From NCBI RefSeq assembly GCF_028640845.1, contig NC_080541.1, forward strand, positions 29,840,435 through 29,904,434: a DNA stretch of 64,000 bases, in the 5' to 3' direction. Numbering within the stretch: position 1 is the stretch's first letter; every line of letters starts with the position of its first letter. This document shows positions 1-64,000 of the stretch, piece by piece. The position numbers and the translations under genes are program-made. This DNA is from Ahaetulla prasina (lineage: Eukaryota; Chordata; Lepidosauria; Squamata; Colubridae). The notes beneath the pieces were generated by a model. That model was not told the origin of the DNA. It did no database searches and worked only from the letters and a program-made list of their open reading frames with translations.

Positions 1-2130
1 ATTGACCAATAGGGGCCACAGCATGTTCCTTCTGCTTGGCGGGATGGGCTAGTCCCATTATGACAAGCCAGTTCCTCAGATAAGGTGGACCTACAGAGAC
101 TTTGAATTAGACCTGGAAGCAAACTGGCCACCAATATAGCTTGTAGAACAGCAGTGTAACATGGGCCATCCTAGGGGCTTCAAGAACTGCCTATACAGCT
201 ATGTTTTCCACCAACAGAAGCTTCTGGATACTCTTCAAGACTAGTGTTGTGGTCCGCCAGCAGCTTGTGGAGCTGGCAATGGAGTCAGACAGCGATGAGG
301 CTGAGGAAGAACATGGGTCAGTCCTGGAGGCTGGGGAACGTCCAGATGAGGGCTCTGCATCAGAGCAGAGGTGGGCCAGGGCCATCAGGGAATAATGTGC
401 AGACTCCAGAGCCTCCAGAGGCTGAGAGTAGCAAGGCAGAGGAACAGGAGGAGCCTGTTCCTAATGCACACCTGAGAAGAGCTGCCAGAAGGCAAAAGCA
501 GCTAAAGCAAAGAGGACGACTCGGGAGTAGGGCCAGGAGATGATTGGCCCCTCCCATAAGGCTTAAAAGACCAGCAATGGCATTTGGGCTCTTTGCCGGA
601 AAACAAGGTTGATAGCTTTGTCTTGCTACGTTTGTTTCTTATCGGCATCTTCTGAACTTTTGGCAAGAAAGGCCTTTGGCAGTTTGCCTAATTAAGACCA
701 AGGTTGGTGACAGGATTGAGGAATTGTGTTGGGAAGAATTTGCTTTGATTTAGTTTGGACTACGCTGAGAATGAGTTAATTCTCAGCTGTTCTAATAAAG
801 TTTGTTTGTTTTTAAACTGACTGAGTTTTTTACTACCTATTTGGGCCTGGGTCACAACAAGTAGCTCCATATAAAGTGCATTGCAGGAGTTCAAATGTTA
901 GATGACCATGGCTTGAGTGAATGCATGGATTCCCAATCCAGGAAAGGACACAGCTGGGGCACAACACAAAGTTGCACAAAATCTCTCCTAGCCACGGCTG
1001 CCACCTGTTCATTGCACAGGAGTCATGAGTCCAGGAAAATCTCCAAATTACACACCAAACCTATCTGGGATAGAGCAACCCCATCCAGAACTGAATGTGT
1101 TAAAGTCCTGGAACCCCAAGCTCTACACATCCAAAGCCACTCGGTCTTACTAGGGTTCAACTGAAGTCTGTTGTCCCCTGTGCAGACCCCTACCAGCCTG
1201 CAGCCATTCTGAGAGGGCAGCAACAGCAACACTTGGGTCACCCAGGATGGAGATGTAAACTTGAGTATCAGGATGGTGAATGATCTAACCCAGTGGCTTC
1301 AGGTGTATGTTAAAAAGGAGTGGAGGGGATATCAAGCCCTTCACACATCACAAAGGAGTGGCTGTGGACTGGAACTCTCACTCCCTATCAACACCGACTA
1401 GAACAAGGAAAGGAGTCAAACTAGCACAAGATTGTGCAATCCAACCTCACAATCCGTAGTCAGTCCAAAAGGGTTCCATGGTTAATGGTCTCAAAGGCTG
1501 CTGAAAAGTCAAGGTGAACAAGGATGGATCCATTATCCCATGCTATTCTCACTAGAAATCATCAGTTGCAACCAATGTTGTTTCAGTCTCATAACCGGGC
1601 CTGAAATCTGATAAGAGATCTAGATAATCCCTTTCATCCAGGACCCTCTTAAACTACCATATAACCACCTTCTCTACCATCTTCCCTAAAATGGTAGTTT
1701 GGAGGCTGGATGGAAATTGTCCAGACAGATGGGATCAAGAGATGATTTTTGAGGAGGGGCAAACCAGGGCGTCTTTAAAAGTTCCCAGAAACATCCTCTC
1801 TGTAGTGAAGAATTTGTCACTGCCTGAACCTGCCTGGCTGCCACCATCCTTGATTTTCACCTAATTGACACGTGGTTGCACTGACAGCATCAGAGACCCT
1901 GTCTATTTCATCAGGTTCAACAGGGTCAAATTGTTCCAAGATAACCAGATCAGATCTTTCCAGACATCTCAAATGTATCTGCACCATGGATGGGTTCCAG
2001 CTGGGAATAAATCCAAGCAACTTTGTCCATCAAGTTTTTAAATTCCTCTGAATGATCCTGAAGATGATCACCTGAGCCCTGCTGTCCCAGGAGGGTCAGG
2101 GTGATCCTAAACAGGGCCATTGGGCAGCAC
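1..2130 (-). mobile_element. Old CR1/L3-type LINE, split by an LTR
   Basis: Non-LTR retrotransposon remnant read on the minus strand, with its 3' part at low coordinates. Around 1460-1505 the minus strand reads LVHLDFSAAFETINH, which is reverse-transcriptase motif A of the CR1/L3 family. Positions 1080-1290 align by eye with the better preserved CR1 at 15560-15770, for example the stretch following the YADD motif. The CR1 sequence continues on both sides of the LTR at 245-859: the text before 245 and after 860 joins into the usual CR1 order. The frame is broken in many places, so it is inactive. The family is clear; the exact ends are estimates. Confidence 0.75.
245..859 (+). mobile_element. 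Solo LTR, Ty3/gypsy-like
   Basis: A 615-bp block begins TGTTGTG and ends CACAACA, a perfect 7-bp terminal inverted repeat of the TG...CA type. It is flanked by ACTAG (240-244) and AGTAG (860-864), a 5-bp target duplication with one mismatch. Near its 3' end it carries AATAAA at about 795 followed by a T-rich stretch, as expected of an LTR with its own polyadenylation signal. No internal region or second LTR is seen, so this is a solo LTR left by recombination. It sits inside a CR1 LINE. The superfamily is inferred from length and ends only. Confidence 0.7.
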
Positions 2131-5100
2131 ACTTAAGGCATAATAAAGGTGCAGTAATAATGGTGTTTCATTGCTCTTACTGCCATGAAGTAGGGCTTAA
2201 CAGCATCTCTAAATCATGTCCAGTCAGATTCATTCCTTGTTTTTCTCTACCAGAATTCTAGGTATCTCTTAATTGTTTTCAGAACTCGTAGTTCCTCCAT
2301 GATATATCCAATTCTATTCTTTTACTTTCACATAAAAGTCAGCAGAATTGCAGATTTAAGAATAAACCAGCCACCAGATTTTGCTCTTGCTAAAATACAT
2401 GTAATCCTGAAATATTATTTTATATGCAACCCTTACTTCATTCATATGTAAAGAACCACATCCTTCATGTTAATTCAATGGACTCATTAAATTTGATTAA
2501 CATATGCCTGCTAAATTTGACTAATTGAAATCAATTGATTTAATTTATTAAATTAAATATCCACACACTTTTTTTTTCAAATGTGCTCCTAAACAGATTA
2601 GATATCCGATTGCCTACAGAAGAAGCAAAATCAGGTTTAACAAACAAATACAGTGTAAACAATATATCCTATAGGCTGGAATAATGATTCAGTCCATAAA
2701 TGTCAGATCAGTAATGTTTCATTCTAAGTATTTTTCATCAATATATGAGCCCCACATATATTCCATCATGGCATTTATAATGACCAAATGTCTGGCCATG
2801 CCACAGCAGAACTTGGAATCTCTGATAATCTCTGACGGACAACTGGTCTATGGAGGTGGGGATAGAATAAAAAATACGTTGTGATATCAGGATGCAAGCA
2901 TGAAAGGCTCGGGATTTATGACATTATATTTTCATTTTTTCATCATCATAGTACGTAGCAGTCATTTAAGGATCTTTGCTCAAAGTAACAGAAGTGGAAT
3001 TAGCCTCATCCACTGCAAGGAGTGAACTATTACTACTTTATATTTTATGTACAAAATGTGTATATCTAAAAAAGATGTATATTTTGTTTCTGCTTATGCT
3101 TATGTGACTTATGAGTTAAGATACTTTCCAAATGTCTGAGGGTTAAGCTCTGTAGGAGATATGCTTTTGAGTGTGTACGCAGCAGAATATCAGAATATTG
3201 AAGCTTGTAACTTTCATGCATATGTAATGTAATTAGTCAATCAGTCAATGCTCAAATGTTTAATCATCCAAGATGTCCTACATAGCCAACTACAAAACTG
3301 GAATCCACACTATCTACTTTTCATTTTGATAATATTAATTTAATGTAGAAGATAATCTTAATGAGACCAGAACCTTAGTTCAACACACACACACAAAAAG
3401 CATTTTGCATAAGTCCATTGGCCATCTTAAAAGAAGGCTAAAACTGTCAGGCCCAAAACCAAGAATGGCATTTGCCAATTCTTCCAAGCTTTTATTGTTT
3501 CACACCTATAGACAAAATTTTGCCAGACTAAGAAGACTCTACTATCCGCATCTACAATATGCAAACTATTAAGGAGGGCCTCTCTTTACCCCTCTTTCTC
3601 TCCCACATAATATCTGGGCTAATAGACTCTTACTCCTCTGGAATTCACTCCCTCCTTCCTGAGGATCTACTTCTTCAATACTTTCCATCACAAAAATCAC
3701 AGCCTTCTAGTTATTAACTCCTCCCTCTGGCAGCACCACTATTACCCCCTCAAAAGGGTCTCTGAAGACCTGAAAGTAACCCAAAGTAACCCATTTGATA
3801 AAAACATATTGGAGGGTGTAATCTCAAAAGCAAAACCCACCATATTATCGATGCTAGCAGTCATACTTCATAAAATAATTGCATGTTTCGTGACAAGATA
3901 TGTAGTTGTTTTAAGCAAACACTGTATATATAACATCAGCTATAAATAATTTGTACCAATATTTCTAAGCTCATAATGAATATAAGGAAAACATTTGCTC
4001 ATAATTGCCACATGATGAACAGTCAAATAGCTCACTAATTTACTAAGAGTATATCAGTCTTTTTTTTATCAAATCAGATGAATAAGCAGGACATAGCGTA
4101 ACATTGTTTGACTAATGTTTATTCAGGATTAGGTTTTGTGTTCCAACAGCAAGGATAATACTATCAGCCAACCATTCTATACAGAATTCAACAAAAACTA
4201 TCTGTAGGGTTGTACAGAGCTTTGGATTGAGTTACAAAATGGTGTTGCAGAATGTATGAGGCACAAATGTAGTAACAGTCTGCAATTCCTTCAAGAAAGT
4301 ATGTCTTTTCCTAAAATTGTGAAGCAGTTGCACAGGACACGTTATAAGCTTCCTGGGGGAAATGTAGCTCTTCCAAAGAGCTAAGGAATTGAATTCCTCT
4401 GCATTTATCTTAATGGATGCCAAAGTAACACCATATGCATTGGAGCAACTAAGTACACCACATATTTATGTGCCAGATAGTAATCATCTGCTCATATCTG
4501 TAAATAGTATGTTCCAATACATTACACAAAGGACTGAATCTTGAAGCCCTCAGTGCTGAATTGCAAAAAGAAGCTTCCAAGATATTTCTACACACAAAGG
4601 TAAAGAATGGAGTATGAGGTTTTAACATTAAATTCAAATATTCGTTTCATCATCATTTATGGGCTACTAAACTCATGGCTGATTAATGTACTTCACCACA
4701 AAATTAATTTAACATTTAATACTTTTAAAATGGACATTTGTTTAACATTCCTGGTAATTTCTAATCTTGATAAACTAATTCTTATTCACATAGAATCACG
4801 ATGAATTTGGCACAATAATTGATTTGAAAATGATCCAGAATCTTTTAGTTCTAGCTATACATATTCCCATGGGAGTGAATACTACTGCTATGTACTGTCT
4901 TGCCTTTTATACTTTTTGCAGAGAGCACTTTTTGAGTGCATAGAAGGAAAGTGAGGTTTCTGTCAGAGAACAAAACCATAGGACTCGCGAGATCACCCTC
5001 TTAATACTCTCAAAATCTTTCACCTTTGTAAGGTCTTTTCTAGAAGCTTAGGTAAGGGGAAAGGTAGGAGCTGAAAAGAATTCTTGTAGTCTAATTTACT

Positions 5101-5236
5101 TCCCAGTATAAACATGCATATCAGCATTGCATTCTTAATTAAACATGCTACCCATGAAACAATTACTAGCATCTTACTGCCTCATCAAGTCAGACAATTA
5201 CATATTTTGCTGTTTTTCAAAACAAAATGCCCTTGC
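2131..5236. other. Intron, no gene seen
   Basis: AT-rich sequence downstream (transcript sense) of RIMS2 exon 5237-5337. No open frame here resembles a protein. A block at about 3440-3790 is unusually pyrimidine-rich on the plus strand and has AATAAA on the minus strand near 3500. It may be a decayed LTR but has no clear ends. Confidence 0.6.
5231..5236 (-). promoter_or_regulatory. RIMS2: Non-canonical GC splice donor
   Basis: On the minus strand the exon end reads AAG followed by GCAAGG. Known GC-AG introns favour exactly this strong context (AG|GCAAG). No GT donor lies within several bases that would keep the RIM2 reading HSK. The homologous protein ends the exon at the same residue, which supports the site. 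Confidence 0.7.
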
Positions 5237-5337
5237 CTTGGAATGATAATCTTGCTCCAGCCTGGAATCTGATCCTGCTACATGTTTGTACTTGTTCATT
5301 TTCATTTGACGATTTCTCTCTTCAATATCCAGAGTAC
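5237..5337 (-). CDS. RIMS2: RIMS2 coding exon (DIEERNRQMK exon)
   Basis: The minus strand reads (A)GT then 33 codons, TLDIEERNRQMKMNKYKH continuing through VAGSDSRLEQDYHSK. This is the RIM2-type segment that follows the PxxP motif in the C2A-C2B linker; RIM1 differs clearly here. The acceptor is strong: a pyrimidine-rich run ending TTTGACAG just above 5337. The exon enters with two bases that complete the Ser codon begun by exon 39775-39884 (A|GT), so the join is in frame, and it ends on a complete codon. RIM2 scaffolds synaptic vesicles, calcium channels and RIM-BP at the presynaptic active zone. The donor is GC rather than GT, in the context AAG|GCAAGG. It is separated from the previous exon by 34.4 kb. 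Confidence 0.9.
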
Positions 5338-7626
5338 CTGTCAAATTCAAAAGAAAACATGAATGTGTCATTCCAAACCAGTCTCAGTATTCTTAACCAA
5401 GATGGAGAACATTTAAAAATTATTCATATATAACTTAAAAATTAAATCTATGATGAGTAAGACAACTTCACTGGCAAATATCAAAAGACCATTATGAATG
5501 TAACTGTTTTAATTTCAACCATGTAAGTTATACTATTTTAATTTAAGGTTAAGATTGCACATAAATTATCAAATGGGGGGGGGAATCAATGTCTTTTTAC
5601 AAAAACAACACACTAAAAACAGACAAGTTTGAAATGAGTAACATATAATATCTACTATTCATCTATATCCTTTTAAACATCATAGAGCAATATTATAGGC
5701 CTGGCTAGCTTAACTGTAACATGAGTAGGTATTTCTATTATTTTAAATGCATTGGATTCTATTATTCATGCATTGAATCAATGATGCAATGACCTACTAG
5801 ACATGGGTAATAATTCTGATAGCATGCTCTCAGAGGTATTCAGAGCTCTTGACAAAACTAGATGGTATCTGAAGAATTCCCCAAATTGTCTTTTTACAGA
5901 TATTATATTCCTCAGATTTTGTTTGAGATCATCAAATCTCACAAAATTTGCCAGTTCTTATGTGAGCTGGTATGAGCTCTGAAGGGTAAAAGCTGAAATG
6001 CTGGGAAATTTTGGCTGGATTCTTTTTGAGATTTTTTTTTAATAATGTACACTTTTGTTTTGAATTTTTTGTGCCCAGTAACTGATAGGTTTGACAATTC
6101 CTGATTTGGAACATGCTAGTATATCATGAATTATATATGTACCATTTGCAAATCCTGAAAAATAGGTTGACTTTAATTTTCTAGAACTATTTCTTTAAGG
6201 ACGAAACCTCTAAGCAAAAAATTGCTTCCCCCCACTTTCGGCTAATAAATAATATTTGGGATCAAATGTCAAACAAAGCAGGTGTAAGACAACATTTTGA
6301 AAGAAATGCTAACAAAAGATGACAACAAAACGGCTACTTTAGTCATACCATATAATTAACTAGTTCTAGTCTAGATTAAAGAAACAACACTACATAGTAT
6401 TTGCTATGACTTCTGCTTTGTGGTAGCATGGAGCAACACAACCACAACTGGTTTTGTGAACTCTATAAACAATATCAAAACTGAAAATCTGTGAGAAGCA
6501 AGAGAGAACAAACAGATGAGGGCATTTTTCAGAATAGACACCTTTTTTTCTAAACCATTAAACAAATATAGGAAATGCTGAACTACACCCAGTATTCAGT
6601 AATTGTAATTAAGAGAACTGCATATGTAATTTGCATATCAATCACAACTGAGCTCAGCACAATGCTTTAAAAAATACGTGTGCATAAATTAATAAACAGG
6701 ACAACAGAATGAGGTCAAAGTTTTCAGACGCAATATTAACTTTTAGAGGTGAATTATATGATCGTAAGATATAAACTGAATAGTGTTTTTCTCTGAGACT
6801 AGAATAAACATTGGAAAACGTCTTTCGTGACATTATAGACAGATAATTAAAACAGTGACATTATGGTTTTTAGAGATCACAGATGATTTACCCAGTTCTT
6901 ATTCTAGCTGAATTATTATCTTGGCTGTATCTTTTCTACTTATACAATACACTTTTTAAAGGTATATTATAGTCTAAATTTGATCATATCAGTTTTGTAA
7001 AAAAGCATTAGAATATTGGCAGTTTCAATTCTTCCTTTAATAAACCCCCATATTTTCCTGTTTTAAGAAAATTTAATGAAGCCATTACTTCATTAAACTT
7101 TATCAGTTAAATGGTAGATTAGCTTTCTTGTGTATCATCACTAATTCAAACTCACTAGTGCTTATAGAACAATTATTTTAGAAGGGCAACTGTATCAAAA
7201 CCAATGACAGCAGTTAATGGCACCTTGAGTACTAATTTATTTATTATCACATAAACTTTTAAGGGTCACAGTGCATCAAGTGATAACTTTCTAAATCTTT
7301 AGAGATGAATTATTATTGTTTTCTAGAAATTAAGTTGATTCCCCCTCCCATGCCCCTTGGTGCATATTTTTAGGAACTTAAAACAAATCATTTGCCCTTT
7401 TAAATCCACTCCTATAATCTAGGGAAATTATTTTGGCAGAGTTTGCTATATCTTTGTTTTAATTACGCTAAATAATTGGCATCATTAGCAAATGGAGACC
7501 CTATCTGTAACTCCATATACAGTACTGTGGTTAAAATCTGTAGTATCTAAATGCTGTAAATATAAACAAAACAGAATGGAAATAAACAAATAAATCATGT
7601 GACCTTAAATCCTCGATTTATGCTAT
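5338..7626. other. RIMS2 intron, no gene seen
   Basis: The first part (3' end, in transcript sense) of the 34-kb intron between exons 39775-39884 and 5237-5337. It is AT-rich, and no repeat family was recognised by eye. Confidence 0.6.
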
Positions 7627-7634
7627 GTGCCACC

Positions 7635-7932
7635 CAGTGGCGGGATTCAAACTTTTTTACTACCGGTTCTGTGGGCGTGGCTTGGTGGGCGTGGCATGCC
7701 TTGGTGGATGTGGCTTGGTGGGCATGGCAGGGGAAGGATACTGTAAAATCTCCATTCCCTCCCTACTTCAGGGGAATGTTACTGCAAAATCCCCATTTCC
7801 TCCTGATCAGCTGGGACTCGGGAGGCAGAGAATAGATGGGGGCGGGACCGGTCAGAGGTGGTATTTACCGGTTCTCCGAACTACTCAAAATTTCCGCTAC
7901 TGGTTCTCCAGAACTGCTGAATACCACCTCTA
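7635..7932. mobile_element. hAT-type MITE with 8-bp TSD
   Basis: A 298-bp element flanked by perfect 8-bp duplications GTGCCACC (7627-7634 and 7933-7940). Terminal inverted repeats are CAGTGGCGGGATTC and, from the other end, TAGAGGTGGTATTC. An 8-bp duplication with CAGNGG-like ends is the hAT signature. Inside are repeats of GTGGGCGTGGCTTGG and CCGGTTCT. There is no transposase frame, so it is non-autonomous. It shares internal motifs with the element at 13361-13740. Confidence 0.88.
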
Positions 7933-7940
7933 GTGCCACC

Positions 7941-9025
7941 AGAGGTTTTCAATGTTATAAGGATCCCAGTTTTACTGTATGGGAACTTCCAGCATATGGG
8001 CATGTTTCATGGTTAAAATATAGGCTGCTGATATCTCATTTCCTTAACGTAGTGATTTAATCTTAAAAATCAATGACTCACCAAATGGCAGCTATCATTC
8101 CATCACATTTGTAAAACATAAAGATTAATTAAATTACATTACTACTTATAGCGCTGTAATGATAAAAATAAATGATATTTAACATTTTGCTATTTTGTTT
8201 TGAGGGACAAAATCTGAAATGCTTTTACAGTGAAGTCAGCAGTTTCCCAAGATACCTATAATATTTCTGAGTAATATATTGTTGGGTTTCTCTGGTTCTC
8301 CCACTGGTAAATAGACCGTAATTCCATTAAGTGTGGTGATTAGGGCCTGTAACTAATAATTGCCTTATAATCCACAGAATTTAGGAAGGGCTTTTTGAAC
8401 TACAATATTTTCAGTACCTGGTGTATAATCTATGTACAACTATACACTGTAACACTTACAATAAAAATAAGAAAATACTCATTTTGGTCTCATTCTTGGG
8501 TACTAAAATATAAAAATGAGTGATGGAATTATTATTATTATATAATCAGTTTTTAATACTTATTTATTAATACTTATTTCTATGGTGCCACATTCCCTGT
8601 AATTTTTTTCATTGTATGTATATATACAATTAATTTAATCAAAAAATGCTACCCAATAAAGAGATTCACAGCTAGTCATTAGTACAATTATTGAATACTG
8701 GTTGAGAAGCGACATTGGTATCTAAAAATGTTAGTTCAAATAGAGAGATACATGAGATATTAATTGTAGGTATCTTTTCAGAAATACACCAACACAAAGT
8801 AATACTACCCATTCAAAGGAAAAAAGTGACAACAAACTTACTTAATTTTAGAGGCAACATAGATGTAAAAGGCTAAAGCTTTGATGATAGCATAGGCCCA
8901 CAAATTCCAAGGAATCCCTAGTAAATGCACTTCTTAAAAAGCAAAATCTAATGACAGGCTTATTGTACAAGTTTGTTAACACAAAAACTACCTAGAACTG
9001 CATACTGTATAAGGAGGTGCTCTGA
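7941..9025. other. RIMS2 intron, no gene seen
   Basis: AT-rich intronic sequence. No coding or repeat signal was recognised. Confidence 0.55.
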
Positions 9026-9774
9026 TTCAAGTTATACTGGCAAGGCAGAGATTAAGTAGAGTCCATTTATTACACACTTAACACAGCGCCAAATGACCCA
9101 CCAATGCAGCCAGTGAAACTCTGCCCCAGCCCTCAGTTTTCCCTCAGTCTGAATTCCATAGTTCCATGGCCGACCCCCGAGGCCAAGAGGGAAGCCACAA
9201 TATCCACAAGTAACAAGTCTGCAACACCAGTCCAGGGTTCTAAAAACCAAAGCACAGTAAGAGTCTGAAGTCAAAGAGCCAAGTCCAAAGTTCATAAATG
9301 AAATCCAAAGTTCAGAGCCAAGAAACATGATGCAAGATTCGCAAGGCAGTATTCATGAATGCCAGGAAGGTGTGCATCAAAGAAAATAGGTATTCCTGAT
9401 AGATTTTCCCTTAACGTCTGATTAAATCACCCGTCCCCAAGTGTTCCTTGTGAAGAGGGATGGGGCTGCTTCCTCATGAGCAACCTCACCAATTTCCTCT
9501 GTGCCTCTTTCCATTTTACACTCTCCATGCCATTGGGCAAGGGAAGCAACTGTTCCTCGTCAAAGGTGGTCTGGAGCCTATCATCTCCACTGTCCCTCTG
9601 CAGCTGATCTACTCCCGCAGGTATCTCTCTATCTGGTCAGCTGCTTCCCCCCCACCCCCCGCCAGACACCCCTGGGACTGTCTCATCCTCTGCCCCTGGA
9701 CTCTCTGCTTATTCCGAGGGGACTGTGTTGCCAACTCCTTCTCCTCCAAACCAGGATCTGACAGCACCATGACA
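9026..9774 (-). mobile_element. Probable LTR remnant
   Basis: GC-richer than its surroundings. Read on the minus strand it starts TGTCATGGTGCTG near 9774 and carries AATAAA near 9065 close to its other end, as an LTR would. No matching target duplication was found, and no gag or pol lies beside it. It could instead be another kind of interspersed repeat. Confidence 0.4.
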
Positions 9775-10009
9775 AAAGGTATGAGTAACAACTGGGCTTT
9801 ATAATTGGAAAAGTGGGAATCAATTTTGTCTTAATAGTGATATATACATTCATAAGCTTAAGTTTACCTCAGTTATGGCCATTCTTGGACCAAAAACTTC
9901 ATCCAAAAAAACCCCTTCTGAGCCTCATAGACACAAGAGAGAAGGAAATCTTGTGTTGTTATTGACACATAAAAAGAGCAGACTCAGAATATCCTCTGGC
10001 AATTTTCTA
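9775..10009. other. Intron, nothing recognised
   Basis: Short AT-rich spacer between two repeats. Confidence 0.5.
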
Positions 10010-10710
10010 TTATTCAATATTTTTTAATTTTACTTATTAAATTTCTAGGCTACCTATCTCACTAATATAGTGACTCTCTGTTGGCTTACAATATAATAGA
10101 GAGTTAAAAAAATAAAATTAGAAAAATTGAATAGCATAATAATAATATAATAGTTAAAAGTTAAAAAACAAGATAATGAGGATGAGAATCTTTTTTACTC
10201 CATCAGCCACCCTCAAGTAGCGGGCCCAGGCCAATGGCAGAGCTAAGTCTTTAGACTCATCTGGAAGGCCAGAAGTATGGAGGGATGAGGGGAAACCTAA
10301 CCTTCAATGGGAGAATATTTCAGAGTGCAGGGGCCAAAGCAGAAAAGATTCTTCTCCTGTATTCTGACAGCTGAAATTCTTTGGCTGACAAGACCAGAAG
10401 CAGGCCCTTTCCACTGGAATGAATGGGGCAAATTAGCCCCATTGGCATGAGATGGTTCCTCACATAGCCTAGACTCATGCCATAAAGGACTTTAAAGATA
10501 ATGACCAACACCTTGAATTGCACCCAGAAGCAAAATGGCAGCCAGTGTCACACATATACCACCCAAGGGGTCTCCAAAAATGTCCATGCCATTGCATTCT
10601 GTACCAGTTGCAGTTTCCAAATACTGTTCAAGGGTAGCCCCTTGTAGACCATAATCCTTCTAAGAGATGACATGGCATGAGTGATTATGCACAATAACTT
10701 ACTTTTTCCA
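10010..10710 (-). mobile_element. CR1 LINE 3' fragment
   Basis: Old 5'-truncated CR1 in minus orientation. The run CCTTGAATTGCACCC at about 10510, and its surroundings, align with the CR1 at 15180-15220. The minus strand gives the C-terminal reverse-transcriptase reading QFKVLVIIFKVLYGMSLGY, equivalent to QFKVLVTTFKALHGIGPGY in the better copy. Stops and gaps show it is dead. Confidence 0.75.
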
Positions 10711-10789
10711 TCTTGGTGACTTTTAGTTCCTAAACAAGGCTAACTATAATCCCTTCACCCATACATATTCAGTGTGGATTAATAATGAT

Positions 10790-11288
10790 TGCATATATCC
10801 AACCTACCTTCCACTGAGGACCTGTATACTGCACGAGTCAAAAAGAGGGCTGTGAAAATATTTACAGACCCCTCATATCCTAAACATAAAGTGTTTCAAC
10901 TCCTACCCTCAAAACGACACTATAGAGCACTGCACACCAGAACAACTAGACACAAGAACAGTTTTTTCCCCAAATGCCATCATTCTGCTAAACAAATAAT
11001 TCCATCAACACTGTCGAACTATTTACTAAAACCGCACTACTATTAATCTTCTCATTGTTCCCATCATCCATCTCCTTCCACTTATGACTATAACTGTAAC
11101 TTTGTTGCTTGCATTCTTACGATTTATATTGATATTGTTTCCTGATTGCTAATTTGTACCCTATGACTATCATTAAGTGTTGTACCTTATGATTCTTGAT
11201 GAACGTATCTTTTCTTTTATGTACACTGAGAGCATATGCACCAAGACAAATTCTTTGTGTGTCCAATCACACTTGGCCAATAACAGAA
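10790..11288 (+). mobile_element. LINE 3' end with microsatellite tail
   Basis: The plus strand at 10816-11000 reads a LINE-type C terminus (FQLLPSKRHYRALHTRTTRHKNSFF continues in one frame), matching the common pattern LLPSGRRYR...TRT.R..NSFFP. About 250 bp of 3' untranslated sequence follows and runs directly into the (TTCTA)n array. Association of snake CR1/L3-like LINE tails with this microsatellite has been reported. The element is 5' truncated. Confidence 0.7.
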
Positions 11289-11359
11289 TTCTATTCTATT
11301 CTATTCTATTCTATTCTATTCTATTCTATTCTATTCTATTCTATTCTATTCTATTCTAT
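11289..11359 (+). repeat. (TTCTA)n microsatellite
   Basis: About 14 near-perfect copies of TTCTA at the 3' end of a LINE fragment. The array appears to have grown from the LINE tail. Confidence 0.95.
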
Positions 11360-11539
11360 CTAAAACAAAATTGACTAAAATGATAAAAGGAGTACATTTA
11401 TCCAATATTTTCAATGCTGCTTATATAAAATGGATATTCCAGCTTAACTATCTGTTATGGTGTATTGGGTGACAGCTTTTTAGGGATATCACCAATGTGT
11501 CCTGGAATCTGAAAGAAATATTAATTACTCCCTCACATT

Positions 11540-12000
11540 TGTATTTTGATTCTCACCACCCATTGGAACACAAAATGGGAGCGATCAGAGCCCTCCACCA
11601 CCAGGTTGAAGGATTGCCTACCAGAAAAGAGGGAAAAGAAAAAGAACAAAAACACACCAAGGAAGCCCTCAGAACTTGTGCTTATCAACTGGGTCTTTAA
11701 CAAATTCAGAAAAAGACAACCAGGAGTTCCTCCATAACATATGAAGAAGAGAACAACGAACAAAGCAATGTTGTCATTCTATACATTGCAGAAATATTTG
11801 AAAAGCTCAGGAAGATTTTCAACCAATAGAACATACATGCATACCCAAGAATATACTAAGGTAAAGCTTGTCTACCCCAGGATAAAACAGCTAGACACAA
11901 CCTGAGTAGTGTGATATATGCAGTAGAATACAGTACTTGATCTGCTACTATTCAATCATAAAGCTGCTTCTAGAGAAAGTGAAAGCATTTCACAATATTT
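11540..12000 (+). mobile_element. Penelope-like element fragment
   Basis: The plus strand reads FDSHHPLEHKMGAIRALHHQ, then after a shift NVVILYIAEIFEKLRKIF and a degraded NTLRQKLVHPKD-like stretch. This order is found at the end of the reverse transcriptase and in the linker before the GIY-YIG endonuclease of Penelope-like elements. Several frameshifts and stops show it is a remnant. No endonuclease motif was resolved. Confidence 0.65.
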
Positions 12001-12097
12001 GTAATTAGGGTTTTCTAATCATTCTCTTCATGATCTTCTCCTATATCACCTTCCTTCTCAGACTGGTAACAAATCCATATTATGAATTGTACATTTA

Positions 12098-12180
12098 AAA
12101 GAAGAAAAAGAAGAAAGAAGAAAGAAGAGGAGGAGGAGGAGGAGGAGGAGGAGGAAGAGGAGGAAGAGGAAGAAGAAAGG
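12098..12180 (+). repeat. Purine-rich (GGA)n tract
   Basis: Simple A/G-only tract of GAA and GGA units. The long poly-Ser frame on the other strand is a by-product. Confidence 0.9.
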
Positions 12181-12669
12181 ACCGGATACAAACAATAAAT
12201 CATCAATCAATCAAGTAGAAGAAGCTAGCAATCTTCCTCTGACTCTTTTTAGAATTATTTGGCTCTGGAATGAATGAAAAGTTTATTACAGTCAGAGGAC
12301 GCAAGGACAAACATAACAGCAAAGAAAGAAAAAGTATATACATGTTGACATTTCATGGTAAAAAAATCATTCAGGAAATTTTTTCCTGCATCTAATTAGG
12401 GCAGCCAAAAATTTGACTACCACCAGATTCACACTGGGCCTAAAGTTACAGCAAATTTATATATACATGGTTTAAACAGCCTGGTTAGTAAAGGTAAAAT
12501 AAAGATTTGTCTCAGATCAGTTGCAATTCATAAATTAAAAGTATGCATGCCACCAACTCTATTTCAATTACAAAGACAGATTCTTTGTTCAAAAGGTAAA
12601 TCCAGGACTGTTTCTTAAGGACCTGTGATGGAAAGACATTTAATTACATTTTTGCAAAAGGGCTCTGAT

Positions 12670-13352
12670 TGTTAGTTAAATATGCGGTCTCCAGCTGCTG
12701 CTGCTTAATGCCAGGTTAACTTGCAATAAAGCCCACCTCATCAGCAATTTGATTGTAGATGAGAGAGCCAACTTAACTTGCATTATCAAGACCTGGTTGG
12801 ACACTGAAAATGGGGTTTCCCACTTTGAAATGGGCTTTCTGGATTTCAAATGTGGCATAAACCACCACACCAGGGGAGGAGTGAAGGTATGACAGTTGTT
12901 GTTTGTAAATTTCTTGTGGCTTCCAGGGGCCTTGCCACAGGCATCATCAGATATGAAACCTTCTTTATGATGCTGAGCCACAGGGATCAGTGGGGATTGC
13001 TGTTGATTTTTCTTCTTCCTTGCAATGTAACTGCATTCCTACCTGAGTTCTTGGAGCTGGTGATGGAGCTGGTAGTGGTTTCCCAGCCTCATGGGGGATT
13101 TCAATCTGCCATCTCTGGGCCCAGGGCTTGAAACAGCACAGGAGTTCATGGCCACTATGGCAATCATGGCGTTGGTTCAACTTATTCACGACCTGATATA
13201 CCGGATCTGGTATTTGCCTTGGGACAGTGGAGTTGTAATCTATTTTGGGGGAAGTTAACACCAGTACCCTGCCAGGGACAAGGCCATTTCCTGTTGGTTC
13301 TAGAGTTCTTAACAGCCGCCGCTCAATACAGGGAGTTGGAGTCTATTAAAAC
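12670..13352 (+). mobile_element. L3/CR1 LINE, endonuclease part
   Basis: The plus strand shows the start of an AP-endonuclease domain: CLTAR (near 12705), ISNLIVDESANLTCI and KTWLDTENGVS, the degraded equivalents of LNARSVNNK and ETWL. Near 13095-13125 HGGFQSAISGPRA corresponds to the GDFNLPSLGPRA motif. It is continued on the far side of later insertions by the reverse-transcriptase part at 15795-16965, so the two belong to one old copy. Stops and shifts make it inactive. Confidence 0.75.
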
Positions 13353-13360
13353 AGCCTACC

Positions 13361-13740
13361 CAGTGGTGAAATGTAAAATTTGTTATAACCGGTTCTGTGG
13401 GCATGGCTTGGTGGGGGTAAGGTGACTGGGTGGGCATGGCCAACTTTTTTTTTTTACTTTTAAAAGAATTTTTTCGGCTGAAGAGGTTGTAGAAAAAATG
13501 CTTTTAAAAGGCTCTGGTGATCCCAGCTGAGCCGCACGAACATCAGAGGGTTTTTTTTTACTTTTAAAAGCATTTTTGGCCGAAGAAAAAATGCTTTTAA
13601 AAGTAAAAAAAAACACCTCTGATGATCACGTGGCTCAGCTGGGGGGGGGCAGGGATTTTTGCTACCGGTTCTCCGAACCATCCACCACCATCACTACCAG
13701 ATTGAGCGAGCCAGTCTGAACCAGGAGCATTTCACCCCTG
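13361..13740. mobile_element. hAT-type MITE with 8-bp TSD
   Basis: A 380-bp element between perfect duplications AGCCTACC (13353-13360 and 13741-13748). Terminal repeats are CAGTGGTGAAATG and, inverted, CAGGGGTGAAATG (12 of 13). Inside it has ACCGGTTCTGTGGGC, TGGCTTGGTGGG and CTACCGGTTCTCCGAAC, shared with the element at 7635-7932, plus an internal inverted repeat around CTTTTAAAAG. It was inserted in the L3 LINE and has no transposase. Confidence 0.9.
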
Positions 13741-13924
13741 AGCCTACCACAGTGCAGTTTCAGAGGAAACAAGCTTTTTCCTGAAATTATGGCACACAAT
13801 TCAGCATATGTCCGTGTTGTCCCTTGGAATCAGAAGGGCACAGGGATAATGAACTAAATTGTGCCTGTGTGAATTCTCTGTGTATACAGATCTCATTGAG
13901 CATCTTGGTTTACCGAAAAGGTCC

Positions 13925-14957
13925 GCAAAGTAGCAAGGCGTATAGAGCGATGGGAGTAAAACAGAGAGTGAAGCCAACCGAGCACAGGTAACAATAAGGG
14001 TGGTGAAGCATAATTATTTATCCACCCTTACTGCATCAGTTTTAGGTAATCAGGTCCCTAGATAGCAGCAGTTTTAGGTAATCAGGTCCCTTCTAGTTAA
14101 AGACAGACCACCTTCAGGGCTCCTATGAGGAATATTCTCAGCACCTGGCAGATAATGTTTCTTGAGTTTACTGTGTTGGACCACTGGCTGGGCAAAAATG
14201 ACCAAGGCATTTATTTATTTATTTATTTTTATTATTTAAATTTCTATACCGCCCTTCTCCCGAAGGACTCAGGGCAGTTTACAGCCAAAATAAAACAATC
14301 AATATAAAAGTTAAAACCAATTTAAAAGCAAAAATTCAAAGTTGGCTGGACCATTTAAAACCAATAAAAACCCCAATTAAAACCATTAGGCCAGTCCTGC
14401 GCAATGAAATAGAAATGTTTTCAGCTCACGTCGAAAGGTCCATAAGTAGCAAGGCGCATAGAGCGATGGGAGTAAGACAGAGAGTGAAGCCGACCGAGCA
14501 CAGGTAACAATAAGGGTGGTGAAGCATAATTATTTATCCACCCTTACTGCATCAGTTTTAGGTAATCAGGTCCCTAGATAGCAGCAGTTTTAGGTAATCA
14601 GGTCCCTTCTAGTTAAAGACAGACCACCTTCAGGGCTCTTATGAGGAATATTCTCAGCACCTGGCAGATAATGTTTCTTGAGTTTACTGTGTTGGACCAC
14701 TGGCTGGGCAAAAATGACCAAGGCATTTATTTATTTATTTATTTTTATTATTTAAATTTCTATACCGCCCTTCTCCCGAAGGACTCAGGGCAGTTTACAG
14801 CCAAAATAAAACAATCAATATAAAAGTTAAAACCAATTTAAAAGCAAAAATTCAAAGTTGGCTGGACCATTTAAAACCAATAAAAACCCCAATTAAAACC
14901 ATTAGGCCAGTCCTGCGCAATGAAATAGAAATGTTTTCAGCTCACGTCGAAAGGTCC
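13925..14957. repeat. 516-bp tandem duplication
   Basis: Two copies, about 13925-14441 and 14442-14957, offset by 516 bp with about five substitutions. Each has 290 bp of L3-like host sequence and the last 235 bp of a CR1 3' end (T/A-rich tail, then the TTCTATACCGCCCTTCTCC motif). Only the second copy continues into the longer CR1. The breakpoints share the microhomology CGAAAGGTCC. A shorter internal tandem, TTTTAGGTAATCAGGTCCCT, occurs twice per copy. Confidence 0.9.
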
Positions 14958-15793
14958 GGAGATCAGGGAGTTGGCTAATACCCGGTGGTAGCTCATTCCA
15001 GAGGGTTGGTGCCCCCACAGAGAAGACCCTCCCCCTGGAGGTCACCAGCCGACATTGTCTGGCCGACGGCACCCTAAGGAGACCCTCCCTATGGGAGCGC
15101 ACTAGTCGATGGGAGGCCGCCGGTAGCAACAGGCGGTCCCATAAATAACCTGGTCCTATGCCATGGAGCGCTTTGAAGGTGGTAACCAACACCTTGAATT
15201 GCACCCGAAAGATCACCGGAAGCCAGTACAGCCTGCGCAGGAGGGGTGTTATATGGGAGCAGCGAGTTGCTCCCTCTATCATCTGCGCAGCCACATTCTG
15301 AACCAGTTGGAGTCTTTGGGTGCTCTTCAAGGGGAGACCCATGTAGAGAGCGTTGCAGTAGTCCAGACGGGAAGTGACGAGGGCATGAGTGACTGTGCAT
15401 AAGGAATCCCGGTCTAAGAAGGGACGCAACTGGCGAATCAGGCGAACCTGATAAAAAAGCTCCTCTGGCGACGGCCGTCATATGCTCTTCCAACGACGGC
15501 TGTGCATCCAGAAGGACGCCCAGATTGCGGACCCTCTCTGTGGGGGCTAATGACTCATCCCCCACAGTCAGCGATGGCCTCAGCTGATTATACCGGGATG
15601 CCGGCATCCACAGCCACTCGGTCTTGGCAGGGTTGAGTCGGAGCCTGTTTTTCCCCATCCAGACCCGCACGGCCTCCAGACACCGGGACATCACTTCAAC
15701 GGCTTCGCTGGGGTGGTTAGGGGTGGAAATGTACAGCTGAGTATCATCAGCGTACAGATGACACCACGCCCCATTCCTGAGCCCTTTCATCTA
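14723..15793 (-). mobile_element. CR1 LINE, 5'-truncated, one frameshift
   Basis: The best preserved CR1 in the window. The minus strand carries the reverse-transcriptase catalytic stretch CHLYADDTQLYISTPNHPSE (about 15730-15765) and NRLRLNPAKTEWLWM. After a frameshift near 15440-15470 the C terminus follows from about 15429 (LVTSRLDYCNALYMGLPL, LLRRLYWLPVIFRVQFK, GIGPGYLWDRLL). It ends near 14905, with the 3' untranslated tail running to 14723. It is inserted in the older L3 copy. It lacks the endonuclease and the N-terminal half of the reverse transcriptase. Confidence 0.9.
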
Positions 15794-15794
15794 G

Positions 15795-16965
15795 CAGGGA
15801 TTTAAGCCAATTGATCTCAAGAAAATCAACAGAATATTAGTAGCTATGAGCTCAGCCATCAGTGTTCTAGACTCTGCCCCTACTGGGAGGTGGTATATAA
15901 TTGGTTAATAGGAGGTGATACTGCCTGTCTTGAAGGAGAAAATAGTGCACCCATTTTTCAAGAGGCCATCCTTCAACCCAGCTGTTAGATAAATTTTATC
16001 TAGGCTCCAATTTCCTTTTCTGGAGGAAGGTTGTTAAAAGGATGATAGGCATACAGCTACAGAGGGTCCTGAATGAAGCAAATTATCTGAAACCTTTTCA
16101 GTTTGGGTTCAGGCCAGGGTATAGCATTGAGACGACACTGGTCATGCTTGTTGATGACCTTTGTTGAACCTGGGATGCAACTCTTCTGGCTCTCCTAGAT
16201 CTTTCAGTGGTTTCAAAGTTTATCATGTTACCTTCTGGAAGCTGAGAATGGTAGGCACCATTTTATGTTTCTCAGTTTTAGTCAGTGTTGCTGGGTTAAG
16301 ACTTGCAGTATGGGCTGGGCTCAGGTCTCTCCCCCCTCCTTTTTAACATCTATGTGAAACAGTTGGTTGATGTCATCTTGTGGCATGAGTATGGTGTCAC
16401 CACTAATGATACCAACTATACATCTCTAACCCTGACTGATGCTGTTGCAGTGCTGCTTGAATGCCTGGAGGCTGCAAGAGTGTGGATGGGAATAAACTGA
16501 TGGGAATAAACTTATAACTGCTCAATCATGACAAGACTAAGTGGCTTTGGGTTATTCACCCCTCTCCCCACAGTCTAGCGACTTCTCATCTTTGCATGCC
16601 CCTGGAGTGAATTAGGGTACAATTTGGGATCCTCCTGAACTTATATCTTCTGTTTGATGAGCAGGTCGCAGCTATGGCTGTGGAAGGGTTGCACCATAAT
16701 TGCACCCTTCCCTGGACTAGTTGGCCTTGCTCACAGTCACTCATGCCTTAATCACCCTCCAGTTAGATTATTGCAATGCACTTTACATGAGGCTACCCTT
16801 GAAAACCACTCAGAAGTTACAACCAGACCACAATATAGCTCACACAGTAGTGCCCATTGCTTTGCCATGTTATACCTTTATTGAGCAAGCTCCACTAGGT
16901 GTTTGTTATTCTTTTAAAGCCCTATATGGCACAGGTCCTGGTTATTTGCATCACTGGTAGACAAA
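15795..16965 (+). mobile_element. L3/CR1 LINE, reverse-transcriptase part
   Basis: Continuation of the old plus-strand L3 element begun at 12670. Readings include QPFQFGFRPGY-like text near 16100, SGLSPLLFNIYVKQL (16315-16365) and LITLQLDYCNALYMRLPLK (16745-16805). These are motifs B and beyond, in the right order. Many stops are present. Bov-B follows directly. Confidence 0.75.
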
Positions 16966-18838
16966 GTGCCTGAAGAACTATGGATAGAGGTTCATAAGAT
17001 TGGACAGCAACTAAAAACCATCTCAAAGAAAAAGAAATGCAAGAAAGCAAAGTGGATGTCTGATGAGGCCTTACAAAGAGCTGAAGAAAGAAGGAAAATG
17101 AAAGGGAAATGAGAAAGGGAAAGATATACCCAACTGAATGCAGATTTCCATAGAATAGCAAGGAGAGATAAGAACACCTTCTTAAACAATGCAAAGAAAA
17201 AGAGGAAAACAATAGAATGGGAAAGATTAGAGATTTCTTCTAGAAAATTGGAGATATTAAGGCAATGTTTCATGCAAAGATGGCCACAATAAAGGATAAA
17301 AATGGTAGAGACCTAACAGAAGAAAGGATTAAGAAAAGGTGGCAAGAATACCCAGAACACCTGTACAAGAAAAGTCTTAATGTCCCTGATGCTATAATTG
17401 CTGACCTGGAGCCAGAGATCCTGGAGTTCAAAATCAAGTGGGCCTTAGCAAGCATTACCAGCAACAAAGATGATGCTGTTAATGTATTGCATTCAATATG
17501 CCAGAAAGTGTGAAAAATTCAACAGGATTGGAAAAGGTCAATCTACATTCCAATCCCAAAGAAGTGGAATATCAAAGAATGTTCAAGTGGCTGTACAACT
17601 GCACTCATTTCACACACTAGCAAGGTCATGTTCAAAGTCCTACAAGCTAGGCTTCAGCAATATGTGAACTGAGAACTATCAGTAAAAGAAGCTGGGTTTC
17701 AAAGAGGCTGAGGAACTAGAGATCAAACTGCCAACATTCACTGGATTATGGAGAAAGCAAGGGAGTTCCAGATAAACATCTACTTCTGTTTCATTGACTA
17801 TGCTAAAGTCTTCGATTGCGTAGATCACAACAAACTGTGGCAAGTTCCTAAAGAGATGAGAGTAGTAGACCACCCTACCTGTGTCCTGAGACACCTGTGT
17901 GCAGGTCAGGATGCAGCAATTAGAATCAGACATGGAACAATTGATTGGTTCAAAATAGGAAAACGAGTATGACAAAACTGCATATTTTCAGTCTGATTAT
18001 TTAACTTATATGTAGAGTAGATGATACGAAATGCCAGGATGTATGAATCATGAGCCAGAATTAAGATTGCGAGGAGAAATATCAACAACCTTAGATATGC
18101 AAACAATACCACTCTAATGGCAGAAAGTGAAGAGGAACTAAAAAGCCTCTTGGTTAGGATGAAAAAGAAAAGTGCAAAAGCTGGCTTGAAACATTAAGAA
18201 AAATAAAGATCACGGCATCCATCATTTCCTGGCAAATAGAAGGAGATGAAATGGAAGCAGTGGCAGATTTTATTTTCTTAGGCTCTAAGGTCACTGCAGA
18301 CAGTGACTGCAGCCATGAAATTAAAAGTCTTTGCTCCTTGGGAGGAAATCTATGGCAATCCTAGAGACCATATTAAAAAGCAGAAATATGAACTTGCCGA
18401 CAAAGGTCTGCATAGTCAAAACTATGGTTTTCCCAATAGTAATTTAAGGCTGCACCATAAAGATAGGCTGAGCACTGAAGAATTAATGCTTTTGAATTGT
18501 GGTGTTGGAGAAGACTCCTGAGAGTCCCTTGGGCTGCAAGATCAGATTAGTCTTATTCTAAAGGCAATCAACCTTGCCTGTTATCCGAAAGGACAGATAT
18601 TGAAGATGAAGATCAAATGGACCTTCAAATGAGAAGAGAGTATTCATTGGAAAAGACCCTGATGTTGGGAAAGATTGAAGACAAAAGGAGAAGGGGACAG
18701 CTAAGGATGAGATGGTGTCATCAATGCAATGCACATGAATTTGGTCAAACTCCAGGAGACAATGGAAGATAGGGGGGTTTGGAGTGCTACAGTCCATGGA
18801 ATCACGAAGAATCAGACACAATCTTGTGAATGAACAAT
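16966..18838 (+). mobile_element. Bov-B (RTE) LINE, 5'-truncated
   Basis: The plus strand follows the Bov-B ORF: IKDKNGRDLTEERIKKRWQE (17285-17350), IIADLEPEILEFKIKWALAS, AREFQINIYFCFIDYAKVF (17755-17810), HNKLWQVPKEM and AESEEELKSLL. The catalytic YADD is YANN at 18096-18107, so both metal-binding aspartates are lost. The 3' end has the usual end-of-ORF text (VHGITKNQTQSCE-like, 18780-18830). Several stops and frameshifts are present. Bov-B is known to have moved horizontally between squamates and ruminants. This copy is dead. Confidence 0.9.
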
Positions 18839-19229
18839 ATGCTACATAAAAACAATCTTCCCCCCAAAAAATCCCTCAATAGTGGAAAAAAATCCTATAC
18901 TAAATGAAAATTTTAAAAGAGCAAACATCCCAATATCAAGTTTATTTTCTCTAAATACGTGTTTATGTATATAAAAGCCCACTCAAAGACAGATTGGTTT
19001 CTAAACCATTAATTGAACACAGACAATATGGTATCGTATAGTCCAGTCTTGCCTCTCTGTCAATACAAAAGTAATTCAAAGGAGGAGAACTGACTAATTT
19101 CATTAAGCCAAGATTTAATATTGGGGATATAACATTTTCTATGAGTACATAATCATCTTTTCTGCAACACTCCAAACAAAATCTATCTGATGTTTCATAA
19201 GGTGAAATATTTTATTGATATCCATGACT
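18839..19229. other. Intron, nothing recognised
   Basis: AT-rich sequence between Bov-B and a LINE tail. No gene signal. Confidence 0.5.
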
Positions 19230-19285
19230 TTATTGGAGCCATCCTGAGGTGTCTGAAAGATGGGTAGCTATATAAATGTGATGAC

Positions 19286-19376
<91 letters not shown>
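19230..19376 (+). repeat. LINE tail with (GATA)n array
   Basis: GCCATCCTGAGGTGTCTGAA and GGGTAGCTATATAAATGTGAT resemble the end of an L2/CR1-type 3' untranslated region. From 19287 to 19376 there are about 22 perfect GATA units. GATA arrays are the Bkm-type repeat known from snakes. Confidence 0.85.
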
Positions 19377-19377
<1 letters not shown>

Positions 19378-20560
19378 TGACTGATTTTAATGAAATACTG
19401 ACATATGTAGCCTTCAACTTTTTGAAGCATCTGGTTCACCATAACAATAATATCTAACTAACATGGAATCAGCCAGTTTGATATCAGGCTAGAAACTGGA
19501 AGATTGTGAGTTTTAATACCTCTTTAGGCACAAAGCCAACTGGATCCTCTCTCAGCTCTTTGAAGAAGACAATGCCAAACCCCTGCATAGCATAGGTACT
19601 ATATACTAAGATTCAAATTTATTGCAGTTAAAACCCAATTTTATTTAATGATACACTGATAGGTCCAACAGATACCCACAATTAGGACGGGCAACTCAAT
19701 CGTTAAATGAAGCAGTCACTAAGCGAAAAATCATGACTGTGACTGTGCTTACAATCTTACTTCACTTTTCTTTGTTTTACAGTACCATAACGATTTTAAA
19801 TATGACCACTAGTCACAAAGTCACCTTTTCATCATAACAGAGAATAATTGTTCTCCATTAGCAAGTACTCTTTGGATTGAGTGAATATGACCCAAATGTA
19901 TTTATTAAATCTTAATTTTTTGATAATAATACATTGTTTAGTTTCCATAAAAGTCATTAACAACTTTAAAAAATGGGGGTATAACTGAGATTGCAAGGAC
20001 ATCAGGCCCAAACCATGTAAAGGCTAAATGTTTTAACTGTATATACTGCCATTTAGCCGTTCTAGGTAAATTATATTCCTTTTGTGGAATTGCAGACGTC
20101 TTAAAAGTATTGTTACTTAATAGTTCATTAGACATAGTAATTCCATTATGAATTCACATTACCCCCCCAAAAAAACCCAGATTTTACCAGTCATTTTCAA
20201 ATAATGCTAGAAAGTAACCAAATCCCTATTCTAATTAGTACCCAGTACTAATCAAGATTGCAAGAATAAATAACAACTCTCAAACTGAACCCACAATGAT
20301 ATGTATTTAATGTTATTTCTATCGGAATACGTGATCCAGGTTAACAAATAAGCACAATGATATTGGTTTAAAATCACCAATTTAAGAGAAATGTAACTCT
20401 TAACAAAGAGTTAAGAAACTCTGACTTTCTGTTCTTTCCATAAAAGAATTAGCCATTAACTCATTAATCTGCTGAAATATTTAAATGGAACCAACATAGG
20501 CATTCTCTCAATATGTGTATAAGTCTTAAAGTGAGATTTTTTTACAGCATTAAATTCTTC
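19377..20560. other. Intron, no gene seen
   Basis: AT-rich intronic sequence without recognised features. Confidence 0.55.
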
Positions 20561-20569
20561 CTTGCAAGG

Positions 20570-21235
20570 TCCAAATATAGTCTCTTCATTTGCTCTGAGG
20601 TGCAATCTATCTCTTGCCAGGAATCTTGCATCTTATTCTTAAAGAATTCAAAGCCTTGCTGACATCATATGTGTAGTCAATAGCTACTTCCTGTATTCTT
20701 CTTTCTCCTTCTGGGCCATATTGTTGATAGAAAGTAATTAGTGAAGAAAATACTCCAGAGCTTCCAGACTCTTAAATGTCTTCAAATCTGTCCCTCTTAG
20801 TAAGAGTTTCCGATCATTATTACTTCCTTTTCTTCAGGACAAAAGGAGAAATCTTTCCCTCTGCAGAACTTGTAAAGAATTCTTTCCTAATCTGTGAAGC
20901 TGATTTTCATTCAGGAATTTAAAAGTTCATAAATGATGCCCTGGAATCTATTCTGCAGCTCTTTTTGATAGTGAATTTTTATAAATTTTGCCTTTATGAC
21001 ATATTTTTCCATCTCTCTGCTCCATCCAATTGATTTTATGACATGTTTTCAGAGGTCTTTTGGTAATTTTGATATTCTCCAAGTGCTTCCTGAGACCAGT
21101 TCAAGAATTCTTCATCTTCCCTGATAAGCTGGAAGATGGACAGTTTTGTTTCTAGTTCTGTAACAGTATATTCACAGCTTGAGAAAGATTCAGAAAAGTG
21201 ATGGAAAAACATTGACAGACACATACACAGTTTTC
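20570..21235 (-). pseudogene. Unknown decayed coding-like stretch
   Basis: On the minus strand there is a chain of protein-like pieces in shifting frames: about 21220-21040 FSSCEYTVTELETKLSIFQL, about 20790 RGTDLKTFKSLEALEYFL, and about 20740-20640 ITFYQQYGPEGERRIQEVA. Composition and continuity suggest former coding sequence, perhaps a processed pseudogene or part of an unrecognised transposon. Stops and shifts separate the pieces. I do not recognise the parent gene, and no poly(A) tail was found. Confidence 0.35.
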
Positions 21236-21257
21236 TGGAAAATGAGTAGACAATCCA

Positions 21258-21905
21258 TTATTTATTTATTTATTTATTTTTATTATTTATTATTATTTAT
21301 TCATATTTTTATACCGCCCTTCTCCGAAGACTCAGGGCGGTGTACAGCAAATAAAACAACAAAAATCCAAAACAAATTAAAATACTATAACAAGTTTAAA
21401 AATCTAATTCGACTGCTGTATACTTAAAATATTAGCTAAAATTTTTCAAAAGCTAAAACCCTGTTAAAAAACCCGCTAACACCCCCCCCATATTAAAATC
21501 AATCAGGCCAGCCCTGCTTGGTGAAAAAAGAAAGTCTTGAGCTCGCGTTTAAAGGTCTGGAGATCAGGGAGGAGACAGAGTCCCACCGGCAGCTCATTCC
21601 ATAGAGCCGGGGCCCCCACAGAGAACGCTCTTCCCCTGTGGGCCGCCAGCCGACATTGGCTAGCCGACGGCACCCTAAGAAGGCCCTCCCTGTGAGAGCA
21701 TACTGGACGTACCGGACAATGGGAGGTAACTGGCGGCAGCAGGCGGTCCTGTAAATATCCTGGTCCAATGCCATGGAGCGCTTTAAAGGTGATAACCAAC
21801 ACCTTGAAGCGCACCCGGAAGACCACCGGCAACCAGTGCAGCCTGCGCAGGAGAGGTGTTACATGGGAGCTACGAGGAGCTCCCTCAATCCCCCGCGCGG
21901 CGGAT
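21258..21905 (-). mobile_element. CR1 LINE 3' end
   Basis: 5'-truncated CR1. The minus strand (21503-21832) reads VFRVRFKVLVITFKALHGIG and GRAFSVGAPALWNELPVGL, the CR1 ORF2 C terminus, ending at 21503. A 3' untranslated region with TTTTTATACCGCCCTTCTCC and an ATTT-rich tail follows down to 21258. It is 5' truncated near 21905 at CCCGCGCGG. Confidence 0.88.
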
Positions 21906-23600
21906 CTTTATTAGATCAGAATAGAGGTAGAAAGAAACAAAAAAATCTCCATCCCAATGAGGTGAAAGATAAAGCATATTATAATATGAAAGTAATCCAA
22001 TGGTTTAAATTTCTATAATTTAATCTCAGGATGTGCTCCTGTATAGCTTCAGGACCTACTGAAAATCACACAAGAACGGACATGCTTTTGTGCCGTTTTC
22101 GGAAGCTGCAGACCAGCAGTCTTCAAAGCCACTTCAAGAATGAAAATCTCCTGACTTTGGTAGGCTGCAAGGGCCTTTTAACAAAAAGAGATCTCTACCT
22201 GAATTTAAGTGGCAGATCGTTTTTTTTAAAAAAATTAAATGAATAAATAAAGATTAGTTTCCCTTTTGTTCGAGGGGGAGGGGAGAGTGTGTGACATGCC
22301 AGCAAAATCAAGTTAGACATTTTTTGAATTTTTGACACACTGAGTCCACAGAGTTTGCCACCACTATTTTATTACTTACATTCAAAGAAAGAAGCACCAA
22401 TTTGATTCAAAAAATACTTTGTTATCAATCAACTTGGTCTTGATTACTGCTTTCATACCATATGTACATTTTATATGCAGACAGCTAAAGCACCATAAAC
22501 AGATCCTTTACATTGTTGTATTGGAAAGAAAATGTACCTAAACACACTTTCTTCCTGAGATTGCAGTGTGATGTATGCCATGCTGGGTTGTTAGATGCGC
22601 AAATCAATGCAGAGTCTTCAATCAGTGCAGTGATGGCTGACTATTATATTCCCAGGAAAATCAAGAAGTGCATTTTTTCCCCTTAAAAATCTATAAAACC
22701 AGAAAGATCTTGTAGAAAAGACTGCAAGAACTATGTATAACAGTCAGTACAAAATAGCACTTTAATTTTAAGGTAGAAGTAAAACATAACTTTGTAATAA
22801 AATTATTTATGAAATTAAAGTATTATAAAATATATAAAAGTGGATATGTCTGAGACCTACTGAAAATTACCTAAAAATTATTTATCCAGACAATATCTAT
22901 TGTCTAATATCTAATATCTATGGATTATATCTATTCATAGAAACTCTGGGCAGATTAAAATATTGGATTCACACTGCAAATTATCATCAAATAGAAAATA
23001 AACTCCATAGAGAATTACCAAAATAACATTAGCTTGTCATCAATAGACTAATTTATTTTAGCCTAGTAAATGGTTAGAAACTGAACAAAAATTAACACCA
23101 ATTCACACTGAAGTATAAAGACATGAATGTTAATAACAGTCATTTTGGCAGTAAAGGTATACTGAAATTATAGAAGTTATGACATAGGAGCACTTTGGAG
23201 GTAGTGAATGCTTTCTGAGAGACTTAACTATATACATAAGATGTCCCTTGGCCAATGTCCTGGGTGACAGAAAGTTTCAGCATTTGACTAATGCTTGTGC
23301 TTTCCATTGAGCACTCCACCTGTTTTAGCAAGCAGAATTGTCACCAATATTTCTATAGCCTAAATATCAAGTTCTTCTTCTTCTCCACATCCAACTTACT
23401 ATTTAAGGTACTAATGGTCACTTACAACCACTTTCTACTTTTTAAATGAAAAATATAAGAAATAATTATGGTTCTTTGAAACTTCAACCATTCAATCATT
23501 CACATCAGGGGTTCTAGTTGCTTACATAGAGTACCTATCAACCACTCTGCTCCCTTTCAGGGAATAACAGAAAAGTGAATTGGGAGCAAAAAAAAAAAAT
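21906..23600. other. Intron, no gene seen
   Basis: Mostly AT-rich. The stretch 22030-22230 is more complex, but no protein or repeat was recognised in it. Confidence 0.5.
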
Positions 23601-23639
23601 CTTTTAAAAGAATTAAAAAGAAAAATAAATCTATTCACT

Positions 23640-24780
23640 AGCTTTCTCTACTTGTGACACTCATTCATGAATTTATACATTGTCTGCATACAGTGGTATA
23701 TGTACATTTACATCCCCAACCAATATACCATGAACATTTTAATTCATTAATCTATAAATATGTTAAGCAACCACAGAGACATCAAACAAACTTCCCTTCT
23801 TCCCTGATCAGTGTTAACATTCGTTATGCATTCTATTTATTCCCAAACATCAGAATTTTGACAAACACTTCCCTAGCATGCTTAATAAATGAATCACTCT
23901 GCAATTTATCTTTCCCTTTGATTTATGGAACAATAATAGCATTCTCCCAATACACAGTAATGGATTTAGGAAAGTTAAAGAAATCCAGAAGCAAACCACT
24001 GCAGTATTTTAACTTTCCCCCAGCTAAACAAGTCATGCAAATAGTTTTTAACCATGTTACAGAATTTATAACTTACAACATTCCTTTCAATGACAATCAT
24101 CGACATATCATAATCATCATTCCCATGCAAATCTCTAAAATATTCCTGTCAGATTTCTCTTATTTCAGCTTCAATCCAATAATTTTACCACTTTTACTTT
24201 TAGATTTATTCATTATGCAAAAGGCTTCCCAGTTATCTCTTTTCAACCATTTCAAAAATATTTTTATTTCAACTTTTTCTGTATCTCTTTTTTATCTTAG
24301 CCATTCCTTGCTCTCTTTGAACTACATTTTATGCAATTACCTTTTCCTTATACACTTTATATAGCACTGTTTATCATTTCTATCAACTATTTTATAAGCA
24401 TTTTTCTTCATCTACAGCCTTTTCACTTTATATCTTTACTATCGTTTTAATGCTTCCAATTAGAATAACTTCAAATACTTCTGTGTCATTCCATAACATT
24501 CTTTCAAACAATTCCCATACCCTTTTCTTATATTCATTCTCCGTTCAGTCTGTTAAAAAATTGATCATTCTTTTAATATTTTTTTCATGTAATACTTGTA
24601 ATTCCTTTTCTCATCATTGTTCTACTTTAGCTTCCTTCACTAGTTTACTTTTTTCCATATCCATTTCTAAGATGTATTCTTGATGCTATGAAAAAAATAG
24701 TCTGCTCTTCTTTCGTAGTCTTTCATTTCTTCTGCAAATTTTAGTAATTCTAGGTTTCATCATGAACAATCAAGTCAATC
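23640..24780 (-). mobile_element. Decayed LINE reverse transcriptase
   Basis: The longest plus-strand open frame (236 codons from 23654) is probably an antisense shadow. On the minus strand near 23830-23960 the readings WENAIIVP, IKGKDK, HLLSMLGK and VFVKIL follow the non-LTR order W..A.IVP..KGKGDK...YRGISLLS..GKVF.KIL across two frames. Near 23690-23790 CLMSLWLLNIFID and GDVNVHIPLYADN match motifs B and C, with the second aspartate of the catalytic pair changed to Asn. The spacing between these motifs is too short, implying an internal deletion. The LINE clade was not determined. Confidence 0.5.
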
Positions 24781-26215
24781 ATGCAAACTTAAGCCACCCA
24801 ACTCCAAAGGAGTCTTTACCCCAACCTATGGTTCCATGTGCAGGAGCTATGCCCATACACTGTGTGCTTAATTCTGCTGAACTAAGAAATAAAGAATTAT
24901 GCAGGGTTCTATTGTGAATTCAATTCCTTCAAAACCATTTCTTCCTATTTTATAATATAGTTTTGGACTTCCCAATCTTCCATCATATTCTGACAATATT
25001 CCATAGAAATCTATGGTAATGTCAAGAAGAAATATTGTGACCTTATTAATGAATTTTATTGCTTTGTCTTTTTGATTGTTAAGAAAACAACGTTCTGTTT
25101 TCACATTCCGGAGAAAAAGCCAGTTTTACCTTGAATAAATTATGAATTGATGTAATCTGAACTAATATAAGAACCAAAGCACAAATGTTCTTTGGCTTTT
25201 GAGCTTCTGAAAATATTGCAGTGCAATTTTCGGATCAAACAAAAAATAAATATGGATATAACATTGACATTTATACATAAAATGTATACATTAGAGAAAA
25301 TATGTACATGACATAGACTGAAGAAAAATGTTTCCACAATGTATTTGCATATAAATTCCATAGGAATTTTCATGCAGTTTTAATGCGGAAAATGTGAATG
25401 AAACAGAACAGAAATATTTGAAAAGGACAAGCATTGTAGAAATTGAAACAAAGATTTGTCTATATCTTTTTCTAGCCATATTGGACAGGGGGTTGGCTTT
25501 CTTATCAAGTGAATAGTAATAATGCAAATGTGATTGCAGAACATTTTAACTTAAGTGCTCTTTAATTAGTCAAAAGTTTGCAGTACAACATGTTCTAATT
25601 TTACCTGACTTAATATTTTAAGATAAAGCGAAATAAGTGAAACAAAATCTAACTTAGGAATTTTTAACTCTGAACTTATGGTTTTCAGGGAAACATTCTG
25701 GGAGTGTTTTCATGGCATGACTGATCCATATTGCTAGGCCCCAGTTAACAGATTCACTTCCATGTACTGCATATCAATTCATCATTGGTAACCCAGGGTA
25801 ACAACCATTATGTTAGGCTTCCCGGCCACATTTCCTAGTCTATTTATCAGAGCAAATCTACAATGAAATTGGTGATACCATAGATAAAATAAATCCTGAA
25901 TAGTATGGATGTTGCATCAGGTAAATCTTAATCCCTTTCTGAATCTTTTTACAGTATCTGAGATACATCTTAAAAAGATAAGGTCTCACTTGAGCTGATG
26001 TTAATTTATTGGCAACAATATGGAAAAGTGTTGGTATAAACTTCTGGACTTTATTTTATTCTCAAGTTTACTCTATAGCCCTGTAATTTCCTTTTGATCT
26101 CACATCCATCTATTCATTAGTTACATCTGAAAAGGCAAAGATAAGTATACTGATCTTGAGTACAAGTATTTGATTTAAAATTCAAGGCCACATCTTAAAA
26201 TCTTCAGTAGGAAAT
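24781..26215. other. Intron, no gene seen
   Basis: AT-rich intronic sequence. Short open frames show no family resemblance. Confidence 0.5.
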
Positions 26216-26310
26216 TTAATTTAATTTATATCCCACCTTTATTATTTTTATAAATAATTCAAAGTGGAGAACATATTCAACACACCTTACTCCTCCTCCT
26301 GCTTTCTTTG
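26216..26310 (+). repeat. Partial SINE/LINE-tail-like repeat
   Basis: TTTATATCCCACCTTTATTA and AATTCAAAGTGGAGAACATA resemble the first part of the repeat at 43983-44215. The rest is missing. Confidence 0.45.
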
Positions 26311-26400
26311 AATCTGGGAAATTTAATATAAATTTGTAGGATGAAGTATAATGTTTTGATGTTATACTGAAGCATACACATTTTTATGTTATATATTAGA

Positions 26401-26468
26401 GCATACAAATTTTCGAGGGGATTGGTGACTATTTCTATTGATCACCAATCGCCCCAAAATTTATATGC
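26401..26468. repeat. Imperfect palindrome
   Basis: The arm at 26401-26428 pairs with 26442-26468 (GGGGATTGGTGA against TCACCAATCGCCCC and outward) around a 13-nt loop, with a few mismatches. Its origin is unknown. It may be the remnant of a small MITE. Confidence 0.7.
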
Positions 26469-29400
26469 TTTAATGCACTATTGACAAAATTAGGGAGGGA
26501 GGGAAGAAAGAAAGAAAGTGTAGAGATATGAAAGATGAAATATGAGAGATGTATTGACAAAGATCACCAGACAAATTAAAAACAAAATAGAACAGTAGAA
26601 GAGACAGACCTGGGTTTCTTCTCCGTGATGAGTCCACTTCTTCTGTTACCACATCGTGCAATGGACAGACAGAGACACAAAGAAGATGGACGTGAGTGGA
26701 TGTACTCAGAAGGTAAAACCTGACACTGAGGGAAAGGGCCACAATTGTTTGACAAAGAAACCTGTAGTGCATAGTCAGTCAACGGGAAAAAGAAAAGACA
26801 GCAAATACTAAAAGGAGTAATTTATCCATTTGAACAAGAAAGGATCAGAAAAGGATCAGAAAAATAAGTTAGTGATCTTTTTAAAAAAATGTTTCATCTA
26901 TCTTTCTATTCTATGTTCTGTTTTCCTACGCCTAGAAATAACAAGAAGCATTTTCTAGAAAATTTAGTTTTGCTCAAGGATATTCAGCTTAAACATTTTG
27001 AGATAAAGTTAAAGAGGAAACCTAACATACTGCTATATTAATTACTCTAAATTTTTAAATAAGTTTTGGTGTAAGACAAATAAAAATAATTCTTTCTAGA
27101 TGGTCCACTATAATGAACATTTGTAAATAAATGTGTGAGATTGCAACATAAGGTATATTAAAAGTGACTATTTGGTTTGACCTAAGTTGGTTTTACACTA
27201 ATAATGAACTCATGACATCCAACTGAATACTTCTTTCACAATATTGTAGTACTTCACTCAAGTATTTTATATTTCATTTATAGATCAAGTAATTAACAGA
27301 AACAAATTTAAGCAGAGTATTGTCAAATACATTACATTAAAATTTATCCTACAAGCCTGTATACTTAAAAAGCAATATTGTTTCTCTGGGAACATTTTCA
27401 GTTTCTTTTATAGGGGTCTACAAACCTCTTAGCATAATTTTGAAGCTTTGAATCCATTCTAATTCACAACTTTCCTATCTAGACTATCACTTTCTGAAGT
27501 AATTGAATCTTCAATAGGCACAGTGAACTTTCACTGGTGGACTAGATTTTCTGTTAAAGGAAACTAAATTCTGGCACCAGGAATCTGGATTATAGGAAAC
27601 ACTATAATACTGCAAAATACAAATAACATCTTCCTTCAATCTAGGGATAGAGTAAACTAGATTAAATTACACATTTCACTAAATATGAATTGATGCTATG
27701 TGTTACAATTGATTGTTAAATCCAAAATGCTAATTTACTATTATACTGTAATCTCTGCTGTTTAAACTATTAAAATATTAAAGTGATTTTATTTTATTTC
27801 ATCTTAAGAACTTTATGGATTGTATCCATTTTAGAGACTCTGAGCATATTGGGTAAAATATAAGTAATTGAATAAATAAAAATAGGTAAGTATGAAAGTA
27901 AGCATGTCCAATATGTCATCCAAAGAAACATGATGTTCAAAGTGTGATCTTGCATTTATAAAAGTCTTAAAATATTGGGAGCTATTTGAAGGTCAAACTA
28001 GGACAAAGCATCCTTTGTAATACAACCCTCTGGGTTCAGTGGGATTACTGCCAGTAATACAGTGCAATGTCTTTTTCATTCAGTATTATTAAAATGTACA
28101 ACATTTAAATATACAGTCAACATTTTAATTATGACAATAACTTATTCTTACCAAAGCTTAGTAAACTTAGTAAAGCTTTAGTAAAATACTATTCATAAAA
28201 ATCAGTTGGCTTCTCATTTATTTATTTAATTAGTTTATAAGTCACCTGACCGCAAGCAACTGAAGATAACATATAAAAATTTAAAAACGAGTCATAAAAA
28301 TTATACTGAAAGAAACCACAACTCTTTCTATGGAAACATTTCTGAATATCAAAGTCACAAATGAACAGAATGTTATATATATTCTTATAGATACTATATA
28401 TCAGCCCTTTGTAGATATTCAAACTGAAGATAAAGAAAACATAGAGAAAGAATCAACTCCAATCTTTAAAATCATCCTCAGTCATTGAAATTTATCAAGA
28501 GGATATTAACCATAAAAAAGTCAAACTCCATTTTTACATTAGAAGATGGCCCAGTGTAAATCTAGAAATAATCATCCCACAAAGGAGGAAAATATTTTAA
28601 TGTAGTATTTCTTTTTTAAACCTTCTATCAAAATACATCAATAATGCATAGAAAAACGTATCTGGAATAAAGAAATACAAAAATCATTTAGTGTTCCTTT
28701 TAAAGAAATGCAACTCCATTGTGCTATAATAAATAGCTCCACCTAAAACTTCCCATGTGTTGTTTTAGGCATGTTATAGATACTGAGGACAAAGAGAAGT
28801 GCCAGAGCTGAAAAAGTAAGCAAGGAATTGAGAGAAAATACTGCTTCCCAATTAGAATACTTTTTGGAAAGAACAATTTCCTCTTCATCAATAAAATATA
28901 ATCTGAAGGAAGAGAAAGAAAGTACTTTCTCTTCATAATTCATTAAGAAATTTAGGATTCACTTCCTTAGCAGGAAAAATAAGACATATAACTTACTGCT
29001 TCTATCAGTACCTTTCTTTACATGTGCTTTTAGGATGCTCAAAATTCAACTTTCAAGTACAACAATGGCAGTTTTCTAAGGATTCAAAGTTCTAATTTAT
29101 TATTTTTTCCTTTGTTATTTTCCTTTCTTGTTAAGGACAAATCTTCTAGATGAATCTCATAATCTACTTAGTTCTTTCATCTTCTCTTAATTATTCCTCC
29201 CCCTTGCATTTAATTTTCCCTTCCACCACTCTGACTGTCTTCTTCTATCTCTGTCAAATAACCTTACTGTATTCCCTTTTCCCAATGTGAAAATGTACCA
29301 GTCAATCCTTTCAAAATGGCTTTGATCATTCAGGAAACTTCCACACATTTGAATTCTGATTTTCAGGCGTACATGTTATGACAAAAGGAATGAGCTCAAT

Positions 29401-30300
29401 ATCTAATTTATGCCAAGCACTTTTTCTATTTGATCTGCATTCTAACACAAAATTTCTGCTACTCTAAAAAAGAAACTGCCACATGAGTAATCTAAATCTA
29501 CATACTAAAAAATAAACAAATGAACCACAAATTTAGAAAAAAATTACACACACACTGATTACAAAAGCATGAAATGCAACAATTTTATAGTATCATGCTT
29601 TCAGATGGTTTCCAAACCCTGACAAACCTGGCGGGGTATGATGTTTCTTTGTCAGAAATGATTTCTCATCAGTTACTGTATCATTCACCTTTTTCTGCTG
29701 GTCTTCCCATGTAACTTCTAGCGTAAATCAAAAGAAACCAGAACTTGTCAGAAGGATTAAGCAATTTCTACAAGATACCTGTCATTATTTGATGCACTTT
29801 ATTATTGAATAGTACATAGTTACTGGCAGGATCAATTTATGTTCTATTCTTTATTCATTGGTTATATGGGATTTGCAAAGATTTAAGCACATTTAGCTTG
29901 GAATTTATTATTGTACACATACTCTATATGAATACCCCATATGATATAAACAATACTATTTTTGAAAAGCAGCCTTTCAAATTAATAGATTCTAATACTT
30001 TTACTCTGTGCTGATACATCTGTTATTGGAAGAGATTACAAGCTTAAATTTGTCAGAAGAAAGTGAACAGAGAAAATAGTAGAAATTGGAGGCTAAGATA
30101 GAAAGTAGGCAATCCATACACTTCATTAGCAGTTAAATCAGCTTAAATAGCACAAGTTTAATTTAAATTGTTTCCTAAACCGTGCCCAAATATTCAGAAG
30201 AAATGTTTTAAAATAGGTGTAAAATATAAAAGATGGCACATATTATATAAGGTTAATATACTGCCAGGTAATAATTTAAATAATTAAGAATTATTTTACA
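26469..30300. other. Intron, no gene seen
   Basis: AT-rich intron. One higher-complexity island at 26580-26780 was examined as a possible exon and set aside. No recognisable repeats otherwise. Confidence 0.5.
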
Positions 30301-30304
30301 ATAT

Positions 30305-30472
30305 AGTAATAGCAATAGCACTTGGACTTAAATACCGCTTCAGAGTGCTTTTACAGCCCCCTCTAAGCGGTTATAGAGTCAACATATTGCCCCCAACAAT
30401 CTGGGCCCTCATTTTACCAGCCTCGGGAAGATGGAAGGCTGAGTCAACCTTGAGCCGGTGAGAATTGAATCA
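30305..30472 (-). mobile_element. tRNA-derived SINE, partial
   Basis: Shares AACAATCTGGGCCCTCATTT, GGAAGGCTGAGTCAACCTTGAG and the CTTTTACAGCCCC...CTAAGCGG tail with copies at 31644 and 51384. Minus orientation; the tRNA-like head is truncated at about 30472. Confidence 0.75.
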
Positions 30473-31643
30473 TGCTTCCAACATTTTAATGTTATTTTAT
30501 GAGTATGCTAATACTTTTTTTATTTTTATTTTTAAAAATGAGCAGAACATTTTGTTTTCAATAATATAAAAATATGTACTTAACAAAACAAAAAACTTAT
30601 CCATGTTTTGGGTAATAATATTACAAATTAATGAAACCATTTAAACAACCATACAATAATCTATCAGCTTCCATGAGACTATTTTTGCATAATTTATTAT
30701 ATAATGATTTATATATATTTATAATATAGTAAATAATCATCAATAATCCATTTATTATACAGTAATACATACTTCTCTTTCATACTTATAATTATCAAAC
30801 CCTGGTTAAGGTACTTCTACATATTCCAGGTACTTAAATTCAGTACCTGAATTAATACCTTAATGAATATTAAGGTTCTTAAAACAAGACACACAAATAC
30901 ACACTAATACATAAAAAGGGTGTTTGCTTCACTGATTATTTTGAATTCTAATATTTTGAAGGAACCTTTCTGTGTGCAATCTATAATTTTAGATACTTCT
31001 GTCACATTCTCTTTTATTCACATTGTTTTTATGATCTTTCTCACTGAGTTGCGTCAGACCATTTTATTTACCTTTTTTGCATCTTTCTAGCTATCATTTT
31101 TGACATGCAGAAATCTGAAATCGTCATAGTGTTCCAAATATTCATTAACCATTTATACAAAACTAGCAGTTTTATTATTTTCTTTCCAGTTGATTTGCAA
31201 CACAGAATTTTCTTTTTTTTTTAGCAACCACACATTGTGACATTTTGCTATAAAGTGTTTCAGCAGTAGCATACATTTCCAATTCTGCAAAACTAGTACC
31301 ATTCAACATAGACTTTCTGAAATGTCAAGAAGAAGCAATTAACAAATACATGCTTTGCTTCAGAATTCAGAATACTAGAACATTAATAAAATCTATGAAT
31401 ATGAAAACAGTATTATTAGCAGCATTTCTTTACAAGTTTGACATTAAAATGAGGTGCTTAGAAGGCAACGTGACTGCAAAATTGAACATAGGTTACATAC
31501 TTACTTAGGGCCTCCCTATGAACCCTTTTTGTGCTCACAAATAATAGAATCAATAAAAAACAAAAGACTGAACTTATAATAAAAGTTTGATAATACCAAA
31601 GAGATCTATTATATGGGAAAAAAAGAATTTTCTTGTATTTTCT
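30473..31643. other. Intron, no gene seen
   Basis: Very AT-rich, with short simple-sequence stretches. No gene signal. Confidence 0.5.
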
Positions 31644-31890
31644 TAGTAATAGCAGAGCATTAGAATTTAGGCTATATATCGCTCCCAGTGCTTTATAGCA
31701 TTCTATGGGAAATTTACAATGTAAGCATTATTTGCATATTGTCCCCAACAATCTAAGGTCCTCATTTTACCGACCTCAGAAGGATGGAAGGCTCAGTCAA
31801 CCTTGAGGCCTGTCAGGATCGAATTCCAGGCTCTGGGCAGAGTTCACCTGCAATACTGCAATTTAACCACTGCACCATCAATGCTCCTTT
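31644..31890 (-). mobile_element. tRNA-derived SINE
   Basis: More complete copy of the same SINE. Read on the minus strand, the head has an A-box-like TGGTGCAGTGG and a B-box-like GAATTCGATCCT, as expected for a pol III promoter. The conserved GTTGACTGAGCC core and the tail follow. Confidence 0.75.
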
Positions 31891-32069
31891 AATGTTACTT
31901 TGCAAAGTTCATATGCATAATACTTCAACAGTGCACTGCATTCAGCAAGTGGCAATATTGATATTATTATGGTACCATCCAAACACTTGTCTCAGATATT
32001 AGGAATGAAAAACATCAGCATATCTATTAAACTGATTTCTAAAAAATTAGCAAATATAACTCAGGTTAT

Positions 32070-32280
32070 ACTTTTTTATTTATTAGGATTATATCTGTTT
32101 TTTCTAGAGGAGCTCAGATTGATATGCATAGTATTCTTTCCTGTTTTTCAAATAAATAAGCCCTGTAGAGTGAACCAATAAGAGTAACTAGCCCAAAGCC
32201 ACTTAGTGACTTTGATATTGGTTCTCTCCAGGACCAATCCAACACCTGAATTGCTAAACCATTCTGGCTCTCTGTTAGGA
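32070..32280 (+). mobile_element. Degraded SINE-like repeat
   Basis: The order of motifs (ACTAGCCCAAAGCCACTTAG, then a short spacer ending CTAAACCATTCTGGCTCT) parallels the repeat at 43983-44215. Strongly decayed. Confidence 0.5.
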
Positions 32281-32809
32281 TTTCATGTGTTTCTGAGGTT
32301 ATTATATTCTTTCTTTCTTAAAATGCAATATATTGAATTACATGGCATGCTATACTTCAGTACTAAACAATACATCAAAAATAGAAAAGTACAGTACCAA
32401 TGAGTGATTGCCAATTATAGGTATCTTTAGAGCAATGTGCTCCAGGTTTAGAATTCTAATTCTAATAGTAATATAGCAATAGAACTAACCCTTTTACAAG
32501 TAACATATAGTTATGCTAGATATTTAAAGATTTAACAAAGTAATTATGGTGAGCAGCTTTAAAAGGCCACGCTTTTTACCTTACATTCACTATAAAGCTA
32601 AACTTAAATTTAGATAGAAAGATCTTTTGCATTTAGCATACTTCTTAATCCTTCAGTTGGTATATTTTCTAACTTTCCATGATTGATAAATAGTGTGCTG
32701 GAAAAGTACTGGGCATTAGCAAATTTATGACTAAATTTTGAGAAAAGAAGAAACTTTGAGAATGGCTTCCTTTAGTAATAGCTCTACTTAGGTAAACCCA
32801 TATAGTAAG
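32281..32809. other. Intron, nothing recognised
   Basis: AT-rich spacer between a SINE remnant and a hAT element. Confidence 0.5.
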
Positions 32810-32817
32810 CACTAAAG

Positions 32818-33398
32818 CAGTGGTTCTTAACCTGTGGTCCACAAACCACCCCCACCCACCCACCCCGGGAGCACAATGTCATCACTGGGGTTTGCAAAGG
32901 CTTGAAGAAATGTTATTATCAACTTCAAACTGAACATGGCAGCAACCATTTTTCTGTTCTTCAGTTGCCACACAGAGAGGGGAGCCGGAGAAGGAGGTTG
33001 TAATGCCTTATTAGGCATAACAGAGAATTTTCTCATGAGAATCAAGGTTATGTCTACTAGAAACAGGTAAGGTCAGGGAAGGAGTGAGTGCCTGAAGAGC
33101 CTGCCAATTAAACAAATTGGCCAACGTGGCCTGTGACATTTGGGGATGGGGTTATTTCCTATTTTAATTATACTGAAACCATGGGAAAGATTTAGAGTTG
33201 GGTTTCCTTTAGAGCTGTGCCAATATGATGTACTCAATAAAGATATTTGAAGAGGATTCTAGTATCAGAATTCTGATTTGCTTGGGTTCATTAGTTGGAG
33301 CCTTGACAGTTATGTTTTAAATCTTAAATCCTGGTGGTCTGTGGCCACGAAAGGTATTAAAAGGGGGTCCATGGTGAAGAAAAGGTTGAGAAACACTG
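32818..33398. mobile_element. hAT (Charlie-like) DNA transposon remnant
   Basis: Begins CAGTGGTTCTTAACCTGTGG and ends AAGGTTGAGAAACACTG, the classic hAT-Charlie terminal inverted repeat (CAGTGGTTCTCAACCT). Flanks are CACTAAAG (32810-32817) and CACTAAGC (33399-33406), an 8-bp duplication with decay. At 581 bp it is a non-autonomous deletion derivative without a transposase frame. Confidence 0.82.
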
Positions 33399-33406
33399 CA
33401 CTAAGC

Positions 33407-34195
33407 AATAAAGAAACATCAGGAAAAAATTAGGTTGGCCAGAGGAAGATCTTTCAGTTTAACAAATTCCTTGTAGAAATAAAAAATATTTAGATATTTT
33501 TGCAAAGGTTTTTGTTTTAGATATTTTATGAAAAATATAACTGATTATAATTCAACAGATTCCTATTATTTTCCTATAAATACACTGAATCTAAAAAGAG
33601 CAAATCAAAAATTATTGATACCTATCTTGTATATATGAATAGCTAATAAAAATGTCTTAAATAAAAAAGTAATAAAGCTTTATGAAAACTGCAGATATAA
33701 TAGTTACTATCTTTGCAAAAAAATGTTGGAGTGCATCTTCACATCTCCAAGAAGAATTCATTTATTCAGAATCCCAATAGAAAAGAGACCTGGTTATTCA
33801 CCATCTCATTATTCACTGTTGCTAAATATAACCTATTTGTATTATCATGGTAAATAGTTTCACTATACTGTATTTGCAGGTTACGGCATGTGATTCTGAA
33901 GTACCAGCCGTTTTGCACGCAGACAAAAAAAACTGCATCTGCGTCCAATCCATTTTTCTAGCAATCGGCAACATTTATGTATTCTTTATCCAAGAACAGG
34001 AGTGCAAAGATTCTGGGGTGCCCAAGATCTAACAGCCTCATTTCTGTTTTTTCTTTATATTGGGAGTGAGTGAGTGAGTGATATTTTTTTTAGTGGCTGA
34101 TTTTTTTGTGTGGTTTGTTTTTCAGTCAGTTTTCAAGGCTCCAGAGCTAAAGTCTAACTGCACATAACTGTACACTGAATGTAAGCCCCCCCCCA
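33407..34195. other. Intron, no clear gene
   Basis: AT-rich. A 61-codon open frame at 33847-34032 contains a complex stretch (HADKKNCICVQSIFL) that I could not place. There is a (GAGT)n run near 34065. Confidence 0.4.
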
Positions 34196-34519
34196 AAAAA
34201 ACAATGTCCACCTGTATGCCAGTCTCAGATAAATGAATTATTATTCATCTTCAATATTCCACTCATTGACTTAACTTCATCCCTACATAACTGGTTTCAC
34301 AAAGATGCCTCTTTTACAAAGAGAGGAAGTTTGCACAAATATTGGCTTTCAAGCACAGTATATGCTAGTATATTTGTTCCTGCTTCTCAGTGGACGCTCT
34401 TTGATTCAGTGGAATATCAAGAGCAGCAAGAACGGTTGATTCTGGGAGCAAGCAATGAGGAACTGCAGTATGTGGCAGCACAACAGCAATTGAGGAACGG
34501 AGTTGTTAAAAAAAAATGA
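34196..34519 (+). other. Open frame of unknown status
   Basis: About 107 codons stay open on the plus strand and end at TGA (34517-34519). The last third is polar and protein-like (DSVEYQEQQERLILGASNEE, then LQYVAAQQQLRNGVV). Just upstream of that part is a good plus-strand acceptor, TTGTTCCTGCTTCTCAG, ending at 34391. There is no ATG start, and no family was recognised. It could be an exon of an antisense transcript, a decayed pseudogene, or chance. Confidence 0.25.
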
Positions 34520-36200
34520 TCTGCTCTGGATATTAAAAAATGCTAGGTACACCATTGCTTTGATTACAATCTTATTTGTACATAATCACCTGAATTAGTG
34601 CCAACGGATAGCAGAAAATTAGATTTCATATCGAGGTTTAGAAAAAGGTATAAGTTGTCTTTTACAAATGATGGCATTGTGTCTTTTCCGCAATGTTCAC
34701 CTCAGTTGCCTTTACGTGAGTTTTACTAATATTCATGAACATGCTATAATTTTTTTCATTATAAGTAAGACCTGATTTTTTAGGATTGTGTGCATATATC
34801 ATGACAGAAATGGACATATATGCTACAGCAGAACAAAGCTAAAAAGCTAATAGCATAACAACTAATATGTAAATATATGGAGTATGCTTTCGGCATATAA
34901 ATAGCAGCTAAAGTAATATAAAATCATACTGAAAAACATCACGCACACGAACAACCAATCTAATCTTCGATCAAAATCGATTTAACCTACATTCTGTTTT
35001 CAACAGTATCCATTCCAGTGTTTCTATAACACATATAAACATGGCACGGCATGAAGGCATGTTGGTGCTGCTCTCCATTATTGTATGTAATCTGATTGTG
35101 AGTGCATCAGAGATGTAATTTCTTACTAGAAGTTTAATAAGGCAACACATACATGTATTTATTTACACAATCCATATTACATTATGTTGCAAGAAGAGAA
35201 TATATATCCTCAAAGAGTGGCTATTAATCAGTGGAGCTTCATCAGATTAGACTCTACAAATTCTAACTCACCAAACTAAAGACAGCATCTTTATAATAGT
35301 TTGTTAAATGTATCACAAAATTCAAGTTTTCACTGGCTGTTCCTAACTGCAAAAACAAAGAACTTTTCCAACCATGACCACAGAGTGCTAACAGTTTGAT
35401 ACATCACTATTTATAGCATTTTATTCCAAATACGAGAGAAAATTAAAACTGTTTTAACCAGAGATAAAATCAACAGTTAATTAATAGTTTAGATTTTTCT
35501 ATTCATTGGTATATCACAAACAATATCCAGTTTTTAACAGTTTCAATGGCATTCTTCAATTTTAACATCCAAAATATAAAAATAAATTAGCTAATTAAGT
35601 TATCACTGAATTTCAGTAGTAATTTTTAACAGAGTTGCTAATATTACTTTATGTATTTATTATTTATAATACAAGAAATATGTCTTCATTAAAATAGGTT
35701 GCAGAAACACAAATATTAGAAGCAGATGGATGGCTCCTAGCAACCCTCTTAATTTCCCCAAATATCTCTCCAATGGGTTGGGAAATCTTTGTTATCAGCT
35801 TTTGTGTCGTAGCAAGTATGTGGATGCAATATATACTTTATTTATTCCTTTAGTAAATTACCATATTTGCCAGAAATCAACATATTTATAATTGTAAATC
35901 AATCATTACAGCACTCATCAAAAATATCAACAAACGCCATTCAGTCTTCCATAATAACCTCAAACCATTTTAAAATGAAGTAATAAAAATAATTCTTATA
36001 GAATAGTCATTATTAAAAAGAAAAGTAATAAAATTAGTAATCATGGTATCATGTATTAATTATTGGACAACTCTCGAAATGCTCTACCTTTATTTACATC
36101 TAGCATGCTGTAACAGATGAAGGAAGTCTCATTTCCAAGAGTAACCTGATCCATGAGAAAGAGGCTACAACAGGAGAATGTCCCAAAGGACATTATTTTT
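34520..36200. other. Intron, no gene seen
   Basis: AT-rich. The stretch 34930-35120 is less AT-rich and could be a conserved non-coding element, but nothing was recognised. Confidence 0.45.
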
Positions 36201-36205
36201 CTTTG

Positions 36206-36334
36206 GAAGACGTTTTGCTTCTCATCCAAGAAGCTTCTTCAAGCTGAAAAAACTTCTTGGATGAGAAGCAAAATGTCTTCAAAAGAAAAAACAAGATAGC
36301 CCAGTTGCCTCCTGAAAAAGCACCTTTGGGACAA
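36206..36334. mobile_element. Penelope-like 3' end with inverted arm
   Basis: Arms at 36206-36241 and 36245-36280 form a 36-bp inverted repeat (GAAGACGTTTTGCTTCTCAT against ATGAGAAGCAAAATGTCTTC) with a 3-nt loop and few mismatches. The right arm continues into CCCAGTTGCCTCCTGAAAAA and GCACCTTTGGGACA, which I associate with the 3' end of vertebrate Penelope-like elements. An inverted partial copy is typical of how these elements insert. Confidence 0.55.
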
Positions 36335-36339
36335 CATTC

Positions 36340-36580
36340 ATTTTATTTTTATTTATTTGTCACAACATTATATACAGGAACATATATTGAAAGGAAACAA
36401 TAGGACAGGAATGGTAGGCACTTTTGCACGCCCCTTATAGTCCTCTTAGGAATGGGGTAAGGTCAATAGTAGACAGTTTTTGGTTAAAGCTTTTAGGAGT
36501 TGGAGAGGAGACCACTGAGTCAGGTAGTGTATTCCAAGCATTAACAACTCTGTTACTGAAGTCATATTTTCTGCAATCAG
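36340..36580 (-). mobile_element. LINE 3' fragment (snake type)
   Basis: The minus strand reads YDFSNRVVNAWNTLPDSVVS and FNQKLSTIDLTPF, the standard non-LTR ORF2 C terminus, followed toward 36340 by a 3' untranslated region. 5' truncated. Confidence 0.75.
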
Positions 36581-36589
36581 ACCTGAATG

Positions 36590-36905
36590 ACTGAGAATCT
36601 CTACAAACTTTTAACAGAAGAATCTCTTCTAGCCTCAGCTCCTTTCAAATGGGTTATAACCAAGCACTTGGCCTGAAGTGAGCATGCTAAAAGGCAAATT
36701 CTGGTTGAAGAAGCCAGTCTTGCAAATTTCTAAGCAGCAAGCTAAATAGCGACTTATAGACCAAAGCCAGAATTCTGCATGCATCTAGAAACTGTGAAAG
36801 AGGTGTGAAATATAGCTGGTGTGTAATGCCTGTCTCTAAACAGACAACTGTATTTTGTGCAAATTGTAGTTTCCAAGTAGTTTTCAGTTTCAAATAGTTC
36901 ACATT
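36590..36905 (-). mobile_element. CR1 LINE fragment
   Basis: The minus strand reads WKLQFAQNTVVCLETGITHQ and LVYKSLFSLLLRNLQDWLLQ, matching the CR1 order KLQLVQNAAA...FKVLV.TYKAL...L.D.LLP. Degraded. Confidence 0.65.
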
Positions 36906-37714
36906 TGCAGTATGCCCACTCCTATTTAGTGATTACCTTGGTTAGTGAATGTTTGCATATACAATGGTAATAAAAATAATAATTTTATAACCAATACATT
37001 TACAACCAAATTTTGTATACTTGTTAACGTTGCATGCTAGAGTAAGTGTAATGAGTGCATAGCTGTACAGGATAATTTTATTTCAATGAAATGACAGTAA
37101 ACAGCAATTTTTGCAATATCTCTGTCTCTGTTTCTCTCTCAGTCTGGCCTTGCTCTTACTTTATGACCTAGTCATTCAAATGAAACTCAGTTGCTAAACA
37201 TGGAGTGGGTGTAATCCAAATGTTTATTAATGAAAATGATTTACTGTTTTAAGAGCTTCATGCTGTGGTTAGGGCTGCAAATGGCACAACCAGCTAAAAC
37301 TGAGTAAATAACCTCCTGGCCATAGCCTCTGCCTTGCCCAACCAGGAGTATGAATTTATAAGCAGGCCACCAAGGACAGACCTGCTTCCTCAAGGGTAGT
37401 GCTTTCCCTTTGAGGAACAAAAATTACCAATGAATCAACAGTAACTCCATTTTGCTTAGGTCCATTTTCGACTATGCAGATATTTACTGCTTTCAAGACA
37501 AGACTTCCCCAGCATCCCCAGCATAGCAGCTGGAATCAATAGCATTCAAATGATTCTAATCCTCAAAAAGATATATGATTTTACCAGTAATTTCTTGCAC
37601 ATGACATATAATGGGTGAGGAAGGATCAAACCTTATGGTATTTAAAGGTGAGGAACCCCCAAACTGACTTCTCCTATAACTGCAGACTGGAAGTGATATC
37701 TAAGCACTTATAAT
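36906..37714. other. Intron, no gene seen
   Basis: Intronic sequence of mixed composition. No gene or repeat was resolved. Confidence 0.45.
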
Positions 37715-38762
37715 GAGTCTGACTCTGTTTAGTGAGATGCTACAAGGATTGATACTCTCTCCTCTCCTATTTAACATTTTTAACATTTAAGCTACTGGCT
37801 GATATCATCTGAGGGTTTGGGTGAGGATATCTCCACTCTGGGCCAGCCAATGATGATGTTGTGAACATCCTGTCTTTATCTGGAGGCTGTGGGGGTCTGG
37901 ATGGGCAACAACAGGTTTCAACTCAAGTGGGTTTGGGTTTTAGGACCTCTGGATTCTGGAGTCATTTCACTTCTTGTTCTGGGTGGAGACTGCACTATCC
38001 CAGACAGAACCTATGTGTAATTTGGGAATACTCGTGGATTTGAAGCTCTTATTCAAAGAACTGGTGTCAGCAATGGCTAGGAGAGTTTTGGCACAGCTAC
38101 ATGATTGTTCCTTGAATGGGTTCTGTTCACAATCACTCATGTTGTGATCGATTTCGAATTGGACTACTGCAATGGATGAGGCTGCCCTTATAGAGCATTT
38201 AGAAGCTTCGGCTGGTGCAAAACACAGCAGCAAAGGCAGTTGTGGATGCTTTTCATTTATCACCTGTAGCATCTCTTTTATGTATGCTTCTGGGTTCAAT
38301 TCAAGTTGCAGATTGTGACCTATGAAGCCCTAAATGTCACAAGGTTGGATTGCTTGTGGGATCATCTCACCAAAATTGTATCTACTTGTCCTGCAACATC
38401 TAGGAAGAGATATGTGCTCCAGATCCCATCAAAAAATGTCATCTGATTGATCCCCGAAGGAGAGCCTTTTGTATCATGGTGCCCAAACTCTGGAAAGTCT
38501 TTCTTCTGGGGACTATACTTGCCCTGACCCTGTTGGCTTTCCAAAAGGCTCTTAAAACCAGGTTTTATTGCCGAGCTTGGTGCCTATGGTGTGTGATTGA
38601 GACTGTATGTTGCATACAGTGCTGATTTTTAGTTTGGCTCTTACTCTATATTTATTCTTTCATGTTGTGCTATGATGTTCTTATTTTGTTTTTATTCCAT
38701 GTTAGCCATCTAGAGTAATAGGGTTGAGATGGATGCCCATATAAATTGAAACAATAAATAAG
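37715..38762 (+). mobile_element. L3/CR1 LINE, 3' half
   Basis: Plus-strand L3-type copy. LQGLILSPLLFNIF (37745-37790) is motif B; later text matches the reverse-transcriptase C terminus (DFELDYCNG near 38150, LWKVFLLGTILALTLLAFQK near 38490). The tail GCCATCTAGAGTAATAGGGT and CCCATATAAATTGAAACAAT is the usual L3 3' end, finishing in AATAAATAA. Many stops. Confidence 0.78.
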
Positions 38763-38823
38763 CCTGAATCCTGATTGAAAGGGATTCTAATAATCTACAT
38801 CTTTTAAGGAATTCTGGGTATTC

Positions 38824-39202
38824 CAGGAGCCCTCGACTTACAACCAATCATCTAGTGATTGTTCGAAGTCACAACGGCACTGAATAGTGACTTATGACCA
38901 TTTTTCACACATACAACCATCGCAGCAACCCCATGGCCATGTGATCAAAATTGGACACTTGGCAACTGGCATGTATTTATGATGGTTGCAATGTCTCGGA
39001 GTCATGTGATCACCTTTTGCAACCCTTTGATAAGCAAAGTCAATGGGGAAACCAGATTAATTAAACAACCATATTACTAACTTAACAACTACAATGACTC
39101 ATTTAACAACTGTGACAAATGGGGGAAAACTCACTTAACAACTATGGGGCTTAGCAATGGAAATTTTGGGCTTAATTGTGGCTGTAAATTGAGAACTACC
39201 TG
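38824..39202. mobile_element. TA-type MITE (CAGGTAGTCCTCGACTTA family)
   Basis: Ends CAGGAGCCCTCGACTTA and, inverted, CAGGTAGTTCTCAATTTA. The internal text (CATGTGATCAAAATTGGACA, ACTTGGCAACTGGCATG, TCACTTAACAACTATGG) is shared with copies at 42863, 46478, 52738 and 61017. Non-autonomous. Confidence 0.8.
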
Positions 39203-39774
39203 TATTATGGCCATGGTGCCATAATGTGAGCTATTTATTCATTTTTAACCAGGCAAAACAATAAAATTTTGATATAACATTCTTGGGCTGCTCATAGTAG
39301 CACTGAACAATCATTTTTCTCACATTCATATATAAACTCTATTCCACAAACTTCTGAACAATTAATATATATTTTAGAATATATCAGAATATGCATCTTA
39401 ATTTATGTTTCCATCTATAACTGATTCACACAGGTGGTCCATTATAGGTAAAGTATCAAAACCTGCTTCATAAATTTTAGCCGTGATATACACATACATT
39501 ATTCATACATTATTTTCACTGTTAGAATATTTATATGGCCCCTATAATACAACAATCCTGCAAAGTTCAAATTCCTATGAATTGAATAAAATTAATAAAC
39601 ATTTGCAACCCTCTAAAAGACAGTAGTAATGCCATTTTAAAGATAAAATTCTAACCTATATTTTCAGAGCTCTGGAAATAAGACAAATTAAAATTCAAAT
39701 GTTTTTAAAATATAAAACTATTTTCTTTTTTTAAAACTTCCTATAATTTATTTTAATTTAAAATGTTCACTTAC
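39203..39774. other. RIMS2 intron, no feature seen
   Basis: AT-rich intron just downstream (transcript sense) of exon 39775-39884. Confidence 0.6.
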
Positions 39775-39884
39775 TTCTCTCCAGAGTCCCTTTTGGTGGG
39801 AGTTGTGGCAACTGTCTACCCCTGCGTCCTGCCACCGGAGTACTTGATGGGCTTGTTTGGACTGATCCCGAATGAGCATGTGAC
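39775..39884 (-). CDS. RIMS2: RIMS2 coding exon (RIM-BP-binding motif)
   Basis: A 110-nt exon. The minus strand reads G then SHAHSGSVQTSPSSTPVAGR and RGRQLPQLPPKGTLER, ending with one base of the next codon. RQLPQLPPKG is the proline-rich RxxPxxP motif by which RIMs bind the SH3 domains of RIM-BP and so couple to calcium channels. LPQLPPKGTLER is the RIM2 form; RIM1 has a different continuation. The acceptor is ...TGTCCTGTAG|G and the donor AGAA|GTAAGTG, near consensus. The first G completes the Arg codon begun by exon 41372-41545 (AG|G). The final A joins GT of exon 5237-5337 to give Ser. Confidence 0.95.
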
Positions 39885-40242
39885 CTACAGGACACATCAA
39901 CAGAAACCATCAATTGCAACATATATTTATTCTTATGTAGTTTGAGAACAAAGGAATGATTAATGGCTTTCGTGCATGTTGTACTTTAATTGAAATGATG
40001 ACAATTCAACCTTAAAGATTTTGAAAAGCGTAGTTACCAATAAGTTTATCTAGAAACTAAGGGGAACAATACTGAAAAGATGACACCGAATATGTTTTGT
40101 AACTGCATATGTTAACCATATAAAGAAATATATGTAGAGGTATATGCATACTGAGACATACTGAAAGAAAGTTAAAAAAAAGAAGTATATGTATAAATAT
40201 GACTATTTCCATGCTCAACTAACAAACATTTCAAATTCTAAC
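39885..40242. other. RIMS2 intron
   Basis: AT-rich intron between exon 39775-39884 and the palindromic element. No feature seen. Confidence 0.6.
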
Positions 40243-40244
40243 TA

Positions 40245-40655
40245 CCGTATATACTCGAGTATAAGCCGAGTTTTTCAGCACGTTTTTTGTGCTGAAAAAC
40301 GTCCCCTCGGCTTATACTCGGGTCTCTGACTTATACTCGGATCGGCTTATACTCAGTTTTTTTTAAAGCCCCTCGGCTTATACTCGAGTATATACGGCTT
40401 ATACTCGAGTTTTTTTTTCTTTTCTTTTTTTCACATTTTACCGGACGGCGCGGGGAAGCCCTGCCGGTGCAGTGAGAGGGCGGGGCGGGGGGGCCGCCAG
40501 CCTTCTCAGCTGAGGGAGGGAGGGTTTCCCCAACCGGTAGGTGCCTCATTTCCCACCCTCGGCTTATACTCGAGTCCCCAGTTTACCCCAGTTTTTGGGG
40601 TAAAATTGGGGACCTCGGCTTATACTCGGATCGGCTTATATTCGAGTATATACGG
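40245..40655. mobile_element. TA-flanked palindromic MITE with iterated motif
   Basis: A 411-bp element starting CCGTATATACTCGAGTATAA and ending in its near-inverse, CGAGTATATACGG, with TA directly outside on both sides (40243-40244, 40656-40657). The motif TCGGCTTATACTCG or its complement recurs about nine times, in both orientations. The centre (40440-40550) is GC-rich. No transposase frame. The TA flank suggests Tc1/mariner-type mobilisation, but the flank is part of a palindrome, so this is not certain. Confidence 0.75.
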
Positions 40656-41371
40656 TAATACTGAGATGATGATTTACACAGCCATGAATTTGATGACAGG
40701 CAATAACACAAGAGTATATTTCAATGAGTGAAATGAAATAATAACATCATTGTTACTGATTCTTATAATTCACTATAGAAAAGCAAAGAAGCCATACAAT
40801 AATCTGATTTGGCCAAAATTAGATTAACAAATGTCTTCTCCAACTTCATTCCATTATTTATATAAACAAACTAAATAAATCAACACTGTGTAATCATGAA
40901 TAAAATACATTACAAAAACAAGACAAATGCAAAACATGCACACAGCAAATAAGAGAAAAGAGTGATTAATATATCGAATTAGTGCAAATTTAAGAAACTA
41001 TTTTAAAGTATCATTTGATGTTATGATTATTATTCCACAAGCGATGCCTGATGATCACATTTAATTACTTCTTCTGTAAGAGAAATACATGAGAAATTAT
41101 GAAGTGTTTGAGAATAAGAAATCACGCAGGATTCCTAATAAATGAGAAATCACAAACAAATGTAAGTAATTGTTATTAATTATTGTTAGTAAACAAATTA
41201 CAATGGCAGCCACACCATTATATCCCGATGGAATATAAATAGTGTGTTGAAGTTGGCAGGGTTAGTATCTACAACTACTGGTGATCAGCCAATGATGAAA
41301 GGAAATACTATTGAAGTTTTTGAAAAATAAAAAAGTGAGCTGGTGGGGCAGGATTAATCCGTCTGTTTCAC

Positions 41372-41545
41372 CTCGATAATGCAGGTGAGGGAGGGGCAGA
41401 TCTTCCAGTCATTAATGAAGGCATCGATCTCATGAGGTTTGACTCAGGACGCTCAGTGGATCGGGAGCGGGGGCTGGGCCGCTCTAGCACTGGACGCTGT
41501 TCTGTTGATCTGGATCTTTGATATGGTAGTCTAGGTTCCCAATTC
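41372..41545 (-). CDS. RIMS2: RIMS2 coding exon, proximal copy
   Basis: A 174-nt exon (58 codons). The minus strand reads (AG)G then NWEPRLPYQRSRSTEQRPVL, ERPSPRSRSTERPESNLMRS and MPSLMTGRSAPPSPALS, ending AG. This is the Arg/Ser-rich stretch of the RIM2 C2A-C2B linker, with the strongly conserved LMRSMPSLMTGRSAPPSPAL core. Acceptor CATTACAG|G; donor TCGAG|GTGAAA. Both borders are in phase 2, so the exon can be skipped or repeated without a frame change. It lies in copy 1 of the tandem duplication and is the copy nearer the next exon. Confidence 0.95.
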
Positions 41546-42862
41546 CTGTAATGTTAGTCAAAAAGCAGCTCAATTGACTTTAATCTGTGGTTATGCATTA
41601 TGCCGCAGCACATTGGATTTGGAGCTATCCAACATAAGCTAATTTTAATAACTTTTTAAAGTTTTCTTCTTGCTAATATTAAGTGGGTATAAAGAAGTAT
41701 ACTTCCTTAAAACGGTCATGTGAAGAAAATTATTTAGACAGTTTAATAATGCAGTGGAATAAAATCTATTAATTTTGCATTAAATCGCATTACTATTTTG
41801 GGAAAATTCAAAATTCAAAAGAAAAGGTGCAGTTCTCTTGAAATATTAAACAGATTAATATTTTTTTAAAAAATCATATATTCCATTATCTGTCAGCAGT
41901 TATTTATGGTGGTTCATTTCAACAGGATCACTTAATATGAACAAAGGATTTTTAAAATCCTGAATAACATTTCTCATTTACTGTGTATTAGTTTAACTGT
42001 CAGGTATAACTGTAGCAAGAATTAAACAATTTTAAATGAGAACAAACGTATTTGATATTGAACAAAGTATTTGACATATGCACATATGGCATAAGCTGTA
42101 CTTTTGTGCAAAAAAGATCCAACACATCAGATTCAAGGACATCCAAGAAACCAAATGAAAAATATGAAAAATATGAAAACAATTATTAAAAATTACTGTA
42201 GCAGAAATTAATTTTAGGCAATGGCTGCAAACTGGTTCTATAATATAGCAAGATTTTTACAGTGTGTTATTAAAAGATCCTTACAGTCTGTAAAGTTTTC
42301 TCTCAATAAGGATAACATATTGACTGAGAAAACAATTAAATACTGTCATACATTTATTTTAACTCATGAACTTAGCTTCAACTGAACAGAAAACATTTAA
42401 ATTTAGTATTAAAGAGAGCAAAAGAACACTAGATAGTTGTATTACAGAGAGGTCATAAAATTGCAAAATGTGTTTCAAAAGCTATCCTTTAGTATAGAAT
42501 TGATTTGAATTTTTCATAACTTGTATTTTTTTTCCAGTAAAGCATCATCTAGAGAAACCCAATGCGGGCGGGGGCAGAGAATATCTGATTCAATAAAGTT
42601 TATTTAGGTTTTTTTAAAGCAACTGAAAAATGAGCTAAAATGTTATTGCTTATTTATTTACTGTCATAGGGAAAAACAGTGAGAATCGAATATACACAGA
42701 AGTGATACACGTTCATTTAAAAAAAACCCACGATAAAATAAAATAATATAGAAGAGGCTCTAGAGTCAAATTCTTGCCTGCTGATGCAAATTTCAACAGA
42801 ACCAAATGTAGCTATTTTCATGAAGATATTAATGAACTGATCCTGTGATAAAAATTATATTA

Positions 42863-43249
42863 CAAGTAATCCTTGACTTACAACCATTCCTTTAGTGACC
42901 ATTTGAATGGCACTGAAAATAGTGACTTATTGGTCCTCTCACTCAAAATTGCTGTAATATCCCCACAGTCACATGATCTAAATTTGAGTGCTTGGCAATT
43001 GACATTAATTTAGAATGGTTGCAGGGTCCCGGGGTCATATTATTGCCATTTGCAACCTTCCAGCTGGCTTCCAACAAACAAAGCCAATACGGAGTTGGAT
43101 TTCCTTAATGACTTGCTTAACAAGTGCAGTGATTTGCTTAACCATAGCAAAACAACAACAACAACAACCAGGCATGACTCACTTAAGAACTATTTTGCTT
43201 AGAAACTGAAATTCTGGTTCCAATTGTGGTCACAAGTCGAGGACCACTT
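42863..43249. mobile_element. TA-type MITE in duplication copy 1
   Basis: Ends CAAGTAATCCTTGACTTACA and, inverted, AAGTGGTCCTCGACTTG, with the same internal motifs as the element at 38824-39202. It contains (CAA)n near 43150. Confidence 0.75.
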
Positions 43250-43982
43250 ATACGTCACCTTAAGACCTACTAAAGAGATACTATTAGGCGTTCTAGATAT
43301 AATAAAAAGAACAGTGCAGCAATACGCTAGAGAGCTGTGTCTTCCTTTGAGCATTTTATAAGTAAGACATCAAACCTTGCTAAAGTAAAGGTTTTCCGAT
43401 GAAGAACAAATACCAATATTGATATAGATAACATAGATATAAATAAAATACATAGAACAGTTCTCTATTGCAAAAGTTTAACACTTTCAACTGATCTCTT
43501 TGCAAATCCAAATCAACAGTTAATTAATGTTCCTTTCATTTGATTGTACATGAAGGCCTGACAGAAAAGATCAAAACAATAGTTTCACTTTAAGCTCCAA
43601 ACAGGCAGGCATGTTTGATTGTAAGATCAGCAAAGAAGGGTTAAGTGTCAGAAGGGAAGCCTACCTAGAATCAGGCTTTTAAAGACAGATTTCAATCTGA
43701 TTTAGGATTACCTTCCTAAGTTCCTACCAATAAAACAATTGAGGGTTTTATTGGTAAAAGATTTGGAGTGTCTGTATTCTGAATCTCTGTATTCATAAAA
43801 TAGTTTAAGCACACTAAACTGCATGAGTTGAATTGTATAGCTCGACATACCAATATCAAAGGTGTATAAGGAAGGAGAGATACCTCTGCAACAAGCATAG
43901 GGGTATGCTTTTGAACATTTCCTTTACATGGGGAGAATATTTCCTTTACATGGGTGGAAGGAATATATTTAATTAGAATTTA

Positions 43983-44215
43983 TTTATTTTTTCCTGCTTT
44001 TATTATTTTTACAAAACAATTCAAGGTGGTGAACATACCTAATGCTCTCTTCTCTTTTATTCTCCCCCACAAGCCTATGAAGTAAGATGGACTGAGAGAG
44101 AGAGTGAGTGGCCCAAAATTACCTAGCCAACTTGTATGCCTAAGGTAGTACTAGAATTCACAGACTTCCAGTTTCTAACCTGGTGCCTTCAACCATTAGA
44201 CCAACTGACTCTATT
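43983..44215 (+). mobile_element. SINE-like repeat in duplication copy 1
   Basis: TTCAAGGTGGTGAACATACC, GTGGCCCAAAATTACCTAGC and CCTTCAACCATTAGACCAAC are the landmarks of a common amniote SINE-type repeat with an L2/CR1-like first part. Family name not assigned. Confidence 0.6.
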
Positions 44216-44986
44216 CAGTTGCAAATCTGAACAAGAATGTGGCAACCCTGCAGCAAATTACCAAATGGCAGATAGTTCCCTGAATGAAGGCATTCCAATT
44301 TCTGCAAATACTTCAAATAGTAAGAATAGCTTAGAATACTACTGTTTCATATTTTAATCAGAAGAGTTTGCAAATGAAAAAGTTTATGAGTCTTGAATTA
44401 TCCTCAAACAAATTTACAAAGATTACCTCATATTTTCTTCTGAATCTGTATGCAAATTTTCTGAATGGAAAGCTTGATCTGCCAACATATCCATTGTTTC
44501 ACTTCTTTAATACCAAAACTGAAAAGTAACCTTAACTTGCAATTGGTTGACTAGCTGCAAGGCAGTTTAATGAAAAACAAACAAACACAAAAGTGTTTAT
44601 CAGGGTCCCCAAACATTTTAAAATTTATCTGAAGGAATGGAATATAAATCCACAAGCGATGCCTGATGATCACATTTAATTACTTCTTCTGTAAGAGAAA
44701 TACATGAGAAATTATGAAGTGTTTGAGAATAAGAAATCACGCAGGATTCCTAATAAATGAGAAATCACAAACAAATGTAAGTAATTGTTATTAATTATTG
44801 TTAGTAAACAAATTACAATGGCAGCCACACCATTATATCCCGATGGAATATAAATAGTGTGTTGAAGTTGGCAGGGTTAGTATCTACAACTACTGGTGAT
44901 CAGCCAATGATGAAAGGAAATACTATTGAAGTTTTTGAAAAATAAAAAAGTGAGCTGGTGGGGCAGGATTAATCCGTCTGTTTCAC

Positions 44987-45160
44987 CTCGATAATGCAGG
45001 TGAGGGAGGGGCAGATCTTCCAGTCATTAATGAAGGCATCGATCTCATGAGGTTTGACTCAGGACGCTCAGTGGATCGGGAGCGGGGGCTGGGCCGCTCT
45101 AGCACTGGACGCTGTTCTGTTGATCTGGATCTTTGATATGGTAGTCTAGGTTCCCAATTC
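44987..45160 (-). CDS. RIMS2: RIMS2 coding exon, distal copy
   Basis: Copy of exon 41372-41545 with the same splice sites, phase and 58 codons; I see no difference between the two exon copies. In transcript order it comes first, directly after exon 54927-54989 (CAC AG|G AAT). If both copies are real and spliced in, the protein gains a second 58-residue Arg/Ser-rich block in frame. Confidence 0.9.
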
Positions 45161-46477
45161 CTGTAATGTTAGTCAAAAAGCAGCTCAATTGACTTTAATC
45201 TGTGGTTATGCATTATGCCGCAGCACATTGGATTTGGAGCTATCCAACATAAGCTAATTTTAATAACTTTTTAAAGTTTTCTTCTTGCTAATATTAAGTG
45301 GGTATAAAGAAGTATACTTCCTTAAAACGGTCATGTGAAGAAAATTATTTAGACAGTTTAATAATGCAGTGGAATAAAATCTATTAATTTTGCATTAAAT
45401 CGCATTACTATTTTGGGAAAATTCAAAATTCAAAAGAAAAGGTGCAGTTCTCTTGAAATATTAAACAGATTAATATTTTTTTAAAAAATCATATATTCCA
45501 TTATCTGTCAGCAGTTATTTATGGTGGTTCATTTCAACAGGATCACTTAATATGAACAAAGGATTTTTAAAATCCTGAATAACATTTCTCATTTACTGTG
45601 TATTAGTTTAACTGTCAGGTATAACTGTAGCAAGAATTAAACAATTTTAAATGAGAACAAACGTATTTGATATTGAACAAAGTATTTGACATATGCACAT
45701 ATGGCATAATCTGTACTTTTGTGCAAAAAAGATCCAACACATCAGATTCAAGGACATCCAAGAAACCAAATGAAAAATATGAAAAATATGAAAACAATTA
45801 TTAAAAATTACTGTAGCAGAAATTAATTTTAGGCAATGGCTGCAAACTGGTTCTATAATATAGCAAGATTTTTACAGTGTGTTATTAAAAGATCCTTACA
45901 GTCTGTAAAGTTTTCTCTCAATAAGGATAACATATTGACTGAGAAAACAATTAAATACTGTCATACATTTATTTTAACTCATGAACTTAGCTTCAACTGA
46001 ACAGAAAACATTTAAATTTAGTATTAAAGAGAGCAAAAGAACACTAGATAGTTGTATTACAGAGAGGTCATAAAATTGCAAAATGTGTTTCAAAAGCTAT
46101 CCTTTAGTATAGAATTGATTTGAATTTTTCATAACTTGTATTTTTTTTCCAGTAAAGCATCATCTAGAGAAACCCAATGCGGGCGGGGGCGGAGAATATC
46201 TGATTCAATAAAGTTTATTTAGGTTTTTTTAAAGCAACTGAAAAATGAGCTAAAATGTTATTGCTTATTTATTTACTGTCATAGGGAAAAACAGTGAGAA
46301 TCGAATATACACAGAAGTGATACACGTTCATTTAAAAAAAATCCACGATAAAATAAAATAATATAGAAGAGGCTCTAGAGTCAAATTCTTGCCTGCTGAT
46401 GCAAATTTCAACAGAACCAAATGTAGCTATTTTCATGAAGATATTAATGAACTGATCCTGTGATAAAAATTATATTA

Positions 46478-46866
46478 CAAGTAATCCTTGACTTACAACC
46501 ATTCCTTTAGTGACCATTTGAATGGCACTGAAAATAGTGACTTATTGGTCCTCTCACTCAAAATTGCTGTAATATCCCCACAGTCACATGATCTAAATTT
46601 GAGTGCTTGGCAATTGACATTAATTTAGAATGGTTGCAGGGTCCCGGGGTCATATTATTGCCATTTGCAACCTTCCAGCTGGCTTCCAACAAACAAAGCC
46701 AATACGGAAGTTGGATTTCCTTAATGACTTGCTTAACAAGTGCAGTGATTTGCTTAACCATAGCAAAACAACAACAACAACAACCAGGCATGACTCACTT
46801 AAGAACTATTTTGCTTAGAAACTGAAATTCTGGTTCCAATTGTGGTCACAAGTCGAGGACCACTTA
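46478..46866. mobile_element. TA-type MITE in duplication copy 2
   Basis: Copy of 42863-43249 within the tandem duplication, with one extra base near 46710. Confidence 0.75.
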
Positions 46867-47600
46867 TACGTCACCTTAAGACCTACTAAAGAGATACTAT
46901 TAGGCGTTCTAGATATAATAAAAAGAACAGTGCAGCAATACGCTAGGAGAGCTGTGTCTTCCTTTGAGCATTTTTATAAGTAAGACATCAAACCTTGCTA
47001 AAGTAAAGGTTTTCCGATGAAGAACAAATACCAATATTGATATAGATAACATAGATATAAATAAAATACATAGAACAGTTCTCTATTGCAAAAGTTTAAC
47101 ACTTTCAACTGATCTCTTTGCAAATCCAAATCAACAGTTAATTAATGTTCCTTTCATTTGATTGTACATGAAGGCCTGACAGAAAAGATCAAAACAATAG
47201 TTTCACTTTAAGCTCCAAACAGGCAGGCATGTTTGATTGTAAGATCAGCAAAGAAGGGTTAAGTGTCAGAAGGGAAGCCTACCTAGAATCAGGCTTTTAA
47301 AGACAGATTTCAATCTGATTTAGGATTACCTTCCTAAGTTCCTACCAATAAAACAATTGAGGGTTTTATTGGTAAAAGATTTGGAGTGTCTGTATTCTGA
47401 ATCTCTGTATTCATAAAATAGTTTAAGCACACTAAACTGCATGAGTTGAATTGTATAGCTCGACATACCAATATCAAAGGTGTATAAGGAAGGAGAGATA
47501 CCTCTGCAACAAGCATAGGGGTATGCTTTTGAACATTTCCTTTACATGGGGAGAATATTTCCTTTACATGGGTGGAAGGAATATATTTAATTAGAATTTA

Positions 47601-47833
47601 TTTATTTTTTCCTGCTTTTATTATTTTTACAAAACAATTCAAGGTGGTGAACATACCTAATGCTCTCTTCTCTTTTATTCTCCCCCACAAGCCTATGAAG
47701 TAAGATGGACTGAGAGAGAGAGTGAGTGGCCCAAAATTACCTAGCCAACTTGTATGCCTAAGGTAGTACTAGAATTCACAGACTTCCAGTTTCTAACCTG
47801 GTGCCTTCAACCATTAGACCAACTGACTCTATT
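47601..47833 (+). mobile_element. SINE-like repeat in duplication copy 2
   Basis: Copy of 43983-44215 within the tandem duplication. Confidence 0.6.
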
Positions 47834-48267
47834 CAGTTGCAAATCTGAACAAGAATGTGGCAACCCTGCAGCAAATTACCAAATGGCAGATAGTTCCCTG
47901 AATGAAGGCATTCCAATTTCTGCAAATACTTCAAATAGTAAGAATAGCTTAGAATACTACTGTTTCATATTTTAATCAGAAGAGTTTGCAAATGAAAAAG
48001 TTTATGAGTCTTGAATTATCCTCAAACAAATTTACAAAGATTACCTCATATTTTCTTCTGAATCTGTATGCAAATTTTCTGAATGGAAAGCTTGATCTGC
48101 CAACATATCCATTGTTTCACTTCTTTAATACCAAAACTGAAAAGTAACCTTAACTTGCAATTGGTTGACTAGCTGCAAGGCAGTTTAATGAAAAACAAAC
48201 AAACACAAAAGTGTTTATCAGGGTCCCCAAACATTTTAAAATTTATCTGAAGGAATGGAATATAAAT

Positions 48268-48752
48268 AATAGGAAAAAGTTGGTTTTCTATTGATCTACT
48301 ATCTACTAAGGAGCTTAATATAAAAAAGAGGTCCAGATTTCAAAAAGAAAGACATCCATATAAAGATAAGAGAAAATTGATTTTCTCAGTTATAACTAGC
48401 TATCCTAAACCATTTTGGAGTAGACAATCTCATTTAAAATATTTTGCATTCCTTTTAATTTCTAATCTATTGCTATTACTTCTTGAATTTTAAAAACTTT
48501 CAGAGAAAATTCTTGTTTCATTTTATGTTGAAATGCTTTCCAACAATATAAAGTGAATTTAAGTCCTACCAATTCATTCATAATTTGTAATTTGACTAAT
48601 GACTGAAATCTATGTAAGAATAAAAATGTAAAGTCACAGTTAATTTTTTGCATTATGAAAATTGTTTATACATTCAATTATCAGTTGGTCAAAGATCTAT
48701 ATAATAACAGGAAATAGTACTATATATATTTATACTTTTTAACTGAGTATAT
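48268..48752. other. RIMS2 intron, no feature seen
   Basis: Unique AT-rich sequence between the tandem duplication and the L1-type insertion. Confidence 0.55.
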
Positions 48753-49126
48753 AAAATATTTATAGTTTTTTTTTTTTTTTTTTTTTTGTTCAAAAAGTTT
48801 TTATTAGTCAAAAAAGGTTTATACAAATACATATCAGGTATGGTAAATTTTCATTTTTCTTATCTAAAATAAGAATTTTACTCAAATTTTTTAACACATA
48901 CAACAGCCATAAGGCAAGCAGGTGACACGAAGTAGCAAAGTTTGCAAATTTTAAATACGTAATAAAGAAGAGTCAAGAATAAACAGAATATCGTACAAAA
49001 GAGAATAAGGAAAACCAACACAATCCCAAATATCTTTATCACTTCCTAGTTTTGGATCTCAGAACTCTGGGTTCAGCCTGACCCAACTCCAGGGCGCAAC
49101 AGCGGCAGCCGCTTCAGCCCCATGAT

Positions 49127-49895
49127 CTATAACCTCCCTTCTTCAATTCCTGGGTCATCTGATTCCAGGAAGGCTTTGTGTTCCTCCACATAGGCCGTAG
49201 CCTCCATTGTACTGATTTTTTCGTAATGCCCTCCCGGAAAATCATCAATCCCTCTGGCATCAGCCATCTGAAGCCCACTCCCTTCTGGTACAATTTGCTT
49301 GACAAAAAATAATATTTCTTTCTTTTTTCACGTACCTGTCTGGGAATCTGCCTCAGAATGGCTATCTCCCTGCCCCTGTAAATCAGTGCCCCACTCCTAT
49401 GTTTTCTAAGAATTTCATCTCGTCTCTCTTCTCACAAATTTGACATGAACCTCTCTGGGAACTGCATGCGTGCGTGCATATTGCAATTAACTCTATAAAC
49501 TCGATCCACATCCCAATTCATGAAATCAACACTTCTCCCAAGAAATTCTCCCAACAATTTAGTCACAACATCTCTCAAGTCTTCTTGGTCCACTTCTTCC
49601 AAATTTTGAAACCTAAGGAAATAAGACATTTTATCCATCTGTAGTCCAAGCACAGCATTGCCTGTCGTCTCCTCTCTTTTCTGCACTGCCCGCATTTCAC
49701 CCTCAGACCTTCCACTTTCTGCTTGTTTTCTGCTGAGACTTGTTGAGTATCCTTTAAATCCTTTTGGATAGTCACAATTTCTTCTCTTATTTCCGTTTGG
49801 CCTCTTTGCAAATCATCCAGTTTCTTGTCCATATTGGATAACTTTTCCAGAATTCTCTCCATCTCTCCAGCAGTTGGTCTCTGACCTTTTGCCAT
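49127..49895 (-). pseudogene. L1 ORF1p-like, frameshifted
   Basis: ORF1p is the RNA-binding chaperone of L1 particles. The minus strand starts MAKGQRPTAGEMERILEKLS, followed by a coiled coil (LEKLSNMDKKLDDLQRGQTE, VTIQKDLKDTQQVS). After a frameshift near 49695 comes the RRM-like part (MSYFLRFQNLEEVDQEDLRD, VDRVYRVN). Shifts near 49430 and 49230 precede the C-terminal part (EIAILRQIPRQVREK, GVGFRWLMPEGL), which ends at TAG 49127-49129. The domain order and length fit a full ORF1. At least three frameshifts mean no working product. Confidence 0.85.
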
Positions 49896-50049
49896 TTGAA
49901 AAAAAAAAGAATCAAAATCCTCAGGCAAGCACAGTATCCTTGTAATTTCCTCCGGATCCACCAGGGGGCACTCACAGGAGCAACGAGTCCAGAGTACAGT
50001 TAGTCAACCAGGAAACCGAAGGAAGTGATGTCATCAAAATTCTCATAGT

Positions 50050-50598
50050 GAAGGCGGAAGCTGGGCGCCACCACTGTTCCCCAGAAGGAGGGCCTCAAAC
50101 CTTCCCTCCTAAATTTCTCCATCACCTCTTCTCTCCAGAGCTCCACAAAACCGGTAATCTTCTTATTTTAAGTTCTCCTCTCTCCAAAATAACTCGTGCT
50201 CCTTCCAACCGCAGGGGAGAAAACCCCGCACTCCGGGCACTCCACTCACGTTTACCGATATTCCTTCCTTCTCCTCCTCAATTCTACTCCGTGCCCTGTT
50301 CACCACCAGGCTGCTGCAGTTATAAATCCAATGCCCGGTGTCACGGGCACAGCGGCAGGCGACGACCAAAATAATGGCGGCCTGTGGCCTCGAACCCCGC
50401 CAAGCCTAGGGCCGCGCCAGCATCGGTCCCCACAGTCCTGTATGTCGGCTGGGAGACCCCTGGCGAGCCGTCCGTACGGCAGGTGTCCTTTTCGGAACAC
50501 CTGGCCCCTGAGGGCCTCGGCGGCGGCCGGATTCGGGCGCTGGAGGCAGGAGAAACCTTCCAGACGTCCGTTGCCACTGGATACCGGAAGTCGTCTCC
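50050..50598 (-). promoter_or_regulatory. GC-rich 5' region of the L1-type element
   Basis: About 550 bp of CpG-rich sequence between the 5' target duplication and ORF1, in the place of an L1 5' UTR with internal promoter. Several overlapping open frames here are by-products of GC content. Promoter activity is inferred only. Confidence 0.5.
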
Positions 50599-50615
50599 AA
50601 AATATTTATAGTTTT

Positions 50616-51383
50616 AATGGACTAAAAGTCATTTGGAATTTAGGATTTAGGTAATTGCCAAGTCCTTCAAAAGAACTAAATGACATTAGTTAAAAAATAT
50701 TTTTAGCTAAAATGTCTCATGATAAGAAATGAATTTGCAAAATTTCTTTGCTAATGTTGAAATAAAACAATGGAGATTATCTTGAGCTTTACATTATTTA
50801 GATTATACAGAAGTAGAAAATTGCAGACACAAAAGAATAAGTAGAACAAAGTTGAATTCATCAAGGCCAAAGTTTTTAAAGTATAGACTCTTAAACTAAA
50901 CTAACAGGAACCACAAAGATGAAACAATAGAAACAATTCATTGCTTTCCAAAAATATTTATCTGCCTTTCTTTTGCACTGCATTTTGTTTTCTGTGCATG
51001 ATACCTAGCATATATATGTTACATTCAAATTAAACAATAAAAACAATGAGTGTCAAATAAAAACATTAAAACGCAGCAAATTATGGCGCATTTTAATGAT
51101 CACACACATACAGCGTTCTCTATTTCTACAGACAATGGAAGCACTACAAGAGAAAACACACAAATTATGCCTAGGAGTCACAAGCTTAATCTAACCCAAA
51201 TACTTTTTACTGGGAATACCTGTCAGTTTCTGGGGAAGACTGTTGGATTTCAATCCCTGGACATGCTATTCTTCTATTAGCTATTGGAATTTTGCTGGTG
51301 GTCACAGATATAAGATAACCTGTTAGCACAATGTTAATAACTACTGGTATAAACAAATTTCTGAAGTTAACCAACTGATAAGC
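50616..51383. other. RIMS2 intron, no feature seen
   Basis: AT-rich intron between the L1-type insertion and a SINE. Confidence 0.55.
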
Positions 51384-51606
51384 TGCAATAGCAATAAGAT
51401 TTATATACTGCTCCATACTGCTTTACAGCATTCTCTGAGGAGCTTACAAATCTCAGCATATCATCCCCAACAATCTGGGCCCTCATTTTACCGACCTCGG
51501 AAGGATGGAAGTCTGAGTCAACCTTGAGCCGGTCAGGATTGAACTCCTGGCAGTAGGCAGAATTAGCCTGCAATACTGTATTCTAATCACTGTGCCACCA
51601 CAGCTC
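51384..51606 (-). mobile_element. tRNA-derived SINE
   Basis: Best copy of this SINE. Read on the minus strand, the head has TGGCACAGTGA (A box) and AGTTCAATCCT (B box), then the core and a tail related to CR1/L2 3' ends. No clear target duplication. Confidence 0.8.
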
Positions 51607-52735
51607 AGAAACGAAGTTAAAATAATACAATATTGTATAACTTGGCTGAATTACTTTTAAAATAATAGTTACCAATTAAAGTTTATACTGCTAATTCAAA
51701 TAACCAAAATTTACACACAGAGAGAGAGACATAGTATTTTAAAACCTGGTGAAATATCTGAACACACAGTCACAAAATATATATATATATATAATTTCTG
51801 CTATATATATATAGATAATACATCAAACTGCATATGTTGCTACAGAACTTCACTACACGTGCAGAGGATTCTATCTCTTCTTCCATGCCTGTGTGAGGGT
51901 TATTAAGTAAATATTAAAGAAAGCAGGAAAGTCCCTTTCAAAATATGCAGCAAAAATTTATGAATTTGAAACAAATAACAATTACAAAAATATTTTCCTT
52001 TTACGGCGACTTTGTAACAAATTAATATAGTCTGTTAGGAATCTAGAGACAGAAAAATCAAATCTAGATTTTAGAATCTTTGAAATTTTACATTAACAAA
52101 CACTTTAATATTTGGCTTAACCTTACTTAGATTTTTTTTAATCTGATATATCCTGACATCAGATCTCTTTACATAATTTTATATTCTCTTATGTATATGA
52201 GAATAGTATGCAAGGCACCTAAAATATCAAGTACATAAAAATCTTCTCATACAGCTCACCATATTTGACAATTCTTTAACACTATAATTCCTTTATTATG
52301 AATATTGCTTGAATATATTATAATCCATTACTGTTCAACTACTCTCATGTACAGTCTGTAGCATCTACAAAAATTAAAATAAAGTAGGAAATTGCCATCT
52401 ATATAATAACATGGTTTACTTTGTCCAAAAATGTATTTGTCACCATTGTTAGTTTCTGTACAAATTACATGCAGTTTTGGGTCTTAGTAAATCAACTCAA
52501 TTGGCTTTATTTATACCTTAGTATTAAAAAAAACAAGAGCCAAAATAAGACGGATGTTTCAGCAGATTTATAGATGTACAAAACATCTGTTTAAAGACTA
52601 CATAAACCTACTGACTCAATTTAATAGATCTGGGTTTTTTGGGAGGGAGTGCCCTTTGAGACAGTTTGGACTCTTCATGATTGCTTGTACTAGTCCCTGC
52701 AGTTATCTCAGCATGTTTCAAAAATATTTTCTAAA
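51607..52735. other. RIMS2 intron, (TA)n run only
   Basis: AT-rich. A short (TA)n run lies near 51776-51793. No gene signal. Confidence 0.55.
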
Positions 52736-52737
52736 TA

Positions 52738-53437
52738 CAGGTAGTCCTTGACTTCCAATGGCAATTGGGGCCATAATTTGCATTGTTAAGCAATGCATCG
52801 CTTAGTGATGGCAATTCCTGCAGTCCCTGCAGCAATCATTAACCAAACTCCACTATCATTAGGTGTGGCAACTTCCTGCCAGCTTCCCACAACTAAAGTC
52901 AATAGGAAGCTGGAGAAAAGTTGCAAGTCCCAGATGAGCAGGCAGACAAGTAGCTAATGCCGGGTGGAGCAGGAATTGTGCAGCGTGGGAGGAAGGATCA
53001 GGGAGGTAAAAGAGTAACACAGCACAGGCCGGGTGCACAGGATTTCAGAAGTGCATGAGGGGTGCAGCATACATTGGGAAGGGGGTGCATAGAGGTGAGA
53101 GGCCTAGCATTGGTCAGGGAGATTAAGCCCAGCCCTTTGCAGCATTCCCTCCTGACTTCATCATTTACTTCATCCAGCAAGGAAGGCTGCAATTGGCAAT
53201 CAGGTAATTGCACAGGGCTGCAAGCAGCTGTAAGTGAAAAACCAGTTGTCAAGATTGTCAACAATCATATGACCATGGGGTGTGTGTGTGTGATGGAATG
53301 GGATGGGATGGGATGGGATGGGATGGGATGGGATGGGATGGCCTGAATCTGGAGAACTGGTTGTAACCACCATTTGTTCAGCGCTGTCCTAAGTTTGAAC
53401 GGTTGTTGAAGAATGGTCATAGGTGAAGGATTATCTG
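52738..53437. mobile_element. TA-type MITE, enlarged copy
   Basis: Ends CAGGTAGTCCTTGACTT and, inverted, CAGATAATCCTTCACCTA, with TA on each side (52736-52737, 53438-53439). At 700 bp it is longer than its relatives because of about 300 bp of unrelated GC-richer sequence (52930-53220) and a GGGAT microsatellite. Confidence 0.75.
53291..53341 (+). repeat. (GGGAT)n microsatellite
   Basis: Nine or so near-perfect ATGGG units inside the MITE. Confidence 0.95.
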
Positions 53438-53764
53438 TATTCAAAAGTGGTGCAAGCACAGTGTACACTATTCAATAAAGTACTCTGGCTTTTTAAACTA
53501 TAGTTATGTAACTTTGGAAGCACTTCTTCCAATTCATTTTAATGTAACTTTTTCAAGTTTTTCTTTCGTTCTTTTTATCCACAATAAGTCAATGAAGTAA
53601 TTATGTTGTTGGCATGACTTATGCCTAAGGTGACACCTAATTTTATGTACCCCTATTTGGGATATTTGCATTACATCACTATCATAAGATGTATTGATAG
53701 GTGAGCTCTATTAACAAATACAAGGGTTGCAGATTAGACTAGGAGGTAAATAAAATCTGTCCAT

Positions 53765-53815
53765 AACAGAATTAACAGAATAACAGAGTTGGAAGGGATG
53801 TTAGAGGTCTTCTTT
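53765..53815 (-). mobile_element. Tiny LINE 3' tail fragment
   Basis: ATAACAGAGTTGGAAGGGAT and the text after it are the inverse of the LINE tail at 61545-61570 (CCCTTCCAACTCTGTTGTTA). Confidence 0.6.
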
Positions 53816-53989
53816 TCTTTTCAATGAGGTTGAAAAATATTTGGAAGGTCTCTATTTACTTCACTTCATGAAATGATATCAAAAATTGGGTTTTTTTTCC
53901 CTTCGTTTTTGTTTGGTTTTGTAGATTGTAAACTCCGATCTTCTTTCCACTGTTTTAATCTAAGGCACTAAGATTTTTTTAGGCTGTTA

Positions 53990-54314
53990 GGTAAAGGTAA
54001 AGGTTCCCCTCGCACATATGTGCTAATCATTGCCGACTCTAGGGGGCGGTGGTCATCTCCGTTTCACAGCCGAAGAGCCAGCGCTGTCCTAAGATGTCTC
54101 CGTGGTCATATGGTCGGCATGACTCAATGCCAAAGGCACACGGAACACTGTTAACTTTCCACCAAAGGTGGTCCTATTTTTCTACTTGCATTTTTACGTG
54201 CTTTCGAAACTGCTAGGTTGGCAGAAGCTGGGACAAGTAACGGGAGCTCACCGCTGAGCTGCCAACCTTTCGATCAATAAGCTCAACGTCCTATCCCCTG
54301 AGCCACGGCGTCCG
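53990..54314 (-). mobile_element. Sauria-type SINE with 10-bp TSD
   Basis: 325-bp SINE flanked by perfect TAGGCTGTTA copies (53980-53989 and 54315-54324). Landmarks include GTAAAGGTAAAGGTTCCCCT, CTAGGGGGCGGTGGTCATCT, GCTAGGTTGGCAGAAGCTGG and, at the tRNA-like head, the complement of CCGTGGCTCAGGGGATAGGA. Sauria SINEs end in Bov-B-related sequence and are thought to use the Bov-B machinery. A dead Bov-B is at 16966-18838. Confidence 0.92.
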
Positions 54315-54324
54315 TAGGCTGTTA

Positions 54325-54926
54325 TAGAAGAATAAAAATGCCTAACAAATCCCTTTCTCAAAACATGAAAATATTTTTAACACTTCAGCTGAAAATCTGC
54401 TAATCTCTACCAGAGTGGGTTTATAGCCTTCATGGAATTCCTTCTCAAAAGATGAATCCTTTCACTGATTTTTTGATATGACAATCCTGACACTCAAATA
54501 CAATTAAAATAATAACTAAATAGCTCAATCTTTTTGTAGCCAAGGCCCTAATTCATTTTGGATGGCTAAGAATTTCTTGTGTTTTTTTTCAATGACAATA
54601 TACTAATTAGGACTTACATTATAGATTTCATTAGGTTCCTACCAGTACCTTGAAATGGCAGGAAACTATGGAATTACTTTTCAGTAACCATAAGTGGAGA
54701 GAACTTATAGGGCTACTAAAGGGAATCTGAGGGCTGCATGCATCCCTGTGGATATAGGGTATCTACATTTGAAGGATAACTGGATTTGTAAAAATATTAC
54801 TAAAATCTAATGCTGATAGAATTGGGTTTTAAAAGGGAAGAAATAAAATATAAACTAAAATAAAACTGTATTTAAATTCTAAATACATATCCTATATTAC
54901 AGAATAATACTTTACTCTTTACTCAC
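54325..54926. other. RIMS2 intron, no feature seen
   Basis: AT-rich intron between the Sauria SINE and exon 54927-54989. Confidence 0.6.
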
Positions 54927-54989
54927 CTGTGATTTTCAGCTGTACCATTGACTACATGATCTGCCCATGAACTTGCACCATTGTAATAC
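54927..54989 (-). CDS. RIMS2: RIMS2 coding exon, 63 nt
   Basis: The minus strand reads (AG)G then YYNGASSWADHVVNGTAENH, ending AG. Acceptor TTGCAAAG|G; donor CACAG|GTGAGTAA, which is close to consensus. The length is a multiple of three and both borders are phase 2, matching the neighbouring exons exactly. I identify it by splice sites, phase and position rather than by remembered sequence. It joins to NWEPRLPYQ of the 174-nt exon. Probably a cassette exon, as many in the RIM linker are. Confidence 0.75.
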
Positions 54990-55235
54990 CTTTGCAATGC
55001 AGTTAAAATAAAGACAAGTTATAAGTATGAAGTTATTTTCCAAACAATTTTTTTCATGAGATGTATTTTTATCTCAGTAATCAGGCAAGGATCTCAAATG
55101 TTCTTCTTATATCCTTTTCACTACATCTTGTAATAAATTTGGGGAATTAAATCTTTTGAAAAAATTAAAATATTTTATTCTTTAAAATTACCTTTTGGTA
55201 ATTTAACTATCTAATATGTAAATGTTTTACATATT

Positions 55236-55263
55236 AATAATATAATATAATATAATATAATAT
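55236..55263 (+). repeat. (TATAA)n run
   Basis: Short AT-only tandem of ATAAT/TATAA units. Confidence 0.8.
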
Positions 55264-55575
55264 ATTTATATTATAAATTTATTAATGTAAGCCACCTAGA
55301 GTTGCTTTGCAGAGTGTGAAATTTTTAAAGTAATAAATAAATACGTCAGGTCTTGATAGAAATGTTACATGTCACAGTATTTATTTGACCCAGCATTTGG
55401 TTCAAAGGACTCTCTTTCTTTTTTTTTCAGGTACAATCTGCAAAGCCTAACAATCATCAGGATCTTATTTTGCATCTGATTGTAAGTATATACTGTAGTT
55501 GGCACAAGAACTCTGCAAAGGCAAGGGATATGGAAGAAATCTATCGTGAGTTTTTGTGATAGGTATTGTTTATGG

Positions 55576-55693
55576 CAGGGGTCTCCAACCTTGGCAACTC
55601 TAAGCCTGGGGACTTCAACTCCCAGAATTCCCCAGCCAGCTTTGCTGAGTTGAAGTCCTCCAGGTTTAAAGTTGCCAAGATTGGAGACCCCTG
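55576..55693. mobile_element. 118-bp palindromic hAT MITE
   Basis: Perfect 8-bp duplications GTTTATGG at 55568-55575 and 55694-55701. The ends CAGGGGTCTCCAACCTTGGC and, inverted, CAGGGGTCTCCAATCTTGGC match at 19 of 20. Much of the 118 bp is self-complementary (GACTTCAACTCCCAG against CTGAGTTGAAGTCCTCCAGG), so it can fold almost end to end. Confidence 0.92.
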
Positions 55694-55701
55694 GTTTATG
55701 G

Positions 55702-57729
55702 TACCTAATGCTGGAAATAAAATAAAGTCTTCCCATCAGCAGAACAACTCTGAGTACAGACTTTGTTTTTGTCTAGGTAAATTTATTTATTAAACAAATT
55801 TGCCCAATAAATCTGATGGCGATATGCATACTGTTGTAAATAATAGCAGCAACAAGAATAGTAAAGTTATAAAATTGCCAATATCTATAAAAGAAGTAAA
55901 CCGTACAGAAATTAAATATATTATATGACAGGTAGGCTTTATATAGCATCCTTGACCATTTTTAAGACCACCCAATGTAATGAATTATATTAGTCTTAGA
56001 GATGAGCAAACAGTTCAAATTTAATCACCTTGGGTATTAAATAGATAGTTCAAGCTGCACCAGAAGTGTTCCAATCTTATAGAGTATTCCACTCACAAAA
56101 AAAAAACATTTCAAGATCAGATACATTTGAAATAGTTACAAAATCAACGAAAAGTGAAAGCAGCCTGTTTTTAGCTCAAATTGGTTTTAATGGAAAACAT
56201 TTTGCACACTTCTGATTAGCCTTAATCATCCTGAAAGTGCTTGTTCTCCTATAGTATCTACAGTATGTTAAACTAAATTAAGATTGCCATCATCTGTGGC
56301 GGATCTGAAGTTGATAAATCCGTACTCTATAAGTCCATGTTTACTATCTTCTTAAAAATTCTTAAATATATGTATTATTTACACATCTATCTATCTATAA
56401 GTAAATACCTTTCGAGAGCAGGGGAAATAAATGTGTCATCAACATATGTATTAGGCTTTCTTCCCTCCTTCCTACTCCTCCTGAACATAAAATAAACAGT
56501 AAAGATATTTTAGAACAGCCTTGCATACTTCTGCTGATGCATGATAATGGCCAGCAAATATCAAGCTACTTTTAGCACAAGGCAAAGTAAAAATAATTTG
56601 TGTCCTGAAAACATCTATTTTTCAAATAATTTCATATTCAGACAAGACTCATATGCCTGTAATGGCCTTACATTCAACAACTATGTTAAGACATTTTATG
56701 TCCCAACTAACAAAAGCAATGATGGCAAGACTTTCATAAATTCAATCATGTGAACTGGCATGTGAACAGTCAACATATGTAGTGAAAAATATCCAACAAA
56801 GTGAAATCACGACATGAGGTAATCATGAACACTTATCTCTGAATGTAGACTGATGGTCGATTCACCAAGTCAAGCCAATTTTTGTAAACTTTTAAAGATT
56901 TGGGAAAATGAAATATTCATTTCCAACTATTCAAGTAATGACTTCTGGTTCCAAGCCTCTCACTAAAATGTTCAGCTTAGTTCCTTTTTATGCTTAGCTA
57001 TTAAGTCAGTCAACCTTGAAGACTATAAGAGTGGATGGGGTGAAGGCAACATTAAAATGCTACTGCACCTAATATTCAACATTACTTATTAGGGATGTTA
57101 CAGGGTTGTTGTTGTTTTTCAAATTAAATAATACAATTAACCAAACCAGAATCTGGTATAGCACAAAGGGGAGTGTGGATATCTTTTTCAAAACATTCTG
57201 TGGCTTAAAAGTAGTATATAAAAAGTATGAATATGGGAATGATGGATTATAGGTATAATACTAGCCAACAGGATGTTCTTTCAGTATAAGCTGAGTGTTG
57301 TCCAAATTGCATTCTTACTTATGGCCAGAAATGAGGCCATGATAATTTATAATTTAATGATTTTTAATTTAGATTACAGAAATCACTCTATATGGAACTG
57401 CCATCGAAAAATATTCAATAAGTTCAGCTAATGCAAATGCTCCAAGTAGATTTTAATCTATGATGCCCTTTTAGGCAATGTAACTATCAATTGTAGAACA
57501 ATTTAAATGCTTTTTGTTTCTGAGCAGATCCAAGATACTGATTTAGTTGTATAAATCCTTAAAGATGTTACATCCAAGCTACCTAAAAGTTGACAACTTC
57601 ATTTTCAAGTTGTAGATAATTTCTGATCTACACTGGAATTACAACAACCATCAGCCACAGAAATTATTTATTTATTATATGTTTAATAAATTAGACTTTA
57701 TTGTTTGTGTATGAAAATACTACTGAAGC
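55702..57729. other. RIMS2 intron, no gene seen
   Basis: AT-rich intron. The 70-codon frame at 56541-56753 shows no family resemblance. Confidence 0.55.
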
Positions 57730-58445
57730 TTAAATTAGATTTTTATTTCTCCTATCAAAATGGCCAGGAACCCATTACCCTGGGAAAGTTTGAGGCTGCA
57801 AATGAGAAATCCAAGGGCTGCAGAACGTTCATCTGTATCTAAATTATATAAAGTTTCAGTTGGCTTTCTGAAGGTCATCAGGGTCAGTGCTAGCCCTATC
57901 TTGTGAAGGATCATTCCGACAACAGGTGCTGCAATGGAAAAGGCACTTCTCCTGATTCCATCAGATGACATGAAGTGTGTCCATCCTAGAGCAGGTGGGA
58001 CAGGCAGATATCATTTGGGAGAAGCAGTCTCAGTTACAATACAGTCCTGTCCCATGTAGAGCTTTATATGTGATAACTAACATTTGTAAATGTACCCAAG
58101 AGCCAACAAGGAAGCCAGTGCAGCTTGGGAAGTAGGTTAGTTACATGAGCATACACTGATGTGCCCATGGCTTCCTGCACTGCGGCATTCTAAGTGTATT
58201 ATAGCTCCTGGATGATCTTTAACTGCAACCCATGTAGTCACGTTGAAGTAGTCCAGCTGGAAAATGACTAGGACATGAATGACAGCAATGAAGACCTGCT
58301 GATCCAGAAACAGGTACAGCTTGCACACAAGATGGTATTGTCCTGGCTACAACTGCCAGCTGGACTTGCAGATTGCAGACTGTCTGAGTGGGAGAGTGCA
58401 ATCCCATTCAGAATTGAAGATAGAAAACATCTAGTACCCAGATCA
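57730..58445 (-). mobile_element. Old CR1 LINE, 3' part
   Basis: Text such as GAGCTTTATATGTGATAACT, GGAAGCCAGTGCAGCTTGGG and GTAGTCCAGCTGGAAAATGA aligns with the CR1 at 15160-15400. The minus strand gives QVFIAVIHVLVIFQLDYFNV, the decayed form of VTHALVTSRLDYCNAL. Many stops. Confidence 0.75.
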
Positions 58446-58699
58446 GAGGAATTCAAAACCCAAAATATTATTTTCGATATATTGAATTGTTAACAGTGTG
58501 CCGTGAATTCTACAAATGTCACTCTCAAAAGTTTAAGTGCTTCAGATACTTTGTGTAGTATTTTCTCTTCACTTTGTGGAAATCACATTCATTGAATTCC
58601 ACATCTAATTCAAAATAGCAGTAACAGCTTTTTACACATCAGTATATTATGCATTTATGCCTAATGTCATAAACTAATGATACTTGGTATCTGTTATAC

Positions 58700-58807
58700 C
58701 TCTCAAACTCATAGTAAGCACCCTCAGAATAGGTACGGCACATCCTATGCGATCGAAGTAATCTGATTGCATCTTCACAAAAGTTAGGATACAATGAGTG
58801 ATCCTTG
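58700..58807 (-). CDS. RIMS2: RIMS2 coding exon, 108 nt
   Basis: The minus strand reads C then KDHSLYPNFCEDAIRLLRSH and RMCRTYSEGAYYEFE, ending AG. The acceptor TATGTTTTGGCAG|C is good; the donor GAGAG|GTATAA is acceptable. 36 codons, phase 2 on both sides. It completes the Ser codon from exon 60346-60411 (AG|C) and gives Arg with the next exon (AG|G). The assignment rests on phase, splice sites and order; I cannot confirm the sequence from memory. Confidence 0.72.
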
Positions 58808-60345
58808 CTGCCAAAACATAAGCAATGAAACATGAAGCTAAAGTAAGAAACAGACAAATAAATGCAAGCATGAAGATATATATGAATGATAGAAGAAAAT
58901 AAAAGAGTATGAAAAATGTATTCACTAATTCCTGTATTTCAATTTATAAATAGTGTGGATCAAAATAAGAGTTTAAGCATCAACATGTTTTGGATTGAAC
59001 ATTTAAAAAGAAGGGTATATTTGAGCACTTCTGAATTTTATGTGAAGTAGCCTAAGAGACAGCTAAAATAAACTTTATTCATTATCCAATGAAATTTGTA
59101 TGAGGAAAGTAAAGTTTCCTTCAAATGTAATTAATATGCAATCAATATGGCAAAAAACCCAGCCAACTACGTAAGTGCTCTCCAATAGTATCATTAAGGT
59201 AATTCTGATATAACATTTCCCAATCATACAAGAGTAGCTTTCCAGTAATAAGAAAGCATTATCTTCAGCTGAAACTTATTTCTCCCAGACATAGACTATA
59301 TTATTAATGCTAAATACTGGTAGGCATGGCTGAAGTCTGAATGGCTTCTCTCTTAATTAGCAGCTACAATATAGGAGAACCCCTTGTTAAGATAGGATCT
59401 CTAAATTTTCGGACACAATTTTAAGTTTGTGAAATTATTATAGCTATCATAATATAACTATCTAGTTCAAGTGTTGACAATCTTTTTATGCAGTGATAGG
59501 GGATCCCATACAACGATACAAACTACAAAAAATTAAGCAGAAACTCTGACAAGATTTGGTCATCATTAATTCCTGAGATTTTATGCATTTATACAAAATC
59601 CTTGGTGATCTCAAACAACAACCCCAAATCTCTTATGATTTAAAAATGTGACAAGTGTTCAGCTATTTTTTAAAAAAATAGCATTTGATTGCATTAAATT
59701 ACAGTTACTGTAATACAATCATTACCTCCAGGAAATGGAGAAAAAGCACTCTTCTTACTAGCAAAATTCAAAAAGGTTTTAATACAGCGTATTAAACCTT
59801 ATATTTGCCCAATATAAAAACAAAGTTCCTTTTTAAAGACATAAGCTAGTTGTTGGAGAATTTACAGATGGTTAATTCCTGCTGTGTTGTTGTTCTTTCT
59901 GTATTCAGTTCCTATTTATTAAATATTATGCAACTGGAAATACATTGATAGGCACACCTAAGATTGCTGATGAGAGAGAGAGAGAGAGAGGGAGGGAGGG
60001 AGGGAGGGAGGGAGAGGGAGAGATAGATAGATTGTGGACAATATGGAATAATGGCTTACAGTGATGAGTGAAAAAGTTATAGCAATATCGAGCAGAATCT
60101 AACATCTGGAAATTCATAGACAAAGCATGATAACTGTTCAAGAACAGGGCAAAAAGTTTTGTTACATAACATGCTCTCTATTGATTAGACAAACAATGAA
60201 TGTAAGGTAGTACTTTTCTAAAGTCAAGTATTAATATTTGCAAAAGTTTTCTTATTAAGCCATTCAGTGACTTAACTAGTATGAAGCAAAAATATAAGTA
60301 AAAGCATGCATTTATACACAGAGTCACACACAGGAAAGCAGATAC
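58808..60345. other. RIMS2 intron, simple repeats
   Basis: AT-rich intron. A (GA)n/(GGGA)n/(GATA)n run lies at 59970-60030. No other feature. Confidence 0.6.
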
Positions 60346-60411
60346 CTGGCATCTCTATGATGGTAGTCAATGGATTGAGTGTGATGGGACCAAGGCAGAG
60401 TGAGATAATGA
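60346..60411 (-). CDS. RIMS2: RIMS2 coding exon, 66 nt
   Basis: The minus strand reads T then HYLTLPWSHHTQSIDYHHRD and A, ending AG. The acceptor is a long pyrimidine run ending GCTATGCTTTCAG|T; the donor is GCCAG|GTATCTG. 22 codons, phase 2 both sides, like the next three exons. It is the most upstream RIMS2 exon I could find in the window. Identification is by splice sites, phase and position. Confidence 0.7.
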
Positions 60412-61016
60412 CTGAAAGCATAGCAGAAACAAAAATAAAATTGTAAGACAATAAAATTAAGATAGAGTAACATATATATAGATATATATATCATAAAACA
60501 GAAGGTCTGAGCACACAAGTACAAAGGTGTAATTTTTATTAAGAAAAAAATATTTATAAAAGAGATTGATATATTAATGTGCTTCTCCTGATGCAATACT
60601 ACTATAAGCAATTAATTCCTGTACCCCGCACACCTGAAATGTGGATGTTGTGTAACTCAATTCAAGGTACTATTGCTTTGATTAATGAAGGTGGCTGCCC
60701 CATCGCTATCATATTTAGAAAACACTTAAGGACTAGGTTGCAAAATATTTACAGATATTTAGGAATATTCCAGAATAAGATATACAAAACTATCTTGGCA
60801 TATCAGAGGGTGAGGACATTACATTGTACTGATTTCACCATAAGTATGATTAATCAAAAAGTTCATAAAGATGGAAGCAGTCTTTTCCTAACATTCAACT
60901 GTTTAACAGGAAAAAATACTGAGTGAGAAGAAAGAGGGCATGGAGAAGAAAGCAGATACAAAGACTGACTTGCTAAAAAAGAATCACTAGATTCTGTCTG
61001 ATAAGCCATAAAGGTA
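60412..61016. other. RIMS2 intron, no gene seen
   Basis: AT-rich. The 115-codon plus-strand frame at 60579-60926 has no family resemblance and no splice context that fits. Confidence 0.5.
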
Positions 61017-61728
61017 CAGATAGTCTTCGACTTAATGACCATAATTGAGCCCAAGATTTCTGTTGGTAAGTGAAGCATTGGTTAAGTGAGTTTTATCCCA
61101 TTTTATGACCTTTCTTGCCATAGTTGTTAACTGAATCAGTGCAGTGGATACGTGATTGTTAAGTGAATCTGGCCTCCCCATTGATTTTCCTTGTCAAAAG
61201 GTTGCAAATTGGGATCACATGGCCCTGGGGACACAGCAACAGTCATAGCTGTGTTCCAATATCTCAGGGGTTTCCACAAAGAAGAGGGAGTCGGGCTGTT
61301 CTCCAAAGCACCTGAGGGTAGAACAAGAAGCAATGGGTGGAAACTGATCAAAGAAAGAAGCAACTTAGAACTAAGGAGAAATTTCCTGACCGTTAGAACA
61401 ATTAATAAGTGGAACGACTTGCCTGCAGAAGTTGTGAATGCTCCAACACTGGAAATTTTTAAGAAAATGTTGGATAACCATCTGACTGAGATGGTGTAGG
61501 GTTTCCTGCCTGGGCAGGGGGTTGGACTAGAAGGCCTCCAAGGTCCCTTCCAACTCTGTTGTTATATTATAAGTATGAACCACTTGCCAAGCATCTGAAT
61601 TTTGATCACATGATCATGGGATTGCTGGAAAGGTTGTAACTGTGAAAAGCAGTCATAAGTCACTTTTTCAGTGCCATTGTAACTTTGAGCCATCACTAAA
61701 TGAACTGATGTAAGTTGAAGACTACCTG
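61017..61728. mobile_element. TA-type MITE split by a LINE tail
   Basis: Ends CAGATAGTCTTCGACTTAA and, inverted, CAGGTAGTCTTCAACTTAC, with TA outside both (61015-61016, 61729-61730). The two halves (61017 to about 61246, and about 61571-61728) join into one 390-bp element of the same family as 38824-39202. Confidence 0.8.
61248..61570 (+). mobile_element. LINE 3' fragment inside the MITE
   Basis: The plus strand reads FHKEEGVGLFSKAPEG, LELRRNFLTVRTINKWNDLP and AEVVNAPTLEIFKKMLDNHL, a CR1/L2-type ORF2 C terminus that is still open, ending TAG near 61499. A short 3' untranslated tail follows (GGTTGGACTAGAAGGCCTCC, TTCCAACTCTGTTGTTATAT). 5' truncated. Confidence 0.85.
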
Positions 61729-62416
61729 TATTGTTTCAGATTATTAGAAATTCTTGCTAATTATTATAGTATGAATTTTACTAACTCTTATAGCATTGCC
61801 TACTTTTGTCAACTTGTAGTTTGGTTCAAATATTAGTTCTAAAGGCTTGTGATAAAATATTTTCTTTATATCTGTTTTAATTCAGGATTATTTGCAGAAA
61901 TAATGGAGCGTTTTCCCTTTTTATAAATTTATAAATTTATTATAAATTTAATAATATATTAAAATTTTTGTAATTTTGTAAAAATTACAAAAAATGTATG
62001 TAATTTTTATACTTTGTATATCCTTAATGTATTCTTTTTATCTTTTTTTTCTGTCTTAACAATAAAAGCATACTTTTTAAAAAAAAAAAAGTGTCTGACA
62101 TTCCTGTGTGGGAATGCTGTGAGTAGAAAGGTCCTAAGTGAGATCAGTGGCCTGCAGGGCTTCACTTTGCCTGCTGCAAGATGGTCCACCTCCATCCATC
62201 TGTAGGCCTGTCTGACTATTTGTACTTTGGCTGCAGAAGAGAAAACAGTCTTTACTGGCAGACAGTTTCTTTAATAAAAGAGACATCTATATCACTGAAG
62301 GCCTTTCATGAGGTCAATACTTTCCCTTGAGCACAAGTATACATGCACACAAAATTAAGGGATGGCTCACCCAGATTGCACCACATATCAGCAGCAGCTC
62401 ATAACACCTGCCTCCT
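61729..62416. other. Intron, LINE-like A-rich tail
   Basis: AT-rich. AATAAA near 62060 and a run of A at about 62078-62089 look like the 3' tail of a small plus-strand retroelement, but no body was recognised. Confidence 0.4.
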
Positions 62417-62960
62417 TGTTATGGTCTACTCTAACTCATCAGAATCAGGGGGTGAACAACCTGATCTGGCAAACAGTAAGATTCAGGAATTCCAATCACC
62501 TGGAATAGATCAGGGACCTAATGAGAACGAGCAGGTGACTCAGATGTAATAAGAGGTCAGATCCTGGCAGAGTGCCTAGATCCACAATGAGCCAAGTAGT
62601 TTAAATGACAGAACAAAGATTTCTCAGCAATAGAGGTTAACAACACTTCAATCAAGAGACTGGCAATACTGGATCTGTGATCCTATTATTCTGGCTCTTT
62701 GCTCTGCTCTTGGCTTGAAGTCTCAAACCAGCTGTGAAATTCTCTGGTGTCTGAACTCTGATACAGATAACTAATTTCTCTGCCATTGTCACATCCCATT
62801 TACCAGATGTGGGTGCTATTGATGCATTGCCTTTTGTTTCTTTTAGCTATATCCTAAATTGGACTCTGTTGATCTGTCTCTGGATCAATTCATATTAAAG
62901 CCTAACAGAGTTGCATCCCAGTTGTACAGAAAGATATCACATTTCCTGTGTTTATTCTGG
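62417..62960 (+). mobile_element. Possible LTR remnant
   Basis: Starts TGTTATGGTCTACTC and then has GAATCAGGGGGTGAACAACC and CACCTGGAATAGATCAGGGA, similar in style to the opening of the LTR at 245-859. There is an ATTAAA-like signal near 62895. Neither the far end nor a target duplication was found. Confidence 0.3.
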
Positions 62961-63168
62961 AACTTGGGTGCAACTGCTCAGCTGAGCATTCTACCTGTCT
63001 TCTGAGGGTTTATTATTACTTATCACTGATCCAATTGCAAACCTGGTACGGTGCAATTGCTGACTCTTTAAAAAGTACAGTTTGATTCTAACCCCAAAAT
63101 AGAGATACTTGCATCTTTCTGTTTTTGCAACCAAATTGGGTATCAAACCCCGACCGGTTTGCCATACC

Positions 63169-63684
63169 TGTGGGGATGAGGGAATTGGAGTGTGTGGTGA
63201 CAGGAATAGCTGTGCGGCAGCATGCAAGGTGGTGACCTGGGCGGCAATGAGGGATCTGGCTGGACGGCATCGGCTCTGGGTGCAGCATGAAACGGTAGCA
63301 AGGGAGGCAATGGCGGCATTATCGCCCACACAGCTGACTGGTGGCCTTCCTGGACCCAGCTGGCCGGTGCCAGATGTAATGGCATGCAGACGGGAGGTGG
63401 TTTATGGGCCATGGTATGGAGGCTGGTGCAAACTGAGCACCGGATGGTGGACCAAGGTGCCTGCTATTGCAGAACTGGATGCTGACGCCGGATGGTGGTT
63501 AAGTGGGTGGAGCTAAGGGGGCATGGTCCCGCCTATAAAGAGCACTGGGAGGCAGTAACTCCCAGCACTGACTTTGCAACGAACTGCTACGTACTCAATC
63601 TGTGCCAGACCTCAGGCTTGAATAAACCTGTATCCAACGGTTCCAGAGTGTGTTTGCTTATGTGTTTGCCAGGGGATTTGGACA
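63169..63684 (+). mobile_element. 5' LTR of a retrotransposon
   Basis: Begins TGTGGGGATGAGG and ends GGGGATTTGGACA (TG...CA). It has a TATA-like CCTATAAAGAGC near 63530 and AATAAA near 63621 in the right order and spacing for U3-R-U5. GC-rich compared with the intron. Followed by a leader and a gag-like frame, so it is probably the left LTR of an element that continues past the window edge. No clear tRNA-primer match was seen. Confidence 0.6.
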
Positions 63685-63764
63685 TTTGAGATTGGGACTT
63701 TTGTTGACAGAAAAAAATTTAGAAAAACTTTGTCAGCTCACTCTTAGTGTTTATATTGTGCAAC

Positions 63765-64000
63765 TATGCCGTTTTCACATGACAAGTATCCTGAAGCTAA
63801 TCAAAAGAAATTTGAAAGATCCCTAGACTGATTCACAGCATTTCTGGAACAGTACCATCTTTATATGAGTCCCTCCCATTGTTGGCTCACAAAGTGTGCA
63901 ATCTGGGCTGGCTGCTAAATGGGCTACTCTGCTGTTTCACTGGAGCATCCACTGAATACTTTTCACCATTATGTCGTAAAATTGAAAACAAGGTTGAAGA
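63765..64000 (+). pseudogene. gag-like start, truncated by window edge
   Basis: From ATG 63765 the frame reads MPFSHDKYPEANQKKFERSL and reaches a stop after 21 codons. Protein-like text continues in the same frame (LEQYHLYMSPSHCW), with at least one more stop. The position after an LTR and leader suggests a gag remnant of a Ty3/gypsy-like element. Not functional as seen. Confidence 0.45.

What the first reader, a model, noticed from the sequence alone, without database searches (positions are those of the whole stretch)
41035..48267. Tandem 3.6-kb duplication doubles an in-frame RIMS2 exon
Two head-to-tail copies (3615 and 3618 bp, about 99.8 percent identical by eye) each contain the same 174-nt RIMS2 exon with intact splice sites. 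The exon is phase 2 on both sides, so including both copies would add 58 residues of the Arg/Ser-rich linker without a frameshift. With six or so differences in 3.6 kb, it is either a very recent duplication or two haplotypes placed in series by the assembler. A real duplication would be a lineage-specific change in a synaptic scaffold.
Basis: partly seen in the sequence, partly recalled or inferred. Interest (0 to 1): 0.78.

Follow-up and report, generated by a model that had tools for sequence, protein, structure and literature searches.

The report
Tandem duplicated exons in snake RIMS2
A 3.6-kb stretch of a snake's RIMS2 gene, which encodes a synapse scaffold protein, appears twice in a row with two complete exons in each copy; it looks like a very recent tandem duplication, but without sequencing reads an assembly error cannot be excluded.

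Summary
Two head-to-tail copies (41034-44649 and 44649-48267, sharing 1 bp) differ by 3 substitutions and 3 one-base indels. The window lies inside RIMS2, minus strand, of a snake. Transcribed order is A-B-A-B. All nine splice combinations tried stay open; B-B adds 58 residues, A-B-A-B adds 84. None of 188 proteins fetched has B twice; five other snake species have it once, so the doubling is derived. Real or artefact? For real: a gap-free join inside at least 150 kb without gaps, no third copy found in the genome, and older tandem duplications nearby. For artefact: 0.083% divergence also fits two alleles, and the assembly shows leftover run-length errors. I lean to a real, very young, perhaps polymorphic duplication (about 0.65). 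Whether both copies are spliced into mRNA is untested. It is a new member of a known kind (tandem exon duplication), of moderate interest.

The parts
41034..44649 (.). copy 1 of the duplicated unit
44649..48267 (.). copy 2 of the duplicated unit (shares base 44649 with copy 1: 1-bp microhomology)
41372..41545 (-). RIMS2 exon B, copy 1 (174 nt, phase 2-2, 58 residues)
44987..45160 (-). RIMS2 exon B, copy 2 (identical)
44427..44504 (-). RIMS2 cassette exon A, copy 1 (78 nt, phase 2-2, 26 residues)
   Evidence: tblastn with lizard RIMS2; boundaries
48045..48122 (-). RIMS2 cassette exon A, copy 2 (identical)
39775..39884 (-). next RIMS2 exon downstream (D, 110 nt), holds the RQLPQLPPK stretch; not duplicated
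51220..51294 (-). RIMS2 exon E5 (75 nt), upstream of the duplication
54927..54989 (-). RIMS2 exon E4 (63 nt)
56409..56480 (-). RIMS2 exon E3 (72 nt)
58700..58807 (-). RIMS2 exon E2 (108 nt)
48255..48268 (+). 14-bp word at the right breakpoint, also at 41228-41241 (194 bp inside the left breakpoint)

Best explanation
A real, very young direct tandem duplication inside RIMS2 of a snake, possibly still polymorphic or heterozygous in the sequenced animal. Both breakpoints are intronic and the join has 1 bp of microhomology, which end joining or replication template switching could leave (mechanism inferred). Each unit carries exons A and B with their own splice sites (shown). Exons E2, E3, E4, E5, A and B all have lengths divisible by three and joined in frame in every combination tried (shown in silico), so a duplication of A and B keeps the frame. 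Inferred: the commonest transcript of the duplicated allele carries B-B, i.e. 58 extra residues in the Arg/Ser/Pro-rich linker before C2B; A-B-A-B (84 extra) is possible if exon A is used in this snake. The RIM-BP-binding stretch in exon D stays single, so I expect a longer linker and a mild effect, not a new binding domain (inferred). The confidence given is for the duplication being real; real and also spliced as B-B I put at about 0.45.
For: Gap-free join; the only N run in 284 kb is 107 kb away, and at least 149,969 bases around the window are gap-free, whereas Ko et al. 2022 found false duplications most often separated by a gap and did not find this for true ones (passages and section 7). 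The unit is found at two places in the own genome, the other 39 listed matches being 69-78% repeats; the first 495 bases of the right flank match only their own place. So no retained second haplotype of the locus was found. Older direct duplications lie nearby: 21 substitutions in 1665, 12 in 1068 and 6 in 516 aligned bases, so tandem duplication recurs in this region. Both exons are intact and identical, and nine of nine splice combinations are open. Five other snake species have exon B once, which makes the doubling derived.
Against: No reads, so depth and spanning were not tested. Three substitutions in 3616 bases fit two alleles if heterozygosity is about 0.1% or less (P of 3 or fewer 0.51 at 0.1%, 0.04 at 0.22%). 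The three one-base indels look like leftover consensus errors, which occur in other repeat pairs here too (4 substitutions with 5 indels, 8 with 9). All six differences lie in the middle 1.26 kb (P 0.022), which a heterozygous bubble with identical ends would also give. The breakpoint word at 48255-48268 is not explained by the mechanism named.
Confidence: 0.65

Rival explanations
1. Assembly artefact: two alleles, or two noisy versions of one sequence, were placed in series, and any gap between them was closed.
For: Divergence (3 substitutions in 3616) is within what low heterozygosity gives. The assembly carries leftover run-length errors. False duplications remained at 0.3-2.3% of the sequence in three Vertebrate Genomes Project assemblies, 61-92% of them on the same scaffold (Ko et al. 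2022, section 6).
Against: No gap at the join and none for at least 107 kb to the left; no extra haplotype contig found for the unit or for the first 495 bases of the right flank. Ko et al. report more heterozygosity than average in false duplications (section 7); here the copies differ by only 0.083%, below the genome averages of their three species (0.22-0.95%), although those are other species.
Confidence: 0.33
2. The duplication is real but nearly silent: only one copy of B is spliced into most transcripts, the other being skipped, so the protein is unchanged.
For: The linker is rich in cassette exons: listed squamate records differ in whether they carry A and E5. Exon B's donor reads GAG|gtgaaa, without G at +5 (that this is weak is recalled).
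Against: The two B copies and their splice signals are identical, so the sequence gives no reason to prefer one. B is present in all five snake records checked one by one, though they were found by searching with B.
Confidence: 0.2

Closest known systems
Tandem exon duplication (Ivanov and Pervouchine 2022, PMC9013439; abstract and outline seen)
   Same: Whole exons copied head to tail within one gene, with their splice sites.
   Different: Here two consecutive exons are copied together and the copies are still 99.8% identical; expression is not shown.
False heterotype or homotype duplication in genome assemblies (Ko et al. 2022, PMC9516828; abstract, passages, sections 6 and 7 seen)
   Same: Near-identical adjacent copies, some of them holding exons.
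   Different: They found false pairs most often separated by a gap; here there is none. Depth and linked-read tests could not be made.
Zinc-finger amplification in teleost Piccolo (PMC3484663; search listing with start of abstract only)
   Same: Lineage-limited internal repetition in a presynaptic scaffold gene.
   Different: There a zinc-finger domain is extensively amplified; here a linker segment is doubled once.

Membership tests
Tandem exon duplication | At least one whole exon with its splice sites repeated head to tail in the same gene and orientation | tested here: met
   Exons A and B, both copies identical, same strand
Tandem exon duplication | Copies present in the organism's DNA rather than only in the assembly | not testable with these tools
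   No reads; indirect evidence only
Tandem exon duplication | Copies expressed | not testable with these tools
   No RNA data
False assembly duplication | Gap between the copies on the same scaffold | tested here: not met
   No N in the window; nearest N run 107 kb away. A gap closed later without trace cannot be excluded.
False assembly duplication | Half read depth over each copy, discordant read pairs | not testable with these tools
   No reads
False assembly duplication | Divergence at the level of alleles | tested here: inconclusive
   0.083% fits alleles only if heterozygosity is low; this animal's heterozygosity is unknown
Mutually exclusive exons | A frame or spacing barrier that forbids including both copies | tested here: not met
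   Both exons are divisible by three, combinations are open, and by the coordinates the introns between them are 482 to 2884 nt; RNA pairing was not tested

The most novel reading that the evidence does not exclude
A snake lineage has recently lengthened the RIM2 linker by doubling two consecutive symmetric exons (A-B-A-B, up to 84 residues), giving RIM2 isoforms with repeated Arg/Ser-rich and RSAPPSP segments (an RxxPxxP-like pattern, recalled and untested) just before the RIM-BP-binding stretch, as a segregating or fixed variant that changes how the active zone is built.
Probability: 0.2. Interest if true: 0.55.

Novelty: new member of a known kind. Interest (0 to 1): 0.36.

Why it matters
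If real, it is an exon duplication caught almost at birth: 0.083% divergence, roughly 0.2 million years at an assumed (recalled) 2e-9 substitutions per site per year. It lies in a synaptic scaffold whose linker is built of exons that can be copied without a frameshift. One could then watch how identical fresh exons are spliced before regulation has evolved. If it is an artefact, RIMS2 gene models from this assembly will carry a false insertion of 58 to 84 residues.

Tried and rejected
Rfam scan of the window: 0 matches at gathering scores. Simple microhomology joining at the 14-bp word was considered as the mechanism and rejected: it would have removed the 194 bp that are retained. My first splice model joined exon E2 straight to exon B; snake relatives showed exons E3, E4 and E5 between them, so it was replaced. 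A protein search of the own genome for other copies of exon B was asked for seven times and never answered. Papers: the searches 'RIMS2' + 'exon duplication' (2 papers) and 'RIMS2' + 'snake' (1 paper), seen as listings, showed no report of this duplication; searches on SRPK2 and RIM1 and on RIM2 splicing gave nothing I rely on beyond two papers read in passages. A search on tandem-duplication breakpoints was seen as a listing only and is not used.

Full report
What is there. Self-comparison of the window gives one large direct repeat. Extending identity to its limits puts copy 1 at 41034-44649 and copy 2 at 44649-48267, with a 1-bp overlap (T) at the join. Inside the copies there are six differences: three substitutions (two transitions, one transversion) and three one-base run-length indels, copy 1 being shorter each time. 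All six lie in the middle 1.26 kb (P 0.022 for six random points).

The gene. A 188-residue query with exon B twice found 32 proteins among 5458 candidates, the best ones named regulating synaptic membrane exocytosis protein 2. A search reaching longer proteins listed squamate RIMS2. Mapping five of these (Crotalus tigris, Python, Sceloporus, Zootoca, Sphaerodactylus) onto the window plus 200 kb of its own genome to the left gives an ordered run of exons on the minus strand, ending about 65.3 kb left of the window start. Exon B carries PES as in Crotalus, Python, Thamnophis and Pituophis; the eight lizard and gecko records printed have PDS. RSHRM is shared with Crotalus (Python has RSRTM), and AENHR and TLDIEERN with Thamnophis.

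A second exon. Of the five proteins mapped, the three lizard ones with this segment also match an exon inside the unit, at 59-73% identity, in both copies. This exon A (SETMDMLADQAFHSENLHTDSEENM plus a split codon) is 78 nt, at 44427-44504 and 48045-48122, phase 2 on both sides, with AG and GT at its ends but no clear pyrimidine tract. In lizard records it stands directly before exon B, while a Gekko japonicus record lacks it, so it is a cassette exon. It is absent from five snake records checked one by one (P0033, P0035, P0144, P0186, P0187) and from the stretch shown of a sixth, P0034. It may be little used or decaying in snakes. Transcribed order here is A-B-A-B.

Frame. E2 (108 nt), E3 (72), E4 (63), E5 (75), A (78) and B (174) are divisible by three; D (110) is not. 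Nine of nine splice combinations tried, among them B-B, A-B-B, B-A-B and A-B-A-B, translate without a stop; B-B adds 58 residues and A-B-A-B 84.

Relatives. In the two searches with double-exon queries at full-protein length, 7998 candidates each were scored and the best 120 listed; the best scores, 235 and 215 bits, belong to proteins with one copy. A protein with both copies should have ranked above them (inference). Of the 188 proteins fetched over three searches, 176 hold the exon-B word RSMPSL once, 12 not at all and none twice; an exon-B BLASTP on the first 152 found no protein with two matches of 35 residues or more. Limits: candidates were restricted by length and to those sharing most words, and near-identical proteins are clustered. 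Five other snake species (six records) have B once: Crotalus tigris, C. adamanteus (a model lacking the first 11 residues of B), Python bivittatus, Thamnophis sirtalis and Pituophis catenifer annectens. The doubling is therefore derived.

Real or artefact. The window lies at C3:29840435-29904434 of a 1.77-Gb, 745-contig genome. The unit is found at two places; the other 39 listed matches are 69-78% repeats (40 of 9491 first-look candidates were scored). The first 495 bases of the right flank match only their own place; the rest of the query is a repeat with many copies. The only N run in 284 kb is 112 bases, 107 kb left of the unit; at least 149,969 bases holding the window are gap-free. Ko et al. 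[quoted passage not shown]

On the other side, leftover run-length errors are plain in this assembly: other repeat pairs show 4 substitutions with 5 indels and 8 with 9, so the three indels are probably errors. Three substitutions fit alleles if heterozygosity is about 0.1% or lower (P of 3 or fewer 0.51), less well at 0.22% (P 0.04). Other direct duplications nearby (1.68 kb, 21 substitutions in 1665; 1.08 kb, 12 in 1068; 516 bp, 6 in 516, two of them at its edge) are more diverged (Fisher P 2e-8 for the first and 2e-4 for the last against this one). They show that tandem duplication recurs here, at other ages. One sample of 284 kb gives no genome-wide rate. I put a real duplication at about 0.65.

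Breakpoint oddity. The right breakpoint falls within a 14-bp word that also stands 194 bp inside the left breakpoint. For this one comparison 0 of 40000 random pairs reach 13 bp; over eight comparisons 10 of 20000 do. The test was chosen after seeing the word. A simple join at this word would have removed the 194 bp, which are present, so it does not explain the join.

What it would do. The RIM2 peptide tested for binding to RIM-binding-protein SH3 domains (GRQLPQLPPKGT, PMC4536467, passages) lies in exon D and is not doubled. RIM1 is described with three PxxP motifs that act with RIM-BP to cluster calcium channels (PMC10634917, passages). Exon B adds Arg/Ser-rich sequence and one RSAPPSP stretch that fits a general RxxPxxP pattern (recalled, untested). 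A longer, more basic linker is the likely result; this is inference.

Noticed in passing
13917-14957: A second direct tandem duplication (516-bp unit, about 1% diverged) with AAAGGTCC at both edges and at the join; part of it resembles 21272-21890, so it is probably inside a repeat.
   Followed up: partly
48766-50268: A LINE-like element on the right flank, 0.5 kb from the duplication, with 39 listed copies at 95-99% identity elsewhere in the genome; the frames look like an L1 ORF1 (recalled).
   Followed up: no
G000:C3 about 29,810,227-29,813,573 (L025-L026) and 29,829,846-29,832,441 (L027-L028): Two further direct duplications left of the window: 1.68 kb head to tail (21 substitutions in 1665) and 1.08 kb about 0.45 kb apart (12 in 1068).
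   Followed up: partly
L009-L028, for example pairs at 29,687,121/29,692,002 and 29,701,418/29,706,326 of C3: LTR-like pairs about 4.9 kb apart in which one-base run-length indels are as frequent as substitutions (5 to 4 and 9 to 8), pointing to leftover consensus errors in this assembly.
   Followed up: partly
13522-13643 and 36196-36290: Two self-complementary stretches (122 bp at 85%, 95 bp at 90%) seen in the self-BLAST.
   Followed up: no
44427-44504 and 48045-48122: RIMS2 exon A keeps an open frame in this snake but is missing from the snake RIMS2 records seen; it may be going out of use in snakes.
   Followed up: partly
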